From a virus: a DNA stretch of 64,000 nt. The position numbers were made by a program, and so were the translations under genes. The stretch lies in IMG/VR virus record IMGVR_UViG_3300044633_000774, positions 1-64,000 of that record; one strand, written 5' to 3'. Under the pieces are notes generated by a model. It was given only the letters and a program-made list of their open reading frames with translations, searched no databases and was not told the DNA's origin. Of this stretch, positions 1-64,000 are shown one piece after another (the stretch's first letter is position 1; every line of letters starts with the position of its first letter).

Positions 1-567
1 GGTAGTGCTAGTGCTATTGGTTTGTACAAGAAATTGTACGAATACAGCGACGAGAACAGCGTGTTAGTGTTTGATGACTGTGATAGCATCTTGTTTGATG
101 ACGTTAGTTTGAACTTGCTAAAAGGTGCGTTAGACAGCGGCAAGTCACGTAAGATTAGCTGGTTGAGTGAATCACGTGTGTTGAAACAAGAAGACATTCC
201 TACAAGTTTTATCTTTAAAGGCAGTGTAATTTTTATCACTAACTTGAAGTTTGACCAAGTTAAGTCACAACGTTTGAAAGATCACTTAGAAGCATTACAG
301 TCACGCTGTCACTATTTAGATTTGACCTTAGACACTATGCGTGATAAGATTTTACGTATTAGACAAATTGCTAAACAAGGTGCTATGTTTGAAGACTTGG
401 GCATCAGTGATGTAGGACAAGAAGTTATTATTGACTTTTTGGATGCTAATCAAAACAAAATGCGTGAAATGAGTCTGCGTATGGCAATTAAAGTAGCACA
501 GCTATACAAGAGTTTTCCTAACACTTGGGAAAGCATGGCACGTACAACTTGTATGACGGCAGCATAA
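1..567 (+). CDS. AAA+-like ATPase, C-terminal part (cut by window edge)
   Basis: The frame is open from the first base, so the start lies outside the window and 188 residues remain. The strand VLVFDDCD at about residues 21-28 looks like a Walker B motif, and VIFITN at about 76-81 sits where sensor 1 of an AAA+ ATPase would be. The Walker A loop would be upstream. A helical tail follows, as expected for the lid domain. It heads a run of small membrane-protein genes, the first of which starts inside its stop codon. The exact substrate cannot be told from this part. Confidence 0.55.
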   Translation, partial: GSASAIGLYKKLYEYSDENSVLVFDDCDSILFDDVSLNLLKGALDSGKSRKISWLSESRVLKQEDIPTSFIFKGSVIFITNLKFDQVKSQRLKDHLEALQSRCHYLDLTLDTMRDKILRIRQIAKQGAMFEDLGISDVGQEVIIDFLDANQNKMREMSLRMAIKVAQLYKSFPNTWESMARTTCMTAA

Positions 568-698
568 TGAAATTACTATTGTCAATGACGTACAATTTAA
601 TCCTACTAGTGGGTACCGTTTACCTAGTAGGTTGGCAGGGTTGGAGTGCATGGTGGTTCCTACTCACTGTAATTCTTTTAGCAAGCGGTAAAGCGTAA
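567..698 (+). CDS. Small membrane protein, 43 aa
   Basis: The ATG at 567 overlaps the TAA of the ATPase gene, which suggests translational coupling. The product is 43 residues and almost wholly hydrophobic, with two predicted membrane-spanning stretches separated by GWQGWSAWW. It is followed after ten bases by another small membrane-protein gene. No family is recognised. Confidence 0.55.
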   Translation: MKLLLSMTYNLILLVGTVYLVGWQGWSAWWFLLTVILLASGKA

Positions 699-708
699 GG
701 AGTAATAT

Positions 709-870
709 ATGTCAGTTTATATAAAAAGAATTTTATTTGGTGTGGCGGGTTTGGTAGTTTTAGGTAGCATTGGTGTTTGGAATCCAGAAGCACAACGCCT
801 AATAGGTTGTTTTGCCATGGGTTGGGTGTTAATGGATATTGCCAGTGGATTGTTTCCGGAGGCAAAATAA
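709..870 (+). CDS. Small membrane protein, 53 aa
   Basis: The start at 709 has a good ribosome-binding site (AAGGAG at 697-702). The 53 residues contain two hydrophobic helices, around residues 8-24 and 33-47, with a short polar loop NPEAQR between them. It belongs to a cluster of four tiny membrane genes (567-1222) in one direction. Function is unknown; small phage membrane proteins of this kind are often host-envelope effectors. Confidence 0.6.
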   Translation: MSVYIKRILFGVAGLVVLGSIGVWNPEAQRLIGCFAMGWVLMDIASGLFPEAK

Positions 871-871
871 T

Positions 872-1054
872 ATGGAATGGTTAGAATTAAGTCCTAACGG
901 TGCTTGGAGTTTCGCTCTTACTGTTTGGTTCTTTGGCGCAATAGCAGGATACTGCATTGGACGACTACATGCAGCATGGCGTCAAATTGATACGTTGATT
1001 GATACAATTGGTGATACTGTTACCAAGTTGGAAAAAGGAAAAACAAATGTTTGA
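872..1054 (+). CDS. Small membrane protein, 60 aa
   Basis: The start at 872 is chosen because GGAGG at 858-862 is correctly spaced; an upstream in-frame start would overlap the previous gene. The 60-residue product has one membrane helix (about residues 12-31) and a charged amphipathic C-terminus containing TLIDTIGDTVTKLEKGK. Family unknown. It overlaps the next small gene by eight bases. Confidence 0.6.
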   Translation: MEWLELSPNGAWSFALTVWFFGAIAGYCIGRLHAAWRQIDTLIDTIGDTVTKLEKGKTNV

Positions 1055-1222
1055 TAAAATCTATCAGTGGTTAGTTGAGCACGATTTTCAAATTAGTTGG
1101 TTTTTATCGGTTACTTTACGTCAGAGTTTTTCCAGGACTTTGCTCGTGGTAATTGGTTAGGTGTTATTTTTGATTTGATTATCATTGTTCTTAACTACTC
1201 AATGGTGCAAGGACAGAAATAG
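1047..1222 (+). pseudogene. Small membrane protein broken by a frameshift in a T run
   Basis: From the ATG at 1047 the frame ends early at 1160 after 37 residues. Adding one T to the five-T run at 1101-1105 joins it to a second frame that continues to the TAG at 1220-1222. The joined product of about 57 residues has a natural membrane segment (WLGVIFDLIIIVLNYSM). This is either a real one-base deletion, an assembly error at a homopolymer, or a -1 slippage site. Confidence 0.5.
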
Positions 1223-1271
1223 TTTTACCCCATCATACGCTATTGTCTAGCTCCTAGTGTGATGGTCTTAT

Positions 1272-1297
1272 AGTCTGGGTTACCCGGACTTTTTTTA
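1272..1297 (+). terminator. Rho-independent terminator
   Basis: AGTCTGGGT pairs with ACCCGGACT with one G-T wobble and a minimal loop, and a run of seven T follows. It closes the small membrane-gene cluster. Confidence 0.8.
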
Positions 1298-1298
1298 A

Positions 1299-1305
1299 GT
1301 AAATA
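1299..1305 (+). promoter_or_regulatory. Late-type promoter GTAAATA
   Basis: This T4-like late-promoter core lies four bases before the ATG at 1310, directly after a terminator. No Shine-Dalgarno sequence is present. Confidence 0.5.
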
Positions 1306-1309
1306 CTTG

Positions 1310-2131
1310 ATGAAGACCTATAATAGATTTTTTGCATTTGGCTGCAGTTTCACCAGCTGGCATTGGCCCACATGGGCTGACATAATTGGTAAAACCTTCA
1401 TTGAAGATAACTACTTTAATTTTGGATTATGTGCTAGTGGCAATGAATTTGCATTCCATAAATTAACAGAAGCGCATGCTAGATTTAACATAACCAAAGA
1501 TGATTTAGTTATAATTTGTTGGACTAATTTTGCTAGAGAAGATAGATATTTTAACGGTGAATGGCAAACAGCAGGCAACATTTTCACACAAAACGTATAT
1601 CCTCAAGATTGGGTTAAACAATGGTTTGACCTACGCGGCGCACTAATAAAAACATCAAGTGTTATTGCAGGCGCAACACATCTATTAGATAATATTGGGT
1701 GTGAATATCTATTTACTTCAATGATGCCAATGACTCAAATTGATGAGTATGACACGTTGTTTACTGGATCTGATTTTCAAGATGTATTTTTAACCTATAA
1801 TAGATACTATCAAAATATTAAACCTAGCATGGTTGCAGAGTTATATGGTAAGAATGCCTGGCAAAACCCAAACCCAATTTGTGTCAAATGGTCAGAAAAC
1901 GATCCACAAGCGTGGGAAGATAATCACCCGTCACCATTGCAGCATTTAAGTTATGTCAATGAAATTATTAATCCAGGGCTATCACATCCTATTAACATAT
2001 CTGATACTATTACTTGGGTGCATGATTGGGAAACAAAGGTACGCACTCCTCCGTATTTTGACTGTGATAAACACGGTTGGTCATTATACTATCGAACAAA
2101 GAAATATCACAGTGACAGGGGCATGCTTTAA
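1310..2131 (+). CDS. SGNH-hydrolase-like phage protein
   Basis: The 273-residue product begins with FAFGCSFTSW, a block-I-like motif of the SGNH/GDSL hydrolases with GCS in place of GDS. It continues with GLCASGNEF (block II-like) and an IICWTNF stretch (block III position). Near the C-terminus EDNHPSPLQH provides the Asp-x-x-His pair of block V. Such proteins in phages are thought to remove acyl groups from surface sugars, or are virion-associated; the substrate is not known. A TTG at 1307 could also serve as the start. The gene overlaps the next start by one base. Confidence 0.6.
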   Translation: MKTYNRFFAFGCSFTSWHWPTWADIIGKTFIEDNYFNFGLCASGNEFAFHKLTEAHARFNITKDDLVIICWTNFAREDRYFNGEWQTAGNIFTQNVYPQDWVKQWFDLRGALIKTSSVIAGATHLLDNIGCEYLFTSMMPMTQIDEYDTLFTGSDFQDVFLTYNRYYQNIKPSMVAELYGKNAWQNPNPICVKWSENDPQAWEDNHPSPLQHLSYVNEIINPGLSHPINISDTITWVHDWETKVRTPPYFDCDKHGWSLYYRTKKYHSDRGML

Positions 2132-2946
2132 TGAAGACTGTTATATTTGTTAATAGCAATCATTTGTTTATTAGTGGGTTATGTCTCAGACACTTAACCA
2201 ATTTAAAAGAAACTATAGACGGCATTGTTGTAATTACTCCGCACGTTGAAAGATTAGAATCCTTTTATCATTGGATGGGATTTGATCAGATAACATTCTT
2301 ATCAGATTCTGAAGTATGTCAAACTTTAAATATACCATCAGATCGATTAAGTTGGATTGACAAACAATACGCTATTTTAAATTTAGATAAACTTGTAAAC
2401 GACGATATAATTTTAAATGTTGACGCAGATATTATTTTTAATACAGAACTCAAATTGACTCAAGATACTGCTCGCAGATTTTATATAGAAACAGAGTGCT
2501 ATCAGCCATACTTTGATACAATTTTTGATTTCTTTGGTTTAAAAAAATCTTTACCACAGTGGGATAGTTTTATATCTGATTTTATGATATTCGATAGTAA
2601 ATATCTCAAAGAGATGCGTAAATCGACTACCGCATTTGATAGTTATTACAGTTGGAAATCAATTGTTGATAAAAACACACCAACTACCGACCAATACAAA
2701 ATTCCTGCTATCTCTGAATATGAAATGTATGGTACTTGGTTGTATGCCAATTATCCAGACGTAATGATATTAGATAGAACCAGCAGTACCTACGGTAAAT
2801 TTGAGGACAATGTTAAATATCACAAATTTATTCCATCTATAGAAAATTTAAAAGAAAATAAAACTATAATACCTCTTAGACAAACATACGACACTGATAT
2901 TGATTGGGATTTAATATATCCCAAAGGTTGGCAGAGCTTTAAATAA
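2131..2946 (+). CDS. Glycosyltransferase-like protein (DUF6492 type)
   Basis: The ATG at 2131 overlaps the preceding stop, so it is translated with the SGNH-like gene. The 271-residue protein has a Rossmann-like N-terminus and the stretch ILNVDADIIF at about residues 92-101, an Asp-x-Asp motif typical of nucleotide-sugar binding in GT-A folds. WLYANYPDV lies further on. The family resembles DUF6492 glycosyltransferase-like proteins; this is from memory. Together with the preceding gene it could modify a surface glycan or the virion. Confidence 0.5.
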   Translation: MKTVIFVNSNHLFISGLCLRHLTNLKETIDGIVVITPHVERLESFYHWMGFDQITFLSDSEVCQTLNIPSDRLSWIDKQYAILNLDKLVNDDIILNVDADIIFNTELKLTQDTARRFYIETECYQPYFDTIFDFFGLKKSLPQWDSFISDFMIFDSKYLKEMRKSTTAFDSYYSWKSIVDKNTPTTDQYKIPAISEYEMYGTWLYANYPDVMILDRTSSTYGKFEDNVKYHKFIPSIENLKENKTIIPLRQTYDTDIDWDLIYPKGWQSFK

Positions 2947-2947
2947 G

Positions 2948-2976
2948 TTGACAACATATTTTTTTTATCATATACT
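2948..2976 (+). promoter_or_regulatory. Early-type promoter
   Basis: TTGACA at 2948-2953, a 17-base spacer and TATACT at 2971-2976. The ATG at 2983 follows after six bases, so transcription should start at or next to the start codon. Confidence 0.8.
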
Positions 2977-2982
2977 AATTAT

Positions 2983-4101
2983 ATGTTAAGCTATCAACAC
3001 GTCGAAGATTATCTAGAACTGCTAGCAGGATACGAGCCTGGCAATACTGCTTTGTTTGTGCAACCAATGTCTAAGTATAACTTTAGTCTGGCTCGCTACG
3101 ATATACAGATTGTAGATAGTATGAGCTCTCACACTATATTTGGTGGAGCCTTAACAGATCGTCAGGCAGATTTATGTGTGAGATTGGTACTCAAATATCG
3201 TAGACAATTTGCTAAAATAAATGTAGATGTAACCGCAGTTGAAGTTCCTCAATTTCGACTACCAGTACGCAAATTAGATCGGACACGTAAAATTTGGTTA
3301 GATGATCAACGTATAGGTATACGCTTTCCCTATGACCGTGGCCTAATAGATAGCCTGCAAGAATATAAGAAAACAAGCCAAGGCAGCACTCGATGGGACA
3401 ATGAAGAAAAGGTTTGGTGGTTTGGCCTAACTGAAGCCAACATTAATTGGGCTGTTACCTGGGGATCAACTTATAACTTTGAAATAGATCCTTTGATTAC
3501 TAATCTAATGGATCAGATTCTTAGTTGTGAACAAACTCCATACGAAATCAAACTGGTGAGAACCGCCAGTGGCTATACAATTACCAATGCTGCTGAGAGT
3601 CTGATCGATTATGTAAACGAACGATTGGGCGGATTTGGCCTAGAAAACGGTATTAAACTTATTGACTATTCGGGGGTCTTGGGATATACCTACGATGAGA
3701 ACATAGTTCGTCCAGCACTGTTAGATATCTTTAAAGATCAGCGCAACACACATGTAGTACCACAGGATGGCGCACTGGATTTGATCTTTAGCTATGCAGA
3801 GATAACCAATCGATATCCGGTGTGTATATATGATCCGGGATTAAAAGGTGTAGATCTATCACGCTTTGATGAAACAGACATAGTACGGTTTAATACATCT
3901 GGTAAAACTAAGACTAGCGATTATAACATACATGATGTTAAAGTAGTATATGCTAACAAGATTCCTGCAACATGGGATTATGATGTTCCGTTGTTGGTTA
4001 GTACACAGGAACTAATGGTTGGCGGCAAACGTATGGAATGGCTCAATAGAGCAGAAAAGGTAATTTACCTTTGTAATACCCTACTAAGAGAAAATAACTA
4101 A
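2983..4101 (+). CDS. Protein with HARP-like region next to UvsW helicase
   Basis: The 372-residue protein has no helicase Walker motifs. Residues about 110-160 (RIGIRFPYDRGLID, then WDNEEKVWWFGL) resemble the HARP annealing domain found beside SNF2-type annealing helicases. The C-terminal part contains DETDIVRFN and ends in a hydrophobic strand. It precedes the UvsW-type helicase gene, separated only by a minus-strand HNH gene, so a role as its DNA-binding partner is reasonable. That role is an inference. It is expressed from a consensus promoter with a probably leaderless message. Confidence 0.5.
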   Translation: MLSYQHVEDYLELLAGYEPGNTALFVQPMSKYNFSLARYDIQIVDSMSSHTIFGGALTDRQADLCVRLVLKYRRQFAKINVDVTAVEVPQFRLPVRKLDRTRKIWLDDQRIGIRFPYDRGLIDSLQEYKKTSQGSTRWDNEEKVWWFGLTEANINWAVTWGSTYNFEIDPLITNLMDQILSCEQTPYEIKLVRTASGYTITNAAESLIDYVNERLGGFGLENGIKLIDYSGVLGYTYDENIVRPALLDIFKDQRNTHVVPQDGALDLIFSYAEITNRYPVCIYDPGLKGVDLSRFDETDIVRFNTSGKTKTSDYNIHDVKVVYANKIPATWDYDVPLLVSTQELMVGGKRMEWLNRAEKVIYLCNTLLRENN

Positions 4102-4730
4102 ACGGCGTTTCTTTTTTTGTGTGCGTCTGAAATTTTTCGTTTAGTTTCTTCTGACAATTTCTTACCTAAATTTGCCTTTCGTACATTATCGCCGTGCCCT
4201 AACGGCTTTGGTTTTCGCATTTTTTGTTTAGTTTCTTCGCTAAGTGTCTTGCCAAAATGTTGCTGGCTTATTAATAGTTTTTCTGTTGATGTACGTGGTC
4301 GCTTCTTTATTCCTTTGTTTGAAGCAGACATTTTTGCCCGAGTCTCTGCTGATACAATTCTGCCAACTCCAAATTTATTGCCTTTGTTTGCTTCACTTCT
4401 TGCTTGTGATACTTGTTTGCGTATAAATTCATACTGTTTAGAATTTAGAATTAATCTTTGTTGGTTACTACTTGTCCTACGAAATGAATTTAATGCAAAC
4501 TGCATCTTTCTTTTTAATTCTTTCTCGGACAACATTTTGATTAGTAGTACATGGCAGACGTAGTGCTCTCTTGCTGTAAGTCTGACTAAATTATCTTTAG
4601 TATTGTTGCCTCCTAAAGATTTTGGAATAATATGATGGGTTTCGGTATATAATGTTTTTGGTAATACCCGATGCTGAGCTTTGGTAATAATAGAATTGTA
4701 CCAACGGGTATACTTGTTGTGTAAATACAT
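4098..4730 (-). CDS. HNH homing endonuclease with NUMOD3 repeats
   Basis: The start at 4730 (MYLHNKYTRWYN) is chosen because the paralogue at 7742-8503 begins the same way; an upstream in-frame ATG at 4802 would lengthen it by 24 residues. The HNH core reads THHIIPKSLGG, then NLVRLTAREHYVCH. Several NUMOD3-type DNA-binding repeats follow (SAETRAKMSAS, LSEETKQKM, LSEETKRKISDAH). It ends four bases inside the end of the convergent 2983 gene and lies just upstream of uvsW. Free-standing endonucleases of this kind spread by cutting related phage genomes. Confidence 0.85.
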   Translation of the reverse strand: MYLHNKYTRWYNSIITKAQHRVLPKTLYTETHHIIPKSLGGNNTKDNLVRLTAREHYVCHVLLIKMLSEKELKRKMQFALNSFRRTSSNQQRLILNSKQYEFIRKQVSQARSEANKGNKFGVGRIVSAETRAKMSASNKGIKKRPRTSTEKLLISQQHFGKTLSEETKQKMRKPKPLGHGDNVRKANLGKKLSEETKRKISDAHKKRNAV

Positions 4731-4792
4731 TTGCTGACATAGTCCTTTTATGTTAGAGTAGTTGGGAATTGGCGTTCCGCGAACTACACTAT

Positions 4793-4800
4793 TATTTATC
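4793..4800 (-). promoter_or_regulatory. Late-type promoter GATAAATA
   Basis: On the minus strand GATAAATA reads toward the HNH gene, about 60 bases before its start at 4730. It overlaps the intergenic space shared with the uvsW promoter. Confidence 0.45.
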
Positions 4801-4808
4801 AAATATAG

Positions 4809-4838
4809 TTGACATTCATTGAGTACATTTGCTATTAT
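4809..4838 (+). promoter_or_regulatory. Early-type promoter of uvsW
   Basis: TTGACA at 4809-4814 and, after 18 bases, TATTAT at 4833-4838 preceded by TGC (extended -10). AAGGA at 4846-4850 gives a normal ribosome-binding site for the ATG at 4857. Confidence 0.65.
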
Positions 4839-4856
4839 ATACTATAAGGAAAATAA

Positions 4857-6314
4857 ATGGCAAAGTGTATAATACAAATCAAAGACGAAGTTAACTGTAA
4901 ATTAATTGGATTAGATTTACACGATAGAAAGTATCTTGTTAATAAATTCAAATACGAAATTCCAGGTGCACGTTACTTGCCAGCAGTTCGTTTAGGCCGA
5001 TGGGATGGCAAAATAGCCTACGCTCAGTTAGGTGGTAGCACATATACTAACCTACTACCAGAGATCTTGCCCTACTTAGATGAACGTGGGTATGATATTG
5101 AGTTGGATGATCTGCGTGATTATCCTACACAGTTTGAGTTTACAGAAGTAACAGAAGAAACCTTTGCACACAAAGTATGGCCTGCTAAACATCCTATTGC
5201 AGGCGAACCTGTGGTGCTACGTGACTATCAAATTGAAATTATCAACAAGTTCTTGGCCAACCCACAATGTCTACAGGAGATTGCCACGGGTGCAGGTAAA
5301 ACACTGATCACAGCCGCATTGAGTTGGAGTTGCGAACCGCATGGTCGTACCATTGTTATTGTACCGAACAAAAGTTTAGTTACACAAACTGAAGCAGACT
5401 ATATTAACCTAGGCCTAGATGTTGGCGTGTACTTTGGCGACCGTAAAGAGTTTGGACATACACATACTATTTGTACTTGGCAAAGTCTAAACATCCTGCT
5501 TAAAAATACCAAAGCACACGAAGCAGACATTACCATAATGGAATTTTTAGAAGGTGTTGTTTGTGTAATGGTTGATGAAGTACACATGGCCAAAGCAGAT
5601 GCACTTAAAACACTACTTACTAGTGTTATGGCACACATTCCTATTAGGTGGGGCTTAACTGGTACAATACCTAAAGAAATGTACGAGTTTATGGCTCTAA
5701 AGTGTTCATTAGGTGAGGTATTAGGCAGATTAAGTGCCAGCGAATTACAAGACCAGGGTGTACTTGCTAACTGTCACGTAAACGTTGTACAACTAATTGA
5801 TCACGTTGAATATAAAGATTATCAAAGCGAGTTAAAATATCTATTAGAGACCGATAGTCGTATCAATTACATAAGTAAAATGATAGAGCGTATTAGATTA
5901 ACTGGCAACACACTTGTATTAGTTGATAGAATTGCTCCAGGCAAGGCATTAGTTGACTTGGTCAAAGATGCAGTGTTTGTATCAGGAGGAACAAAAGCAA
6001 ATGATAGAAAAGACAGTTATGATGAGTTTGCAACCAGTGATAACTTTGTTGCTGTTGCCACTTATGGTGTTGCTGCTGTCGGCATCAATATTCCTCGTGT
6101 TTTTAACCTTGTGCTCATTGAGCCTGGTAAATCTTTTGTTAGAGTCATCCAGAGTATCGGACGTGGCATTCGCAAAGCGGAAGACAAGGACTTCGTCCAA
6201 ATCTGGGACGTAACATCAACTTGTAAGTTTGCTAAACGGCATCTTACAGTCAGAAAGAAATTCTATTCCGAGGCCTCATATCCTTATGCAATAGAAAAAA
6301 CAGAATGGAAATAA
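4857..6314 (+). CDS. uvsW: UvsW-type DNA helicase
   Basis: The 485-residue protein is a superfamily 2 helicase. Walker A is ATGAGKT (143-149), Walker B is DEVH (240-243), motif III is TGT (268-270) and motif VI is QSIGRGIRK near residue 435. The N-terminal 110 residues (LPAVRLGRWDGK) match the small DNA-binding domain before the helicase core in T4 UvsW, and the length is as in T4. UvsW unwinds branched DNA, R-loops and stalled forks in T4. It has its own early-type promoter and a ribosome-binding site, and heads a string of replication-associated genes. Confidence 0.9.
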   Translation: MAKCIIQIKDEVNCKLIGLDLHDRKYLVNKFKYEIPGARYLPAVRLGRWDGKIAYAQLGGSTYTNLLPEILPYLDERGYDIELDDLRDYPTQFEFTEVTEETFAHKVWPAKHPIAGEPVVLRDYQIEIINKFLANPQCLQEIATGAGKTLITAALSWSCEPHGRTIVIVPNKSLVTQTEADYINLGLDVGVYFGDRKEFGHTHTICTWQSLNILLKNTKAHEADITIMEFLEGVVCVMVDEVHMAKADALKTLLTSVMAHIPIRWGLTGTIPKEMYEFMALKCSLGEVLGRLSASELQDQGVLANCHVNVVQLIDHVEYKDYQSELKYLLETDSRINYISKMIERIRLTGNTLVLVDRIAPGKALVDLVKDAVFVSGGTKANDRKDSYDEFATSDNFVAVATYGVAAVGINIPRVFNLVLIEPGKSFVRVIQSIGRGIRKAEDKDFVQIWDVTSTCKFAKRHLTVRKKFYSEASYPYAIEKTEWK

Positions 6315-6327
6315 TTAATCAAGGAGC

Positions 6328-6834
6328 ATTAAAATTCACATCCTCACCTTAGAAAACACCGCGTACGAAATGAACGAGATCCCTGATGAGGTAGATGATC
6401 TACGATTTGCTATTTTAGACAACAGTGATCCAAAGAATCCAGACTACTTCTTTATTCCACTTATTTTCTTAGAAAGTTTTAACAGTCCGGCACTGGTATT
6501 AAACATTGGTGGTAATTTGGTAAAAATGCCTGTGGACTGGCAGGTGCTTATTGGTGAGCCAGACTTTGGTGATTTGGAAGTCATTCCTTTAACATCAATC
6601 AACGATCGTGGGTTTAGTGTGTTTGCATTTAACCCAATGGGCAGCTATAAACCTGAGTTTCATCCAATTGAGATTGTAGACATCTACCAAGATGTTAAAT
6701 GGTACTTTCCTAAACTTAAACCCGGACAGATGTTGGCAGTGCCTATCACAGAAGGCGAAAATCCTTTATGTGCTTATTTTATCAAAGATATCAGTCGTCA
6801 AAGCGAAGTAGTGGACTACAGTAAAATATGGTAG
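6328..6834 (+). CDS. Unknown protein downstream of UvsW, possible ATT start
   Basis: The first ATG is at 6370 (154 aa), but the only strong Shine-Dalgarno sequence, AAGGAG at 6321-6326, lies 44 bases before it. Between them the frame is open and begins ATT-AAA-ATT. Read from ATT at 6328 (or 6334) it would give a natural start, KIHILTLENTAYEMNE. The body is acidic, contains PDYFFIPLIFLE and ends in VVDYSKIW. No family is recognised. The next gene begins within its last codons, so the set appears translationally coupled. Confidence 0.55.
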   Translation: MKIHILTLENTAYEMNEIPDEVDDLRFAILDNSDPKNPDYFFIPLIFLESFNSPALVLNIGGNLVKMPVDWQVLIGEPDFGDLEVIPLTSINDRGFSVFAFNPMGSYKPEFHPIEIVDIYQDVKWYFPKLKPGQMLAVPITEGENPLCAYFIKDISRQSEVVDYSKIW

Positions 6835-7043
6835 AAATTAATCCTGACTTAATTACAGATGACATGATGTACGAAGATATAGACCTTAGAACCTATGATG
6901 GCCGTCCGTTGCGTGAACATCTAATGGACAGTAAAATGTGGGGAGAAATTCGTCGCGCTGCTGAAACAAATATCGCTTTACAATCAGTACTAGATCATGC
7001 TATAATGATATATAAGTTAAGCAAGGAATATAAAGATGTTTAA
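6828..7043 (+). CDS. Unknown small acidic protein, 71 aa
   Basis: It starts seven bases before the preceding stop and overlaps the following gene by eight bases, so it lies in a tight run of replication-region genes. The 71 residues are acidic in the N-terminal half (ITDDMMYEDIDLRTYDG) and helical at the end. No motif is recognised. Confidence 0.6.
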   Translation: MVEINPDLITDDMMYEDIDLRTYDGRPLREHLMDSKMWGEIRRAAETNIALQSVLDHAIMIYKLSKEYKDV

Positions 7044-7272
7044 TCCACTACAATTTAAACAAAAGAAAAAACGTGCGGTAGATCCTAATGCTCCGCCTCG
7101 CCCTAACCTACTAAGTCAAGACAAAAAACTACGCGAACAAACTATAACGCTTGAACGATTAATGCATCTGGTAGACAAACAACATGCAGAAATACAAAGC
7201 CTAAAAAGCAAGTACGCTGATATGCAACAGAGCGTTAATCAAATGCTTAACTACCTACGCAAAGGCAAATAA
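7036..7272 (+). CDS. Unknown small coiled-coil protein, 78 aa
   Basis: The basic N-terminus (KQKKKRAVDPNAPPRP) is followed by a predicted coiled coil over residues 35-75 with heptad leucines (LERLMHLVDKQHAEIQSLK). It overlaps both neighbours by one to eight bases. Its position before the clamp-loader gene hints at a replication role, which is only an inference. Confidence 0.6.
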   Translation: MFNPLQFKQKKKRAVDPNAPPRPNLLSQDKKLREQTITLERLMHLVDKQHAEIQSLKSKYADMQQSVNQMLNYLRKGK

Positions 7273-7745
7273 TGGCTGTAGACTATAACGATCCACTTTA
7301 CATTGGTAATGAAATGGCAGCATTTGATCGTAAAGATCGTGCATACTATGACAAGTTTACTGATGAAGAAAAGAAAAAGTTCAGTACATATCTAATGTTG
7401 CGCTATGGTGCTAGTGTTGCTGGATCAAGTGATCTACAGGCATATTATCTAATGGCCACCAATGATCGTGTAAACAAAAATTTCTTTGATCTAAACAAGC
7501 ATCCTAAACTACAATGGTTATTATGCACTTCAGTTAGTCCTGCAATGGGCAAGCAACATCATTATTGGCAAGGTACTAAAAAGAAAGAAGGCAATAACAA
7601 AGCACAGAAGTTTTTAGCAAAATTATATCCAACCCTTAAACAAGATGAAATTGATCTGTTAGCGCAAATAAATGATAAAAGAGATATTGAACGCCTGGCA
7701 AGAGAACTTGGACTTGACGATAAGCAAATCAAAGCCGAGCTTTAA
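7272..7745 (+). CDS. Clamp-loader small subunit (T4 gp62-like)
   Basis: The 157-residue protein has the layout of T4-type gp62: an N-terminal YYDKFTDEEKKKFSTYLMLRY, a middle stretch with LMATNDRVNKNFFDLNKHPKLQWLL, a basic GTKKKEGNNKAQKFLAKLYP, and a C-terminal helix with LARELGLDDKQI. gp62 is the non-ATPase subunit that, with gp44, loads the sliding clamp. The gp44 and clamp genes are not in this window. The call rests on remembered family patterns. Confidence 0.65.
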   Translation: MAVDYNDPLYIGNEMAAFDRKDRAYYDKFTDEEKKKFSTYLMLRYGASVAGSSDLQAYYLMATNDRVNKNFFDLNKHPKLQWLLCTSVSPAMGKQHHYWQGTKKKEGNNKAQKFLAKLYPTLKQDEIDLLAQINDKRDIERLARELGLDDKQIKAEL

Positions 7746-8503
7746 GATATTAATTTGTTTAATTTATACAGTGATAAATTAAGATCATTGCATGCTTCTA
7801 ATTTTGAACCATACAGCACACCATTAATAGTTACCGGAGTTGCATTTGAATTTTCTGACAGAGTTCTTTTACCTTTGCGATTAAGGGACCAAATGCCCTT
7901 AGTTTGTTCGGAGATTTTCCTTCCTAACATTGAATCTGATCGGCACTTTTTAAGTTTTTGGGCTTTTTGCTCTCCGTAAATTTCTTCGTAGGTTTTTCCT
8001 TTTTGTGGAGTTGTTTTTCCTTTATTCCAAGGAACTTGAGGATTTGCTTTTTTAGTAGCTTGCATCTTTGCAATAATTTCAGGTGTTCTTGTGTAAGTTT
8101 TTCTGCCTCTTAATGTAGCAGACCGTTTTTTGTTAGATTCTATAGTTTGTGGTTTTCCTTTTTGATCTATAGATCTTGCTGTGCTTACTTTTTCTTTAAG
8201 ATATTGGTAGGTAGTTGAATTAATTTTGTAACGTTGGTGGTTTTTACTAATACATAATAATCTATTAGCGGCATAAATCATTTTATGTTTGTTGATACCA
8301 TCTAACATTTTTGTTAGTAATAAATGACAAATAAAGTGTTCTTTAGCAGTAAGTTTAACTATATTTAATTTTGAATCAGCCCCACCAAGGCATTTTGGTA
8401 CTATATGATGTTTTTCAGTATAGATACTTGCAGGCAAAGTTCTTGACATAGCATTACTAATAATGTTATTATACCATATAGTGTATTTGTTTTGTAAAAA
8501 CAT
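7742..8503 (-). CDS. HNH homing endonuclease with NUMOD domains
   Basis: The start at 8503 has AAAGGA upstream on the minus strand; an upstream in-frame start at 8638 would overlap the divergent gene. The HNH core is KHHIVPKCLGG, then NIVKLTAKEHFICH. NUMOD3-like repeats (TPEIIAKMQATKK, ISEQTKGIWSLNRKG) and a C-terminal NUMOD1-like piece (LYGSKLEACNDLNLS) follow. It is a clear paralogue of the 4098-4730 gene, and it too ends four bases inside a convergent replication gene. Confidence 0.85.
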   Translation of the reverse strand: MFLQNKYTIWYNNIISNAMSRTLPASIYTEKHHIVPKCLGGADSKLNIVKLTAKEHFICHLLLTKMLDGINKHKMIYAANRLLCISKNHQRYKINSTTYQYLKEKVSTARSIDQKGKPQTIESNKKRSATLRGRKTYTRTPEIIAKMQATKKANPQVPWNKGKTTPQKGKTYEEIYGEQKAQKLKKCRSDSMLGRKISEQTKGIWSLNRKGKRTLSENSNATPVTINGVLYGSKLEACNDLNLSLYKLNKLIS

Positions 8504-8520
8504 ATAAAATCCTTTAATAG

Positions 8521-8528
8521 TATTTATG
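8521..8528 (-). promoter_or_regulatory. Late-type promoter CATAAATA
   Basis: CATAAATA on the minus strand lies 17 bases before the HNH start at 8503. It is back to back with the plus-strand motif at 8543-8550. Confidence 0.5.
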
Positions 8529-8542
8529 TCGCATAGATGAGC

Positions 8543-8550
8543 AATAAATA
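8543..8550 (+). promoter_or_regulatory. Late-type promoter AATAAATA
   Basis: The motif is followed after four bases by the ATG at 8555, with no Shine-Dalgarno sequence. Confidence 0.5.
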
Positions 8551-8554
8551 AACA

Positions 8555-9295
8555 ATGATAGATCAAATAATTAAAGTTTGGCAAGAAAATAAAGACAAAA
8601 ATATGACAACAGAAACTGCTATTTGTAAATATTGCCAAAAATCTTTTCGTAAACTTTCAACACTTGCGGCGCATCAGTGTGAGCCCAAACGTCGCTGGCA
8701 ACAAGAAAAAGAAATGGGTGTGCAGTTTGGACTTCAAGCATACCTACGCTTCTTTGAAGTAACACAGGGCAGTGCAAAACTAAAAAGCTACGCAGACTTT
8801 GTCGCTAGTCCATACTATTTGGCATTTGTGGCATTTGGGCGGCACATGCAGGCTATACGTGCTGTTAATCCACGTGCATTTATTGACTGGGTTATCAAAC
8901 AAAACAAAAAACTTGATCAATGGTCACATGAAGCAATATATGTAGAATACTTACATCAGTATCTAAAGCGTGAAGCGGCACAAGACGCATTGGAACGTGC
9001 ATTAATTGAAATGCAGGAGTATGTGGATGAACATCCAGAAATTAAACAAGGACTCAGCGGATATTTTCAAAGTGGCAACAGTAATAGAATCTGCCATCAT
9101 ATAGCCAACGGCCGTATTAGCCCTTGGGTTGTTTACAACTGTGATTCGGGTATTGCTTTTTTAGATTCATTGAGTGAAGAACAGATAGCTATTATTATTA
9201 GTTGGATTGACCCAGACCATTGGCAACGTCGATTCAAAGACTATGTAGCTGATACCGAATGGATCAAGATGATCTTAAAGGCGGCAGGCTTATGA
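8555..9295 (+). CDS. Unknown protein with N-terminal zinc finger
   Basis: The 246-residue protein carries an N-terminal C2H2-like finger, CKYCQKSFRKLSTLAAHQC, at about residues 24-42. A long helical region of unknown type follows, rich in aromatic residues and ending in WIDPDHWQRRFKDYV. The start at 8555 is four bases after a late-type promoter core; an internal ATG at 8603 is possible. The next gene overlaps its stop. The finger suggests nucleic-acid binding, but the role is unknown. Confidence 0.6.
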   Translation: MIDQIIKVWQENKDKNMTTETAICKYCQKSFRKLSTLAAHQCEPKRRWQQEKEMGVQFGLQAYLRFFEVTQGSAKLKSYADFVASPYYLAFVAFGRHMQAIRAVNPRAFIDWVIKQNKKLDQWSHEAIYVEYLHQYLKREAAQDALERALIEMQEYVDEHPEIKQGLSGYFQSGNSNRICHHIANGRISPWVVYNCDSGIAFLDSLSEEQIAIIISWIDPDHWQRRFKDYVADTEWIKMILKAAGL

Positions 9296-9483
9296 TTGAC
9301 CAAGAACTGCGTGATCTGTTACATGAAATTAAAGGTGATTTGGTCAATGTACAAACTGAACTACTATTGATGAAATTTGCCGTGGATAAAATAGAAAAGC
9401 AAGTTGGAGAGTTGCATGATGCTAAACAACAGCCACAGGATCCATTTGCTGACATGCCTGGTATGAGAGTAGAACGACTATGA
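9292..9483 (+). CDS. Unknown coiled-coil protein, 63 aa
   Basis: The ATG at 9292 overlaps the TGA of the zinc-finger gene (ATGA), so the pair is coupled. The 63 residues form one amphipathic helix (LLHEIKGDLVNVQTELLLMK) and an acidic, proline-rich tail. It overlaps the start of the DnaE-like gene by four bases. Function unknown. Confidence 0.6.
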   Translation: MIDQELRDLLHEIKGDLVNVQTELLLMKFAVDKIEKQVGELHDAKQQPQDPFADMPGMRVERL

Positions 9484-10052
9484 AATTTAAAAGTGATATA
9501 GATATAGATTTTGCCGACCGAACAGAGATATTGAATTTAATAGATCATGTACCTGCGAGCATACTAACCAATGGTAATTTTCGAAAACATGCGTCTGGAA
9601 TCTATGTAACGGACATTCCGCAAGATCCATTTACCGGACAGGCAAGTTTAGACTATGATGTAGCTGAAGACCGTGGCTATGTTAAATTAGACTTTCTTAA
9701 TGTAAATCTATACAAGCAGGTACGTGACGAAACTCACCTAATAGAGTTGATGCGAGAGCCGGATTGGGCTCGATTATATGATCCAGAAGTCTGTGCAAAA
9801 CTAATGCATGTTAATGGGCACTATGATCTGTTATTACAGATGCCCGAACCTGTGGACACTATTGCTAGACTGGCTATGTTCTTGGCTATTATACGTCCTG
9901 CAAAAAGACACTTAGCTGGTAAGACTTGGAAGGAAGTTGCAGAAACTGTTTGGGATCGACCTGCAGATGATACTTATTACTTTAAGAAAAGTCATTCGAT
10001 TGCGTATTCGCAATTGGTTGTGATAAACCTTAACTTACTTACATCTTCCTAA
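9480..10052 (+). CDS. Miniature DnaE-like (family C polymerase palm-like) protein
   Basis: Only 190 residues, yet it keeps in order the landmarks of the bacterial DNA polymerase III alpha palm. DIDIDFADR at residues 7-15 matches the first catalytic Asp-x-Asp motif. RKHASGIYV at about 36-44 matches KHAGGVV. YVKLDFLNV at about 63-71 matches VKFDFLGL with the third catalytic Asp. IARLAMFLAIIRPA comes next, and FKKSHSIAYS near the end matches NKSHSAAY. The family is normally over 1000 residues long, so PHP, fingers and exonuclease regions are absent. Whether it polymerises is unknown. It may be a regulator or a minimal enzyme. It is coupled to two upstream small genes. Confidence 0.6.
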   Translation: MKFKSDIDIDFADRTEILNLIDHVPASILTNGNFRKHASGIYVTDIPQDPFTGQASLDYDVAEDRGYVKLDFLNVNLYKQVRDETHLIELMREPDWARLYDPEVCAKLMHVNGHYDLLLQMPEPVDTIARLAMFLAIIRPAKRHLAGKTWKEVAETVWDRPADDTYYFKKSHSIAYSQLVVINLNLLTSS

Positions 10053-10410
10053 CTAAGGTAATACTACGACGCTTACTGCGTTTGTTTGCAATTTCTTTAA
10101 GACTGATATAAGGACCGTGCTGTATAATTACGTCCTTGCTGTTGAATGTCTTTAAGCAAACTCTAAACTCTATCCAATCCTGTTTTAAAAACACATTGAT
10201 CGGTATTAATCTATTACTTTCCCACCACCACTGATCTGCTAGTTCTAAATAACGACCTTTTTGGTCTAGAGTCTTTAGTAAGGCATAGTCATAGATAGTA
10301 GTGATAATTTCATCACTGTTCTGTATGATGCCTATATATTCATTGCCGCCATAGGTAAGATAACTTAAAAACGGGTATTGATCTAATAAATTCTTGTAAC
10401 TATCTTCCAT
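10039..10410 (-). CDS. Unknown protein, 123 aa
   Basis: The start at 10410 (MEDSYKNLL) is chosen over a GTG six codons upstream. The protein has YLTYGGNEYIGIIQNSDE, a tryptophan-rich ADQWWWESNRLIPINVF and a very basic C-terminus (KEIANKRSKRRSITLVRKM). Its end overlaps the convergent DnaE-like gene by 14 bases. A late-type motif ACTAAATA lies upstream at 10442-10449. No family is recognised. Confidence 0.55.
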   Translation of the reverse strand: MEDSYKNLLDQYPFLSYLTYGGNEYIGIIQNSDEIITTIYDYALLKTLDQKGRYLELADQWWWESNRLIPINVFLKQDWIEFRVCLKTFNSKDVIIQHGPYISLKEIANKRSKRRSITLVRKM

Positions 10411-10441
10411 TGGGTTCCGTATAAACACTAACTATTCAGTT

Positions 10442-10449
10442 TATTTAGT
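10442..10449 (-). promoter_or_regulatory. Late-type promoter ACTAAATA
   Basis: Reads on the minus strand toward the unknown gene at 10039-10410. Confidence 0.4.
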
Positions 10450-10450
10450 G

Positions 10451-10951
10451 TTAAGCAGAACTCGCAGTTTTAATTGCAGCCCATCTTTTTCTATTAGATT
10501 CTGCTAATTTTTCGCGGTGCTGGCCTGTAAAGATTCTGCCCTTACCTGATTTTGACATTTTTTCTTTAGTTTCGGCAGTAAATGCCGCCCGTGCCTTTCC
10601 TAATTTAGCAATAGACATTTTTTGCTTTGCTTCATCGGAATACACTAACTTGCGCCCGGTTGGAATTCCTAGTTTAGGACTCGTTCTGCCTTTCATCTTA
10701 TCCGATTGTTTTTGTTTAGCTTCTATAGAACGATTCGATGCGCCATCGCCGCCATCTGTTCTATTAAGTAATATACCGGTTCCTAGATCTTTTCTTCCAT
10801 ACCAGCTAATCATACGTCGTTCGAGTGCAAGTGAGCCTATATCGGATAAATTAGTTTCAAGAAATATAATATTAGCCGAGTCTGTTGGAACAGAACATGA
10901 ATGTTTTTGGTATGCTCGATTTTTCTTACCCTTACCGATATAATAATGCAT
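10451..10951 (-). CDS. GIY-YIG homing endonuclease lacking the GIY strand
   Basis: The protein begins [14 protein letters not shown], so it keeps the YIG half of the catalytic site. The preceding strand is missing, unlike the intact relative at 29826 ([19 protein letters not shown]). GGAAG six bases before the ATG supports this start. The rest is intact: [20 protein letters not shown], then NUMOD3-type repeats ([31 protein letters not shown]). It is probably an N-terminally deleted and inactive copy. Confidence 0.75.
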
Positions 10952-10969
10952 ATAAACTTCCGTTGATAC

Positions 10970-10977
10970 TATAAATA
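10970..10977 (+). promoter_or_regulatory. Late-type promoter TATAAATA
   Basis: Perfect T4-type core, 20 bases before the ATG at 10998, with AGGA between them. Confidence 0.65.
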
Positions 10978-10997
10978 CATAAACAGGATTAGTTATT

Positions 10998-11435
10998 ATG
11001 TCTAAAATTACTTCATATTTATATGAAAATATTATCGAGGTTCAAGTATTGGATGATGATCCCACAATTAAAACAAGGAATAGAATCGTGTATAGCAGAA
11101 CAGTGAAAGTTTATAAAAATATTGACAATATTATCACAATTCAATTTAGAAACAATGACCAAAAGCCTGCTAATGTTGTAAGTAGAGATTTTACATTTGC
11201 GCTGACAGATGGTAATGTAACGGTATGGTCGACTACTGCTAATATCACTAGTATAACTACTTCGGTTGGTACGGTTACATTGGACCAAGCAAACGTTGCG
11301 AACCTAACACAAGAATACTACAATTACACAGTGAGCTACACTGGGCCAGCAGTAGGTAACTTAACACTACCTGCATACACTGATGACAATTGGGGTGCGG
11401 CCGGACAAATGCAAGTTATCTCAAACGTTTATTAA
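10998..11435 (+). CDS. Putative virion structural protein
   Basis: The 145-residue protein is beta-rich with many Thr, Asn and Val residues ([21 protein letters not shown], then [20 protein letters not shown]). This is typical of tail or head decoration proteins. It has a perfect late promoter and a ribosome-binding site, which supports a structural role. It ends in the acidic-aromatic stretch [14 protein letters not shown]. Exact role unknown. Confidence 0.5.
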
Positions 11436-11444
11436 TCAAATCTC

Positions 11445-11473
11445 TTGACTTAAACTAACAATTAGCATATAAT
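11445..11473 (+). promoter_or_regulatory. Early-type promoter of the primase region
   Basis: TTGACT, 17 bases, TATAAT; the ATG of a 20-codon frame at 11481 follows after seven bases. It probably was the original primase promoter. Confidence 0.75.
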
Positions 11474-11480
11474 ATAGTAT

Positions 11481-11543
11481 ATGCTGAATATCATCTCTGA
11501 CTTTGTTAAAAGCCTACTGCCTGCTAAAAAGAATTTGTTTTAA
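11481..11543 (+). pseudogene. Remnant 5' end of the primase gene
   Basis: This frame of 20 codons begins MLNIISDFVKSLL and directly follows an early-type promoter. It resembles the N-terminus of the primase at 12220 (IKIVSDFAVNLWKLG). It then stops where the GIY-YIG endonuclease gene begins. I read it as the original start of the primase gene, cut off when the endonuclease arrived with a second copy of the 5' end. It could still be translated as a leader peptide. Confidence 0.45.
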
Positions 11544-11554
11544 TTGCAAGTTGA

Positions 11555-11562
11555 CATAAATA
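11555..11562 (+). promoter_or_regulatory. Late-type promoter CATAAATA
   Basis: Five bases before the ATG at 11568; no ribosome-binding site. Confidence 0.5.
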
Positions 11563-11567
11563 CTTAT

Positions 11568-12227
11568 ATGTCAAAATTCATTTATCTAATAACATCACCG
11601 TCATCTAAAGTTTACGTGGGTCAATCTTCAATACCATTTATCGAAAAGGAAAAATGGTATAAAAAGTTAGAAAAGTACGATAAAACAGACAGAAAGGTTG
11701 CTAACGCTATCAAAAAATATAGCTGGCAAAATATGAAGTTTGAAATAATAGAACAAGATGATACTTGGACTAAAGAACAGTTAAACGAACGAGAAATATT
11801 TTGGATACAATACTATAATTCTGTTACTGAGGGATATAATATGACAACCGGAGGAGATGGTGTAGATCCTGTGTTAGCAAAAGAATTGGCACTTAAACAT
11901 CATCGAACGATGAGTCCTAAGAAAAAAGAACAACGAAGTGCTAATTGTAGTAAAGGCCAACTGTGTCGATATGCAAATAATCCGGATACAGAAGAAACAA
12001 AAAAACGCAAGAGTGACGCACATAAAGGCAAATATCTAATAGAATCACCTAATGGTCAAATTTGGGAAACTGACCTGGGATTAAAAGATTTTGCCAAATT
12101 ATACGAAAATGAATTAAAAATAGGCTATTGGCAGTTGTTTAATGCATATAGAAAGTGTTATAATAATACAGTTACAACTCGCACTCGTAAAGATAACAAT
12201 AACTGGAAAGTAAAGCGCATTGATTAA
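11568..12227 (+). CDS. GIY-YIG homing endonuclease
   Basis: The start at 11568 gives FIYLITSPSSKVYVGQS, in which IYL and YVG form the two catalytic strands. The core continues with REIFWIQYYNSVTEGYNMTTGG, the usual Glu-containing end of the GIY-YIG domain. The C-terminal part is a basic DNA-binding region ending WKVKRID. It lies between the remnant start and the actual start of the primase gene and overlaps the latter by eight bases. Confidence 0.85.
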   Translation: MSKFIYLITSPSSKVYVGQSSIPFIEKEKWYKKLEKYDKTDRKVANAIKKYSWQNMKFEIIEQDDTWTKEQLNEREIFWIQYYNSVTEGYNMTTGGDGVDPVLAKELALKHHRTMSPKKKEQRSANCSKGQLCRYANNPDTEETKKRKSDAHKGKYLIESPNGQIWETDLGLKDFAKLYENELKIGYWQLFNAYRKCYNNTVTTRTRKDNNNWKVKRID

Positions 12228-13260
12228 AATTGTATCAGACTTTGCTGTGAATTTATGGAAATTAGGTAGAAAAACTAAAACGAGTCCATCTGGCTGGATT
12301 TCAGGAAATGCTGTTTGCTGCGCACACAACGGACAAACTACAGATACCCGAGGCCGTGGCGGAATTCATATTGATGATAACGGTAATATTTCCTATTCGT
12401 GTTTTAATTGTAATTTCAAAGCCAGTTATCAACCAGGTAGGCACTTAACATTTAAGTTTCGTAAACTATTATCCTGGATGGGTGCAGCAGACAGTGATGT
12501 TAAACGCTTAGTAATTGAAGCTATCCGTATCAAAGACCTAGTAGCACCAGAACAGGTAAAAGAACCAGAAGAAAAGATTGAGTTTAAAGTTCGTGAATTA
12601 CCAAAAGATGCAGTAAGTTTTCAGCAACTGCTAACACATCATCTATTAGATGACTTTAATAATGTTCCTTCACTGTTAAATTCAGCAGTTGACTATGTTA
12701 AGGCTCGTAAAATTAACACTGGTAAATATGACTTTTATTGGACTGACTCAACAGAGCACAGCCTACATCAACGTGTGATTATTCCTATGATTTGGGAAGG
12801 ACGGACTATAGGTTATACCAGTCGTGCTTTTACTGATGGAGTTAAGCCTAAGTATTACAGCCATTATGAACCTAATATGGTGTTCAATACCAACAATCAA
12901 CTGCATGATTGGAAGTTTGTCGTTGTTTGTGAAGGACCATTTGATGCAATGAGCATAGATGGGGTAGCAGTGCTGGGCAATGAAGTCAGTGATGTTCAAG
13001 CTGACATAATTGACGCACTTGGCCGTGAAGTTATTGTAGTAGCTGATGCTGATAAGAGTGGCAGTAAGTTAGTAGATGCAGCCATCAAGTATGGATGGAG
13101 TGTAGCATTTCCTGTTTGGCAAGAAGACACAGACTGCAAGGACATTAGTGATGCTGTGGTTAAATATGGTAAGCTGTTCGTGTTAGCCTCAATTTTACAA
13201 GCTCGAGAATCGTCAGCATTAAAAATTAAATTGCTTTCAAAGAGAATGTTTGATAAATAA
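12220..13260 (+). CDS. DNA primase (zinc finger plus TOPRIM)
   Basis: The start is a TTG at 12220 inside the end of the endonuclease gene; no ATG is available. The N-terminus has a zinc-binding set (CCAHNG at 33-38, CFNC at 61-64). The TOPRIM domain has VVVCEGPFDAMSI near residue 233 and VIVVADADKSG near 275, giving the conserved Glu and Asp-x-Asp. The 346-residue length fits a primase without a fused helicase, and a separate DnaB-type helicase follows. It makes primers for lagging-strand synthesis. Confidence 0.85.
   Translation: MIKIVSDFAVNLWKLGRKTKTSPSGWISGNAVCCAHNGQTTDTRGRGGIHIDDNGNISYSCFNCNFKASYQPGRHLTFKFRKLLSWMGAADSDVKRLVIEAIRIKDLVAPEQVKEPEEKIEFKVRELPKDAVSFQQLLTHHLLDDFNNVPSLLNSAVDYVKARKINTGKYDFYWTDSTEHSLHQRVIIPMIWEGRTIGYTSRAFTDGVKPKYYSHYEPNMVFNTNNQLHDWKFVVVCEGPFDAMSIDGVAVLGNEVSDVQADIIDALGREVIVVADADKSGSKLVDAAIKYGWSVAFPVWQEDTDCKDISDAVVKYGKLFVLASILQARESSALKIKLLSKRMFDK
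13252..13259 (+). promoter_or_regulatory. Late-type promoter GATAAATA
   Basis: It spans the last codons of the primase and lies upstream of the GIY-YIG gene at 13281. Confidence 0.45.
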
Positions 13261-13280
13261 TGTTATAAGAGGATGACATT

Positions 13281-14000
13281 ATGAAGGCAAAACCTTACGT
13301 ATACAAAGGTGAACATAAAGTATCAAGGGAAATTTACATTGGCTATCGAGAGAAAAATACAGATTCTGGAATAGATGACTTAGTGAAGTATAGAACATCA
13401 TCAAAAAAAGTTAATCCTATATTTGACGAATTTGAATGGATAGTAGTTGCAGAATTTGATAATGGTAATGATGCATATGATTATGAACAAAAATTAATTT
13501 ATGAGCAATGGAATAATCCTCTTTTATTAAATAAAAATTGCCATTATAGACAGAAAAGATTTAAGAGTACAATTGGAAGAGTTCATTCGGACGAAACAAA
13601 ACAAAAGATATCAGATGCACACACAGGTAAGAAACGAAAAAAATTTACAAAAGACACATTAAAAAAAATGTCGTTGGCCCAATCAGGCAGAGCATTGTCT
13701 GCCAGTACAAAGGACAAAATTCGTAAAGCAAGGACAGGAACAACACAATCACCGGAGACTATTGCTAAGAGAGTTGCCAAAAATACAGGAAAAAAACGGT
13801 CTTTAGATACATGTAAAAAAATAGGTGATATTCATCGAGGTAAACTGGTATCTATTAAAACAAAAGCACTGCAATCGCAGAAAGCAAAAGAACGAGCACT
13901 AATAAAAAATAAATGTCCACATTGTCAAAAAGAAGTTAGTAATACAAATTTTAACAGATGGCACGGAAATAATTGCAAACACAAAGAAAAGATTATATAA
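13281..14000 (+). CDS. GIY-YIG homing endonuclease with NUMOD3 and zinc finger
   Basis: The N-terminus YVYKGEHKVSREIYIGYR has the two GIY-YIG strands in a form with a longer insert. Several NUMOD3-type repeats follow (HSDETKQKISDAHTGKK, SASTKDKIRKARTG, SPETIAKRVAK). A C-terminal finger CPHCQKEVSNTNFNRWHGNN completes the DNA-binding part. AGAGG precedes the ATG. It separates primase and helicase genes, which are adjacent in many phages. Confidence 0.85.
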   Translation: MKAKPYVYKGEHKVSREIYIGYREKNTDSGIDDLVKYRTSSKKVNPIFDEFEWIVVAEFDNGNDAYDYEQKLIYEQWNNPLLLNKNCHYRQKRFKSTIGRVHSDETKQKISDAHTGKKRKKFTKDTLKKMSLAQSGRALSASTKDKIRKARTGTTQSPETIAKRVAKNTGKKRSLDTCKKIGDIHRGKLVSIKTKALQSQKAKERALIKNKCPHCQKEVSNTNFNRWHGNNCKHKEKII

Positions 14001-14006
14001 TTAATT

Positions 14007-15395
14007 ATGGCTAAAGAATATACAAGCGATTTACAAAAATTATTTTTAGAAATGATGTTACAAGACCCGCAGAGTTACGTGCGGGTACAAAACATCTATA
14101 ATCCCGAAAACTTCGATAGAAGTCTACGTGAAGCAGCTAAATTTATCAAACAGCACAGTGACGAATATAGAACACTGCCTACTATTGATCAAGTACAAGC
14201 AGTGACCACAGTCACACTTAAACACGTACCGGATCTAACTGAAGATCATTATAATTGGTTTATGACTGAGTTTGAAGGCTTTACTAAACAACAAGAAATC
14301 AGTCGTGCTATTTTGGCCGCAGCTGATCTATTAGAAAAAGGTGACTATGATCCAGTTGAGAAATTGATCAAAGATGCAGTGCAGATTAGTCTAACCAAAG
14401 ACATGGGCACAAACTATTTTAATGATCCTAGAGCACGTATTGACAAGTACTTTAACAGTGGTGGTCAAGTGTCAACAGGCTGGCCTCAGATGGATAAGAT
14501 ACTTTACGGTGGCTTTAGTCGTGGCGAGCTAAACATTTTTGCTGGAGGTTCTGGTTCAGGTAAGAGTTTGGTTATGATGAACATTGCACTTAGTTGGCTA
14601 CAGGCCGGACTCAGTGGTGTGTATGTGACTTTAGAGTTAAGTGAAGAACTATGTAGTCTTAGAACTGATGCTATGTTAACAGGTATGAGTACTAAAGACA
14701 TTCGCAAAGACATTGACACAACTGAACTTAAAGTTAAGATGGTAGGTAAGAAGTCTGGACAATATCAAGTTAAAGGATTTCCGGCACAGAGCACAGTCAA
14801 CGACATTCGCAGTTACTTAAAAGAAGTACAGATTCAAACTGGTATTCGTGTGGACTTTGTTATGGTAGACTATTTAGATTTGGTCATGCCGGTGAGTGTT
14901 AAAGTTAATCCCAACGATCAGTTTATCAAAGACAAATATGTAGCAGAAGAACTACGTAACTTGGCTAAAGAACTTAATGTCTTGCTAGTAACTGCGTCAC
15001 AGTTGAATCGTAGTGCCGTTGAAGAAATTGAATTTGACCATAGTCATATTGCTGGTGGTATTAGTAAGATCAACACAGCTGATAACGTGTTTGGTATCTT
15101 TACAAGTCGTGCTATGAAAGAACGCGGTAAGTATCAACTACAGTGTATGAAGTCACGTAGTTCAACAGGTGTAGGACATAAAATTGACTTGACCTACAAC
15201 ATCGAAACTATGCGTATCACCGACGAAGGCGAAGATATGTCGGGCGACAATCTTGGTGCAACACGTAATGTCAATAATGTATTAAACAACATCAAAACTG
15301 GGTCTACAGTCAAAGACGACAGTCCTAAAATCAATGCAGAAGTAAACAGCAGTAAACTTAAAAGTATGTTGGCTGGACTTAAAAAAGTAGAATGA
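14007..15395 (+). CDS. Replicative DNA helicase, DnaB/gp41 family
   Basis: The 462-residue protein has an N-terminal helical domain, then the RecA-like core beginning STGWPQMDKILYGGFSRGE. Walker A is GGSGSGKS at 180-187. Walker B is VMVDYLDL near residue 285. ASQLNRSA near 330 is motif H3, and a GG-turn then KSRSS carry the arginine finger region. The C-terminal tail of about 60 residues is low complexity. It unwinds the fork as a hexamer with the primase encoded upstream. Confidence 0.9.
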   Translation: MAKEYTSDLQKLFLEMMLQDPQSYVRVQNIYNPENFDRSLREAAKFIKQHSDEYRTLPTIDQVQAVTTVTLKHVPDLTEDHYNWFMTEFEGFTKQQEISRAILAAADLLEKGDYDPVEKLIKDAVQISLTKDMGTNYFNDPRARIDKYFNSGGQVSTGWPQMDKILYGGFSRGELNIFAGGSGSGKSLVMMNIALSWLQAGLSGVYVTLELSEELCSLRTDAMLTGMSTKDIRKDIDTTELKVKMVGKKSGQYQVKGFPAQSTVNDIRSYLKEVQIQTGIRVDFVMVDYLDLVMPVSVKVNPNDQFIKDKYVAEELRNLAKELNVLLVTASQLNRSAVEEIEFDHSHIAGGISKINTADNVFGIFTSRAMKERGKYQLQCMKSRSSTGVGHKIDLTYNIETMRITDEGEDMSGDNLGATRNVNNVLNNIKTGSTVKDDSPKINAEVNSSKLKSMLAGLKKVE

Positions 15396-15398
15396 TTT

Positions 15399-15406
15399 AA
15401 TAAATA
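15399..15406 (+). promoter_or_regulatory. Late-type promoter AATAAATA
   Basis: About 48 bases upstream of the ATG at 15455, the first gene of the virion block. Confidence 0.45.
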
Positions 15407-15454
15407 CATTGCTTTTTAGAATAATAACTATTCAAGCTAAGGTAACAAGACAAT

Positions 15455-16480
15455 ATGAATTATCCTACAATATTCCCCCACACTACATCTTTAGATAGTG
15501 AGTTCGTTCACAGTGATATAATATTTGTTGAGGATCATATGCCTATAGTTAGTGATGCACGAACAAGTATAAAGGGTAAAGAAGCTTATTTTAAAAATTC
15601 CATTTTTGATTTATTTCAATCAGCTAATATTGATCATACTAAAAAAATTTTTGTGTTTGATAGTTATATGTGTTTTGATGACTTTTCTAAAGAACACGCG
15701 GTATACACAAATAATTTTTTAATTACAGAATCTAAAGAGTTCTTAACGAAGTTTCCGGATTGGACAAGTGTACCAACTGTTAGGCCTACAAAAAAGTTAA
15801 CCGCCATGATGAACAAAATCAGACCTAATAGACAAATTTTGTCAACTACATTAGCCAATTTGATGTCTCCACAAGATATATTATATTCAACTGACGAATG
15901 TGATAAAATAGCCTTAGATGAATTTTTACATGGAACTGATTATGCTATCGATACATCAAATACGCTGGCTAAACGTTGGATAGGCCAGGGTGACCGTAGG
16001 ACCAGCGGGTTTCATGATAGTATGTTAGATAATACTGCTTATTTTGATCAATGTTTGTATAATCAGTTATTTAAAGATGCGACACTATCGTTAATAACAG
16101 AACCCACATTTTTTGAAAATGGCAATCATCTTAGTGAAAAAACTATTATGTCTATATATTCAGGACATTTTTTAATTTGGGTAGGAGGATGGAAGTCAGC
16201 TGAAACAGCCGCTAAACTTGGATTAGATATATTTGACGATATCATTGATCATAGTTATCAATATATTGAACATCCAGGAAAACGATGTGTAGAAGCAGTA
16301 TTAAGAAATTTAGATTTAATTAATGATTTAGACCGCCAAATAGTACTTAAGGAACAATTCTATGATCGATTAAATCAAAATCTTACATTAATTAGAAATA
16401 TTTCTAAATTAGAATACATGAATAAAACTTATCTCAATGATCATAAATTATATGATAAAATAAAATCTATCTTGCGATAA
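15455..16480 (+). CDS. Glycosyltransferase-like protein
   Basis: The 341-residue protein has a C-terminal stretch (SLITEPTFFENGNHLSEKTIM, then SGHFLIWVGGWKSAETAAKLG, then DIIDHSYQYIEHP). It resembles the nucleotide-sugar half of phage and bacterial GT-B transferases of the type with EKtxKpi...PFi..G...Lr.lGF..F...iDEsYD. The N-terminal half is not recognised. It may glycosylate a virion or host component. The family link is from pattern memory. Confidence 0.45.
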   Translation: MNYPTIFPHTTSLDSEFVHSDIIFVEDHMPIVSDARTSIKGKEAYFKNSIFDLFQSANIDHTKKIFVFDSYMCFDDFSKEHAVYTNNFLITESKEFLTKFPDWTSVPTVRPTKKLTAMMNKIRPNRQILSTTLANLMSPQDILYSTDECDKIALDEFLHGTDYAIDTSNTLAKRWIGQGDRRTSGFHDSMLDNTAYFDQCLYNQLFKDATLSLITEPTFFENGNHLSEKTIMSIYSGHFLIWVGGWKSAETAAKLGLDIFDDIIDHSYQYIEHPGKRCVEAVLRNLDLINDLDRQIVLKEQFYDRLNQNLTLIRNISKLEYMNKTYLNDHKLYDKIKSILR

Positions 16481-16482
16481 AT
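16475..16482 (+). promoter_or_regulatory. Late-type promoter GATAAATA
   Basis: It overlaps the end of the preceding gene and lies 21 bases before the TTG start at 16504, with GGAG between them. Confidence 0.5.
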
Positions 16483-16503
16483 ATACTAAATTGGAGTAAG
16501 ACC

Positions 16504-16752
16504 TTGCAAAAACGCACCCGCAGTATTCTAACAGAGCTTGACGAGCTACTGGTACATAAGGATAAGGCCAATCTCATAGAATCTCGCGCCAATAACATTA
16601 TCAACGGTGCTATTAACCTTATCAATCACATTCGTGAAAACTACGATGCCGAGCAAGCAGGCGAATTAGAACGTCGACTATTGAACGCAATTAAAGGGCA
16701 GGACCCACTGAAATTTAGCCGCGGCATTAGGAAAATGAAAGATGAAGATTAA
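16504..16752 (+). CDS. Unknown helical protein, 82 aa
   Basis: It starts with TTG at 16504; TTGGAG about 11 bases upstream supports it. The product is wholly helical, with alternating charges (ELDELLVHKDKANLIESRANN) and a basic-acidic end (GIRKMKDED). It overlaps the following capsid-type gene by 11 bases. Function unknown; its position suggests a head-related role. Confidence 0.6.
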   Translation: MQKRTRSILTELDELLVHKDKANLIESRANNIINGAINLINHIRENYDAEQAGELERRLLNAIKGQDPLKFSRGIRKMKDED

Positions 16753-17884
16753 AGAAGTATTAAACGAAGGTGTATTAGGCACTTTGGGTAGTATGGCTGG
16801 CGCAGTAGCTGGTGGGGTTGCTAAAGGTCTAGGTGATGTAGTTGCGCCCGGCGCAGCTAATCAAATGAAAGGTGTGCTAAACAAAGCAAAACAACAAGCT
16901 GGTTATAATGATATTCGTAAAACAGCCGCATATAGTAATGCACAAGGTGAACAAGCACTAACTAACGATCCTAAAATTAAAGCTGCCTTAGATAAAACTC
17001 TAGCAGATGCATTAAATTTAATTAAACAGCGTCAGGCAACAGCGCAAACTGCGCCTGCGGCTAAGTCGTCATTCAGTAATTGGTCTAAGAGTCAAGTAGC
17101 AGAAGCAGAAGAAGCCGTACCGGCAATTTCATTAGCTGAAATTCAAAAATTATTAGTTAAAAATAGAGCACCTGCAGAGGGTGCTGAGTATGTTGCTTCA
17201 AGACTAGCCCAGTCTGGTGTGCGTGTAGCTGGATATCAAGCACCTGCTGGAACAATGGCTAATACAGTATCTAAAGATAATCGTATTGTTGATGTACTAA
17301 TACAACGTGCTAAACAAAATAGAAAAAGTTCTATGGCTGAAATTGCCAAAGCTATTCCGCAAACTGGCTTATATGCTGACAAAACTAAACGTGATGCCAA
17401 GATAAAAGAAATTGCTAAAAAAATAGCAGAGTTAAACATTCCAGTAGATGGATATCAATTACAAGTACAACCTGATCAATGGTCGTGGGATTCTAGTAGT
17501 AGTAAACTTACTGCAATCGGAGCATCTGGCACGTACACCTATCGCAGATTCCAAGACGGTAGTTGGAGAGATGACCACACAGGTGAAAAGATTAAACCAG
17601 AACGTGCTAAGGAACTTCAGGTGCAATATGACAAACTTACAGGCAGGGTGGCTTACCCAGACGGGCGTCCTAAACCACAAGGACTACAACCTAATCAGAT
17701 TAAATTAAACTCAGGCGATATTGTCACTAAAAACGAACAAGACGGAAATTGGTACGGAGCAGATGGCAATAGTGTGGTTAAAGATCCAAAAGCTCTGGCT
17801 TGGCTTGAACGCAAATATACCATAAACCGACAAAATGCGCAAATGGCTGCTAACACAATAACTAACCCATCGGTAGCTGTCTAA
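16742..17884 (+). CDS. Putative capsid-internal structural protein
   Basis: The 380-residue protein opens MKIKEVLNEG. This resembles the short N-terminal capsid-targeting sequence of T4 internal proteins and is shared in style with the genes at 17884, 21070, 21753 and 39224. A Gly/Ala-rich hydrophobic stretch (residues 11-40) and a long helical region follow. Near residues 238-265 there are Trp/Tyr-rich beta segments (DQWSWDSSSSKLTAIGASGTY). No enzyme motif is seen. Its exact virion role is unknown. Confidence 0.5.
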   Translation: MKIKEVLNEGVLGTLGSMAGAVAGGVAKGLGDVVAPGAANQMKGVLNKAKQQAGYNDIRKTAAYSNAQGEQALTNDPKIKAALDKTLADALNLIKQRQATAQTAPAAKSSFSNWSKSQVAEAEEAVPAISLAEIQKLLVKNRAPAEGAEYVASRLAQSGVRVAGYQAPAGTMANTVSKDNRIVDVLIQRAKQNRKSSMAEIAKAIPQTGLYADKTKRDAKIKEIAKKIAELNIPVDGYQLQVQPDQWSWDSSSSKLTAIGASGTYTYRRFQDGSWRDDHTGEKIKPERAKELQVQYDKLTGRVAYPDGRPKPQGLQPNQIKLNSGDIVTKNEQDGNWYGADGNSVVKDPKALAWLERKYTINRQNAQMAANTITNPSVAV

Positions 17885-19125
17885 TGAAACTATTTGAAGT
17901 AAAAAATCAACCTGCTCCGTGGATGCTGACTGAATCAGCCAAAAATACACACCTGGAACATCTCGAAGATTTAATCTTTAACAGTGGGTATGCAGGAGCC
18001 CAAGCTGCGTTAGATTATGTAGAAAGTCTACGTCAAATGCTAGCTGACGGTGTAGGAACAACAACTCAATTAACAGTCAAGTGGGACGGTAGTCCTGCAA
18101 TCATCTGCGGCATCGATCCTGCAGATAGTAAATTTTTCGTAGGCACCAAAAGCGTTTTTGCTAAAGCTCAACCTAAAATATGCAAAGACCAAGAAGATAT
18201 TTTAGACTTTTATGGTGACAAACCAGAGCTGGCTAACAAGTTATCACAGGCATTGAAATACTTGTCTAAATTGGGCATTGGCGGAGTAGTACAAGGTGAC
18301 CTAATGTTTACAGAAGGTGATGTTACCACGGTTGAAATCGATAACGAACTTTGTTATGTATTTACGCCCAACACTATTACCTATGCTGTACCAGTAAACA
18401 GCAATCTAGGTCAACGTATATCACGTGCTAAAATTGGTATTGTATTTCATACTAGCTACGACGGAGATAGTATAGCTACTATGCAGGCATCATTTGGTGT
18501 AAACGTTGGATCATTTGCACCAAACACTAACGTATGGTTTGATGATGCTACTTACAAAGATTATACTGGTGTTGCTAGTCTAACTCCTAGTGAAAACACC
18601 AATATACAACAATATCTACAAACAACTGCTGACACTATGAATAAAGTAGGACAACAGCGATTTGATATAATTTTAACTAATAAAGAATTTGCTCGTAATA
18701 TTAAACCGTACATAAATCAAATGGTACGTCAAGGTTCACAGGTCACAGATCCAACACAATTCCTAAAACAGTTTGTAACACATTACACAACTGAGTTAAT
18801 GAAAGACATCGAAACACTGTCGGGTGGCATTGAAGGACGTGCCGCACAAGGGCGCATAGCTAAGATCAAAGAGAAAGAACAATGGATAGCAGACAACAGC
18901 AATGCATTGTTGGGTATATTAGCAGTGTATAAACGTATTATAGAACTTAAACGTATACTATTAGCTAAATTGACCAAAGTTGAAGGTATCGGTACATTTC
19001 AAAAAACCAATGACGGTTATAAAGTAACAGCACCAGAAGGTTTTGTGGCCATTGGGCACGCTGGCGGCGCGGTTAAATTAGTTGATCGTTTGGAGTTCTC
19101 TAGGATTAATTTCTCGTCAAGATGA
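17884..19125 (+). CDS. Ligase-like nucleotidyltransferase, virion-associated family
   Basis: The 413-residue protein begins MKLFEVKNQPAPWMLTESAK, a capsid-targeting-like N-terminus. It contains KWDGSPA at 66-72, like motif I (KxDG) of covalent nucleotidyltransferases. GVVQGDLMF at about 134-142 fits motif III. EGFVAIG at about 385 is followed by AVKLVD, in the place of motifs IV and V. This is the order seen in RNA/DNA ligases. I recall large hypothetical proteins of this type (DUF6267) in T4-like cyanophages. Ligase activity is an inference. Confidence 0.5.
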   Translation: MKLFEVKNQPAPWMLTESAKNTHLEHLEDLIFNSGYAGAQAALDYVESLRQMLADGVGTTTQLTVKWDGSPAIICGIDPADSKFFVGTKSVFAKAQPKICKDQEDILDFYGDKPELANKLSQALKYLSKLGIGGVVQGDLMFTEGDVTTVEIDNELCYVFTPNTITYAVPVNSNLGQRISRAKIGIVFHTSYDGDSIATMQASFGVNVGSFAPNTNVWFDDATYKDYTGVASLTPSENTNIQQYLQTTADTMNKVGQQRFDIILTNKEFARNIKPYINQMVRQGSQVTDPTQFLKQFVTHYTTELMKDIETLSGGIEGRAAQGRIAKIKEKEQWIADNSNALLGILAVYKRIIELKRILLAKLTKVEGIGTFQKTNDGYKVTAPEGFVAIGHAGGAVKLVDRLEFSRINFSSR

Positions 19126-19131
19126 TAAATA
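19124..19131 (+). promoter_or_regulatory. Late-type promoter GATAAATA
   Basis: It overlaps the stop codon of the preceding gene and lies 40 bases before the ATG at 19172, which has AGGAG. Confidence 0.5.
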
Positions 19132-19171
19132 AAAGTATGCGCGAAAGCGTAAACATATTAGGAGAAATAAA

Positions 19172-19507
19172 ATGGCAATAACAAGAACAAATGGTTGGGC
19201 TCGTCCAACAGACAGCGGTAACGTAAGCATTACAGGTCGTACTTTAACACACTACACAGTTTCATTATCTGATGTTCATACTGGTTATGCAGCTGTAGAC
19301 AGTGACTTTGAAAAATTAGTACGTGCAATTAGCCAAGTTGGTTCAATTGAACTATTAGGTACACCGGCAGCAGGTGCTTTCCGTGTAGCTATCACTGGTG
19401 CAGCTCCTGCTGCTTCAGCTGGTGCAAACAGCCTACAAGGCTACTGCAACACAGCAGTTAACGGTTCAGGCGTAAGCGGTACAACTGTAGTTGCATTTAC
19501 ATACTAA
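19172..19507 (+). CDS. Putative virion protein, 111 aa
   Basis: AGGAGAAATAAA precedes the ATG, a strong ribosome-binding site, and a terminator follows directly, so this looks like a highly expressed single late gene. The 111-residue product is small, Ala/Gly/Thr/Ser-rich and beta-like (LTHYTVSLSDVHTGYAAVDSD, then GTTVVAFTY). This suits a capsid decoration or tail component. No family is recognised. Confidence 0.55.
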   Translation: MAITRTNGWARPTDSGNVSITGRTLTHYTVSLSDVHTGYAAVDSDFEKLVRAISQVGSIELLGTPAAGAFRVAITGAAPAASAGANSLQGYCNTAVNGSGVSGTTVVAFTY

Positions 19508-19530
19508 GTTAAATTAGTTAGTTAAAACTA

Positions 19531-19557
19531 AAAGGCACTTTTAACAGTGCCTTTTTT
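19531..19557 (+). terminator. Rho-independent terminator
   Basis: AAAGGCACT pairs perfectly with AGTGCCTTT across a six-base loop and is followed by T residues. Confidence 0.85.
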
Positions 19558-19563
19558 ATTGTC

Positions 19564-19571
19564 TATAAATA
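19564..19571 (+). promoter_or_regulatory. Late-type promoter TATAAATA
   Basis: A perfect core directly after a terminator. The GTG at 19577 follows after five bases; the ATG at 19571 lies inside the motif itself. Confidence 0.65.
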
Positions 19572-20002
19572 TGAATGTGACTAATCAATTACATTTATAT
19601 CAAGGTTATACTCTAGTAGACATAACTCCGACAGGGCAAACTGTACATTCTGTTAAAAAAGAAATTGAACGAAATCAACAACGCAACTGGGAAACAACCT
19701 TACAGATTCTTAGTCTGCGCACACAACCTAATATAGTTAAAACAGACATAATTGTTGACGATATTAAAAATTATCAATTTGGAATTAGCTATACCGGAGT
19801 GCATAAAATATGGACCTTTGTAGTGGGAGTTGATTACAAGGACATTTATACTAAAGGTCCGGACATTTTTGGCCTACTGCGTAGTGATTTTAAATTGACT
19901 CCTATTATAGCAGGACTGACAGAAACAACTGACTTTCTGCAACCTATATTTTATTCCAGTGGACCAGATAATAACATATACTTTAAAACTCTATCGAATT
20001 GA
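19571..20002 (+). CDS. Putative virion protein, 143 aa (or GTG start at 19577)
   Basis: The ATG at 19571 overlaps the late-promoter core, so a transcript starting about six bases downstream would begin near the GTG at 19577, which I think is the true start. No ribosome-binding site exists. The product has HLYQGYTLVDITPTGQT, a basic central helix and beta-rich C-terminus (KIWTFVVGVDYKDIYTKG). Its closeness to capsid-type genes suggests a structural role. Family unknown. Confidence 0.55.
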   Translation: MNVTNQLHLYQGYTLVDITPTGQTVHSVKKEIERNQQRNWETTLQILSLRTQPNIVKTDIIVDDIKNYQFGISYTGVHKIWTFVVGVDYKDIYTKGPDIFGLLRSDFKLTPIIAGLTETTDFLQPIFYSSGPDNNIYFKTLSN

Positions 20003-20009
20003 ATAAATA
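20002..20009 (+). promoter_or_regulatory. Late-type promoter AATAAATA
   Basis: It overlaps the preceding stop. A leader of about 90 bases runs to the ATG at 20099, in which nothing else was seen. Confidence 0.45.
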
Positions 20010-20098
20010 TTATTTGATGCTAATCATCACATATTAAGGCACACAACAGGCAAACTATCAAGGCTCATAAAACAGCATCGCTAACAGGAAAAGCGATT

Positions 20099-20362
20099 AT
20101 GTCTACACCTACAGATATTGAGAAAGAAAGTTTAGAAGCCCACGTTGAATTATGTGCCATAAGGTACAATAACTTGGAAACTAAAATAGATAATTTAGAG
20201 CACCGTTTAGACAAACTTGAGCTACATATGGTAGACATCAAGAACAGTCTTGCATCTAAAGTCGAAGGACAAAACAAACAGACTATCAGTATATTCACCA
20301 CAGTCATTGGTGTACTAGCCGCAGGCCTAATTGGATTTATCACTAAAGGTCTTTTCAATTAA
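20099..20362 (+). CDS. XhlA-like coiled-coil protein with C-terminal membrane anchor
   Basis: The 87 residues form a coiled coil (about residues 20-60, LETKIDNLEHRLDKLELHM). One membrane helix at the C-terminus (ISIFTTVIGVLAAGLIGFI) and a short basic tail follow. This layout is that of XhlA/holin-accessory proteins of phages, which bind the inner membrane and help lysis. GGAAAAG precedes the ATG. A holin proper was not identified nearby. Confidence 0.55.
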   Translation: MSTPTDIEKESLEAHVELCAIRYNNLETKIDNLEHRLDKLELHMVDIKNSLASKVEGQNKQTISIFTTVIGVLAAGLIGFITKGLFN

Positions 20363-20369
20363 CTAAATA
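20362..20369 (+). promoter_or_regulatory. Late-type promoter ACTAAATA
   Basis: It overlaps the end of the XhlA-like gene and lies 22 bases before the ATG at 20392. Confidence 0.45.
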
Positions 20370-20391
20370 CTGTTACACTTAGGTTAACAGT

Positions 20392-20601
20392 ATGAAAATC
20401 GTAGAACTAACAAATAACATATTATTACCTATCACCAACGAAGAACACGAGCTATTAGCTCATTTTGAAGGTGATAGCCCCGTTGCAAAAAGCCAACTTG
20501 ATGAGAGACAACAACTATTGGCTAATCAATTAACAGTCAAGGACGTACTCTTACGTACTAATCAAGATGGCAAAATCTACTACAAAAAAACCATTGGTTG
20601 A
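20392..20601 (+). CDS. Unknown protein, 69 aa
   Basis: The product is 69 residues. It begins MKIVELTNNILLPIT, continues with an acidic helix (NEEHELLAHFEG) and ends in VLLRTNQDGKIYYKK. The next gene begins 34 bases before its stop. Function unknown; it belongs to the virion block. Confidence 0.55.
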   Translation: MKIVELTNNILLPITNEEHELLAHFEGDSPVAKSQLDERQQLLANQLTVKDVLLRTNQDGKIYYKKTIG

Positions 20602-21058
20602 AATAGATGTTGAGAAAATTCGTAGATTTACAGAAAATGAATTATCTCGCTTAGTCAACCAACCTTTACCGTTTTGTTATCAAATTGGTTCGAATTTATT
20701 AATTGTAGGAAATAAATACAAGATACAAAAATTCAATGACAAATGTTGGCAGGTTACTGAAAATGATCAACAGATATTTGATTTTTTTACACGAAAAGAT
20801 GCAATATTTTATTGTATTGCTATGCACAAAAAAGATTATGTATTAGCTAAAGAAATTAAAGAAGGTGATGACCTATTAAGTCGATTGGATTTTGAAGCTA
20901 TACTTTACAGACATCGTTTTAAAAAAGCTAAAGAAGCCAACGATGATTGGGATTTACGGTTATACAGCAGTAAATATACTGAAACAATGTCTCGCATCGA
21001 GCAGACTAAGCAACAATTAAAGAAAAGTCAAAACTTGGCTAAATATATTAAAGTTTAG
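20567..21058 (+). CDS. Unknown protein of the head region, 163 aa
   Basis: The 163-residue protein has a mixed N-terminal domain (PFCYQIGSNLLIVGNKYKI, then FNDKCWQVTENDQQIFDFF) and a long basic helical C-terminus (SRIEQTKQQLKKSQNLAKYI). It overlaps its upstream neighbour by 35 bases. Proteins in this position in T4-like phages are often structural. I do not recognise the family. Confidence 0.55.
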   Translation: MAKSTTKKPLVEIDVEKIRRFTENELSRLVNQPLPFCYQIGSNLLIVGNKYKIQKFNDKCWQVTENDQQIFDFFTRKDAIFYCIAMHKKDYVLAKEIKEGDDLLSRLDFEAILYRHRFKKAKEANDDWDLRLYSSKYTETMSRIEQTKQQLKKSQNLAKYIKV

Positions 21059-21069
21059 GAATTAAAACT

Positions 21070-21753
21070 ATGAAACTCTCAGAAATGTCGTTGACATCTA
21101 CTAAAAGAATTAACAAATTTATGGAAAGTCGATTTGGATTTTCTATTGATTTTAACAATCTATCAATGGCAAAAGCAAAACGTCTAAGCGAAACTATTAC
21201 TGCTAATCTTAATAAGATTCGTCGTACTAATAATTTCCACACAGCAGAACGTAATCCACGTTATATGGAACTACTAACAGTTCAAGAAGGTTTAAGTACC
21301 TGGCTACAAGAAAACCGCCGCCGACTAATAGAAGGTGAAGTTAGCAATGCAGAAGTATTGTTGGCTGCTAAAGATATGGTTGATAGCGTACAAGATGCCA
21401 TTGAGAAAGTTGGTAAAATGCAAAATGAACAATTACCACAACTGTTAGACAGCATCCGTGATCAAATCGGCAGTGAACAAGCTGACGGATTCAAAAACGC
21501 AGTAGGCGAAACATTAGCAACTCTAATGACAAACCTACAACAAGCACGTGAAGGGGTTGACACAGGTGTGCGTATCTTAAGCGGTGAGCAAGTTGACAGT
21601 CCTATGGACCTTGGTGGCGAACCTGACATGACTGCAGGCCTAGGCGCAGAAATGCCACCAATGAGTGATTTGGACGCGGAAGATACTGACGGCTTTGCGG
21701 CTACTGATGCCGCAGTGGGCGGTTCAGAAGAACTAGGCCGTGAAACACGTTAA
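21070..21753 (+). CDS. Putative prohead core or internal head protein
   Basis: The 227-residue protein begins MKLSEMSLTSTKRINKFM, another capsid-targeting-like N-terminus. It is helical and charged through residue 170 and ends in a strongly acidic, low-complexity tail (MPPMSDLDAEDTDGFAATD). Scaffold and prohead-core proteins of T4-like phages have this build. TAGGA precedes the start. The next gene starts in its stop codon. Confidence 0.5.
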   Translation: MKLSEMSLTSTKRINKFMESRFGFSIDFNNLSMAKAKRLSETITANLNKIRRTNNFHTAERNPRYMELLTVQEGLSTWLQENRRRLIEGEVSNAEVLLAAKDMVDSVQDAIEKVGKMQNEQLPQLLDSIRDQIGSEQADGFKNAVGETLATLMTNLQQAREGVDTGVRILSGEQVDSPMDLGGEPDMTAGLGAEMPPMSDLDAEDTDGFAATDAAVGGSEELGRETR

Positions 21754-22139
21754 TGCGCTTAAGCGAATTTGCACACGGTCCTACTAATACTCCAGAGTCG
21801 AATTTACTAACGGCTCTGACAGTTATTCGTAATCGCTATAAAGATGTACCGACTGCGGCAAAGATCGGTACGCAAAGTTTAATCAATATGGTGTTAAATA
21901 CAGATCGTACATTCGACTACGAAGCACTGGTAGCAGCTAACAAAGAAAACTCAGCAGTAAAAAATCTAATCAAAAGCTTCAATCGTAAATATGTAGAACT
22001 TCAACCATGGGGCGACGAAGAACCAGATGAAGTCGACACTACTACTAACGTAGATGATGAAACGTTAAATACCCCAGTTGACACAGTCGACGATATGGCT
22101 AAACGTGCAGCAAAAACACGTGGCGCTCCTTTATTTTAA
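21753..22139 (+). CDS. Putative internal head protein, 128 aa
   Basis: It starts at the ATG overlapping the previous TAA, with MRLSEFAHGPTNT as N-terminus, again similar to the capsid-targeting pattern. Residues 15-80 are a helical domain and the rest is acidic and Thr/Asp-rich (PDEVDTTTNVDDETLN). It is coupled to the core-like protein before it. Role inferred from position and build. Confidence 0.5.
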   Translation: MRLSEFAHGPTNTPESNLLTALTVIRNRYKDVPTAAKIGTQSLINMVLNTDRTFDYEALVAANKENSAVKNLIKSFNRKYVELQPWGDEEPDEVDTTTNVDDETLNTPVDTVDDMAKRAAKTRGAPLF

Positions 22140-22156
22140 AATCATTTACACTACCA

Positions 22157-22164
22157 TATAAATA
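22157..22164 (+). promoter_or_regulatory. Late-type promoter TATAAATA
   Basis: A perfect core upstream of the endonuclease gene. Confidence 0.6.
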
Positions 22165-22233
22165 GTGTTACTATGTAATACACTTATGGAATTTCGTAAC
22201 GGACTAAATAATAGAACAATACGAGAATCCTAT

Positions 22234-22887
22234 ATGCTAGAAAAAATTTGCGAATGTTGTAGTAATAAATTTATTTTACCCAAAGCAGGAAAAAAAGAAT
22301 TAAGGCGCAGATTTTGCGGGCCTATTTGTTCCCGCAGATGGGCAGCTAATAATAGATCAGATGCATGGCGTAAAAAAGCAAGTGAAGCTAAACAAGGTGA
22401 AAATAATCCTATGTTTGGAGTGTCCTTAAACCATCCAAATAGTTTAGCCAATTTAGCCAGAGGGTATTGGGAAGGAAAGACAATGTCTGAATCTCATAAG
22501 CAAAAAATATCCAAAGGTAATACAGGCAGGATTGTATCCGAAGAAAGCAAAAGAAAAGCAAGAGCAACCAGGATTGCAAAAGGACAAATTTATCCACCAG
22601 ACAGTCTGGCCTATGCAGAATTTAAAAAATACAGACGTAAAGTTCATTATTGGTCAGAGAAGAATGATTTATCAGTATTAGAGAATTATGAAAAAAGAAG
22701 CAAAATAGGATATAGCTTAGATCACAAATATAGTGTAAGAGTGGGATTTGACAATAATGTGCCACCTAAAGTTATGGGACATATATATAATTTACACTTT
22801 ATTCCTGTTAAAGAAAATTCTAGTAAAGGAACAAAATGTTTAATTACAAAGGAAATGTTGTATGAGCTATTCAAAAATGGTACTTGA
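22234..22887 (+). CDS. NUMOD3 homing endonuclease with HNH-like C-terminus
   Basis: The start at 22234 places the N-terminal zinc ribbon CECCSNKF directly after the first residues. In-frame starts at 22186 (ATG) or 22165 (GTG, just after the promoter core) are possible. CGPICSRRW completes the zinc site. NUMOD3-type repeats follow (QGENNPMFG, MSESHKQKISKGNTG). The C-terminus SLDHKYSVRVGFDNN, then LHFIPVKENSSKGTKC, resembles HNH-type nuclease ends of such proteins. It overlaps the start of iscU by 26 bases. Confidence 0.75.
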   Translation: MLEKICECCSNKFILPKAGKKELRRRFCGPICSRRWAANNRSDAWRKKASEAKQGENNPMFGVSLNHPNSLANLARGYWEGKTMSESHKQKISKGNTGRIVSEESKRKARATRIAKGQIYPPDSLAYAEFKKYRRKVHYWSEKNDLSVLENYEKRSKIGYSLDHKYSVRVGFDNNVPPKVMGHIYNLHFIPVKENSSKGTKCLITKEMLYELFKNGT

Positions 22888-22978
22888 CCATTATGAAAAT
22901 CCAAGAAATGTAGGATCTTTAGATAAGGAGAATGCGCAAGTTGGGACCGGAATCGTCGGTGCCCCAGCTTGCGGATGA
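22862..22978 (+). CDS. iscU: IscU scaffold, N-terminal part (split gene)
   Basis: The 38-residue product begins inside the end of the endonuclease gene and reads MVLDHYENPRNVGSLD, then GTGIVGAPACG. This is the unmistakable N-terminus of the Fe-S scaffold IscU with its first cluster cysteine. It then meets a TGA at 22976-22978. An eight-base insertion relative to the expected Cys-Gly-Asp-Val-Met shifts the frame. The second part starts with an ATG overlapping this stop (ATGA), which allows coupled translation. Either the gene is split and works as two chains, or it is newly inactivated. Confidence 0.75.
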   Translation: MSYSKMVLDHYENPRNVGSLDKENAQVGTGIVGAPACG

Positions 22979-23247
22979 CAGGTGATGTTATGAAACTTCA
23001 AATAAAAGTAGAAAACAATATCATCACAGATGCCAAATTCAAAACTTATGGTTGCGGAAGTGCAATTGCCAGCAGCAGTCTTGTCACTGAATGGCTAAAA
23101 GGTCGCACATTGGACCAAGCCCAAATGATTAAAAACTCTGAGATTGCTGAGGAACTTGCGCTTCCACCAGTTAAGATTCACTGTAGTGTTCTAGCAGAAG
23201 ACGCTATTAAAAGTGCTATAGAGGATTATCGTAAGAAAAATAATTAA
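22975..23247 (+). CDS. iscU: IscU scaffold, C-terminal part (split gene)
   Basis: From the ATG at 22975 the frame reads MTGDVMKLQIKV. It retains the other two cluster-binding cysteines of IscU in FKTYGCGSAIASSS and VKIHCSVLAEDAI, and ends YRKKNN. Its 90 residues plus the upstream 38 give a normal IscU length of about 128. IscU assembles 2Fe-2S clusters; class Ia ribonucleotide reductase and other phage enzymes need iron. The A-type carrier is encoded 0.7 kb downstream. Confidence 0.8.
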   Translation: MTGDVMKLQIKVENNIITDAKFKTYGCGSAIASSSLVTEWLKGRTLDQAQMIKNSEIAEELALPPVKIHCSVLAEDAIKSAIEDYRKKNN

Positions 23248-23264
23248 AAATAAAATGTAGTAAA

Positions 23265-23915
23265 ATGAATACTTATAAGAAAAACCAAAATATTGTTGTG
23301 TGCTTTCCTGCGGGAAGCGGAGGGCATTTAATAGGAGCACTATGCAGTATTTTACTAGGAAATAGTGAAAGTTATCCCGACGAAAACGGCTCAATGCACT
23401 CTTCGGTAGCTCACGGTTTTATACATGTTAATTCGAGTTTGCCCCAAGATATAATTATTAAAAAATTACCAAATAAAGATGTTATAATAGGACATTTTAC
23501 TAATGTAGAGTTATTAGTTGAAACAGGCAAAAAAGTAATTTATATAACATTTACACCGGACGATATTAACGAAATGGTTTACCGGGCAAATAAAAAAACA
23601 AAAATTGACCTCACTGATAAAAATACATATACTCAACTGGCAGGATCATCTTGGCCAACTTACGAAGAATTTTGCTCTGGCACTGTTATACCAACAGGAG
23701 AACAAAATTGGTTAGCTAATAATCATCAATATTCATATTGGGTATATTCTCTCCCAAAGCATAAAGATAGTACACTTGAAATTAAATTTAGTAGTATAAA
23801 TGATAGTCAAACATTAATTGATAAAATAGCAAATTTTATGTCTATTACGAACTATGATACAGGTAAATTACAGCACGTTTTAAATATTTATAGGCAGTTA
23901 AACCCTGGGAAATAA
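23265..23915 (+). CDS. Unknown P-loop-like (sulfotransferase-like) protein
   Basis: The 216-residue protein begins NIVVCFPAGSGGHLIGALC, a glycine-rich loop after a beta strand. This resembles the first strand and loop of sulfotransferase-like proteins seen in phages. VIYITFTPDDINEM and LEIKFSSINDSQTLIDKI fit later strands. It sits between iscU and iscA, with a much more AT-rich codon use than its neighbours, so it is probably an insertion. Function not established. Confidence 0.4.
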   Translation: MNTYKKNQNIVVCFPAGSGGHLIGALCSILLGNSESYPDENGSMHSSVAHGFIHVNSSLPQDIIIKKLPNKDVIIGHFTNVELLVETGKKVIYITFTPDDINEMVYRANKKTKIDLTDKNTYTQLAGSSWPTYEEFCSGTVIPTGEQNWLANNHQYSYWVYSLPKHKDSTLEIKFSSINDSQTLIDKIANFMSITNYDTGKLQHVLNIYRQLNPGK

Positions 23916-23922
23916 AAAATTA

Positions 23923-24243
23923 ATGATCACACTAACTAAAATAGCTGCAGAAAAAATGCAATCCGCCTTAGACAATCGTAGAAAAGGTATCGGCATGCGG
24001 GTAGGTGTTCGTACTACGGGTTGTAGCGGTATGGCATATACTTTAGAGTTTGCTGATATTCTTACTGAAGGCGACATTGAAATTAATCAGCAAGGAGTAA
24101 CAGTAATTGTTTCTACCAAAGACCTAGTATATCTAGAAGGTATGCAAGTTGATTATCAACGTAAAGGACTCAACGAAGGGTTTGAGTTCATCAATCCCAA
24201 TGAATCAGCCCGGTGTGGATGTGGAGAGTCCTTTACTGTATAA
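23923..24243 (+). CDS. iscA: A-type iron-sulfur carrier (IscA/ErpA-like)
   Basis: The 106-residue protein has the three conserved cysteines of the family in GVRTTGCSGMAYTLEF and ARCGCGESF. The acidic loop and YLEGMQVDY segment are also present, and the length is that of IscA. It delivers Fe-S clusters or iron to target enzymes. It and the upstream IscU form a small Fe-S module in the phage genome. Its stop codon lies inside the late promoter of the next gene. Confidence 0.92.
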   Translation: MITLTKIAAEKMQSALDNRRKGIGMRVGVRTTGCSGMAYTLEFADILTEGDIEINQQGVTVIVSTKDLVYLEGMQVDYQRKGLNEGFEFINPNESARCGCGESFTV

Positions 24244-24246
24244 ATA
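24239..24246 (+). promoter_or_regulatory. Late-type promoter TATAAATA
   Basis: Perfect core containing the iscA stop codon; the ATG at 24252 follows after five bases without a ribosome-binding site. Confidence 0.65.
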
Positions 24247-24251
24247 TCTAT

Positions 24252-24608
24252 ATGAAATTCCCAGTCATTGAAATAGTTGATCGATATTGTATTGCTATAG
24301 TTAAAAGCAGTAAAACCAACGATGCTAATGCCGAAGAAGTTAAATTCTACAGTGAGCAAATGGACGAAACGGGTATATCTAAACTGCATACACTTATACA
24401 GCAACTAATCCAACATCACGAATATGTTTGGTCGTTAGAAGATGATTTTAAAAAAGCCAAAATAGACAATCTTCCATTAGAAGAAATTGGGCGTAGAGCA
24501 TTACACATACGCGATGTTGGATATGTGCGAGTTGATATTAAAAATGCCCTTGCTGAACAGTTTAACGACCCAGTAAGAGAAATTAAAAAAGATCATATTT
24601 CGGAATAA
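24252..24608 (+). CDS. Unknown helical protein, 118 aa
   Basis: The start at 24252 is five bases after a perfect late-promoter core. The 118-residue protein has a short beta start (FPVIEIVDRYCIAIVKSSK) and then helices rich in Glu, Lys and His (LHTLIQQLIQHHEYVWSLE). It ends in DPVREIKKDHISE. No family is recognised. Confidence 0.6.
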   Translation: MKFPVIEIVDRYCIAIVKSSKTNDANAEEVKFYSEQMDETGISKLHTLIQQLIQHHEYVWSLEDDFKKAKIDNLPLEEIGRRALHIRDVGYVRVDIKNALAEQFNDPVREIKKDHISE

Positions 24609-24609
24609 G

Positions 24610-24638
24610 TTGACTTTAGTATATGGCTGCTATATACT
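24610..24638 (+). promoter_or_regulatory. Early-type promoter
   Basis: TTGACT, 17 bases, TATACT; the ATG at 24645 follows after six bases, so the message should be leaderless. Confidence 0.8.
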
Positions 24639-24644
24639 AATAAT

Positions 24645-25343
24645 ATGCTTATACAAAAATACAACTACACACCTATCCTACGTGAAAGCGTAGAAGGACG
24701 GCGTTTATACGCTACCCCCGGCGGTAACAAAGTTCCTAGTGTTACTACAATCTTAGACAAAACCAAACCTCGAGAAAAAGTCGAAGCCCTACAAAACTGG
24801 CGTAGGTCAGTGGGTGAAGCTCGAGCACAGGAAATTACCACAGAAGCCGCTAACCGTGGCACACGTATGCACAAGTGGTTAGAAGACTATGTAAAGAATG
24901 ATCGTGTTATTGGTGAACCAGGCACTAATCCTTTTAGCCAACAAAGTCACAGAATGGCGCAGAGTATTGTAGAAAACGGCCTTGTACACGTTGACGAAAT
25001 GTGGGGCATAGAAGTACCGTTATACGTCGAAGGCTTGTATGCTGGTACTACTGATGCCTGCGGTGTTTACAAGTCAAAACCAGCTATTATTGACTACAAA
25101 CAGACTAATAAACCTAAGAAAACTGAATGGATTGAAGACTATTTTCTCCAGTTATGCGCATATGGATTAGCACACAACGAAACTCACGGAACGGACATTC
25201 AACAAGGTGTTATTCTAATGGCAGTGGCGCCTAAGCCCGACGAACCAGTACAATTTCAAACCTGGACAGTTGAAGGCGCAGAATGGGAAAAGTGGACAGC
25301 CAAGTGGCTAGAAAGAGTCGAGCAGTATTATCGTCTTAGCTAA
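24645..25343 (+). CDS. PD-(D/E)XK exonuclease
   Basis: The 232-residue protein has VPSVTTILDKTKP at the start and AANRGTRMHKWLEDYV around 68-83. The nuclease core follows in GLYAGTTDACGVY, then AIIDYKQTN near residues 147-155, which gives the Asp...(Asp)-x-Lys pattern of the PD-(D/E)XK fold. The following helix has YFLQLCAYGLAH with the conserved Gln and Tyr. Such genes in T4-like cyanophages are annotated as exonucleases. It probably acts on host or recombination DNA. Confidence 0.75.
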   Translation: MLIQKYNYTPILRESVEGRRLYATPGGNKVPSVTTILDKTKPREKVEALQNWRRSVGEARAQEITTEAANRGTRMHKWLEDYVKNDRVIGEPGTNPFSQQSHRMAQSIVENGLVHVDEMWGIEVPLYVEGLYAGTTDACGVYKSKPAIIDYKQTNKPKKTEWIEDYFLQLCAYGLAHNETHGTDIQQGVILMAVAPKPDEPVQFQTWTVEGAEWEKWTAKWLERVEQYYRLS

Positions 25344-25346
25344 ATA
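25339..25346 (+). promoter_or_regulatory. Late-type promoter GCTAAATA
   Basis: It overlaps the exonuclease stop codon and precedes the tail-spike gene, which has AAGG. Confidence 0.45.
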
Positions 25347-25371
25347 TAAGATATAGATTAAGGTTGAGAAC

Positions 25372-26940
25372 ATGGCTGTAATTCAAATTTCTAAGATACA
25401 AGTACGCAGAGGCCTACAGGAAAACTTACCGCAATTAGCTTCAGGCGAAATGGGCTGGAGTAATGACGAGCGCAGGCTTTGGATTGGTAATGGCACCTTA
25501 GCAGAAGGCGCACCGTTAATTGGCAATACTGAAATTCTAACAGCAAACAGCGATATTCTTTCAGCTCTTGAAGCTTATCAGTTCAAAGGTGACGAATCTG
25601 GTTTTGGTAGTCAAACAGGTCTTACTGCTACAGGATTCATTGAGCGTACCTTTGGGCATAAATTAGATGAACAGATTAGTGTTCGTGATTTTGGTGCAGT
25701 AGGCGACGGGTCTACAGATGACTCTATTGCATTACAACGTGCAATTGATCAAATATACAATCCGTTAGGTGCAGTATACGATTCAATAGGTGTTAGACGT
25801 AGAATACATTTCCCTGCAGGGATATACAACCTAGCAGGTAATTGTTTAGTATTGCCCAGTCACGCTAGTATTTTTGGTGACGGTGCACAATCAACAGTTA
25901 TTAAACATACTACTGGTAGCAATGTAGTAATTAAATTACGCGATAGTCTAAGACAAAGTGATGGTAGTTTAGGATTTAGTAGTGCTATATTACCTAACCA
26001 AATTGATATCACTGATATGTCGTTGGAAAATCAGACAGATGATCATATTGTAGTCATTGATAGTGCAACCACTGTTTCTTTTAATCGAGTTGATTTTGAA
26101 GGAAATTCGTCAATACTAACATCGGGCAACTTAAAAGCAGCTGTTAGATTGCAAGGCACAGTTAGCACTACTCAAAATATTTATTTCAATGAAAGTAGTT
26201 TTGCAAACATCACTTATGCAGGCAGTATAAATGGTGATGTTCGTGGTGTAGCTTTTAATAATTGCTATTTTGACAACCTGCATCAAGGACTTAACGTATC
26301 TGCAACTACATCAAGTCCGCAAAGCATACGTGTGACAAATAGTATGTTTGATCGCATAGCAAAACAAGCTATCTTTTCAGCAAATGCTAGCTCTACATTT
26401 AGTGTGTTTAATCACTATCGTTCAGTGGGTATGGGCAACAGTACAGACCTAGTAGGAAATGTTGCAAATACTTCAGTACTTACCTGGAATACATCAAACA
26501 ATTACAGTGTTGGAGATTTATTTGATAGGGATGCTGGTAATATTGCTGTTAGACCGTTAGTTGAATTATTAAGTACAACTACAGTAAGTCAAACATCAGC
26601 AAGTACCAGTGGAGCACTACAATCTTCTCCAGGATATGCACTTACCTTAACAGGTAACGTAGCAGTGGCTGCTAACACAGGGATTACCTTTACTAGTAAT
26701 ACAACTAGTATTTTAGATTATACTATTACTAAAGGTGGTAATTATCGCGTAGGCAGTATGCGAATAGTACAGACCAGCGGCAATGTTATATTTGAAGATG
26801 ACTACAGCGAAAATACAGATGTAGGCGTAATTTTAGGATTTGCTACATTTGGCACAAATGCTGCATTAACCTACATTACGCCTAGTTCGGCTCCTTTGAG
26901 TAACGCTACTATCAAATACAATATCAGATCGTTTATATAA
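25372..26940 (+). CDS. Tail spike or fibre with pectate-lyase-like beta helix
   Basis: The 522-residue protein opens with IQVRRGLQENLPQLASGEMG and RRLWIGNG, the short adaptor common at the N-terminus of phage tail fibres. Residues about 103-120 (VRDFGAVGDGSTDDSIALQR) are the typical start of a Pectate_lyase_3 right-handed beta helix. The next 250 residues are repeating beta rungs. The C-terminal 130 residues are Thr/Ser/Asn-rich. It should bind, and possibly cleave, a host surface polysaccharide. Confidence 0.85.
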   Translation: MAVIQISKIQVRRGLQENLPQLASGEMGWSNDERRLWIGNGTLAEGAPLIGNTEILTANSDILSALEAYQFKGDESGFGSQTGLTATGFIERTFGHKLDEQISVRDFGAVGDGSTDDSIALQRAIDQIYNPLGAVYDSIGVRRRIHFPAGIYNLAGNCLVLPSHASIFGDGAQSTVIKHTTGSNVVIKLRDSLRQSDGSLGFSSAILPNQIDITDMSLENQTDDHIVVIDSATTVSFNRVDFEGNSSILTSGNLKAAVRLQGTVSTTQNIYFNESSFANITYAGSINGDVRGVAFNNCYFDNLHQGLNVSATTSSPQSIRVTNSMFDRIAKQAIFSANASSTFSVFNHYRSVGMGNSTDLVGNVANTSVLTWNTSNNYSVGDLFDRDAGNIAVRPLVELLSTTTVSQTSASTSGALQSSPGYALTLTGNVAVAANTGITFTSNTTSILDYTITKGGNYRVGSMRIVQTSGNVIFEDDYSENTDVGVILGFATFGTNAALTYITPSSAPLSNATIKYNIRSFI

Positions 26941-26941
26941 T

Positions 26942-27403
26942 ATGTGGGCAAATTTTTGGATGCTTAGGATCAGCGATAGGCTGACCCAATGGAAAGACCT
27001 TCGACATAAGATCAGTGACCTACCATTGGCCAAGGCTGTAGCTGAAGTCAATGCAATGTGGAGTACAGCTCCATTTGTTACCTTTTATCTACCGCACGAC
27101 AGCACAGAAGTTTGGCCAGATCCCTGGGAATTGTTAGCCGAAAACTACTATTGTGATGTTGCAAAAGCTCTTGGGATCATGTACACTATATACTTCAGTA
27201 GTCATAAAGATATCAACATAGAGTTGCACATCTACTATGATTATCAGACAAAAACTCGCTCCAACGTAGTGAGTGTTGATCATGGAAAATATATTCTTAA
27301 TTACTGGCCCTACAAGATAGTAAATACAGAACTAATAGAAGAAAAGCAGTTGCAATTACTGTACAGTTATACTACAAAAGATCTACAATTAGAAAAATAC
27401 TAA
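26942..27403 (+). CDS. Unknown protein, 153 aa
   Basis: It starts two bases after the tail-spike stop. The product is rich in Tyr and Trp (WMLRISDRLTQWKDL, then VTFYLPHDSTEVWPDPWELL) and has a beta-rich middle (NIELHIYYDYQTKTRSNVVS). No signal peptide or known motif is seen. It might be a chaperone or partner of the spike, judging only from position. Confidence 0.55.
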   Translation: MWANFWMLRISDRLTQWKDLRHKISDLPLAKAVAEVNAMWSTAPFVTFYLPHDSTEVWPDPWELLAENYYCDVAKALGIMYTIYFSSHKDINIELHIYYDYQTKTRSNVVSVDHGKYILNYWPYKIVNTELIEEKQLQLLYSYTTKDLQLEKY

Positions 27404-27421
27404 AATAAAGAGGTTATCAAG

Positions 27422-29746
27422 TTGAGTACTATTCAAGTTACAAAACGCAGTGGAGCACGAGTGCCTTTGGCAGTTGACAAATGGCAAGCTCAAGTTACTA
27501 AAGTCTGTGCTGGTATTGCTGATGTCAGTCAATCAATGATTGAAATCAAAGCACAACCACATTTTTACGACGGCATCAGTACCAGAGAGATTGACGAAAT
27601 TACACTGCGAGCCATTGTTGACTTGATTGATGTAGAGTCAAATCCAGATGTGGGCCATGTAAACTATCAATACGTAGCAGGTAAACAGCGACTGAGTATG
27701 TTGCGTAAAGATGTCTACGGTAGCTACGATCCTCCAAGTCTTTACGAAATTGTTAAAACTAACTCAGCTACAGGATTGTATACCAGCGAACTACTTGAAT
27801 GGTACAGTGAAGATGAGTGGAATAAAATGAATGACTTCATCGACCATGAAAAAGATGAGTCATATAGCTATGCTGCGATTGAACAGTTAATCGAGAAATA
27901 CCTTGTGCGTAACCGCAGTACTAAACAAATATATGAAACACCGCAGGTGCGTTACATGATTGCCGCAGCAACAGTTATGCACCGAGAAGAGCCCAATAGT
28001 GCTCGTATGAAATTTATTAAGGAATATTACAATGCTGCTAGCGATGGTCTTTTCACTCTTGCTACACCTGTGCTTGCTGGCTTGGGCACACCCACTAAAC
28101 AGTTTAGTAGTTGTGTACTCATTCGTAGTGATGATGATCTTGATAGCATATTTGCTTCAGGAGAAATGATGGCCAAGTATGCTAGCAAACGTGCTGGCAT
28201 TGGCTTAGAGATTGGACGCTTACGACCATTGGGCAGTCCTATCCGCGGTGGCGAAATCATGCACACAGGTATGATTCCGTTCTTAAAGAAATGGTTCGGA
28301 GACCTGCGTAGTTGCAGTCAAGGCGGTATACGTAACGCAAGTGCAACAGTATTTTATCCTATATGGCATCATCAGTTTGATGATCTTATTGTACTTAAAA
28401 ATAATCAAGGCACAGACGAAACTCGTGTACGCCATATGGACTACGGAGTGGTGCTGAGTGCATTCTTCTGGAGACGTTTTAAGAACAAAGAAATGATCAC
28501 ATTCTTTGATCCTAACGAAGTACCTGACTTGTATGAAGCGTTCTACAAAAACACAGAGCGATTCGAAGAGCTCTATGTCAAGTACGAAAAGCGCAAGGAT
28601 CTACGTAAGAAAACTATGAGTGCCGAAGAAGTATTTAGAGGCGGCATCTTAAAAGAACGTACAGACACCGGTCGTATCTACTTAGTGTTTATTGACAACG
28701 TGCAAAATCAAGGTCCTTTTGATCCTGAGTATCATACAATCTATCAAAGTAATTTGTGTTGCGAGATTTTACTACCCACTAAGCCATTCAAACGCTTAGA
28801 TGACGACAATGGTCGCATTGCCCTGTGTACACTCGGTAGTATAAATTGGGGTGCTTTCCGCAATCCAGAGGACATGCGACGTGCTTGTCGCATCCTACAA
28901 CGTAGCTTATGTAACATCTTAGACTATCAAGATTTCTTAAGCATACAAAGTAAACTTAGCAACGATGAACTACAACCATTGGGCATTGGCATTACTAACT
29001 TGGCCTATTGGCATGCAAAACGTAGTCTACGCTACGGCGAAGCAGATGCCTTACAAGAAGTTAAATCGTGGATGGAACATCAAGCATTCTATCTAACCGA
29101 AGCCACAGTTGAGTTAGCCAAAGAACGTGGTGCTTGCCTACACAGTGAACACACACGCTATGGCCAAGGCATATTTCCTTGGGAATTACGTGCCAAGGGC
29201 GTAAATGATTTAGCAGACTTTACTCCAGAATTAGATTGGGAAACTCTACGTACAGATATGAAAGAATATGGTGTACGTAATGCTACCTTAATGGCAGTAG
29301 CACCAGTTGAAAGTAGTTCAGTTGTTATTAACTCAACTAACGGTATTGAAATGCCAATGAGTCTAATTTCGGTTAAAGAATCCAAAGCGGGCAGTTTTAT
29401 ACAGGTTGTACCCGAATATCACAAGTTAAAAAATAAATATCAACTCATGTGGGAACAAACTGACTGTGCGGCCTACTTGAAAACTGCGGCTGTTATACAG
29501 GCCTATGTGGATCAAAGTATCAGTACCAATACTTTCTACAACCCGGCGCATTGGGCAGATCGTAAAGTACCAACTACATTGATTGCTAAAAACCTAATGA
29601 ACTTTTTGTATTGGGGTGGAAAAACTTTTTACTACTCATTGATTAATAAAAAAGGTGCTAAGGCAGCGGCAGAAGAAATACCAGATATGCCATTAGAAGT
29701 AATTGACTTTGATGACGAATCGGACTGTGAGGGGTGCAAATTGTAG
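27422..29746 (+). CDS. nrdA: Ribonucleotide reductase class Ia, alpha subunit
   Basis: The 774-residue protein starts with TTG at 27422 after AGAGG. A short N-terminal cone precedes the catalytic barrel. Active-site parts are visible: TPVLAGLGTPTKQFSSC, SNLCCEILLPTKPF, IALCTLGSINWG and IGITNLAYWHAK. The C-terminus ends DCEGCKL, with the Cys-x-x-Cys pair that passes electrons from glutaredoxin. It makes deoxynucleotides for phage replication with NrdB, which is encoded 0.8 kb on after an inserted endonuclease gene. Confidence 0.95.
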   Translation: MSTIQVTKRSGARVPLAVDKWQAQVTKVCAGIADVSQSMIEIKAQPHFYDGISTREIDEITLRAIVDLIDVESNPDVGHVNYQYVAGKQRLSMLRKDVYGSYDPPSLYEIVKTNSATGLYTSELLEWYSEDEWNKMNDFIDHEKDESYSYAAIEQLIEKYLVRNRSTKQIYETPQVRYMIAAATVMHREEPNSARMKFIKEYYNAASDGLFTLATPVLAGLGTPTKQFSSCVLIRSDDDLDSIFASGEMMAKYASKRAGIGLEIGRLRPLGSPIRGGEIMHTGMIPFLKKWFGDLRSCSQGGIRNASATVFYPIWHHQFDDLIVLKNNQGTDETRVRHMDYGVVLSAFFWRRFKNKEMITFFDPNEVPDLYEAFYKNTERFEELYVKYEKRKDLRKKTMSAEEVFRGGILKERTDTGRIYLVFIDNVQNQGPFDPEYHTIYQSNLCCEILLPTKPFKRLDDDNGRIALCTLGSINWGAFRNPEDMRRACRILQRSLCNILDYQDFLSIQSKLSNDELQPLGIGITNLAYWHAKRSLRYGEADALQEVKSWMEHQAFYLTEATVELAKERGACLHSEHTRYGQGIFPWELRAKGVNDLADFTPELDWETLRTDMKEYGVRNATLMAVAPVESSSVVINSTNGIEMPMSLISVKESKAGSFIQVVPEYHKLKNKYQLMWEQTDCAAYLKTAAVIQAYVDQSISTNTFYNPAHWADRKVPTTLIAKNLMNFLYWGGKTFYYSLINKKGAKAAAEEIPDMPLEVIDFDDESDCEGCKL

Positions 29747-29790
29747 CATGTAAACTATGAGTAACTATTTAACGATATGTAGCGTAAAAT

Positions 29791-29798
29791 GATAAATA
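29791..29798 (+). promoter_or_regulatory. Late-type promoter GATAAATA
   Basis: It precedes the endonuclease gene between nrdA and nrdB by 27 bases; AAAGG lies between. Confidence 0.5.
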
Positions 29799-29825
29799 AT
29801 ATTGCAATCCCATTAAAGGTAAACA

Positions 29826-30518
29826 ATGTTAAAACAAAATATATTTTATGTATACGCATATCTTAGAGAAGATTTAACTCCATATTATATTGGCAAAGGA
29901 AGTAAAGACAGGGCCCGGAAATCCCATACTAGATCTAACGGAACTAATTTACTACCCAAAGATCCTAATAGAATTGTTATACTTAAGGAATCGTTATTAG
30001 AAAAAGAAGCATATGATTACGAATCAGATCTAATTAAACAATACGGACGCAAGGATTTAGGTACAGGCATACTACAAAATCGCACCGATGGCGGTAGAGG
30101 CAACGAGTCGGGATATCGCCATAGTGATGAAGCAATTAAAAAATTAAAACACGCTGGGACTGAGGGTGCTAATAAAAGATTAGCCGAAGGAACACATAAT
30201 TTTGTAACTAATCCACCAAGAGCAAACTTAAATGGTGTTGTAACAAAAAAATTAGTAAAAGAAGGTAAACACAATTTATTAAAACGCCCAGATGGAACAA
30301 GTGTTGCGTCGGATAGGGTAGCTGCAGGAACGCACCATTTTGTTGACCCTGAATGGAAAAAACAACGAGGTATTGAGCATTCTAAATGGATACAACAGCA
30401 AATAGAACAAGGCGATTATTATTTAATAAATAATAATCCTGCTAAAACTAAAGTATGCTGTATTATATGCCAGAAAGAAACTAACCCAATGGGATTATCA
30501 AGATTTCACAAACATTAA
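29826..30518 (+). CDS. GIY-YIG homing endonuclease between nrdA and nrdB
   Basis: The N-terminus [19 protein letters not shown] carries both catalytic strands. [20 protein letters not shown] gives the conserved end of the nuclease domain with its Glu upstream ([10 protein letters not shown]). The rest is a repeated basic DNA-binding region and a C-terminal finger [20 protein letters not shown]. It is the intact relative of the truncated gene at 10451-10951. Insertion between nrdA and nrdB is a common site for such elements. Confidence 0.9.
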
Positions 30519-30528
30519 TGAGGAAAAT

Positions 30529-31629
30529 ATGAGTAGACAGCAATATGATTTGAGTACCCCGTCAAATTACTTACAGCGTAAGATGTTCTTAGATCCAGCA
30601 GGCCCGGTGGTCATTCAGAGATTTGAGGAAGTTAAGTATAATAAAATCGCCAACTTTGAAGCTACTGCCAGGGGATTCTTTTGGCAACCAGAAGAAGTTA
30701 GTCTAAGTAAAGATTCAAACGACTTCAAAGATGCGTCAGATGCAGTTAAGCATATCTTTACCAGTAACCTACTACGTCAAACAGCTCTTGACAGTCTGCA
30801 AGGGCGTGCGCCTAATCAGGTGTTTGGACCGGTGGTAAGTTTACCAGAATTAGAGGCTTTAATTAGTAACTGGAGTTTCTTTGAAACTAACATTCACAGT
30901 AAAAGCTACAGTCATATTATCCGTAACATCTACAATGTGCCTAAAGATGTATTCAACACTATCCATGATACACAAGAAATTGTTGGCATGGCCAGTAACA
31001 TTGGCAATTACTACGATGCTCTACATCAAATCAACTGCCGTAAAGAGTTAGGTGAGCAAGTTAGTGAAAAAGAACATATCAAAGCTATCTGGTTAGCTCT
31101 ACATGCCAGCTACGGTCTAGAAGCATTCCGCTTTATGGTATCGTTTGCTACTAGTTTGGCCATGGTTGAGAACAAGATCTTTATCGGCAACGGTAACATT
31201 ATCAGCTTGATCCTACAAGATGAGTTACTACACAAAGAATGGACAGCGTTCTTGATCAACCAAGTGGTCAAAGAAGACCCACGCTTTGCTGATATTAAAG
31301 CAGAATGTGAAGATGAAGTATACGCTATGTATATGTCAGTTATCAAAGAAGAGAAAGATTGGGCCGATTATCTATTCAAAATGGGCCCAGTTATTGGTCT
31401 AAACGCTAATATTTTGAAGGATTTTGTTGATTATACAGCCGTTGATGCACTAAAACAAATTGGCATACGTTACAACCAACCTGCGCCTAAAACAACACCT
31501 ATTCCTTGGTTTAACAAGCACAGCGACACAAGTAAGAAACAAACAGCTCTACAAGAAAGCGAAAGCACTAACTATGTATTGGGAGCAATGTCCGAAGTTC
31601 TCAACTACGATGAACTACCAGAATTATAA
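30529..31629 (+). CDS. nrdB: Ribonucleotide reductase class Ia, beta subunit
   Basis: The 366-residue protein has the diiron and radical site in SFFETNIHSKSYSHIIRNI, with the conserved Glu, His and Tyr. Further ligands lie in the helix with DTQEIVG and in ISLILQDELLHKEW. The C-terminus ends in NYDELPEL, acidic as needed for docking to NrdA. GAGGAAA gives a ribosome-binding site. It supplies the tyrosyl radical and needs iron, in line with the Fe-S and iron genes nearby. Confidence 0.95.
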   Translation: MSRQQYDLSTPSNYLQRKMFLDPAGPVVIQRFEEVKYNKIANFEATARGFFWQPEEVSLSKDSNDFKDASDAVKHIFTSNLLRQTALDSLQGRAPNQVFGPVVSLPELEALISNWSFFETNIHSKSYSHIIRNIYNVPKDVFNTIHDTQEIVGMASNIGNYYDALHQINCRKELGEQVSEKEHIKAIWLALHASYGLEAFRFMVSFATSLAMVENKIFIGNGNIISLILQDELLHKEWTAFLINQVVKEDPRFADIKAECEDEVYAMYMSVIKEEKDWADYLFKMGPVIGLNANILKDFVDYTAVDALKQIGIRYNQPAPKTTPIPWFNKHSDTSKKQTALQESESTNYVLGAMSEVLNYDELPEL

Positions 31630-31639
31630 GAGAGAAGAA

Positions 31640-31897
31640 ATGTTAACAGTATATAGTAAAAACAATTGTCCGTTTTGCGATCAAGCAAAACACTACTTAA
31701 AGACTAATGGGTTTGCCTACGAAGAAATTAAAATCGATGAAGACCCAGAAGCACGTGAATGGTTGATCAATGAGGGTCACCGCACAGCCCCACAGATCTA
31801 CAACAATGGTCGTTTGTTAGTAGAAGGTGGATATCAAGGTTTAGCTAAATTAAACGCTGAACAAATTCAAGAACGCATAGGAGCAACAAATGCTTGA
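31640..31897 (+). CDS. Glutaredoxin
   Basis: The start at 31640 has AGAGAAG upstream; longer in-frame versions would overlap nrdB. The 85-residue protein has the CPFC redox site at about residues 10-13 (YSKNNCPFCDQAKHYL), the TAPQIY cis-proline loop and GGYQGL near the glutathione site. It reduces the phage ribonucleotide reductase, whose genes lie directly upstream. Confidence 0.93.
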   Translation: MLTVYSKNNCPFCDQAKHYLKTNGFAYEEIKIDEDPEAREWLINEGHRTAPQIYNNGRLLVEGGYQGLAKLNAEQIQERIGATNA

Positions 31898-32201
31898 GAA
31901 ACAAGGTTACGCAAAAGATACAGTAGTAAGTTTTAAATTAGTTAACGGTGACGAAATTGTTGCTAAAATTATTGAAGAAAATGCAGGTAGTTTCATAGTA
32001 AGTAAACCATGTACAGTAATGCCAAGTCAACAAGGAATAGGCCTAATGCAAAGTCTGTTTACCAGTGACTTAAATAAGAGTATAACTCTCGACAAAGGCC
32101 ATGTAATGATACACAGCGTGACTATTGATGCTATCAAAAATCATTACATTCAAACAACTACTGGAATTGAACCAGTTAGTGCAGGCGGAATTATAATTTA
32201 G
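31890..32201 (+). CDS. Sm-like (LSm/Hfq-like) phage protein
   Basis: The 103-residue protein has VVSFKLVNGDEIVAKIIEE at about residues 12-30, the pattern of an Sm1 motif (strand, Gly-Asp/Glu turn, strand). HVMIHSVTIDAIKNHYI could supply the second strand pair. Such Sm-like proteins occur in T4-like marine phages. Whether it binds RNA as Hfq does is not known. It overlaps the glutaredoxin gene by eight bases. Confidence 0.5.
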   Translation: MLEKQGYAKDTVVSFKLVNGDEIVAKIIEENAGSFIVSKPCTVMPSQQGIGLMQSLFTSDLNKSITLDKGHVMIHSVTIDAIKNHYIQTTTGIEPVSAGGIII

Positions 32202-32213
32202 GATTAAGCAGAT

Positions 32214-33758
32214 ATGTCCGAAAAAGACTATAGTTTAGTAACAGCAAAAGCTGGCAGTGTTGTTGCTGAAAATTTAAAGTTAAGTTTAGCTACTCCTGCT
32301 AGTAGTATAACTCCTGCAACACTCACAGCAATGGTTGGCATCGACAAAGGTGAAGCTCTAACGTTAGCTCCCACAGTCACAGGTGCAATGGATAATTTAA
32401 GGTTCCATAGCAATCTAGCAAACAGTACTCAAGCAGGCTGGATAGAAGGAATTAGTGGATCGGCTGGTAGTGCCAACGCCGCATTAACTAACTTAACTAG
32501 TCTACAGTCCAGTATGGGTGTTACAGGATCTCCCGGAAGTAGCAATTTAGGTAACTTTGGTGCTATTATTAGTCAGGCACAAGGACACATACAGGATGCT
32601 ACAGAAATCAAATCTGTAGAAAAGTTTTTAGCAGGTTCCAAATTCTCTGATTTTGGGTCTGGTGTTACTAACATGAGTTCTATGGCTACTCGTGGACTTG
32701 ATTCTCAGTTTGGAAGTTTATCAGCGGCTGCAAGTGCTATGACTGCGGCAGGCCCTTGTTTTGATATGGCTAATCCTAGCAGCATAGGATCAGCTGCTGG
32801 ATTAGTTGACAAATTAAAAAGTTCTAAACTTGGTAATTTTTCAGGGTTAAATCAAGCATTGGCAGCAAATGGTGTAGATTTAGACAGCATGGACGATCCG
32901 GTATACAGTGCAACTATTACTAAAACATTAAGTTCTATCAGTGATCCAAAAATTCTTAAAGATGTTACAGGTCAATTGGGAATTAATCCTCCAGGTGGTA
33001 TTCAAAATTTAAATGATCTAACTGACATTACTAAACTTGCTGGCCCTAGTTCAGTAGCAGGACTAACTGGCGGACTGTCGGGTATAGCAACTAAATTTAG
33101 CGATCTTGGTGCTAGCTTTCCTAGTCCTTCAGCTGCAGCAGGAATGTTAAACAATATTGAAATACCCAGTATACCTAAATTGAATTCTGCTGCATCTGAT
33201 CTATCCTCATTTACAGCTGGGCTAGCACCCGACATAAAAAATCTAACAGGCAGTGGATTTGGGGTATCGTCTTTAAATGGTGCTGATGGGTTGCCTAGTA
33301 TCACCGATTTTACTCATGCAGTTAGTGGCGGCCCAGAATTGGCAGCTTTAGCTGCATCTGGAAATAATATAACACCAGCACAGATTACTGCTTTAGAGAA
33401 TTCGTTAACTAAGACACAGGTATTGTTGGGCAACGTTGGGATAGACTTATCTAGTTTACCAGGAACCAACTTAAGTACAAGTCTAACATTTGCTACTGGC
33501 CTACACAAGTATGGCGCGGCCTCTATCGGATCTGCCGGATCTGGTGGTGTTGCTGATATACTAAAAACTATGGCCAATACAGACAGTCATTATGGCGATG
33601 CTATTGTAGCAAGTCTAGCAGAAGGTAAAAACAAATCTTTAATGATGGCCAATGGTATTAAGCCTCCGAATTTTGGTGAAACTCCTTTTAAAAACTTACC
33701 AAGTGCTGGATCTATCAACAGTTTAGGCAGTGCCAGTGCTTTACTCGGCGGAAGTTAA
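32214..33758 (+). CDS. Large Ser/Ala/Gly-rich virion protein
   Basis: The 514-residue protein is of low complexity, full of Ser, Ala, Gly, Leu and Asn. Loose repeats of the form LxxLSxxxxGxS recur (FSDFGSGVTNMSSMATRG, GNFSGLNQALAANGVDLDS). It has no enzyme motif, signal peptide or membrane helix. The build suggests a structural or tail-associated component. The next gene starts in its stop codon. Confidence 0.5.
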   Translation: MSEKDYSLVTAKAGSVVAENLKLSLATPASSITPATLTAMVGIDKGEALTLAPTVTGAMDNLRFHSNLANSTQAGWIEGISGSAGSANAALTNLTSLQSSMGVTGSPGSSNLGNFGAIISQAQGHIQDATEIKSVEKFLAGSKFSDFGSGVTNMSSMATRGLDSQFGSLSAAASAMTAAGPCFDMANPSSIGSAAGLVDKLKSSKLGNFSGLNQALAANGVDLDSMDDPVYSATITKTLSSISDPKILKDVTGQLGINPPGGIQNLNDLTDITKLAGPSSVAGLTGGLSGIATKFSDLGASFPSPSAAAGMLNNIEIPSIPKLNSAASDLSSFTAGLAPDIKNLTGSGFGVSSLNGADGLPSITDFTHAVSGGPELAALAASGNNITPAQITALENSLTKTQVLLGNVGIDLSSLPGTNLSTSLTFATGLHKYGAASIGSAGSGGVADILKTMANTDSHYGDAIVASLAEGKNKSLMMANGIKPPNFGETPFKNLPSAGSINSLGSASALLGGS

Positions 33759-34408
33759 TGCTAATAGACCCAATCATTGAGTATAATATAATTACTCATT
33801 GGTTAGGACAGCATGCTGGATTAACTACAACTCCTAAAAAATTTACTCGACGTCTGGGCAAGTTTCTCAATAAACGACATAAAATTAAACTTGACGTTGC
33901 CTACAGCACTGTGTTAGCCGCCGGCGACTTTACCATAGCGGCATTATATGATGTATGGCGTGATGAGCAAGGTGAGAAGCCTATTAGGTTTTCTTTGTTT
34001 ATTAATCATTCTTTAGACAGTAAATGGCTGATAACAGCTGCAATAGCTGATAAATTGGCATTAGAAATTATCGAAGCAGAGACCCACGAATATCAACATG
34101 CTTATCAATATCGCGCAAGAAACTATGGATTAGCTGCACCATATCGAAGTCTTGAGCAAGACCTCGAACTACATGATGATCAAGAATATTTAGGTCAGAT
34201 GGATGAAATAGATGCTTTCTCAGTAAACATAGCAGTTAGATTTTATCTTACCAAACAGCATACCAGTTTAGATTTAGACAATTACCGTAGAACATTTGGC
34301 GCGGACCATTGGATAGTGCGACGTCTGCTTAAAAAGATTACTAAACGTCTTGCTTATCTTGAGTCTTTAGATAATCACTGTACTTCAATAGAAACAAAGT
34401 CTGCATAG
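33758..34408 (+). CDS. Putative zinc metallopeptidase (HExxH)
   Basis: The 216-residue protein has ETHEYQHAYQYRARNYG with HEYQH at residues 110-114, a HExxH zinc motif. About 40 residues on, GQMDEIDAFSVNIA can give the third ligand, as in gluzincin-type peptidases. The N-terminal half is unrecognised and basic. It starts in the stop codon of the large structural gene, so it might process virion proteins. The 3' end overlaps the convergent gene by 68 bases. Confidence 0.5.
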   Translation: MLIDPIIEYNIITHWLGQHAGLTTTPKKFTRRLGKFLNKRHKIKLDVAYSTVLAAGDFTIAALYDVWRDEQGEKPIRFSLFINHSLDSKWLITAAIADKLALEIIEAETHEYQHAYQYRARNYGLAAPYRSLEQDLELHDDQEYLGQMDEIDAFSVNIAVRFYLTKQHTSLDLDNYRRTFGADHWIVRRLLKKITKRLAYLESLDNHCTSIETKSA

Positions 34409-34607
34409 CATCATCCCAAAAATCCAACCGAATAGTATGAGTCTTTTTCCAATCATCATGTGCATAATCTATATGCTCGCGTGCAGTAAATCCCAAAGTA
34501 TCACGTAGTCTCCAGCTGATTAGTAATGTAGTACGACCATGATCCTCTACGATCTTCTCTTGAAGTTTATGCCAATTGTCTAAACTTAGTGTGATTGTTT
34601 TAGCCAC
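34341..34607 (-). CDS. Small protein of the FLLK family, 88 aa
   Basis: It starts with GTG at 34607, overlapping the nucleotidase stop. It is the last gene of a minus-strand operon running from 37077. The product ends with a pattern, WDDAMQTLFLLKYS, that is shared with the small proteins at 36193 and 36650 (a short beta strand, then FLLK or FVLR). I regard these as a paralogous family of unknown function. Its last 68 bases overlap the end of the HExxH gene on the other strand. Confidence 0.6.
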   Translation of the reverse strand: MAKTITLSLDNWHKLQEKIVEDHGRTTLLISWRLRDTLGFTAREHIDYAHDDWKKTHTIRLDFWDDAMQTLFLLKYSDYLKTQDKQDV

Positions 34608-35094
34608 GTATTATTTCTTTCAATTTGTTGATAGTGTCGGTTACATCACCTTGAAACAGTATACCCTGCCCGCCTGCCCGGCACCAATCGTTAATATTGT
34701 CATCTCGATCGTCAATAAGAATGTCACCAGTCCTGCAGTGATGATGTTTGTCTTGACTATATGGTCCAAACCATACAGGAATATTAGGCCAACGTTCTTG
34801 TGCCCATAATACTTTATCTGAAAAGCACCAAGGCACATCATTAGCTCTGGGTATAGCAGTTAAAAATTTAACATCAGCAGCTAACTCTACACACGCATCA
34901 ACTAACGGATTGGCCCAAGGGCATATATCTAATTCATAGTAAAATCTTGGATTAGCGGCTATCTTAGACCAATCTTCTAATGGATACCTTTTGCCACCTG
35001 ATGTACTGTAGCCTACTACCTTTTTAGCATAAGCATCAAAGTCTGCTACCACTCCGTCCATATCTAAAAATATTGTATTATTTTGTAAAGACAT
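34600..35094 (-). CDS. HAD-family 5'(3')-nucleotidase
   Basis: The start at 35094 has GGGAGG upstream on the minus strand. The N-terminal FLDMDGVVADFD is the HAD nucleophile motif (Asp-x-Asp-x-x-x), VKFLTAIPR is motif II and ILIDDRDDNINDW is motif IV. The 164-residue length and motif style match deoxyribonucleotidases (NT5C type). It would dephosphorylate nucleotides during infection. Its start overlaps the end of the methyltransferase gene by 17 bases. Confidence 0.85.
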   Translation of the reverse strand: MSLQNNTIFLDMDGVVADFDAYAKKVVGYSTSGGKRYPLEDWSKIAANPRFYYELDICPWANPLVDACVELAADVKFLTAIPRANDVPWCFSDKVLWAQERWPNIPVWFGPYSQDKHHHCRTGDILIDDRDDNINDWCRAGGQGILFQGDVTDTINKLKEIIRG

Positions 35095-36202
35095 ATACTC
35101 CCTCCCATTTTTCACGCCCAGCAGTCTTATCGTTGCCTACACCTGGGCGAGTGTTAAGCATCATCTTAATCGTGCCCGAATGTTTAAAGCCTAACTTCTC
35201 GGCAGTAGCGATCCAACGTTCGCATACAAAGTATTCTTTATTACCATATGACTTGTAGTCTGCAATGTTAGTAGCAAACACACCGTCTGGGTTTAAGCCT
35301 TTGTAGATGTTCCGCATAGTGGGCACAACATAGCCCTCAAACCATTCATCTAATGTAGTATAACGAACCATGCACTGTGTTGGTTCATCACTGTACTTTT
35401 CTAGGTTAAAGTATGGCGGGCTACTAAACGCAAGGTCGACATCAACAGGTTCGTATTCTTCACTAACTGCCTGTGTAATTAATCCACGATTACCCACTGC
35501 TTGTTCTATTAACTCGCTCAAGTATGTTAAGTGCTTGACTGTTTCTGTGTTAGGATCGATACATTGGTAGTTATAACGCATGTTACTGGTTGTTATACCC
35601 AGCATGCGTCCGCCATAGCCCGCACTGTAGTCATAGACATTGCCCCATAGCACAGGGCATAAGTGTTCTACGATAGCACGTGCATTTAAACTCTTAAAGT
35701 TCTGTACATTCTCACCTGTGACTAACTCCAAAGCACGACGCAGTGCAGTTGGGCTAACTAGATTGTTACCTTCTCTGTATTCAAAGCATAAATTGATAGC
35801 ACGACGTAATTTTGCATCATTTAAGAAGCGATCTTTAAGACTATTACTGCCACGACCTTTGGGTTCGGCAGTCATCATATTTGGGAACAAGAATCTATTA
35901 ATACCCTGTCCTTGATTGTTGCCTAAGTTGATAACATTATTCTTAACACTATTTGTAACAGTCTCAGACAAATCTTTAATAGCAGCTATTAATCCTTCTT
36001 CTGTGTAATAAACAATCGGCGTAATGTTAATGCTACGATAGATGTCAAACACCTGCTGTACCGTTGCTTCTGGATCTTTAAGATACTGTTCTTTTGTATA
36101 GGTGTCTAATCGATCCTGCACTGATTCGTAGCAGGTAAACTGCGGTTGAGTTGCGTACTGCACTACTCCCCAAGTACGATGTAAATCTGTTATCATGCCC
36201 AC
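35078..36202 (-). CDS. DNA methyltransferase (SPPY type)
   Basis: The 374-residue protein has SSPPYF near residue 260 as catalytic motif IV of N6-adenine or N4-cytosine methyltransferases. VYDYSAGYGGRMLG near 195 is motif I (AdoMet binding). The order is motif I before motif IV. No restriction enzyme gene is next to it, so it looks like an orphan enzyme that protects phage DNA or changes gene control. The recognition sequence is unknown. Confidence 0.8.
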   Translation of the reverse strand: MGMITDLHRTWGVVQYATQPQFTCYESVQDRLDTYTKEQYLKDPEATVQQVFDIYRSINITPIVYYTEEGLIAAIKDLSETVTNSVKNNVINLGNNQGQGINRFLFPNMMTAEPKGRGSNSLKDRFLNDAKLRRAINLCFEYREGNNLVSPTALRRALELVTGENVQNFKSLNARAIVEHLCPVLWGNVYDYSAGYGGRMLGITTSNMRYNYQCIDPNTETVKHLTYLSELIEQAVGNRGLITQAVSEEYEPVDVDLAFSSPPYFNLEKYSDEPTQCMVRYTTLDEWFEGYVVPTMRNIYKGLNPDGVFATNIADYKSYGNKEYFVCERWIATAEKLGFKHSGTIKMMLNTRPGVGNDKTAGREKWEGVYVFTK

Positions 36203-36429
36203 CTCAAGACAAACAAAGTTACTTGTTCATCAGTTTCAAATTCCAAAGTCATACCCTGTTGGTGTAACCTGCCTCTAGGTAAATTATCATCCATCCACGC
36301 ATAGATCTCTGGTTCATGTTTTAGCCAATAACTAATATCAGCAATAACAAGATAGTGCCAAGGCATTTCGTCATCAAATGGACCCGAGGCGATAAACCTA
36401 CGTCCGTTAGCACCGTCTAGTAAACTCAT
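36193..36429 (-). CDS. Small protein of the FLLK family, 78 aa
   Basis: It is one of a chain of minus-strand genes overlapping by four to ten bases. The 78-residue product ends FETDEQVTLFVLRWA, like the ends of its relatives at 36650-36853 and 34341-34607. The middle has WHYLVIADISYWLKHEPEIYAW. Function unknown. Confidence 0.6.
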   Translation of the reverse strand: MSLLDGANGRRFIASGPFDDEMPWHYLVIADISYWLKHEPEIYAWMDDNLPRGRLHQQGMTLEFETDEQVTLFVLRWA

Positions 36430-36653
36430 TTAATAATATACCAATCAATTATCTCTAATACACGTTTACGATCTTTACACTCCCACAATTCTTGCCATTG
36501 CATATAACCAAGGTCACCATCATCTTCCATACTACGACTGATCTTGGGATAGGTGTTAATAACTGCCTGCCCGAGACGATAGTGTGGATTTTTAATTAAG
36601 TCAAATATGAACTCTTGTTCAAATTTCTCAAACTCCTGCATGGTTATTTTCAT
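36426..36653 (-). CDS. Unknown small protein, 75 aa
   Basis: It overlaps both neighbours by four bases (ATGA-type coupling). The product begins with FEKFEQEFIFDLIKNPHYRLGQAVIN and ends RVLEIIDWYIIK. It is helical and acidic and lacks the FLLK ending of its neighbours. Function unknown. Confidence 0.6.
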   Translation of the reverse strand: MKITMQEFEKFEQEFIFDLIKNPHYRLGQAVINTYPKISRSMEDDGDLGYMQWQELWECKDRKRVLEIIDWYIIK

Positions 36654-36853
36654 CTACTACTAAACTTTAACAAAAACATCGTGGCCCACTGCTCATTTTC
36701 TATTTCTATAACTCTATCAGGACTGTAATACCACCATCCATGTCCGCCTGTTTGATTATGTAGCACATACCTACGTGGGCCAACGTTATTCTCAAGCCAC
36801 TGCATACGCTGATCGATCTCAGGATAGGTTAATTGTTTAATGCTAATCTTCAT
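36650..36853 (-). CDS. Small protein of the FLLK family, 67 aa
   Basis: The 67-residue product has GPRRYVLHNQTGGHGWWYYS and ends IENEQWATMFLLKFSSR, the recurring ending of this operon. It is translationally coupled to both neighbours through four-base overlaps. Function unknown. Confidence 0.6.
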   Translation of the reverse strand: MKISIKQLTYPEIDQRMQWLENNVGPRRYVLHNQTGGHGWWYYSPDRVIEIENEQWATMFLLKFSSR

Positions 36854-37077
36854 TCGTGCTTCAAATAAAAGTATGTGATATATTCTTCTGCTTCAACGTG
36901 TTTACGTTCATCCCAGTGCCAAGTGCTATAGCTCATACGCTTAACACCCTTTCTATGGGCTAGTTCTTCTGCCATGTCGTTGACAAAGATATCCCAACGC
37001 ATATCGTCGGCGTGACTGTCATTATGCACAACACTCATTACTAAGTGCTTGCCTTCGTGTTCTAATAGGATTTTCAT
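36850..37077 (-). CDS. Unknown small protein, first gene of minus-strand operon
   Basis: The ATG at 37077 lies six bases after a TATAAT box, so the operon message should start at the start codon. The 75-residue product has HLVMSVVHNDSHADDMRWDIFVNDM and ends VEAEEYITYFYLKHE, a variant of the FLLK ending. Six genes follow in the same direction down to 34341. Confidence 0.6.
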   Translation of the reverse strand: MKILLEHEGKHLVMSVVHNDSHADDMRWDIFVNDMAEELAHRKGVKRMSYSTWHWDERKHVEAEEYITYFYLKHE

Positions 37078-37083
37078 ACTTGT

Positions 37084-37112
37084 ATTATATACTCATATTA
37101 CTCTAAAGTCAA
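37084..37112 (-). promoter_or_regulatory. Early-type promoter of the minus-strand operon
   Basis: On the minus strand TTGACT, 17 bases, TATAAT, then six bases and the ATG at 37077. It is back to back with the plus-strand promoter at 37126. Confidence 0.8.
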
Positions 37113-37125
37113 TAGAATATTTTGG

Positions 37126-37154
37126 TTGACTTTTTGGTCTAATGACTGTATAAT
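37126..37154 (+). promoter_or_regulatory. Early-type promoter (GACTG class)
   Basis: TTGACT, 17 bases ending in GACTG, then TATAAT. It drives the gene at 37187, which has GGAG. Confidence 0.85.
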
Positions 37155-37186
37155 AGCACTTATACACTAAAGCAATGGAGCACACT

Positions 37187-37582
37187 ATGACATATACATT
37201 TGATGAAAACCTAGTTAGCGACCTGCACAAAGATGCACGTGGTTCACGCCCAGATGAATACTTTTGGGAAGAATGGACCAACATTGATGCCGCAGGCAAA
37301 CAGTTGATTTGGGAACGTTTATTGGGTGAACTTGATGTTGCAGTCAAAGAAGAACAAACCCGTGAACAACAGGCAATCGCTAGTTTTGAAAAACATGTTA
37401 CTTCTTTAGAGTCAATTAGTAACTCACGTAAACAATCTATTAGATGGATTGTTGAAGGTTTGGCTCTTACAGACTCAGATAAAATGTACGGTGGTGATTA
37501 CATCTGCTACAAGTTAGGTCTACCATACAGTTATGCTAAAGAATTTGATGAAGTATTGCAGGAATTAGCACTTTTTGGTTGA
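37187..37582 (+). CDS. Unknown early protein, 131 aa
   Basis: The start at 37187 has GGAG seven bases upstream. The product is acidic and helical (RPDEYFWEEWTNIDAAGKQL, then VAVKEEQTREQQAIASFEK) and ends KEFDEVLQELALFG. It is transcribed alone from a near-consensus promoter, and another such promoter follows its stop. It is a likely early host-takeover gene with unknown function. Confidence 0.6.
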   Translation: MTYTFDENLVSDLHKDARGSRPDEYFWEEWTNIDAAGKQLIWERLLGELDVAVKEEQTREQQAIASFEKHVTSLESISNSRKQSIRWIVEGLALTDSDKMYGGDYICYKLGLPYSYAKEFDEVLQELALFG

Positions 37583-37607
37583 CATTTTGGTAAAATGACT
37601 GTATAAT
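37579..37607 (+). promoter_or_regulatory. Early-type promoter (GACTG class)
   Basis: TTGACA, 17 bases ending in GACTG, TATAAT. The TTGACA overlaps the stop of the preceding gene. The spacer is nearly identical to that of the promoter at 37126. Confidence 0.85.
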
Positions 37608-37640
37608 GCTATACATACACTAACAACACAGGAGCAATAA

Positions 37641-37913
37641 ATGAACGCTAAACAAATTACTACTGCTTTAATTCAAGGTACTTTTACCAGCGAAGAATTA
37701 GCCAGCATTATTGATGCTGTTAAGTATGCTCGTTTAAACTTAGGCAAAGCAACTAAACGTAGCTTGTCTGTTGGTGACAAAGTTCGTTTTGCTAGCTCAC
37801 GTAGCGGCCAAACAATCACAGGCACAGTGCGCAAACTTGCTATTAAAAATATTGTTGTAGATACTCCACTAGGTGCGTATCGTGTACCAGCTAGTATGTT
37901 GGAGGCAGTATAA
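37641..37913 (+). CDS. Unknown early protein with small beta domain, 90 aa
   Basis: GGAG precedes the ATG. The N-terminal half is helical (FTSEELASIIDAVKYARLNL). The C-terminal half, from LSVGDKVRFASSRSGQTITG to VVDTPLGAYRVPASML, looks like an SH3/KOW-type barrel, common in nucleic-acid or ribosome-binding proteins. The next gene starts in its stop codon. Confidence 0.6.
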   Translation: MNAKQITTALIQGTFTSEELASIIDAVKYARLNLGKATKRSLSVGDKVRFASSRSGQTITGTVRKLAIKNIVVDTPLGAYRVPASMLEAV

Positions 37914-38116
37914 TGAATATTGATGATATGATTATTACTAATAATATCAGTCAGGCAATCTTTGATGCTGACATTGCAATTCAAGGTGAGGACTCTGCTA
38001 TTACCAACTGCATCAATTGGTTGGAAGAGTTCGAGTTTAATAATGTTGAATTAGAAATGATGTCACAGGCTATTTTAGTAATTTTACGCGAACGCGATAA
38101 CAATAAGGAGAACTAA
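37913..38116 (+). CDS. Unknown acidic early protein, 67 aa
   Basis: It is coupled to the preceding gene by a one-base overlap. The 67 residues are acidic and helical (INWLEEFEFNNVELEMMSQ). AAGGAG near its end serves the following gene. Function unknown. Confidence 0.6.
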   Translation: MNIDDMIITNNISQAIFDADIAIQGEDSAITNCINWLEEFEFNNVELEMMSQAILVILRERDNNKEN

Positions 38117-38117
38117 T

Positions 38118-38291
38118 ATGGCAGGCAAAGCAACTTCGGTATACCTAACAGTATCAGTTAAAGAAACACACAAGACAGCATTCCATAAACAATTCTTTAA
38201 TATGACTGGGTTAAATCAATACGTTGCTACTGACGAATTTAAAGAAAAGTATCCTACTACTGAATTTTACATTACCAAAGAAACATATTGA
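38118..38291 (+). CDS. Unknown early protein, 57 aa
   Basis: AAGGAG precedes the ATG at 38118 at a good distance. The product of 57 residues begins MAGKATSVYLTVSVKETHK and ends TEFYITKETY, with a beta-helix-beta look. Its stop codon lies inside the TTGACT of the next promoter. Function unknown. Confidence 0.55.
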   Translation: MAGKATSVYLTVSVKETHKTAFHKQFFNMTGLNQYVATDEFKEKYPTTEFYITKETY

Positions 38292-38316
38292 CTTTTATTA
38301 AAAAGGACTGTATACT
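38288..38316 (+). promoter_or_regulatory. Early-type promoter (GACTG class)
   Basis: TTGACT, 17 bases ending in GACTG, TATACT. An ATG follows immediately at 38317, but it lies upstream of the expected transcription start. Confidence 0.75.
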
Positions 38317-38334
38317 ATGTTAAACACTAACACA

Positions 38335-38556
38335 ATGGAACAAGCAATGGTTAATACACTTTATTCGATGCAAAATGCTTTTGTAAAACGCAAGTTTGAC
38401 CCAACTAAGAAAGCAGACTTGGCAGTTTACAAACAGTTTATCACAACTGGTTCGTGGGGAGATACACCTTGCCCGTTTGAACTTGAATGGCCTGCGCTGA
38501 GTATCCCTGGTATGATTGAACGTAAGATTTCAGAATACGCAGTGCGTAATATATAA
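38335..38556 (+). CDS. Unknown early protein, about 73 aa
   Basis: The frame opens with an ATG at 38317 directly after the -10 box, which cannot be in a transcript starting about seven bases later. The ATG at 38335 (or 38347, after TGGAAC) is more likely. The product has FVKRKFDPTKKADLAVYKQF and ends ERKISEYAVRNI. It is followed by a strong terminator, so it closes the early block. Function unknown. Confidence 0.55.
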   Translation: MEQAMVNTLYSMQNAFVKRKFDPTKKADLAVYKQFITTGSWGDTPCPFELEWPALSIPGMIERKISEYAVRNI

Positions 38557-38584
38557 CTCGAGAAACCCTATTATTAACCTAACC

Positions 38585-38610
38585 AAAGGCTCTTCGGAGC
38601 CTTTTATTTT
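38585..38610 (+). terminator. Rho-independent terminator with TTCG loop
   Basis: AAAGGCTC and GAGCCTTT pair perfectly around a TTCG tetraloop, followed by TTATTTT. It ends the early gene block. Confidence 0.9.
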
Positions 38611-38613
38611 GAC

Positions 38614-38621
38614 TATAAATA
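38614..38621 (+). promoter_or_regulatory. Late-type promoter TATAAATA
   Basis: Perfect core directly after the terminator and 19 bases before the ATG at 38641; it opens the virion block. Confidence 0.7.
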
Positions 38622-38640
38622 TTAGTTTACGAGATATATT

Positions 38641-38919
38641 ATGGCAGCATATTCATTGTCAGCAACTTCAGTTAGTCAGCAGAGTCCTAAACTTAAAAAG
38701 GGCACAGTGCGAGTCTACGCCAGTGTCAGTATCTACTGGGTCGTAGGTGAAAATCCCGTGGCCAATAACAAGAACTGTGCAGTCCTACGTGCAGGTGAAA
38801 CTTTAGAGCTACGATTGCCAGTCAGATGCAGTTGTATAGCTGTATTAGCAGTCAACGAACCTGGTGCAGTCACAGTTGTAGAACACAATGGTGGTGCAAG
38901 AAGTAGTTGCAGCCTGTAA
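38641..38919 (+). CDS. Putative virion protein, 92 aa
   Basis: The 92-residue product is beta-rich (GTVRVYASVSIYWVVGENPV, then CIAVLAVNEPGAVTVVEHN). It has five cysteines, unusual for a phage cytoplasmic protein. It follows a perfect late promoter, which supports a virion role. No family is recognised. Confidence 0.55.
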   Translation: MAAYSLSATSVSQQSPKLKKGTVRVYASVSIYWVVGENPVANNKNCAVLRAGETLELRLPVRCSCIAVLAVNEPGAVTVVEHNGGARSSCSL

Positions 38920-38924
38920 AGGTA

Positions 38925-38932
38925 GCTAAATA
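38925..38932 (+). promoter_or_regulatory. Late-type promoter GCTAAATA
   Basis: Seventeen bases before the ATG at 38950, with AAAGAG between. Confidence 0.5.
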
Positions 38933-38949
38933 CACTAAAGAGAATAGTT

Positions 38950-39210
38950 ATGTCAGCAAACGGAATATCTACATTATTAACTAAACAGCTTAAACAAGAA
39001 AGCAAGCTCGACATTGCAGAAGCCAAACGTCAAGGCAAAATAGTAGCCATTGATGGCACAATTAGTGGGTCGGCCAATACTAGTCAGCCATTTTATCGTA
39101 CATTAAACACAGCCAATATCAGCATTTTGCCAACAAAATATGTAGGTAATGTTGTTGTTGATAACATCGTTGATGGCAATGTATTGATCACAGGCCGACC
39201 ATGGGAATAG
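38950..39210 (+). CDS. Putative virion protein, 86 aa
   Basis: The product has a helical N-terminus (LLTKQLKQESKLDIAEAKRQ) and a beta-rich C-terminus (NVVVDNIVDGNVLITGRPWE). It lies between two late-type promoters and before the fibre gene, so a tail or baseplate role is plausible. Family unknown. Confidence 0.55.
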   Translation: MSANGISTLLTKQLKQESKLDIAEAKRQGKIVAIDGTISGSANTSQPFYRTLNTANISILPTKYVGNVVVDNIVDGNVLITGRPWE

Positions 39211-39217
39211 ATAAATA
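39210..39217 (+). promoter_or_regulatory. Late-type promoter GATAAATA
   Basis: Six bases before the ATG at 39224; no ribosome-binding site. Confidence 0.5.
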
Positions 39218-39223
39218 CATATT

Positions 39224-39550
39224 ATGAAAACAGCAGAAATATTACGCAATATACTTAATTTATTAGATGCAGAAGAGCATGAAGCTCAACAGCAACCAGT
39301 GGTAGTAAACATCAATAATGGTGATACTGCACAAGACCAATCTACAGAAACTCCTGTGGCTGATAATGAATTGGGAGTTATGGTTCCGCCACTACAACAA
39401 AAAATTGAGTTGGCTAAAAAAGCACACGGAGTAGATTCAGTTTATGCTCCTGTCGACGATGAGGAACCAGATGAACTTGATATAATCAAACAAAACGCAG
39501 GGTTGTCGACTGCGATTGCAGCAGACGAAGATGAGCCACTAGAAGGCTAA
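39224..39550 (+). CDS. Putative internal head or assembly protein, 108 aa
   Basis: The product begins MKTAEILRNILNLLDAEEHE, similar in style to the capsid-targeting-like N-termini elsewhere in the window. It is strongly acidic and low complexity thereafter, with VDDEEPDELDIIKQ and EDEPLEG. AAGGAG near its end serves the fibre gene. Role inferred from build and position. Confidence 0.5.
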   Translation: MKTAEILRNILNLLDAEEHEAQQQPVVVNINNGDTAQDQSTETPVADNELGVMVPPLQQKIELAKKAHGVDSVYAPVDDEEPDELDIIKQNAGLSTAIAADEDEPLEG

Positions 39551-39561
39551 GGAGAAATTCC

Positions 39562-42500
39562 GTGGCTTTCACGCAAGATTTATTCACAAGTAGACGCAAC
39601 CAAGATGATGGTACCACTCGTATCGGAGAAACCGATCGTCTTTGGTACGATAGTACTACACAAACAATTAGAATCAGCGATGGCACAACGCCTGGTGGTA
39701 TTATTATTGCCGGTGAAGGAGTCAGCGGTAATTACAGCAACTCTAATGTAGCTTCTTACCTAACAGTTAATAACATTGGTCCTTATAGTAATGTTAATGT
39801 TGCTAACTATCTAAACACAACGTCAATCACTGGTAATTTAAACCTAGGCAATTTGTACATCACAGATGAAACCATTGGCGGCAAGATAGCGGATCGTGAT
39901 ATAACTTTACTACCAGCAGGTAGTGGATTTGTATCAGTTCCAAATCTTAAATTGCCCGTTGGTAGTTTAGTTCAACAATCTGCTAGTATTGAAGTTATCG
40001 TAGATAACTTAATATTAGATTATGTGGTTGATTATAGCACTAGCGAAAGTGATAATTTAGCAGCGGGTGATTATGGTCTGCCAAATGGTATTTCGGGAAC
40101 AGGCACAGGATGGTGCGTGTATCAATTTTCAACCAATCCCCTTCCTCAGCTCGAATCTGAAGATGTTATATCTGGAGTTAATGTACCTGCCTACAGCAAT
40201 ATATTATATGTTGGCGTAGGTATGTATGCTAATATTATTATTACCGATAAGACCATTCCTTTTTCAGTGCCGATGATTCTACCAACTCCCGGTGAAACCA
40301 TATACACAGTCCGTCCGATAGTTAATGCTAGTATGACAATAGCCACAGCAGTTAGTACTGATATTTCATTATCGGTTGGAGCAAACGCCAGGGTTATTAC
40401 TCACGGTACAATTTCTCCGATAGAAAATGACATATATGACTTAGGCACACCAACTAAACGTTTTAAACGACTATGGATGGGTGCGGGCTCTATATTTGTA
40501 CAAGATGAAACATTGGGCATTGATTTACGATTGACAGCAATTGATGGCGACTTTGTTATTGCTGGCGGAGCAGGATTAGTTGTTGGTCAATTCACTTTAC
40601 ACGATAATACCATTAAAATTACTGATCCTACCAGAGATATTGTCATTGGTATACCAACTGCTACAGGCAATATAGTATTCAATAGACCTATTCAAGTAAT
40701 AAGTGGTGAGACAGGTAATCCATCATTTGGGGTTAACCGTGATGGTATGACCACTATTAGTATACCTGATCTCGCAATTGGTAAAACGGCATTGAGTATT
40801 ACTGCTGATACCAACAGTGAGACCTACGCTGTGCCACAAATAGCAGGTGGTAGTTTAGTACACGTCACTAATAAACATAATATTCCACCATTGCTTACAT
40901 TTGATAGTTTTGGAGATTATGCTCCTTTACCAGTCAGTCTTATTGGTCGTAGATTCCGTGGCACTATTGCCGCACCAGCAGTCTTGCAAGCAGGTGATAA
41001 TATATTAACTATAACTGCTGCTGGCTATGCGAATGCTACTACCCCAACAGGATTACCTACTACATCAAGTGCTAGAATGTTGTTCGTTGCAGATGAAACA
41101 TTCAACGCTACTTCTCAAGCAGGGCATATTGAAATATTCAGTCAAAAAATAGGCGGGACTGGAGTAGAATATAAAGGATTAATGCTAAGTCATGGTGGTC
41201 TAGTTATACCTAGTGTCGCACAAGGTGGAACTGGATTGGGTGGTATTACATTTGCCGATGATTCATTCCAGGATACAGCATGGGTTCCCAGTGACAATGT
41301 AAATAAAATCACCACTGGTGTAGGATTCCAAAATCCGGGTAGTTACTATGGTAATGTTAGTTTAGATACCTCGGATGTACACACTCTGGCCAGTGACAGC
41401 TACAGCCTAACCATTACAGACACTGGCAGCAATAATCTACGCTTACAACTAGCACAAGAAATTGCTGCCAACTCAAGTCCAACATTCAGTAACGTTACTG
41501 TAAACAATATGAATGTTTTGGGTAATTTAACTTATAATACTAGTGCTACAGTATTTGGTAAGATTTTATACCTAGCCAACAACTCAACATCAAGCACAGA
41601 AATCAACGGCGGCGGCATTGTTCTTGGCAATGTCTTAGAAAGCTATCGTCGCAGCTTACTCTATAGTACTACTGGTGTTCATGGCGACTACTGGTACACA
41701 GACGCAACCACTGGATTTCAAACTGAACACATAATGACCACAGATGCCTGGATAACTGGTAATATTGATATTGCTGGCACAGGACGATTTGGCGGATTCT
41801 ATACAGGCTACAATTTCCCTGACGCTAGTATACAAGCATTTGACAGTATTAACAGCTACGCACAGATTGTCCACCAAAACCTAAGCCCTGGAACTGTTGC
41901 CAGCACTGATTTCATCGCCACTAGCAACAATGGAAGCGACACAGAATTCTATGTGGACATGGGCATCAATGGCAGTAACTTTGACAATACTAATCCCATT
42001 AACAGTCTAGGCACCAGCACTAACAAGAATGATGCTTACCTGTACATACAAGGAAATCTCAGCAACACCAGTGCACCTGGTGGTAACCTAACCATTGGTA
42101 CCAACACTCCGGGGCGCACTGTTAAGTTTATTGCCGGTGGCGGAGCAGCCAATGATGTTATAGCTACATTTAGTAATACTAGTTTAACCACATCCGTTCA
42201 AATTATATCAACTGTTGCTACTGGTACAGCACCTTTAGTTATTGCCAGCACTACCAAAGTTAATAACCTGTACGCCAATCGTGCTAGCTATGCTGATCGT
42301 CTAAATCCAGGTGCTACTATTAATGGCACCTTATTTGATGGTGTCACTAACATTGAGATCGGTGCCAACGCTAGTCTACTAACAGGCACTTACTTGAATT
42401 CCACAGTCATAGGCAGTAGTTTAACCACAGTGGGTAATTTAGTAAACTTAAATGTCACAGGTAATGTCACAGCCAACTATGTTCGTACAACTAGCCACGG

Positions 42501-43338
42501 TATATTCAATGCCAACGTCTACACTAACTATATTGTAGCCAGTGGTAGATACCTGACAGAACTTCCTAGTTATGCTTACAGTAATGCCAATGTCAATAGT
42601 TACCTAAGTGTCACAACTGCTAGCCCGGGCACTGAAAGTTTAACATTGTCTAATGGAGCATTTACATTTACACCTGCCAACCTTGCTATCTATGCGTGGA
42701 GCAGTAATGTTGCCAATGCCAACGTGGCGATGAAAGGCTATGTTGACAGTCAAATATCTACAGTTACTAATAACTGGACATCGGCTAACACCATACAATC
42801 AAATCAAATCAATGCTATCACTGCCAACATTGCTAACCTACAGGCCAGTAGCACGGGTAATATTAGATACTTTGGCAGTTTCTGGGATAATACCACAGTC
42901 ACACAAAATGCTAACTTGGCCATCATTAACACTGTGCCTATTGCCAACACCTATGGCAACCTTGGTGTGACTATTGCCAGTGGTAACCGTATCACATTCT
43001 CAGCTAACGGTAGCTATAAACTTGACTACAGCCTACAATTTCAAAACACTGATAATAAAACAAACAAAGTGGCAGTATGGTTGCGTAAGAATGGTAGTGA
43101 TATTGCTCAAAGCGCCAGTTACTTTTCTCTACCGGCACAGGGCTCGGTCAACGGCTATATCTGTGCGGTGGGTCCATTTATTGATGGCACTATTACCTCA
43201 GGTGACTACTATCAATTGATGTGGGTCGGTCTTGATAGCCATATATCACTACAGGGTATTGCAGCCAAAACTGGATCCGGCACTGTACCACCTGTACCTG
43301 CTAGTCCATCAACTATTGTCATGGTTACTAGAGTTTAA
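39562..43338 (+). CDS. Large tail fibre with C1q-like tip
   Basis: The 1258-residue protein starts with GTG after AAGGAG. The N-terminus (RIGETDRLWYDSTTQTIRIS, then DGTTPGG) is an adaptor that repeats in phage fibres. The shaft is long, with Thr/Asn/Ser-rich beta repeats such as NLTIGT and GNVTANYV, and short segments like AYSNANVNSYLS recur. The last 150 residues, from GNIRYFGSFWDNTTVTQNAN to the end, have the jelly-roll pattern of C1q/TNF-like receptor-binding tips. It is the main candidate for host recognition. Confidence 0.85.
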   Translation: MAFTQDLFTSRRNQDDGTTRIGETDRLWYDSTTQTIRISDGTTPGGIIIAGEGVSGNYSNSNVASYLTVNNIGPYSNVNVANYLNTTSITGNLNLGNLYITDETIGGKIADRDITLLPAGSGFVSVPNLKLPVGSLVQQSASIEVIVDNLILDYVVDYSTSESDNLAAGDYGLPNGISGTGTGWCVYQFSTNPLPQLESEDVISGVNVPAYSNILYVGVGMYANIIITDKTIPFSVPMILPTPGETIYTVRPIVNASMTIATAVSTDISLSVGANARVITHGTISPIENDIYDLGTPTKRFKRLWMGAGSIFVQDETLGIDLRLTAIDGDFVIAGGAGLVVGQFTLHDNTIKITDPTRDIVIGIPTATGNIVFNRPIQVISGETGNPSFGVNRDGMTTISIPDLAIGKTALSITADTNSETYAVPQIAGGSLVHVTNKHNIPPLLTFDSFGDYAPLPVSLIGRRFRGTIAAPAVLQAGDNILTITAAGYANATTPTGLPTTSSARMLFVADETFNATSQAGHIEIFSQKIGGTGVEYKGLMLSHGGLVIPSVAQGGTGLGGITFADDSFQDTAWVPSDNVNKITTGVGFQNPGSYYGNVSLDTSDVHTLASDSYSLTITDTGSNNLRLQLAQEIAANSSPTFSNVTVNNMNVLGNLTYNTSATVFGKILYLANNSTSSTEINGGGIVLGNVLESYRRSLLYSTTGVHGDYWYTDATTGFQTEHIMTTDAWITGNIDIAGTGRFGGFYTGYNFPDASIQAFDSINSYAQIVHQNLSPGTVASTDFIATSNNGSDTEFYVDMGINGSNFDNTNPINSLGTSTNKNDAYLYIQGNLSNTSAPGGNLTIGTNTPGRTVKFIAGGGAANDVIATFSNTSLTTSVQIISTVATGTAPLVIASTTKVNNLYANRASYADRLNPGATINGTLFDGVTNIEIGANASLLTGTYLNSTVIGSSLTTVGNLVNLNVTGNVTANYVRTTSHGIFNANVYTNYIVASGRYLTELPSYAYSNANVNSYLSVTTASPGTESLTLSNGAFTFTPANLAIYAWSSNVANANVAMKGYVDSQISTVTNNWTSANTIQSNQINAITANIANLQASSTGNIRYFGSFWDNTTVTQNANLAIINTVPIANTYGNLGVTIASGNRITFSANGSYKLDYSLQFQNTDNKTNKVAVWLRKNGSDIAQSASYFSLPAQGSVNGYICAVGPFIDGTITSGDYYQLMWVGLDSHISLQGIAAKTGSGTVPPVPASPSTIVMVTRV

Positions 43339-43390
43339 CCAAAACTCTTGACTAATATAAACTACCATGTTAAACTATCAGATACAACTC

Positions 43391-43398
43391 AATAAATA
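43391..43398 (+). promoter_or_regulatory. Late-type promoter AATAAATA
   Basis: Seven bases before the ATG at 43406. A weaker early-type pair (TTGACT, 17 bases, TAAACT) lies 20 bases upstream. Confidence 0.5.
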
Positions 43399-43405
43399 AT
43401 TAACT

Positions 43406-44986
43406 ATGTTATTTGGATTATTCATCTTAGCAGTGGCTTTAAGCATTTCAGCCGTGGCCGCATACTATTCCATAGCTGGATTAACAGCTATTTTTGCCGC
43501 GGCAGTAGTGCCTATTATCATTATGGGTGCTGTACTAGAAGTAGGTAAAATTGCCGCTACTGTATGGTTACACAAATTTTGGCATCGTGCTAACATACAA
43601 TTTAAACTTTATCTTGTTCCTGCCATTTTAGTGCTGATGCTGATTACCTCAATGGGGATCTTCGGATTTTTGAGCAAAGCCCACATGGATCAAAACATTA
43701 CGGTAGGCGATAGTGCCGCTCAGGTGCAGATCTTAGATGAAAAGATTAAAACAGAACAGGATAATATCAGCGTAAACAAACGAGCCCTACAACAAATGGC
43801 CGCACAAGTGGACCAAATGTTGGGTCGTACCACAGACGACCGAGGTGCTAATCGTGCTGTGCAGATTCGCAAGAATCAAGCCAAAGAACGTAAAAGCCTA
43901 CAAGCAGACATCACAGCTGCACAAAAGAATATATCAGCATTACAAGCAGAACGTGCTCCTCTGGCCGCACAAAATCGTAAGATTGAAGCAGAAGTCGGAC
44001 CTATCCGTTACATAGCCGCACTTATCTACGGTGATAACCCAGATGCGAACTTACTAGAACGTGCTGTCCGTTGGGTAATTATCTTATTAGTGTTTGTATT
44101 TGATCCATTGGCACTTATCTTAATCTTAGCCGCAGAGCAGACTATTCAATGGTCTCGTGAAGATAAAAATAAACCTAAAGAAAAAGAGCAACGTGAGGGG
44201 TGGCAACAAGTTTGGCAACCTACCAGTGAAGCATGGCCACCATATGAACCAGACTTTCCTGATATAGAAGAAATTAGAAAACAATCGGGAGTAGACCAGA
44301 ATATGGAAATGTCCGAACATTTGTTTGACACACCGGAAGAGTTTTTTGCTCACGGTAAAGAAGTAGCCAAAGAATTAGATGCTAAAGAAGATCTCTTACC
44401 AGACAACTATGCTAGCACACAAGCATACCTAAAAAGTCCAGTATCGTGGTTTAAGTTTGCTGGAACTGACGGCTTTGTACCTAAACAAGAAGTTGAAGAA
44501 GAATCTTCTGTTGAAGATCCTTTAGATATTCCTGTACTTGAAGGTGAGGAAATGTGGGCACAAACTGCTATCGATAACAGCCAATACGACCCGCAACCAA
44601 TTCGCCCTGTGCCTCCTCCTGCAGATGATCCAGAGCCAATAGTATCGGGATATAATACTAACGCAGTAACTATTCCGGACTTTGGTATTACAGATCAAGA
44701 ACCCATGGCCGCACAAGCAGGGTTTGGTACAGCGTTTCCGGATGCACCCCAGCGCGGAGATATATTTCTGCGTGTGGACTATTTGCCCAGTCGTCTGTAT
44801 AAATGGAACGATAAAAAGTGGATAGAAGTAGACAAAGAAAAAACTGATCAATTTGCCTATGATCAGCTATATATCAAACATCTTATTGAAAAGATTGACC
44901 TTGGTGAGTATGATATCGAATTACTTACCGATACAGAACAAGAGCAAATTCAAAGGTATCTAAATGACTCACCAAACAAACAGTAG
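43406..44986 (+). CDS. Membrane protein with coiled coil and acidic cytoplasmic tail
   Basis: The 526-residue protein has membrane helices near residues 3-22, 27-48 and 70-90, a coiled-coil region over about 105-195 (DEKIKTEQDNISVNKRALQQ) and a further helix near 222-248. A long acidic, proline-rich tail with a C-terminal beta domain (GDIFLRVDYLPSRLYKWNDK) follows. The layout resembles DUF4407-like membrane proteins found in cyanophages. Its role is not known. The next gene starts inside its end. Confidence 0.6.
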   Translation: MLFGLFILAVALSISAVAAYYSIAGLTAIFAAAVVPIIIMGAVLEVGKIAATVWLHKFWHRANIQFKLYLVPAILVLMLITSMGIFGFLSKAHMDQNITVGDSAAQVQILDEKIKTEQDNISVNKRALQQMAAQVDQMLGRTTDDRGANRAVQIRKNQAKERKSLQADITAAQKNISALQAERAPLAAQNRKIEAEVGPIRYIAALIYGDNPDANLLERAVRWVIILLVFVFDPLALILILAAEQTIQWSREDKNKPKEKEQREGWQQVWQPTSEAWPPYEPDFPDIEEIRKQSGVDQNMEMSEHLFDTPEEFFAHGKEVAKELDAKEDLLPDNYASTQAYLKSPVSWFKFAGTDGFVPKQEVEEESSVEDPLDIPVLEGEEMWAQTAIDNSQYDPQPIRPVPPPADDPEPIVSGYNTNAVTIPDFGITDQEPMAAQAGFGTAFPDAPQRGDIFLRVDYLPSRLYKWNDKKWIEVDKEKTDQFAYDQLYIKHLIEKIDLGEYDIELLTDTEQEQIQRYLNDSPNKQ

Positions 44987-45269
44987 ATTTATAACTCACC
45001 CTAGCATTGAACCAAAGTCACCAAATAGTCACACAGTCCTAATAATTGATGCAGACACTGACGATGTTATTAACATAGGCATGTTTTGTAAAGTTAGTGC
45101 TAAAAATTATGATGTTTACTTGTACAAACAAGATATAGATGATTCAAGTTGGTTAAATGATATTAATGATAATTTAGACTGCACATTGGTTAAGGACACT
45201 AATAATCTACAAGTAAATAATTTATTAGATTATTTTCAAAATTTTGATGCAACTCCACAAGAAGTATAA
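44964..45269 (+). CDS. Unknown protein, 101 aa
   Basis: It overlaps the membrane-protein gene by 23 bases. The product begins with HTVLIIDADTDDVINIGMFC, continues with alternating strands and helices (LDCTLVKDTNNLQVNNLLDY), and could be a small Rossmann-like fold. No family is recognised. Its stop lies in the late promoter of the S21 gene. Confidence 0.55.
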   Translation: MTHQTNSRFITHPSIEPKSPNSHTVLIIDADTDDVINIGMFCKVSAKNYDVYLYKQDIDDSSWLNDINDNLDCTLVKDTNNLQVNNLLDYFQNFDATPQEV

Positions 45270-45272
45270 ATA
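45265..45272 (+). promoter_or_regulatory. Late-type promoter TATAAATA
   Basis: Perfect core containing the preceding stop codon, 21 bases before the S21 start, with AAGGA between. Confidence 0.65.
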
Positions 45273-45293
45273 TTTTACCTAAGGAAATTTAAT

Positions 45294-45530
45294 TTGTCAC
45301 TCGATAATACACAAGTCTATGGATGCACTGTTTACGTTAAAAACGACAACGTAGAGCAAGCTATTCGTAAATTAAAAAAGAAAGTTCAAGATTCTGGATT
45401 GTTACAAGAATTGCGTGATCGCGAATCTTATGAAAAACCAACTGTGGCTAAAAAACGCAAAAAAGCAGCTGCAAAACAACGTTGGAAAAAGAAACTATCT
45501 AGCCAACACTTACCAGCAAAACTTTATTAA
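45294..45530 (+). CDS. rpsU: Ribosomal protein bS21
   Basis: The start is TTG at 45294 with AAGGAAA upstream. The 78-residue product has the S21 pattern: VYVKNDNVEQAIRKLKKKVQ, then ELRDRESYEKP, then a basic KKRKKAAAKQRWKKKL. It is close in length to bacterial S21 (about 70). S21 sits at the 30S platform near the Shine-Dalgarno helix and is known in several phages. It could tune initiation toward phage messages, notably those lacking a ribosome-binding site. Confidence 0.92.
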   Translation: MSLDNTQVYGCTVYVKNDNVEQAIRKLKKKVQDSGLLQELRDRESYEKPTVAKKRKKAAAKQRWKKKLSSQHLPAKLY

Positions 45531-45555
45531 GAATAATAGGTATTGACTTAGAACT

Positions 45556-45563
45556 GATAAATA
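45556..45563 (+). promoter_or_regulatory. Late-type promoter GATAAATA
   Basis: Twenty-two bases before the ATG of the HNH gene at 45586; AGGAA between. Confidence 0.5.
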
Positions 45564-45585
45564 AACTTAGCACCAGGAAAAATAT

Positions 45586-46335
45586 ATGGCTAAGTTTAAC
45601 TTCGATAGAAAATATACATACATTCAAAATAAAAAATGTATTAATCCCCAATGTAATAATCACTTCCCAATAAGAATGATAGGCGATAAAAACAGTGAAG
45701 ATTACAATCTTCCTGTGACAACAGACAGGCGAAAACTCGCCTGTTCTCGTGAATGTCACAAATATTGGCAAAAATCAATCTCGTGGGAACAACGAGTAGG
45801 TGAAGAATTTGCTGCTGAATTTAGGAAAAAGATGAGTGAGTTATCATCTACTAATAATCCTTCGACTTTTCCGGGTGTTGCTGAAAAAATTAGTAAAAGT
45901 TTAACGCAATATCTGGCAGAAAATCCCCAAGCCAGGCTTGGCGAAAATAATGGATTTTTCGGACACACTCATTCCGAAGAAACCAAACAACATCTCAGAG
46001 AAACCAAACAAGGCAAATGGGCATATACACCTGAGCAAAAAGAAAAGCAAACACAAAATACACCCAAGAAAGAAAATCATCCAAATTGGCTGGGCGGAAT
46101 ATCCAATGGCGAATACGGTTTAGAATTTAATAAAGAATTAAAATATAAAATTAAAGAAGCACATAATCTGACTTGTCAACTATGTAATACTGTAACAGAA
46201 GAATTAGATATACATCATATAGATTACAATAAAACAAATAATCTATTAGAAAATCTTATTCCGTTATGTAAAGCCTGCCACGGTAAAACTAATTATAATA
46301 GAGAAAAGTGGCAAAAATTGTTGACAAAAAAATAA
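45586..46335 (+). CDS. HNH homing endonuclease with zinc ribbons
   Basis: The 249-residue protein has an N-terminal zinc site (CINPQCNNHF, CSRECHKYW) and a NUMOD3-like centre (HTHSEETKQHLRETKQGK). The C-terminal HNH nuclease has CQLCNTVTEELDIHHIDYNK, NLIPLCKACHGK, with both cysteine pairs and the His-Asn-His core. It differs from the short-type HNH genes at 4098, 7742 and 59696. It is inserted between the S21 and dnaK genes. Confidence 0.88.
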   Translation: MAKFNFDRKYTYIQNKKCINPQCNNHFPIRMIGDKNSEDYNLPVTTDRRKLACSRECHKYWQKSISWEQRVGEEFAAEFRKKMSELSSTNNPSTFPGVAEKISKSLTQYLAENPQARLGENNGFFGHTHSEETKQHLRETKQGKWAYTPEQKEKQTQNTPKKENHPNWLGGISNGEYGLEFNKELKYKIKEAHNLTCQLCNTVTEELDIHHIDYNKTNNLLENLIPLCKACHGKTNYNREKWQKLLTKK

Positions 46336-46349
46336 AGAAGTGTTATACT
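46321..46349 (+). promoter_or_regulatory. Early-type promoter of dnaK
   Basis: TTGACA, 17 bases, TATACT. It overlaps the end of the HNH gene and is followed by a leader of about 70 bases. Confidence 0.8.
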
Positions 46350-46354
46350 TTAAT

Positions 46355-46362
46355 GATAAATA
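46355..46362 (+). promoter_or_regulatory. Late-type promoter GATAAATA before dnaK
   Basis: It lies six bases after the early -10 box, so dnaK seems to have both an early and a late promoter. Confidence 0.5.
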
Positions 46363-46428
46363 GTAATACGAATGCCTATAATAGGGTTCGTAATTAATTT
46401 ATTCTTGCTTAACTTAAAGGAGAAATAT

Positions 46429-48348
46429 ATGACAAGAAAATCACCTGTTCTGGGCATAGACCTTGGAACTACAAATAGTTGCGTCGCAATTCTTGAAAAC
46501 AATAAATCACGTGTAATTGAAAATAACGAAGGTGCTCGTACTACACCAAGTATCGTTGCCTACGGCGATGAAATCATTGTGGGGGCTAGTGCTAAACGCC
46601 AAGCAGTTACTAATCCAAAAAACACAATCTACGCCAGCAAACGACTAATTGGTCGTAAGTTTGACGAGCCAGCAGTACAAAAAGACATTGACCTAATGCC
46701 ATACAAAATCGTTAAAAACGAAAATGGTGATGCATGGGTCGAAGTCAACGGTGACAAACTAGCACCTCCACAAATTTCAGCAGAAGTTCTGCGCAAAATG
46801 AAATTAACAGCAGAAGACTATTTGGGTTACAGTGTAACGCAGGCAGTTATTACAGTACCTGCTTACTTCAATGACAGCCAACGTCAAGCAACTAAAGATG
46901 CAGGTCGTATTGCAGGCTTAGAAGTATTGCGTATTATCAACGAACCAACTGCGGCTGCACTAGCATTTGGTTGCGATAAAGGTGATAAAAAAGACCGTAA
47001 GATTGCTGTGTATGACCTAGGTGGTGGTACATTTGATATTAGTATTATTGAAATCAGTGACATCGACGGTGAAAAACAATTTGAAGTATTGTCAACTAAT
47101 GGTGATACATTCTTAGGCGGTGAAGACTTTGACCAACGTATTATGGAATACTTGGTAGACGAGTTTAAGAAAGAATCTGGCATTGACTTAAAACAAGACA
47201 TGCTGGCCTTACAACGTCTTAAAGAATCAGCTGAGAAGGCTAAGATTGAATTGTCAAGTTCAACACAGACAGATGTAAACTTACCATACATTACTGCTGA
47301 TGCTACTGGTCCTAAACACTTATCAGTTAAACTAACACGTAGCAAGTTTGAAGGTCTAGTTGAAGATTTAATCAAACGTTCAATTGATCCATGTAAGATT
47401 GCTGTTAAAGACTCTGGTATTAGCATTAGTGACATTGACGATGTTATCTTAGTCGGTGGTCAAACACGTATGCCTAAAGTACAAGAAGCTGTTGAAGCAT
47501 TCTTTGGTAAGGCTCCACGTAAAGACGTTAACCCAGATGAAGCTGTAGCAGTCGGTGCGGCTATTCAAGGTGCTGTACTAGGCGGCGATAAAACTGATGT
47601 ATTGTTACTAGACGTAACTCCACTATCATTGGGTATTGAAACAATGGGTGGTATTATGACCAAGCTGATTAAGAAAAATACAACCATTCCTACCAAAGCA
47701 AGCCAAACATTCTCTACAGCAGAGGACAATCAACCAGCTGTTACTGTTATGGTAGCACAAGGTGAGCGTGAGTTTGTCAAAGACAATAAAGTACTTGGCC
47801 AGTTCAACTTAGAAGGTATCGAACCGCAACGTCGTGGTCAACCACAAATTGAAATTACTCTTGACATTGATGCTAATGGTATCTTAAAAGTAAGTGCTAA
47901 AGATAAAGCAACTGGCAAAGAAAACAAGATTACTATCAAAGCTAACTCAGGTTTAACTGAAGAAGAAATTGATGCAATGGTACAGGATGCAGAAGTTAAT
48001 GCCGATGCAGATAAAAAATTGCGTGAATTAGTTGATGCACGTAACCAAGCTGAAGCACAGGTTCACGATGTTAAGAAAACTGTAGAAGAAGCTGGTGACT
48101 CGGTAACTGCTGAACAACATACTGCAATCAATGATGCTATTGCCGCTGTAGAAGAAGCCATTAAAGGTGATGATGCAGAAGCAATTAAATCAGCAATGGT
48201 AAAATTAGCAGAACCAGTAGCACCAATCTACCAAGCTAAACAAGCACAAGAGTCAGCAACAGTTGAGCCGGGTCAGCAGACACCAACGGATGCGCAAGAT
48301 GGTGTTGTGGATGCTGAATTCACAGAAGTTAACAAGGAGAGTAAATAA
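46429..48348 (+). CDS. dnaK: Hsp70 chaperone DnaK
   Basis: The start at 46429 has AAAGGAG upstream. The 639-residue protein is a full-length Dna[14 protein letters not shown] at residues 9-21, [11 protein letters not shown] near 170, [11 protein letters not shown] near 192 and [10 protein letters not shown] near 340. The substrate-binding domain contains [17 protein letters not shown], and the acidic C-terminus has [11 protein letters not shown]. All nucleotide-binding motifs are intact. The hsp20 gene starts in its stop codon. No dnaJ or grpE was found in the window, so host partners are presumably used. Confidence 0.97.
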
Positions 48349-48812
48349 TGAAACAAGTTTACACAACCCTTGATATCCCTAGCATCTATAAATTTGCTAT
48401 TGGCTTTGATGATTTGTTTGCACAACTGCAACACTTAGAGCAACGTGGTAAGGACAGTGGCTACCCACCGTTTAATCTAATTAAACTAAACGAAAATAAC
48501 TACGCTATTGAACTAGCAGTAGCTGGTTTTGCTGAAGACGAATTAGATGTAGAAATCGAAAACGGTGAATTAGTTATCCGTGGCACTAACCGTGAAGTTA
48601 GCTTAGAAGAGGCATTTGAAGAATTACGCGAAAATCCAGTAGAGTACATTCATCGTGGTATCGCTGCTCGTGATTTTGTCAAACGTATCAAACTTGCTGA
48701 AGGAGTAGAAGTCAACTCAGCGCACGTTAAAAATGGCATCCTAACAGTTAAATTGGTTCAATTTATACCTGAGCCAGTTAGACAAAAGGTTGCAATTTCA
48801 TTCGAAAAATAG
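48348..48812 (+). CDS. Small heat shock protein (Hsp20/IbpA family)
   Basis: The 154-residue protein has an alpha-crystallin domain: YPPFNLIKLNENNYAIELAV at about 44-63, LVIRGTN, then FVKRIKLAEGVEVNSAHVKN and GILTVKL. The length and N-terminal FDDLFAQL match IbpA-type proteins. It holds unfolded proteins for DnaK. It is coupled to dnaK by a one-base overlap and lies before clpS, so the three form a proteostasis set. Confidence 0.93.
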   Translation: MKQVYTTLDIPSIYKFAIGFDDLFAQLQHLEQRGKDSGYPPFNLIKLNENNYAIELAVAGFAEDELDVEIENGELVIRGTNREVSLEEAFEELRENPVEYIHRGIAARDFVKRIKLAEGVEVNSAHVKNGILTVKLVQFIPEPVRQKVAISFEK

Positions 48813-48818
48813 TATAAT
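48790..48818 (+). promoter_or_regulatory. Promoter of clpS
   Basis: TTGCAA, 17 bases, TATAAT, inside the end of the hsp20 gene. The expected start is near 48825, just before a stem-loop. Confidence 0.55.
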
Positions 48819-48826
48819 AACTATAA

Positions 48827-48846
48827 GGGTGGAGGAAACTCCACCT
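48827..48846 (+). other. GAAA-tetraloop hairpin at 5' end of clpS message
   Basis: GGTGGAG and CTCCACC pair perfectly around a GAAA loop. No T run follows, so it is a poor terminator. It would sit at the 5' end of a clpS transcript and could protect it from decay. Confidence 0.6.
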
Positions 48847-48875
48847 ATTATCAACACAAATAGAGAGAAGCATAT

Positions 48876-49181
48876 ATGGGCAAAGCCGTAACCAGAGTAA
48901 AGCCACAGGTAAATATGGGTGTGAAAGAACCTCCTATGTTCAAAGTGCTGTATCTCAACGATAATGTAACTACTATGGAATTTGTTATTGAAAGCCTTAT
49001 GGTAGTGTTCAATCATTCTGCCGACACAGCTTCAGAAATAACTAAAAAGATTCATGATGAAGGGTCAGCCGCAGTAGCAGTTTTGCCCTACGAAATGGCA
49101 GAACAAAAAGGTGTAGAAGTTACACAGTTAGCTCGCACTAATGGATTTCCTTTGGTGATTAAACTAGAGCCAGATGCATGA
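48876..49181 (+). CDS. clpS: ClpS, adaptor of the ClpAP protease
   Basis: The 101-residue protein has the ClpS core: FKVLYLNDNVTTMEFVIESL near residues 22-41 with the Asn-Asp pair that binds N-degrons. ITKKIHDEGSAAVAVLPYEM carries the conserved His, and TQLARTNGFPLVIKLEPD completes the fold. It delivers N-degron substrates to ClpAP. AGAGAAG precedes the start. A phage copy may redirect host proteolysis. ClpA and ClpP are not encoded here. Confidence 0.93.
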   Translation: MGKAVTRVKPQVNMGVKEPPMFKVLYLNDNVTTMEFVIESLMVVFNHSADTASEITKKIHDEGSAAVAVLPYEMAEQKGVEVTQLARTNGFPLVIKLEPDA

Positions 49182-49657
49182 TCTTTAACAAAATCAAAGA
49201 ACTCAAAGCCGATGGTAAAAAAATTGGCATAACCTTTAGTACCTTTGACATGTTGCACGCCGGGCATATAGCCATGCTAAGTGAAGCTAAAAATCACTGC
49301 GATTACCTAATTTGTGGCCTACAAACAGATCCAACTATCGACCGTCCTGATACTAAGAATAAACCTATTCAAAGTATTGTTGAACGTCAGATCCAATTAG
49401 CCGCGTGTCGTTATGTAGATGAAGTTGCAATCTATCAAACAGAACAAGACCTAATTGACCTGTTATTAATATTGCCGTTAGATGTACGTATCCTAGGTGT
49501 AGAATATGAGCACAGTGAGTTTACCGGAAAAGCAGAATGTTTTGTGCGTGGCATTGAACTAGTGTTTAATGGTCGCGATCACAGTTTCTCTAGTTCAAGT
49601 TTGCGTAAACGTGTAGCACATGCTGAAACTGTAAAATTATTGAAAGGTGACAAATAA
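49178..49657 (+). CDS. Nucleotidyltransferase (cytidylyltransferase-like)
   Basis: The 159-residue protein has GITFSTFDMLHAGHIAMLSE at about residues 17-36 with the HxGH motif of nucleotidylyl transferases. Near the end DHSFSSSSLRKRV is in the place of the ISTSxIxxR motif. The length matches glycerol-3-phosphate or similar cytidylyltransferases. The natural substrate is unknown, perhaps a lipid or sugar-phosphate precursor. It overlaps clpS by four bases. Confidence 0.8.
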   Translation: MIFNKIKELKADGKKIGITFSTFDMLHAGHIAMLSEAKNHCDYLICGLQTDPTIDRPDTKNKPIQSIVERQIQLAACRYVDEVAIYQTEQDLIDLLLILPLDVRILGVEYEHSEFTGKAECFVRGIELVFNGRDHSFSSSSLRKRVAHAETVKLLKGDK

Positions 49658-50193
49658 TGTCCGATATAATGATCGATTTGGAAACTTTGTCAACCCGCCC
49701 AGATGCTACTATCTGTACATTTGGTGCTTGCAAGTTTAGTCCTTACAATCAAAATGACATTGTAGACGGTATCTACTTCCGTATTGACATCGATGAGCAA
49801 ATCACCTTAGGGCGTCACGTTGATGATAATACTATTGCTTGGTGGGGTAATCAAGCAGAAGATGTCCGTGAAGAAGCACTTGGTGAAGGTAATCGTATCT
49901 CGTTAGAACAGTTTTCAAAAGAATTAAATAGATTTATAGTAGGGGCAGATAATATCTGGGCACAGGGTCCTGTGTTTGACATTGTTATTTTAGAGAACCT
50001 ATATCGTCAGATGGGCTTACCATGTCCGTGGCAGTTTTGGCAGATTCGAGACAGTCGCACCTTATTAAGTAGTCTAGGTGACCCACGTGAAAAGAACAAA
50101 GCAGGCCTACACAATGCATTAGAAGACGCAGTAAGTCAAGCACAGGCAGTACAATATGTGTACAAACAAGCAGGCATTACGGAGAAAAGATAA
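49657..50193 (+). CDS. dexA: DexA-like 3'-5' exonuclease (DEDDh)
   Basis: The 178-residue protein has the four acidic residues of the DEDD nucleases: MIDLETLS (residues 5-12), GPVFDIVIL near residue 109 and LHNALEDAVSQA near 150 with the His of the DEDDh class. The motif order and IDLETL.TRPDA style match T4 DexA and RecE-like 3'-5' exonucleases. It starts in the stop codon of the transferase gene. Confidence 0.85.
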   Translation: MSDIMIDLETLSTRPDATICTFGACKFSPYNQNDIVDGIYFRIDIDEQITLGRHVDDNTIAWWGNQAEDVREEALGEGNRISLEQFSKELNRFIVGADNIWAQGPVFDIVILENLYRQMGLPCPWQFWQIRDSRTLLSSLGDPREKNKAGLHNALEDAVSQAQAVQYVYKQAGITEKR

Positions 50194-50520
50194 ATGGAAA
50201 TTATATTCGGTAAAGAAAATGCAGGAAAACTCCGAGAAAAATACACAGTACTAGATCTAGAAACAATAGATGTCGAAGGCCAACCATTGGCAGTATTTTG
50301 TGTTATACCTGCAGATAAAATAACGCTAACTGACATGCCACAATTAGAATCGTGGGTTAAATTACATCATGAGTTTATTAACGGATACCAGTCTAAACAG
50401 TATAGTTACTGTCGAGATGCTGCTAATTATCTAATAGGTAAATTTGGTGGTGAGGTAGATACATTTTACGAAGAAATTATCAGACGTATTAACGAAGCAG
50501 AAGCAGTAGTATCCGACTAA
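50194..50520 (+). CDS. Unknown protein, 108 aa
   Basis: It starts directly after the DexA stop. The product begins EIIFGKENAGKLREKYTVLDLETID and contains the helix-rich SWVKLHHEFINGYQSKQYSYC. The LDLET string looks like a nuclease motif but no partner motifs follow. It closes the core-gene block before a hairpin terminator. Function unknown. Confidence 0.6.
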   Translation: MEIIFGKENAGKLREKYTVLDLETIDVEGQPLAVFCVIPADKITLTDMPQLESWVKLHHEFINGYQSKQYSYCRDAANYLIGKFGGEVDTFYEEIIRRINEAEAVVSD

Positions 50521-50556
50521 AACGGTTAAGTAATAATACACTATAATTTATCAATG

Positions 50557-50588
50557 AGCCCCCGTTAAATAATACTAACAGGGGCTTT
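50557..50588 (+). terminator. Terminator-like hairpin before the curli locus
   Basis: AGCCCC-C-GTTA pairs with TAAC-A-GGGGCT with one C-A mismatch, and TTT follows. It separates the core genes from csgF, whose ATG is four bases further on. Confidence 0.65.
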
Positions 50589-50591
50589 CAC

Positions 50592-51089
50592 ATGATTAAA
50601 TCTATGTTCTACAATCTTTTAATGGTCGTCGTGCTAACTGCTGGCGCTAATATTGCGCAGGCCGCAGAAATGGTACACACCTTTAATAGTCCGGCATTTC
50701 ACGGACAAGGATTTGGTATACATGCCCTTACGATTAAACAATTAGAGGATCAAGCAAAAGACAAGCGCGAATCTGCCGCAGAAGCTATTCGAGATAAAGC
50801 AGAATCTGCTGCACTTAATACTCCGCAGGCACGCTTTATTGCTAATCTGGAATCAAGAATTTATAGTCAGTTGGCTAAACAACTAACTGACAGTATGTTT
50901 GGAGAAGGTGCTACTTGTACTACAGCGGGTGTAGTATGCGGTAATATTCCAAACTTAGGCGGAAATAGTATTCAATGGAGTTTGGGTGCAGGTAATGATA
51001 ATGGGTTAATTATCATCACTATACAGGACCTAGCTAACGTTAATAATATTACAACAATGAAAGTGCCTGCAGGCTCATTTTATTTTTAA
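50592..51089 (+). CDS. csgF: CsgF-like curli assembly factor
   Basis: The 165-residue protein has a signal peptide (LMVVVLTAGANIAQA, cut after residue 24). The mature N-terminus is MVHTFNSPAFHGQGFGIHAL, like the CsgF segment TWTPVNPAFGGNPL that plugs into the CsgG pore. A helix (FIANLESRIYSQLAKQLTDS) and a beta-rich C-terminus (GLIIITIQDLANVN, then MKVPAGSFYF) complete the CsgF pattern. It couples the nucleator to the secretion channel. The csgG gene follows after nine bases. Confidence 0.85.
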   Translation: MIKSMFYNLLMVVVLTAGANIAQAAEMVHTFNSPAFHGQGFGIHALTIKQLEDQAKDKRESAAEAIRDKAESAALNTPQARFIANLESRIYSQLAKQLTDSMFGEGATCTTAGVVCGNIPNLGGNSIQWSLGAGNDNGLIIITIQDLANVNNITTMKVPAGSFYF

Positions 51090-51098
51090 GGAATATAC

Positions 51099-51965
51099 AT
51101 GAATAAAACACTTATATCCTTATTAATAACCGCACTGTTAACAGGATGTGCAACAAGTAGTGCTATCCGTGAACAAATAACAAGTGAGCAATTTGATAAA
51201 CCTGAGATAGTACGTGAAACATACTTTACTAAACCAGAGAATAAGGTATTACCTCCGAGCGGCGGCCCCGTTCCGGTAGCAGTATATAGTTTCTTAGATA
51301 AAACCGGACAGCGTAAAAATGTACCCAACGTGGCTAGTTTTAGTACAGCAGTATCGCAAGGTGCAGAAGCATACCTAATTGGCGCCCTACAAGATGTAGG
51401 CGACCAACGTTGGTTTACTGTGTTAGAACGTGTAGGGTTAGACAATTTGATTAAAGAACGTCAGATGATTCGTCAGATGCGTGAACAATATCAAGGTCGT
51501 GAAGCTAAGGCATTACCACCAATGATGTTTGCTGGTGTTATTGTTGAAGGAAGTATAACAGGCTACGATAGTAACCTGCTTACGGGTGGTAGTGGTGTTC
51601 GTATACTAGGTATTGGCGCACAAACGCAATACCAAAGTGATACAGTAACGGTTACATTAAGAACAGTAAGTGTTAATACAGGTGAAGTATTAACAACTGT
51701 AACAGTTACTAAAACAGTATTAAGCTACATGGACAAACTTGGTGTATTAAAGTTTGTTGAAGAAGGCACAAAAGCCGTCGAAGCTGAAACTGGTATGAGT
51801 ATCAATGAAAGTATCAATAAAGCAACAAGCCTAGCAGTAAAAGCGGCCGTGATTGCTACTATTCGAGAAGGGGTTCGTAAAGGGCATTGGTCTTACAAAG
51901 AAGAACCTAAGCCTGTAGTACAAACAGATGGTATAACATACCCGCTGTTAGAAACAATAAAATAA
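51099..51965 (+). CDS. csgG: CsgG-like curli secretion channel lipoprotein
   Basis: The 288-residue protein has a lipoprotein signal with LLTGC, Cys at 17. The CsgG core is clear: VPVAVYSFLDKTGQRKNVPN, WFTVLERVGLDNLIKERQMI, GVIVEGSITGYDSNLLTGGS (the membrane hairpin region) and TVTVTLRTVSVNTGEVL. The length matches CsgG. Nine CsgG subunits form the outer-membrane pore through which curlin leaves the cell. AAGGAATA precedes the start. A csgE homologue is not seen. Confidence 0.95.
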   Translation: MNKTLISLLITALLTGCATSSAIREQITSEQFDKPEIVRETYFTKPENKVLPPSGGPVPVAVYSFLDKTGQRKNVPNVASFSTAVSQGAEAYLIGALQDVGDQRWFTVLERVGLDNLIKERQMIRQMREQYQGREAKALPPMMFAGVIVEGSITGYDSNLLTGGSGVRILGIGAQTQYQSDTVTVTLRTVSVNTGEVLTTVTVTKTVLSYMDKLGVLKFVEEGTKAVEAETGMSINESINKATSLAVKAAVIATIREGVRKGHWSYKEEPKPVVQTDGITYPLLETIK

Positions 51966-51998
51966 TAATAGGATTTTAAAAATCCAAGGAGCACGACG

Positions 51999-52784
51999 AT
52001 GAAATATAATTTAAAAGCAACAGTAAGTATGATGTTTTTAGCGTTATCAACATCATTGATGGCCGCAGGTCCAACAGGACCTAACCGTGTTTACATTGAA
52101 CAATTAGGTAGCACCAATATTGTTACAATTGAACAAGTCGGCGGCACAAACGATGTTGGTGGTATTGCTGGTAGTGTAGCAGTTGACGCAACAGGTCTAA
52201 GTACATTAACAGTAACAGCACCTAGTACAAGTAATTATGCTACAATTAACGGTAGCAATAACGGTGTTACTATTACACAAACCGGCGATGATAACCAATC
52301 ACAGTACAACATCAAAGGTGGAAATAATAGCTTTACAAGTACTCTAACTGGTGACGGTAATCAAAGCAAACTTACAATCGGTGATACTAACACTAATGGT
52401 ATGCGTAATACTGTTACTGAAACTGTTACTGGTAGTACTAATATGTTGATTACTAATATTGTTGGTAGTGATAATGCATTATCAACTACTATTAACGGTG
52501 GTAGTAACCAATTGACCACTACTGTAACTACTAGCAACGCTGATATTACCAACACTATTAGTGGTAGTAACAACATATTCAATATACAACAAATTGATGC
52601 TGCAGGTAGTGCTGGTCATAGTTTAGTTACCTCAACTACAGGTGATTTTAACAGTATTACTACACAGCAACAAGGTACAAATGATACTACATTTAATATC
52701 AGCACAACCGGTAATAATAATACAATTACTGTTCGTTCGAGTAGCGGCGCTATAGTAAGTCCAGTATCAGCAATAGTGAGATAG
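51999..52784 (+). CDS. Curlin-repeat protein (CsgA/CsgB-like)
   Basis: The 261-residue protein has a signal peptide (FLALSTSLMAA) and then curlin-type repeats. RVYIEQLGSTNIVTIEQVG, GVTITQTGDDNQSQ, NIFNIQQIDAAGSAGH, SITTQQQGTND and ISTTGNNNTITV show the spaced Gln, Asn and Gly of the amyloid ladder. The centre is Thr/Asn-rich and more diverged than CsgA. A ribosome-binding site AAGGAG is well placed. It is the likely fibre subunit for the CsgG channel encoded just upstream. Confidence 0.85.
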   Translation: MKYNLKATVSMMFLALSTSLMAAGPTGPNRVYIEQLGSTNIVTIEQVGGTNDVGGIAGSVAVDATGLSTLTVTAPSTSNYATINGSNNGVTITQTGDDNQSQYNIKGGNNSFTSTLTGDGNQSKLTIGDTNTNGMRNTVTETVTGSTNMLITNIVGSDNALSTTINGGSNQLTTTVTTSNADITNTISGSNNIFNIQQIDAAGSAGHSLVTSTTGDFNSITTQQQGTNDTTFNISTTGNNNTITVRSSSGAIVSPVSAIVR

Positions 52785-52787
52785 TCA

Positions 52788-53876
52788 ATGAAACTATTGC
52801 TTGCAATAGCATGCTTAGTAGCAGTTACTAACGCATGGGCGGGCATTGGGACAGTAAGCGATACTAAAGGTACCGCTTGCTCAATAGAGCGTGCTAAACA
52901 GACCCTGCCTGGTAATAAAGGTGCCGCCATAGAAAGTATGGATACCTATGTTACAGGCGGCTGTGTTAGCAACATTACATTTAAAGATGACACCAAAGTA
53001 AAAATAACAGAAAACAGTCGACTAATGATAGACGACTTTGTTTTTGATCCTAAAAAATCCGATGCAGGCAAGCTAGCTCTTAAAGTAGGTATGGGCACAG
53101 TACGTTATGCCAGTGGACAAATTGCTAAAAATAATCCACAACGAGTAGACATTAAAACCCCCACAGCATCAATTGCTGTTCGAGGTACAGACTTTAACAT
53201 GACTGTAGACGAAGCAGGGCAGAGTCTAGTAATTCTTGTACCTAGCTGTAAAGAAGGCGAAAAGATCAAAGAATACGAGCTAGAAGAAAACTTATGTAAA
53301 GTAGGCAAGATTGAAGTCAGTACACTTGCTGGCATAGTTACCCTAGACAAAGCATTTGAAGGTACCTATGTAACCAGTGCTAACATGATGCCTAGTCCTC
53401 CGGTTATTATTAATACAGTTGAAGGTAAGATTGGCAACAGTCTTATTATTGCTCGCCCGCCAGAAATTATTCGAGCTAGTAAAGACGCGGCAAAAAGTAA
53501 ACGCGAACTAGAACAAGAAGAATTGGAAGCTATACAGGTCAGTCAAATGTCACAGCGTATGGACAACGAACCCGACGCTAAGGCTGTGGTACTACCTTAC
53601 AGTTTCGATAGCGGCAAAACCGGTTGTAATCCAACAACTAATATCTGTGTGAGATGGGAACGACCCGACGGTGATACTATTCAAGCACGTGGTCGAGGCG
53701 TTGCGTTCCGCCAAAGCGAAGATCACTATGCTGAAGTTAAAACACAGGGCTACGAAAGTAATACTTCGATTGAAATTACACATGATGACAACATAGCTTC
53801 GGCTATAATTGGTTCGGGTGATCCGGGTGGTAATGTAGTGCGTATTAAACAGAATTCTGGAGTGTTACGCAGATGA
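52788..53876 (+). CDS. Secreted FecR-domain protein in the curli locus
   Basis: The 362-residue protein has a signal peptide (LLLAIACLVAVTNAWA). A FecR-type beta domain spans about residues 45-150 (VSNITFKDDTKVKITENSRL, LALKVGMGTVRYASGQIAKN, TPTASIAVRGTDFNMTVDEA). Two cysteine pairs lie in PSCKEG...NLCK and GCNPTTNICVRW. The end, YESNTSIEITHDDNIASAI and GNVVRIKQNSG, resembles a diverged curlin repeat. Its role may be binding or priming of the fibre. It overlaps the next gene by four bases. Confidence 0.75.
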   Translation: MKLLLAIACLVAVTNAWAGIGTVSDTKGTACSIERAKQTLPGNKGAAIESMDTYVTGGCVSNITFKDDTKVKITENSRLMIDDFVFDPKKSDAGKLALKVGMGTVRYASGQIAKNNPQRVDIKTPTASIAVRGTDFNMTVDEAGQSLVILVPSCKEGEKIKEYELEENLCKVGKIEVSTLAGIVTLDKAFEGTYVTSANMMPSPPVIINTVEGKIGNSLIIARPPEIIRASKDAAKSKRELEQEELEAIQVSQMSQRMDNEPDAKAVVLPYSFDSGKTGCNPTTNICVRWERPDGDTIQARGRGVAFRQSEDHYAEVKTQGYESNTSIEITHDDNIASAIIGSGDPGGNVVRIKQNSGVLRR

Positions 53877-55228
53877 GATTAATTGCACTTGTTATGTTAT
53901 TCATATGTAATAATGCTCTGGCCCAGTTGGGGTTTGAGTCTGGCAATTTAACTGGCTGGACCGCAAGCGGCGGTGATGTTACAGTATTGGGCACTACCAG
54001 TGTCAGTCCCGGTGGCGGAAAGAATTGGACAGTGAATCCTTATGGTACAAAGATGGGTCGTCTTCAACCCACAGGCAGTGTGCAGTTCAATACGGCCACT
54101 ACTCAGTTAGGATTAACTTCAGTAGAAAATACAGCCATAAGAAACTACTTAACATTTCAAAGTCAAAATGGAGGTGGTGGTAATGCTACTCCTACTAATG
54201 CTTCTTGGATCAAACGAGAAATATCTCTACAAGCAGGAACCACATATACATTTGGTTGGAATTATTTAAGTACGGACTATACACCCTTTAATGACGGCAG
54301 TATGATGACTCTGACACATGCTACCAATGGTGGTATTACTCCTAACTTAAACAACAGTCAACAACGCTATGCTCTACTGGGATTTACTAATCCTGGTACA
54401 GGTAACTATGCTACAGGTTCTTATGGTTCAACTGGGTGGCAACAGGCTCGCTTTACAGTGCCAGAAACTGGTACGTACATATTAGGATTTGCCTCATTTA
54501 ATCTTGGTGATACAGCACTAAGCCCGATGTTGTTTATAGATGAAATTCAGGGCACTACTGCATTGAATGGGCAGACATTTGGTGCTGTGGCTCCTAATGC
54601 CGGGTCTACTGCTCCACCTGCAGAACCAGTTGCTCCTAGTTTATGTTGTGGCGGTAGTTCAGCCGCCTTTTCTATAGACGTTGAAAAATCAGCTTCTATG
54701 CAGGCCTTTATCAATAGGACAACACAGGACAGTCAGGTGTACATTGAACAGATAGGCAACAACAATACCATTGTGGTAAATCAAACCGGCACAAGAAATA
54801 ACTATGTTGACTACTACGGAAATGGTAGTTCAAATACAGTTGATATAACCCAATCTGGTACAGCGTCAACTGTTGCAAACTATACCGATTTAAATATTCT
54901 CGGTAACAATAATAACGTTGATGTTATCCAGCAGAGTACAGGCGGCGCCAAGGGTGTATACGCGACAGTTAACAATAATGCTAATACAGTCTCGGTCTTG
55001 CAGAAAGACGCAGGCAATCACCACTTAGATTTGACAGTAAGTGGCGGTAATAAGACAGTAGACATAACTCAACAGGGCAGTGCTGCACACATGGCTGACA
55101 TTACTCTAAGTGGAGCAGGTGCTAGAAGTTTAAACTTAAATCAGCAAGGTACAGTGCAACAGTTTTACAGTATTAATAGTAGTTGCGCTAGTGCCTGTCA
55201 GGCAATAACTGTAATACAAGGGCAATAA
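53873..55228 (+). CDS. Adhesin with N-terminal beta domain and curlin repeats
   Basis: The 451-residue protein has a signal peptide. A beta-sandwich-like domain begins GFESGNLTGWTASGGDVTVL and resembles domains of surface and anchor proteins that bind ligands. After a Pro/Ala linker and a CC pair, curlin repeats run from about residue 285 to the end: VYIEQIGNNNTIVVNQTG, SNTVDITQSGTAST, VDVIQQSTGG, VDITQQGSAAH, LNLNQQGTVQQ. It could cap or nucleate the fibre and add a binding head. Confidence 0.8.
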   Translation: MRLIALVMLFICNNALAQLGFESGNLTGWTASGGDVTVLGTTSVSPGGGKNWTVNPYGTKMGRLQPTGSVQFNTATTQLGLTSVENTAIRNYLTFQSQNGGGGNATPTNASWIKREISLQAGTTYTFGWNYLSTDYTPFNDGSMMTLTHATNGGITPNLNNSQQRYALLGFTNPGTGNYATGSYGSTGWQQARFTVPETGTYILGFASFNLGDTALSPMLFIDEIQGTTALNGQTFGAVAPNAGSTAPPAEPVAPSLCCGGSSAAFSIDVEKSASMQAFINRTTQDSQVYIEQIGNNNTIVVNQTGTRNNYVDYYGNGSSNTVDITQSGTASTVANYTDLNILGNNNNVDVIQQSTGGAKGVYATVNNNANTVSVLQKDAGNHHLDLTVSGGNKTVDITQQGSAAHMADITLSGAGARSLNLNQQGTVQQFYSINSSCASACQAITVIQGQ

Positions 55229-55315
55229 CAGCAGAATCGATACTGTAACGGTATTAATAACTGTTGTATTTTTACAACAATGTTATCAAAAAACAACAAA
55301 AGGTTGACACATCAT

Positions 55316-55323
55316 TATAAATA
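55316..55323 (+). promoter_or_regulatory. Late-type TATAAATA inside an early-type promoter of the porin gene
   Basis: TTGACA at 55304-55309 and TACACT at 55327-55332 (17-base spacer) enclose a perfect TATAAATA. An inverted repeat ATACTAT/ATAGTAT at 55321-55340 covers the start region. Confidence 0.6.
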
Positions 55324-55340
55324 CTATACACTGATAGTAT
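55321..55340. repeat. Inverted repeat at the porin promoter
   Basis: ATACTAT and ATAGTAT are separated by six bases and overlap the -10 region. They may form an operator or a 5' stem in the message. Confidence 0.5.
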
Positions 55341-55379
55341 AACATATTAGTGTTATCCAATAAAAGGAGAAGTATCGTA

Positions 55380-56591
55380 ATGAAGAAATTATTATTAGCA
55401 ACATTATTAGCAAGTATGTATTCAACTGCTCACGCTGGCATTCAAATTCCAGCTGGTGATTGGACACTAGACATCGGTGGCGTTGTAAACGCTTACTACA
55501 CAAACACACGCGGCACAGGCAGTGCAGTAGTTGGTGGTCTAGGTGGACCTAATGCTACAGGTCAACGTAACGAATCAAATATCACAACTGGTTTATTACC
55601 AAACGTATTATCAGTTTCTGGTAAGTCACGTCAAAATGATCTAGACATCGGTTTTACAATTGCTATCAATCCGGGTGCTTCTACAACACAAGCCGGTATT
55701 CAAACAGCTAACCAAGAAAATCGTCAAGCATTCTTAACCATCGGTGATAAATCATGGGGTAGTGTAAAACTAGGTAAAGATTTAGGTATCTACGCTTCTG
55801 ATGCAATCCTTAACGACATGACATTGCTGGGTGTTGGTGCAGGCGCTGGTGCACTAGCTGGTAACACAACAACGTTAGGTCGTATTGGGACTGGTTATAT
55901 GTACGCTGACTGGAAATCACAAGTTGCCTACACATCACCAAACTTCGACGGCTTCCAATTCACTGCTGGTGTAACACAAGCATGGAATGCTCAAACAGCT
56001 GACTTAAATGCAGTAACAGCAGGTGTACAAGCTGCTTCAGCTACTTCAACAGGACGTGGCGGCGCTCAACCAGCATTCGAAGGTAAAGTATCTTACTCAC
56101 TAGCAGGCCCTATTGCTGCTAAAGTTTGGTCAAGTGCTATTTCACAAAAAGTTGAAGGCCTATCTGGTGCTAACGCCGACAGCCGTGCTTATGCATGGGA
56201 CGTTGGTACAAACTTGTCTGCTGGTCCATACGGGTTAACTGCTTACTACTTTGATGGTAAAGGTATTGGCCGTTCACTACAATTACTAGACGGCTTTGAT
56301 GCTACAGGTAAACGTCGTGATTCAAATGGCGGCTACGTGCAAGGTACATACACATTGCCTACTGCTACCAAACTTGGTCTAAGTTATGGTCAAAGTAAAT
56401 TAGATCGTAACAGTGGCGAAACAGCTACAGCTTTAGTTTCGAAAAACGAAATGTGGACTGTTGGTGCTTATCACCCACTCACAAAACACGTGAACTTAGT
56501 TGCTGAATACTCAGACGTTAAATCAGAAGCACAAAACGGTGCAGAAGGTAAATCACGTTCAGTATCAGCAGGTGCTATCTTATTCTTCTAA
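55380..56591 (+). CDS. Outer-membrane porin (betaproteobacterial type)
   Basis: The start at 55380 follows AAGGAGA. The 403-residue protein has a signal peptide (LLLATLLASMYSTAHA). It then has the general-porin pattern: GDWTLDIGGVVNAYYTNTRG, NEIFLTIGDKSWGSVKLGKD-like strands, alternating aromatic strands, and a terminal aromatic residue (VSAGAILFF) needed for insertion into the outer membrane. Phage-borne porins may change permeability or hide receptors. A strong leader and terminator suggest a separate, well-expressed gene. Confidence 0.88.
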   Translation: MKKLLLATLLASMYSTAHAGIQIPAGDWTLDIGGVVNAYYTNTRGTGSAVVGGLGGPNATGQRNESNITTGLLPNVLSVSGKSRQNDLDIGFTIAINPGASTTQAGIQTANQENRQAFLTIGDKSWGSVKLGKDLGIYASDAILNDMTLLGVGAGAGALAGNTTTLGRIGTGYMYADWKSQVAYTSPNFDGFQFTAGVTQAWNAQTADLNAVTAGVQAASATSTGRGGAQPAFEGKVSYSLAGPIAAKVWSSAISQKVEGLSGANADSRAYAWDVGTNLSAGPYGLTAYYFDGKGIGRSLQLLDGFDATGKRRDSNGGYVQGTYTLPTATKLGLSYGQSKLDRNSGETATALVSKNEMWTVGAYHPLTKHVNLVAEYSDVKSEAQNGAEGKSRSVSAGAILFF

Positions 56592-56615
56592 GATTTACTT
56601 CTTAGTCTAATAATT

Positions 56616-56643
56616 AAAAAGCCCCTTAACTGGGGCTTTTTTA
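56616..56643 (+). terminator. Terminator after the porin gene
   Basis: AAAAGCCCC and GGGGCTTTT pair across six bases, followed by TT. Confidence 0.9.
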
Positions 56644-56687
56644 ATCTATATGTAATCTAAATTGTAATCTTTTATTTTAACAATTAG

Positions 56688-56695
56688 TGTAAATA
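56688..56695 (+). promoter_or_regulatory. Late-type promoter TGTAAATA
   Basis: Eighteen bases before the ATG at 56714, which has a very strong ribosome-binding site. Confidence 0.4.
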
Positions 56696-56713
56696 GTACA
56701 CAAGGAGGACATC

Positions 56714-56875
56714 ATGATGAAACAGAGTAAATTACTCACTAAGTTATATCGTGCTTGTCTCGACCATGATACAGAAACCATTGTTAAACTTAAGAAAAAA
56801 GAGTTTACGAAGATACTGAAACACAAGGCCGAAGGTAAGCCGTTCAATGGTAAGTGGTCAGTGGTTAGGATCTAA
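56714..56875 (+). CDS. Unknown basic protein, 53 aa
   Basis: AAGGAGG at 56702-56708 is a near-perfect ribosome-binding site. The 53-residue product is basic and helical (LLTKLYRACLDHDTETIVKL, then KKKEFTKILKHKAEG) and ends in a hydrophobic strand (WSVVRI). It stands alone between two terminators. Function unknown; the strong signals argue that it is real and well expressed. Confidence 0.6.
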   Translation: MMKQSKLLTKLYRACLDHDTETIVKLKKKEFTKILKHKAEGKPFNGKWSVVRI

Positions 56876-56890
56876 CTACTTCAAAACAAT

Positions 56891-56916
56891 AAACCCGCTG
56901 AGGCGGGTTTTATTTT
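56891..56916 (+). terminator. Rho-independent terminator
   Basis: AAACCCGC and GCGGGTTT pair around TGAG, followed by TATTTT. Confidence 0.9.
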
Positions 56917-57000
56917 GGCTATGTGTATTAAAAATTTAATCTATTTGTAACATTACTGTAATCTTTGTGTGTTTAAATAATATATATAAGGGGAATATTA

Positions 57001-58428
57001 ATGACCATACAACAAGTTAAATCAATAATGTATTATGTAGTAATAGCATTTGCACTATCAATGGCAGGATTAAAACAAGCTCACGCAGACAGTACCACAG
57101 ACATTGTTAATGCACTGGTTATGAAAGGTGTACTTACAGAAGAAGAAGGCGCACTGCTAAACAAAGGCCATACTGGTGAAATAGGCGCAGTTAAAAAAGA
57201 AAAAGATACCACTGTACATGCGGCTAGTAAAATGAACATTCGTGGCTATTTACAAGTGCGCAATACTACTATGCTTAGTGGTGACGAAGGAGTCAACCTT
57301 TGGTCAGATCGATCTGTAGGTAATAAAAACTCTCTTGCTGATCAAGACAAAAACTTTCTTATCCGTCGAGCACGTGTGATCATTTCTGGTTCAGCTGGTG
57401 AGCGTTTGGATTATTATATTCAACCTGACTTTGCTAGTACAGCAGGTACCACAGGTAACGTAGCGCAACTGCGTGATGCTTATGGTGATGTTAACTTGAC
57501 CAAAGACAAAGTACACCGCGTTCGTGTTGGACAAAGTAAAGTACCATATGGCTTTGAAAACTTACAATCTTCACAAAATCGTCTAGCACTTGATCGCGCT
57601 GACGCATTTAATAGTGCAGTACGTGACGAGCGTGATTTGGGTGCGTTTTATTACTACACACCGGACAACGTTCAAAAGCTCTTTAAAGAAATTCAAGACG
57701 GCGGTTTAAAACATTCGGGTAACTACGGTATGGTTGCCTTGGGTGTTTATAATGGTCAAGGTGCTAACCAACAAGATCGTAATGACAACTACCACGTTGT
57801 GGCACGTGCTACTTACCCATGGAAAACCGAAAGCGGTCAAATCTACGAAGCTGGTGTACAAGGTTACTCGGGCAAGTATGTAAGAACAGGTAGTGCATAT
57901 AGAAAAAATATGGGCAACAATGTTTACGCAACTAAAACACCAACATTAGAAGCAGGCAACACAACTGGTTTTAAAGATCAACGTGTGGGTGTAAGTTTTA
58001 TGATGTACCCACAGCCATTAGGTCTACAAGGTGAGTGGAACTGGGGTAAAACTCCTGGCTTAGATACTACTGCTAGCACTGATGGTATTATCAAAGAAAC
58101 TAACTTAAACGGTGGCTACATTCAAACTATGTATAAGATTGACAACTTCAAAGTGTTAGATACTAATGGTACTTTAATTCCATTTGTTAGATGGCAATAC
58201 TTTGATGGTGCGTCAAAAGCAGAAACTAACTCACCGATGAACAAGGTTAACGATTGGGAGATAGGAGCTGAATGGCAAATTGCTCCAGAAGTTGAACTTG
58301 TGGCTTACTATCATATGATGAACCGTAGCAATTTAGTAACAGGAGCAACTGCTACTACAATAGCAAAACAAGACTATGCTAACTTTAAAGCAGATGCCCT
58401 ACGTGTGCAATTGCAGTACAACTTCTAA
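57001..58428 (+). CDS. Phosphate-selective porin OprP/OprO family
   Basis: The 475-residue protein has a signal peptide ending QAHADS, then a short helical linker (VNALVMKGVLTEEEGALLNK) typical of this family. The barrel follows, with FLIRRARVIISGSAGERLDY, HRVRVGQSKVPYGFENLQS and RDERDLGAFYYYT. It ends LRVQLQYNF with a terminal Phe. OprP-type channels take up phosphate or polyphosphate, a limiting nutrient for phage DNA synthesis. AAGGGG precedes the start. Confidence 0.88.
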   Translation: MTIQQVKSIMYYVVIAFALSMAGLKQAHADSTTDIVNALVMKGVLTEEEGALLNKGHTGEIGAVKKEKDTTVHAASKMNIRGYLQVRNTTMLSGDEGVNLWSDRSVGNKNSLADQDKNFLIRRARVIISGSAGERLDYYIQPDFASTAGTTGNVAQLRDAYGDVNLTKDKVHRVRVGQSKVPYGFENLQSSQNRLALDRADAFNSAVRDERDLGAFYYYTPDNVQKLFKEIQDGGLKHSGNYGMVALGVYNGQGANQQDRNDNYHVVARATYPWKTESGQIYEAGVQGYSGKYVRTGSAYRKNMGNNVYATKTPTLEAGNTTGFKDQRVGVSFMMYPQPLGLQGEWNWGKTPGLDTTASTDGIIKETNLNGGYIQTMYKIDNFKVLDTNGTLIPFVRWQYFDGASKAETNSPMNKVNDWEIGAEWQIAPEVELVAYYHMMNRSNLVTGATATTIAKQDYANFKADALRVQLQYNF

Positions 58429-58439
58429 TAGGAAAAACT

Positions 58440-58529
58440 ATGTTTGAGATTTTTATAGAAGCTGTAAAAGAAATTAGTGGTATATTAGCGATCATGGCGG
58501 CCATTGGCATATGGTCACTGTTCCCTTAA
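58440..58529 (+). CDS. Small membrane peptide, 29 aa
   Basis: GGAAAAAC precedes the ATG at 58440. The 29-residue product is one hydrophobic helix after an acidic start (IEAVKEISGILAIMAAIG). It overlaps the phosphoesterase start by 19 bases, which may couple their translation. Support is only from position, start signals and composition. Confidence 0.4.
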   Translation: MFEIFIEAVKEISGILAIMAAIGIWSLFP

Positions 58530-59278
58530 TTAGATACAAAACAATTTGTATATCTGACTTTCACCTTGGCACTAAAGATGCTAAAGCTGAATTGCTGAAT
58601 AACTTTCTCAAACATCACACCTGTGATAATCTATTCCTAATAGGTGACATCATTGATGGGTGGAAGATACAACAGAACAAGTGGGCATGGAAACAATCGC
58701 ACACTAATGTTATTCGACGAATACTAGGCTACAGTAAACGAGGATGTAATGTAACCTATGTGACCGGTAACCATGACGAATTCCTCCGTCCTCTGGTACA
58801 ACATCATTTTAGTCTAGGCCGTATACGTATTGTTAATCAAGCAGAGTATCGCAGTGTAGATGGAGAATTGTTTCTAATTACACACGGCGATATGTTTGAT
58901 GGTATTACTAGGTTAGCACCATGGATTGGATTTTTAGGTGATAAGGCCTACGATGTAGCTTTATGGTTTAACAACTATTTTAACTACTGCAGAAGTAAGT
59001 TGGGATTTGGCTATTGGAGTCTTAGTAAGTATCTCAAACATAAAGTTAAGAAAGCAATAGACTTTGTATTTAAATTTGAAACTAATCTAACTGACTATGC
59101 GGCCAAACGTGGATACGATGGTGTAATCTGCGGACATATACATACTCCGGAAATCAAACACATGCCCAACGGTATGATCTATATGAACGATGGTGACTGG
59201 GTAGAAAGTTGTAGTGCGCTTGTTGAACACGACGATGGGCGTTGGGCTATAGTCTACTGGAATCACATAATCCAATGA
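58511..59278 (+). CDS. LpxH-like metallophosphoesterase
   Basis: The 255-residue protein has the full calcineurin-like set: SDFHLG, GDIIDGW, GNHDEFLRP, THGDMFDG and CGHIHTPEIK. NDGDWVESCSALVE near the end is typical of UDP-2,3-diacylglucosamine hydrolases of the LpxH type. This would act in lipid A synthesis at the inner membrane, or on a related lipid. With the porins and D,D-peptidase it points to changes in the host envelope. The exact substrate is not proven. Confidence 0.75.
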   Translation: MVTVPLIRYKTICISDFHLGTKDAKAELLNNFLKHHTCDNLFLIGDIIDGWKIQQNKWAWKQSHTNVIRRILGYSKRGCNVTYVTGNHDEFLRPLVQHHFSLGRIRIVNQAEYRSVDGELFLITHGDMFDGITRLAPWIGFLGDKAYDVALWFNNYFNYCRSKLGFGYWSLSKYLKHKVKKAIDFVFKFETNLTDYAAKRGYDGVICGHIHTPEIKHMPNGMIYMNDGDWVESCSALVEHDDGRWAIVYWNHIIQ

Positions 59279-59448
59279 GTTGGATACTATTGATACTAGT
59301 GGTAAACATAACTGACCCAAAAGATATACCGGGCAAGGTTACACTTGAATTTGCCAATGAAACGCAATGTGAAGATGCTAAACAATCATTGACCTATTGG
59401 TTAAAATTTGATACATTTAAAGTACACGCACAGTGTTTGAAAAAATAA
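59275..59448 (+). CDS. Small secreted or membrane protein, 57 aa
   Basis: The ATG at 59275 overlaps the preceding TGA. The 57-residue product has a hydrophobic N-terminus (WILLILVVNI) and a soluble part with two cysteines (NETQCEDAKQSL, VHAQCLKK) that could form a disulfide in the periplasm. Small proteins with this pattern are common and uncharacterised. Confidence 0.55.
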   Translation: MSWILLILVVNITDPKDIPGKVTLEFANETQCEDAKQSLTYWLKFDTFKVHAQCLKK

Positions 59449-59595
59449 CAGATATAGCAATCTAAACTAATCGCAAGAAAATTATCGGTCTTTAATGATT
59501 TTACGTATGTTATTTAGGCCATATTGGTGTTATTATATGTATAAGTACTAGTAACAACACAACGTTGTTTTAGACTTTTATCTAGGAGAATTATT

Positions 59596-59667
59596 ATGTG
59601 GACTACACCAGCAGCAACAGAAATGCGTTTCGGTTTTGAAGTGACTCTTTATGTAATGAATCGTTAA
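59596..59667 (+). CDS. pqqA: PqqA, precursor peptide of PQQ
   Basis: The 23-residue frame begins MWTTPAATEMRFGFEVT and ends LYVMNR. This is the PqqA pattern, in which Glu-15 and Tyr-19 (E-V-T-L-Y) are joined by PqqE to make the redox cofactor PQQ. AGGAG eight bases before the ATG gives strong initiation, and a terminator follows 18 bases after the stop, so it is a separate, well-expressed unit. No other pqq gene is seen, so host PqqB-E would act on it. PQQ serves methanol dehydrogenase in methylotrophs. Confidence 0.88.
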   Translation: MWTTPAATEMRFGFEVTLYVMNR

Positions 59668-59685
59668 GATTTAACACATGATAAT

Positions 59686-59711
59686 AAAAGCTCTTTTATA
59701 GAGCTTTTTTA
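59686..59711. terminator. Bidirectional terminator between pqqA and HNH gene
   Basis: AAAAGCTC and GAGCTTTT pair around a seven-base loop, with T runs on both strands. The minus-strand HNH gene ends inside it. Confidence 0.85.
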
Positions 59712-60163
59712 TTGGCTCTAGTTTCTGCTAATGTCTTTCTTATTTTTTCTCGTGTTTCTTCAGATACCGCATGCCCTTTTCGACTAGCCGCCCAATTAGC
59801 TATATGTTCTTCAGATTTTACTTTTCCCTTCATTGATGCACTTTGCTTAATAGCTGCACGTTCTAATGTACCATCAGCGCGATGTCTTTCGACTCGTTTC
59901 CTTGCGGCTGCTTTAATATTTTCAATCTGTTCTGGTGTACGCTTTCTACCTTTATTAGCCATACCTTGTTTCATCCTTAATATTTCTTCTTGCCCAATAC
60001 GTCCGGACAATGCTTGCCACGCACAATAGTCTTGCCAATTGCCGTGTTGCTCGTATAATAAGCGATGCGCTTCTGCGTGAGCTTCTACAGTAAGTTCTAT
60101 TAGGTTACTAGGATCGTCAGTGCCGCCTAGGTATTGAGGTAAGATGTGATGTATATGTTTCAT
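59696..60163 (-). CDS. HNH homing endonuclease (short type)
   Basis: The start at 60163 (MKHIHHILPQYLGG) lies five bases after GATAAATA on the minus strand; longer in-frame versions to 60202 are less likely. HHILPQYLGGTDD, NLIELTVEAHAEAHRLL is the HNH core, and NUMOD3-type repeats follow (RTPEQIENIKAAARKR, VSEETREKIRKTL). It shows that the mobile elements of the phage also reach this accessory region. Confidence 0.85.
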   Translation of the reverse strand: MKHIHHILPQYLGGTDDPSNLIELTVEAHAEAHRLLYEQHGNWQDYCAWQALSGRIGQEEILRMKQGMANKGRKRTPEQIENIKAAARKRVERHRADGTLERAAIKQSASMKGKVKSEEHIANWAASRKGHAVSEETREKIRKTLAETRANKKAL

Positions 60164-60168
60164 ACAGT

Positions 60169-60176
60169 TATTTATC
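60169..60176 (-). promoter_or_regulatory. Late-type promoter GATAAATA
   Basis: On the minus strand, five bases before the ATG at 60163; no ribosome-binding site. Confidence 0.5.
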
Positions 60177-60316
60177 ATTGTTACTTCATAACCTATAAAC
60201 AAAACTTATTGCGGTCATTAAAAAATACAATTAAAAAAACCTATTAATCGGGCTTTTTTTATTAAAAATTTTAATATATAATATATGTACATTAACAATT
60301 TAATAAGGAGAAGTAA

Positions 60317-60883
60317 ATGAGTTTAATCGGTAAAGAAGTACAAGCGTTCAAAGCACAAGCATATCGTCAAGGTCAGTTTGTAGAAGTAACAGAGCAAGAT
60401 TTAAAAGGCCATTGGTCAGTGGTGTTTTTCTATCCAGCAGACTTTACATTTGTCTGCCCAACAGAGCTAGCAGACTTGCAAGACGTATACGCTAGTGACT
60501 TTAAAGCATTAGGTGTAGAAGTATACAGCGTAAGCACAGACACACACTTTGTACACAAAGCATGGGCAGATGCTACAGACACAATCCGTAACATCACATA
60601 TACAATGATTGGTGATCCTAATCATCAGCTAAGTGAACAGTTTGGTGTGCTTATTCCTTTAGAAGGCCTGGCTGACCGTGGTACATTTGTTATTGACCCA
60701 GATGGCGTAGTACAGATTATTGAGATTAATCCAGGTGGTGTTGGTCGTGATGCAAAAGAACTATTACGTAAAGTTAAAGCGGCAAAATACACACGTGAAC
60801 ATCCGGGTGAAGTATGCCCGGCTAAATGGCAAGAAGGTAGTGCTACACTAGCACCAAGTTTGGACCTAGTTGGTAAACTATAA
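60317..60883 (+). CDS. ahpC: AhpC-type peroxiredoxin
   Basis: The 188-residue protein has the peroxidatic cysteine in [13 protein letters not shown] near residue 47 and the resolving cysteine in [10 protein letters not shown] near 166, as in typical 2-Cys Ahp[16 protein letters not shown] and [14 protein letters not shown] complete the fold. AATAAGGAG precedes the ATG. It removes peroxides; the reductase AhpF is not encoded nearby. A bidirectional terminator separates it from the cytochrome gene. Confidence 0.96.
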
Positions 60884-60887
60884 AAAC

Positions 60888-60914
60888 AAAAAGCCCCAAT
60901 TAAGGGGCTTTTTA
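60888..60914. terminator. Bidirectional terminator between ahpC and cytochrome gene
   Basis: AAAAAGCCCC and GGGGCTTTTT pair around AATTAA; it serves both convergent genes. Confidence 0.9.
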
Positions 60915-61211
60915 TTACTGCGCTAACACCCATTTAACAAGTGTTTTAATATCTTCGTCTTTAACCTGTGGACTGTGTGCTGGCATAGGCATGGGACCCC
61001 ATACTCCGCTACCACCCTTCTTAACCTTGTCTACTAATTTTGCTTCGACGTCTTGACCTTTGTATTTCTTAGCAACATCTTGATATGATGGTCCTATGAT
61101 TTTACGATCAACTGCGTGACATGCCAGACAACCACTTTTTTGTGCTAGTGCTTGATTAGCATTTGCTGTAATACAACTACCTAATAATAATACTGTTAAG
61201 ATTAATTTCAT
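60915..61211 (-). CDS. Cytochrome c551/c8-type electron carrier
   Basis: The 98-residue protein has a signal peptide (LILTVLLLGSCITANA). The haem site is SGCLACHAVDRKIIGPSYQD, and the distal ligand is the Met of VWGPMPMPAHSP. The end, IKTLVKWVLAQ, is also as in Pseudomonas c551. It is a small periplasmic carrier. In methylotrophs cytochromes of this general kind pass electrons from methanol dehydrogenase toward the oxidase. It lies 1.2 kb from pqqA, which fits a shared purpose, though that is inference. Confidence 0.93.
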   Translation of the reverse strand: MKLILTVLLLGSCITANANQALAQKSGCLACHAVDRKIIGPSYQDVAKKYKGQDVEAKLVDKVKKGGSGVWGPMPMPAHSPQVKDEDIKTLVKWVLAQ

Positions 61212-61338
61212 ATAAACCTTTCATAAAAGTTGGACTTGCATAGTATTTAACACTTAAAATATATTTGATTAAATTTCTCTTGACTTCATGAAACAGTCAT
61301 GCCTACTGCTTATAAATTTTTCTTATTGTCGCCATTTA

Positions 61339-61355
61339 AAAATACAATTAAAAAG
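61339..61355. repeat. Short repeat AAAAATACAATTAAAAA (second copy)
   Basis: The same 17 bases occur near 60220-60237, in both cases just before an imperfect GCC/GGC hairpin. They may mark related terminators or a past duplication. Confidence 0.5.
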
Positions 61356-61373
61356 CCAACTAAGTGGGCTTTC
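61351..61373 (+). terminator. Weak terminator-like hairpin before rpoZ
   Basis: AAAGCC pairs with GGGCTTT with an inner ACT/AGT stem, followed by TCTC and then the promoter of rpoZ. Confidence 0.5.
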
Positions 61374-61375
61374 TC

Positions 61376-61404
61376 TTGACTTTTATTTCTAACGACTGTA
61401 TAAT
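61376..61404 (+). promoter_or_regulatory. Early-type promoter of rpoZ (GACTG class)
   Basis: TTGACT, 17 bases ending in GACTG, TATAAT. It is of the same class as the promoters at 37126 and 37579, 24 kb away. Confidence 0.85.
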
Positions 61405-61436
61405 AGTTGTACTATTAAACAATATAAGGAACAGCA

Positions 61437-61688
61437 ATGAGTTACATCGATAAATTAGGCACAGAAATTGACGTAGATCGGGCATTGGTTAATGTAGGGG
61501 GTAATAGATTTGAAATGATTTTAATTGCCGCTACACGAGCACGTGAGATTGAGTCTACTAGACGTATTGCACAGAATGCTGATTCAAACCTAAAATACCG
61601 TAATCGTACTGTTAGTGCTGCACTGCAAGAACTTGAAGAGGGTAAGATTGGCCGAGAATATTTAGATCGATTACGTCAAAGCAGATAA
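61437..61688 (+). CDS. rpoZ: RNA polymerase omega subunit
   Basis: The 83-residue protein has the omega pattern: NRFEMILIAATRAREIESTR with the ATRAREI signature, then TVSAALQELEEGKIGREYLD. AAGGAAC precedes the start. Omega binds the beta-prime subunit and affects assembly and sigma use. A phage copy with an early-type promoter could adapt host RNA polymerase to phage promoters or to the late sigma factor. Confidence 0.9.
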   Translation: MSYIDKLGTEIDVDRALVNVGGNRFEMILIAATRAREIESTRRIAQNADSNLKYRNRTVSAALQELEEGKIGREYLDRLRQSR

Positions 61689-61699
61689 TAAATAATCTT

Positions 61700-63712
61700 A
61701 TGCTTAAAAAAATCTTACTCTCACCTTGGACTGCGGTCCTAACCCTAGCACTGATTGTCGGTATTACTATTACTGGTCCTACGTTTGTAGAAAGCGTTAA
61801 ATTACGATATTTTGATCAGCTTATTACCAGTCAACCCCCGGTAGAAAATAATATCTACACTGTAAACATAGATGAAGCCACTCTAGACAAGTTTGGACAG
61901 TGGCCATTCAAACGTGATGTTTACGCAGACCTGATCAGCGACCTGTATAGTCATAATGCTGGTCTGGTTGTTTGGACTGTTATGATGCCAGAGACTGATC
62001 GACAAGGTGGTGATGCTTACCTTGCTGAAGCATTAACAGACTTTCCTGTTATCTTAACCAACATGCCCGGCCAAGCAACTAAGAATATTCCACGTAAGCC
62101 AGGTAGTGCTGTTATTGGCTCAGAGTACATTGACACTATTGTACAATATCCAGGCATCATTGCTAACATTCCTAGTTTAGAGCAGAATGCTGTTGGTGTT
62201 GGTATTGCTAACACATTTCCAGAAATAGACGGGGTTAACCGTAGACTGCCATTGTTTGTGGGCTACGACAATAATGTATATCCTAGTATACCATTAGAAG
62301 TTCTGCGAGTCTTAGTCAACACTAATACTTTCCAAGTTAAGTTAAATGCGCAAGGTGTAGAGAAGATGCGTATTCCTGGCTTTAATCCTATCAGTACAGA
62401 CAGTCAAGGACGTATCTGGGTAGACTGGAGTCAGACTAATCGTCAAGTATCGGCAGTTGATTTGCCCGACGATTTTGGTGGCAATATTGTTATTGTGGGC
62501 ACTACAGCCGCAGGTACTAATAATCCTGTAGCAACAAGTAAAGGTAACGTGTGGCCTCAAGATATGCAGGCCGCTGTAATTGGCACATTAGCCAACAATG
62601 TAAACATTGAACGTCCCGATTGGGCACCTGGTGCTGAACTGTTGGCACTTATCGCTATCAGTTTGATCATCTTGTTCTTAAGCCGTTGGGTCTATGTAGG
62701 ACTTGGTGTAGGTATTGTATTAACTGCTAGTTTAATTCCTGCTAGTATGTACCTGTTCTCGCACTACAAATTTTTAATTGATGCTATTGTACCAACGGCA
62801 GGCATAGTTCTAGTTATGCTACATGCTTACGGCGTTAAGTTTGTATCAGAGTTCCTACAGAAACAACAGATCAAGAAACAATTTGGTAGTTATGTTAACC
62901 CTACTATTGTTGAACGCTTGCAAAAGAATCCAGACTTAATTAAGTTAGGTGGTGAACGTCGAGAGTTATCAATTGTTATGACTGACCTACGTGGCTTTAC
63001 TACACTCGGTGAAAGTTTTGGAGATGATGTAGAAGGTCTCACACAGATCATGAACGACTACATGACAGCACTGAGTATTCCTGTACTTAAGAACGACGGT
63101 ACTCTGATTAAGTTCATTGGTGATGCGTCACTACACGTACACGGTGCTCCATTAGATGATGCTAATCACGCCAAGACTGCTGTACAGACAGCACTTGAAA
63201 TGATCAAAGCCATTGAGGACTTTAACGTAGAACTTGTAGCCAGTGGTCGTCCGCCAGTTGGTATGGGTGCGGGTGTCAACACTGGTGAAACCTTAATTGG
63301 TAACATTGGTGCTAAGAGCAAGTTTGGCTATGACGTATTAGGTGACAGTGTAAGTACAGCGGCTCGACTAGAAGGACAGACTAAATCATATGGTGTCCTA
63401 CTAATCATTGGTCCTAAAACTGCTGAGTATTGTAAAGATGCATTTCCTGTAGTATGGCTAGATAACATTGCTGTTAAAGGTAAAACAATTGGTCTTGACA
63501 TTTATACAGTTGGTCGTACTAATCTGTATATGCACGAAGAGTATCGCAAAGAATATACTCGAGGTTCGTGGGGCAAGGCTATTGTATGGGCTAAAAAATT
63601 AGTCAACAACGATGATGTTGATATTAAACATTATTATGAACTAATGATTGAGCGTATGGAACAGGGTGTTCCTGCAAATTTTGATGGAACATATCATGCT
63701 ACGAGCAAGTAG
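61700..63712 (+). CDS. CHASE2-domain class III adenylate/guanylate cyclase
   Basis: The 670-residue protein has one N-terminal membrane helix and a CHASE2 sensor in the periplasm (VENNIYTVNIDEATLDKFGQ, AGLVVWTVMMPETDRQGGDA, YPGIIANIPS). Three membrane helices follow over about 310-395, then a cyclase domain from 425. Metal ligands are in IVMTDLRGFTTLGESF and LIKFIGDASLHVHG. The later motif is GYDVLGDSVSTAARLEG, with Ser where the transition-state Asn normally stands (VNxAAR). The product could be cAMP or cGMP, or the enzyme could be weak. Confidence 0.9.
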   Translation: MLKKILLSPWTAVLTLALIVGITITGPTFVESVKLRYFDQLITSQPPVENNIYTVNIDEATLDKFGQWPFKRDVYADLISDLYSHNAGLVVWTVMMPETDRQGGDAYLAEALTDFPVILTNMPGQATKNIPRKPGSAVIGSEYIDTIVQYPGIIANIPSLEQNAVGVGIANTFPEIDGVNRRLPLFVGYDNNVYPSIPLEVLRVLVNTNTFQVKLNAQGVEKMRIPGFNPISTDSQGRIWVDWSQTNRQVSAVDLPDDFGGNIVIVGTTAAGTNNPVATSKGNVWPQDMQAAVIGTLANNVNIERPDWAPGAELLALIAISLIILFLSRWVYVGLGVGIVLTASLIPASMYLFSHYKFLIDAIVPTAGIVLVMLHAYGVKFVSEFLQKQQIKKQFGSYVNPTIVERLQKNPDLIKLGGERRELSIVMTDLRGFTTLGESFGDDVEGLTQIMNDYMTALSIPVLKNDGTLIKFIGDASLHVHGAPLDDANHAKTAVQTALEMIKAIEDFNVELVASGRPPVGMGAGVNTGETLIGNIGAKSKFGYDVLGDSVSTAARLEGQTKSYGVLLIIGPKTAEYCKDAFPVVWLDNIAVKGKTIGLDIYTVGRTNLYMHEEYRKEYTRGSWGKAIVWAKKLVNNDDVDIKHYYELMIERMEQGVPANFDGTYHATSK

Positions 63713-64000
63713 TTTCATCATACTGCTACTATTCTGCACCGCAGTAGTAGCAAAGCCTATTACTGCTAAAAGTTTTTTAGTAGCAGATAACACAGGCGAA
63801 GTTATACTAGAAAAGAATGCTGATCGTGTACAGCCTATTGCCAGCATTACTAAACTAATGACAGTGATGGTGGTGTTAGATGCCAACCAAAACTTAGATG
63901 AAATGATCACACTTGATCGTAGAATGGTTAATAAGTATCACACTCGGTTACCGCGCAGCGTTAAACAGCTGACTCGTGGTGAATTAATTGATCTTGCTAT
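63696..64000 (+). CDS. D-alanyl-D-alanine peptidase (S11), cut by window end
   Basis: The start at 63696 overlaps the end of the cyclase gene. A signal peptide (FIILLLFCTAVVAKPITA) is followed by SFLVADNTGEVILEKNAD and PIASITKLMTVMVVLDA, whose SITK is the Ser-x-x-Lys catalytic motif of penicillin-binding proteins of the S11 family. RLPRSVKQLTRGELIDLA fits the small endopeptidase type (PBP7-like). The remaining motifs lie outside. It would trim peptidoglycan cross-links in the periplasm, perhaps for lysis or wall remodelling. Confidence 0.88.
   Translation, partial: MLRASSFIILLLFCTAVVAKPITAKSFLVADNTGEVILEKNADRVQPIASITKLMTVMVVLDANQNLDEMITLDRRMVNKYHTRLPRSVKQLTRGELIDLA

Follow-up and report, generated by a model that had tools for sequence, protein, structure and literature searches.

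The gene at position 9480 of the window, which is the 64,000-nucleotide stretch analysed here (positions 1 to 64,000 of IMG/VR record IMGVR_UViG_3300044633_000774), raises the question of what a protein of 190 residues can do with the catalytic landmarks of bacterial DnaE, the alpha subunit of DNA polymerase III. The initial annotation considered either a minimal polymerase-like enzyme or a decoy or regulator of host replication. The ORF starts with ATG and can be described as follows:

9480-10052 (+): predicted C-terminal half of a split minimal DnaE-type polymerase (phrog_11778), 190 aa, assigned by profile, homologues, alignment and fold

The protein matches the profile of phrog_11778 ('DNA polymerase') with an E-value of 2.2e-60 over residues 2-188 of 190, and full-length homologues are present in 90 named phages, including 121Q and other E. 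coli giants, Pseudomonas PA5oct and Paride, Agrobacterium Atu_ph07, Sinorhizobium Phosso, Salicola SCTP-2 and Vibrio 2.275.O, as well as in at least 576 IMG/VR stretches. A viral scan using the SCTP-2 copy as query gave zero relatives. The family looks phage-specific, since 84,980 bacterial and archaeal genomes yielded merely five relatives, all of them in metagenome-assembled bins and probably phage contigs. Compared with relatives at 77-91% identity, and wherever dS can be measured, the dN/dS comes to about 0.07-0.1; the gene is under purifying selection, and the ORF is a genuine, selected and complete gene.

All five DnaE landmarks that had been read from the protein are present and in order, namely DIDIDF (residues 6-11), RKHASG (35-40), KLDFLN (69-74), IRPAK (138-142) and KSHSIAYS (170-177), and they occur together in 141 of the 143 collected homologues. 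Their central residues and the E. coli DnaE equivalents are located at:

9495-9509 (+): DIDID, with D6, D8 and D10 equivalent to D401, D403 and D405; invariant
9588-9599 (+): H37-x-x-G40, equivalent to H511-x-x-G514 (KHAGG); by alignment
9684-9692 (+): K69-x-D71, equivalent to K553-x-D555, with the third catalytic aspartate; by alignment
9894-9899 (+): R139-P140, equivalent to R639-P640 in the fingers; by profile alignment, invariant
9981-10007 (+): FKKSHSIAY, with H172 equivalent to H760 (steric gate) and Y176 to Y764; by alignment

Furthermore, L73 corresponds to L557, K142 to P642 and F168 to F756, the residue map being drawn by profile alignment for E. coli positions 544-642 and by motif for the remaining positions. 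Residues D6, D8, D10, H37, G40, K69, D71, L73, R139, P140, K142, F168, H172 and Y176, among others, never vary in a diverse 21-row alignment. The catalytic metals of E. coli DnaE are bound by D401, D403 and D555, and D405 is conserved among DnaE proteins and is Asn in PolC (PMC3919608). The three catalytic aspartates that the initial annotation suspected are accordingly D6, D8 and D71, all of them invariant. Modelling makes H760, on the O helix of the fingers, a steric gate that keeps out ribonucleotides (PMC8485763), and judged by its residues the phage protein is predicted to retain a DnaE-type catalytic and sugar-selecting site.

The AlphaFold2 model of the window protein, built from a 37-row alignment, has a mean pLDDT of 93.8 and a pTM of 0.83, and places the DxD motif on a predicted strand at 7-11 and D71 on another at 70-74, that is on two strands as in DnaE. 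Structure prediction and comparison had been proposed as a check of the DnaE assignment, and a Foldseek search of 350,542 PDB chains puts Pol III alpha structures in the first seven places (probability 0.77-0.98), after which the probability drops to 0.02. The TM-scores against Pol III alpha are about 0.4, which fits a protein without the large inserts. Among viral models the 13 best matches have a probability of at least 0.89, and those with names are DNA polymerases. A sequence-profile search of the PDB with the C-terminal half gave ten matches, nine of them to Pol III alpha and the best with a modest E-value of 0.013, over collinear stretches, and 9 of 21 members hit the Pfam family DNA_pol3_finger, the best of them at E 3e-8. 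Neither a single-sequence phmmer search of the PDB nor a Pfam scan with the window protein alone gave a match, and its kinship with DnaE, borne out by the phrog_11778 match and the Pol III alpha profile and fold matches, is therefore visible only by profiles and folds.

The GS motif of the C family (GRGSGAGS, residues 361-368 in E. coli) is absent from the window protein. The reading of a DnaE palm is hence correct for the aspartates, but the protein does not hold a whole active site. With the Pfam family DNA_pol3_alpha there was no match in the window's own record (94,654 bp), in which the N-terminal half is absent. Six named phages and two IMG/VR contigs each gave a single match above the cut-off, and in every case the matching gene was a separate one of about 170-180 aa, whose product is phrog_11127. 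DNA_pol3_alpha is matched by 22 out of 22 scanned members of this family with a best E-value of 5e-12, nine out of nine PDB profile matches are Pol III alpha, and the six PDB folds closest to the AlphaFold model (pLDDT 87.0) are all Pol III alpha, at weak E-values. A G-x-GRGS(S/C) motif is found in 142 of 143 N-half homologues, and these nearly always end with ...EFL(K/R). The N-terminal half aligns to residues 348-393 of E. coli DnaE and ends at residue 393, eight residues before D401, while the window protein starts five residues before the D401 equivalent, indicating that the split falls in a loop directly ahead of the first catalytic aspartate. Since the GS motif is in one chain and the aspartates are in the other, neither has the whole active site. 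In the N-terminal halves (L094, L288) an invariant Glu stands where E. coli DnaE has R390. No natural fusion of the two was present among the 143 + 143 homologues, and no intein was seen with the split polymerase halves.

The partner of the window protein is found on IMG/VR contig G001 (140,799 bp), which is identical to the window's record across all 94,654 bp. There the N-terminal half, a protein of about 171 aa, is encoded at 21,287-21,802 (-), which in window coordinates corresponds to about 118,998-119,513 (+), 109 kb downstream of the window gene. The minimal polymerase-like enzyme suggested at the outset is thus polymerase-like, but it is split, with the GS subdomain in this distant gene. 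The N-terminal half is flanked by MazG on one side and by GroES, a clamp-loader ATPase and PhoH on the other, and its neighbours are much the same in 121Q, Phosso, SCTP-2, Paride and Atu_ph07. In 121Q the two halves are gp56 and gp16. Exactly one copy of each half is present in 12 of 12 records of at least 329 kb and in six of six named phages (18 of 18 large genomes), a co-occurrence that shared descent alone would also produce in related phages. The closest pair seen is in the divergent contig L143, where the halves are located at 7773-8324 and 14154-14744 on the same strand, about 6 kb apart.

The surroundings of the window gene are conserved, as listed below with the number of loci in which each near neighbour was found; the helicases and the primase, which belong to the replication cluster, were assigned by profile matches and locus comparison.

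4857-6314 (+): UvsW-like helicase
7272-7745 (+): phrog_11758, conserved upstream neighbour, function unassigned, 135 of 143 loci
8555-9295 (+): zinc-finger protein phrog_11058 with C-x2-C-x12-H-x-C, upstream neighbour, 140 of 143 loci
9259-9483 (+): ORF of 74 aa whose stop overlaps the polymerase ATG (ATGA), 35 of 143 loci
10039-10428 (-): phrog_11637, convergent, sharing 14 bases with the 3' end of the polymerase gene, 135 of 143 loci
12220-13260 (+): DNA primase
14007-15395 (+): DnaB-like helicase

The window gene is located between UvsW and the primase-helicase genes, in the same order in the named phages, and phrog_11637 is on the strand opposite to the polymerase half in every locus that has both. 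As the gene neighbours are kept at each locus, both halves lie in conserved replication clusters. The zinc-finger gene pointed out in the initial annotation is a real and conserved neighbour; its product also has a 200-residue domain without known relatives, and it could be a putative DNA-holding partner of the split polymerase. As a candidate for the missing half it was rejected, with PDB and Pfam profile matches that are essentially zinc fingers only, and so was phrog_11637, which has no PDB or Pfam match. The latter carries a WWWESNR.IPIN motif and a basic C-terminus.

At least five homing-endonuclease-like genes (HNH, GIY-YIG, NUMOD3) are found amid the replication genes in the first 23 kb of the window:

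4098-4802 (-): homing-endonuclease-like gene
7742-8638 (-): homing-endonuclease-like gene
11544-12227 (+): homing-endonuclease-like gene
13281-14000 (+): homing-endonuclease-like gene
22165-22887 (+): homing-endonuclease-like gene

Genes can be split by homing endonucleases, which prefer codons for functionally critical residues (PMC2988022). By analogy, their presence near the locus would be compatible with an origin of the two halves through gene splitting by such enzymes.

Several parts of DnaE are absent or reduced in the phage enzyme. The PHP domain (PF02811) and the HhH region (PF14579) were detected in none of 11 phage records, with positive controls in 14 of 14 and 13 of 14 genomes respectively. 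The spacing from D10 to H37, between the DxD and KHxxG motifs, is 27 residues versus 106 in E. coli DnaE and thus leaves no space for a thumb, for which neither half is long enough. The fingers are shortened, with 33 residues between R139 and H172 versus 121 in E. coli, and since the chain ends 14 residues past the Y764 equivalent the C-terminal clamp-binding region is absent. A family-B polymerase is encoded in nine of nine records of at least 287 kb, indicating that the split enzyme is not the sole polymerase of these phages; it is not in the 94.6-kb and 140.8-kb contigs of this phage, both of which are genome fragments. Only 5 of 11 records have a DnaQ-like exonuclease scoring above the cut-off; by the profile test this exonuclease is therefore not a fixed partner.

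With a rough probability of three in four, the window ORF and phrog_11127 constitute a split minimal C-family (DnaE-type) polymerase of jumbo phages, predicted to be a heterodimeric accessory enzyme of low processivity, and assembly of the halves into one such polymerase is the most likely of the readings. The C-terminal half would supply the metal-binding palm strands (D6, D8, D71) and reduced fingers with the steric-gate H172, and the N-terminal half of about 171 aa the remaining palm with the GS nucleotide-binding motif. The two chains should bind non-covalently and rebuild one active site, as no intein or fused ORF was seen. The complex would add deoxynucleotides, because the steric gate is retained, and its processivity should be low since thumb, HhH and C-terminal clamp-binding region are missing. 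It might act beside the family-B replicase in gap filling, repair or recombination-coupled synthesis. The points against this reading are the modest E-value of the C-terminal half (0.013), the TM-scores of about 0.4, the change of R390 to Glu, and the lack of a thumb for holding primer-template DNA.

Some of the same features would suit an active non-templated nucleotidyltransferase, in which the two halves reuse a Pol-beta-like palm for end-tailing or modification, as the thumb is absent and the fingers are much reduced, HhH and PHP are not detected, and the R390 position is changed to Glu. However, the RP motif and the helix of the fingers that bears the steric-gate His are invariant, and both genes lie within replication clusters, which makes such an enzyme unlikely. 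A different history was suggested by Iyer et al., who raised an ancestral state for the split Pol III alpha (PMC7824862); that the pair is an ancestral thumbless two-subunit C-family polymerase and gave rise to the single-chain enzymes DnaE and PolC, instead of deriving from DnaE by reduction and splitting, appears quite unlikely to us.

A protein without catalytic activity that acts as a decoy for or regulator of the host polymerase, or that is a structural subunit of the replisome, would agree with the small size and with the lack of DNA-holding domains, but the invariance of the catalytic, metal-binding and steric-gate residues would be unneeded in an inert protein and the homologues are spread over phages of many hosts; this reading is very improbable, and the decoy or regulator of the initial annotation finds no support. 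That the C-terminal half alone is a complete minimal polymerase, with the N-terminal half unrelated or optional, is hardly to be expected either: the three aspartates are all in its one chain and it gives a confident model by itself, yet the GS subdomain is missing from it and sits in a single-copy gene that ends at the exact seam, and this gene co-occurs in 18 of 18 large genomes. With about one sixth of the DnaE length the protein might also be taken for the decaying remnant of a complete dnaE, or for an artefact of assembly, an explanation of negligible probability for a gene kept at the same length in hundreds of relatives with a dN/dS of about 0.07-0.1, an invariant active site and a fixed gene order.

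The preferred reading, a split minimal DnaE-type polymerase, can be compared with known systems. The phage C-terminal half has in common with bacterial DnaE the metal-binding aspartates, the KxD, RP and FxKSHxxxY motifs, the DnaE-type D405 and the top fold matches, whereas the phage enzyme consists of two chains without PHP, thumb, HhH, OB and C-terminal region, has reduced fingers, and carries Glu for R390. The split DnaE of cyanobacteria is likewise made from two distant genes, but there the halves are full-sized, the cut is at FNKSHS, and a split intein joins them by protein trans-splicing, while in the phage enzyme the cut precedes the first catalytic aspartate and there is no sign of an intein. 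A two-chain DNA polymerase is also known from Aeromonas phages 25 and 44RR (PMC2988022), whose gp43A and gp43B are family-B, full-sized and encoded by adjacent genes, compared with a minimal C-family enzyme encoded 109 kb apart in the window phage. The parts of the phage 25 enzyme co-purify and are active (PMC2988022), and by analogy this may serve as a precedent for the assembly of split phage polymerase halves.

Iyer et al. in 2021 described a phage-specific minimal Pol III alpha of split proteins from distant genes in group 2.2 jumbo phages, with the NTP-binding and the Mg/template-binding parts in two genes at distant loci, in phages that also have a family-B polymerase (PMC7824862). There is no essential difference between that system and the window pair (PHROG families 11778 and 11127), and the window gene is an additional member of this already described type. 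What is added here is the exact seam, the residue map with the steric gate, the partner in the same phage, the copy number, the neighbourhoods, and the Glu replacing R390. Before that, the genome paper of phage CBB had reported a truncated 172-aa Pol III alpha (PMC5259590), and that of Atu_ph07 had listed gp316 as a Pol III alpha subunit (PMC6102473); gp316 is the N-terminal half. Among the papers searched there was no experimental study of the split pair.

If the reading is true, this would to our knowledge be the smallest C-family DNA polymerase, with about 360 aa in total versus about 1160, carrying out its chemistry with thumb, PHP and the C-terminal clamp-binding parts all missing. Constructs and point mutants can be designed from the residue map, the seam and the partner sequence, and with them the parts of a bacterial replicase that are needed for chemistry would become directly testable, as would the reason for which jumbo phages retain a polymerase of bacterial type alongside their family-B replicase.
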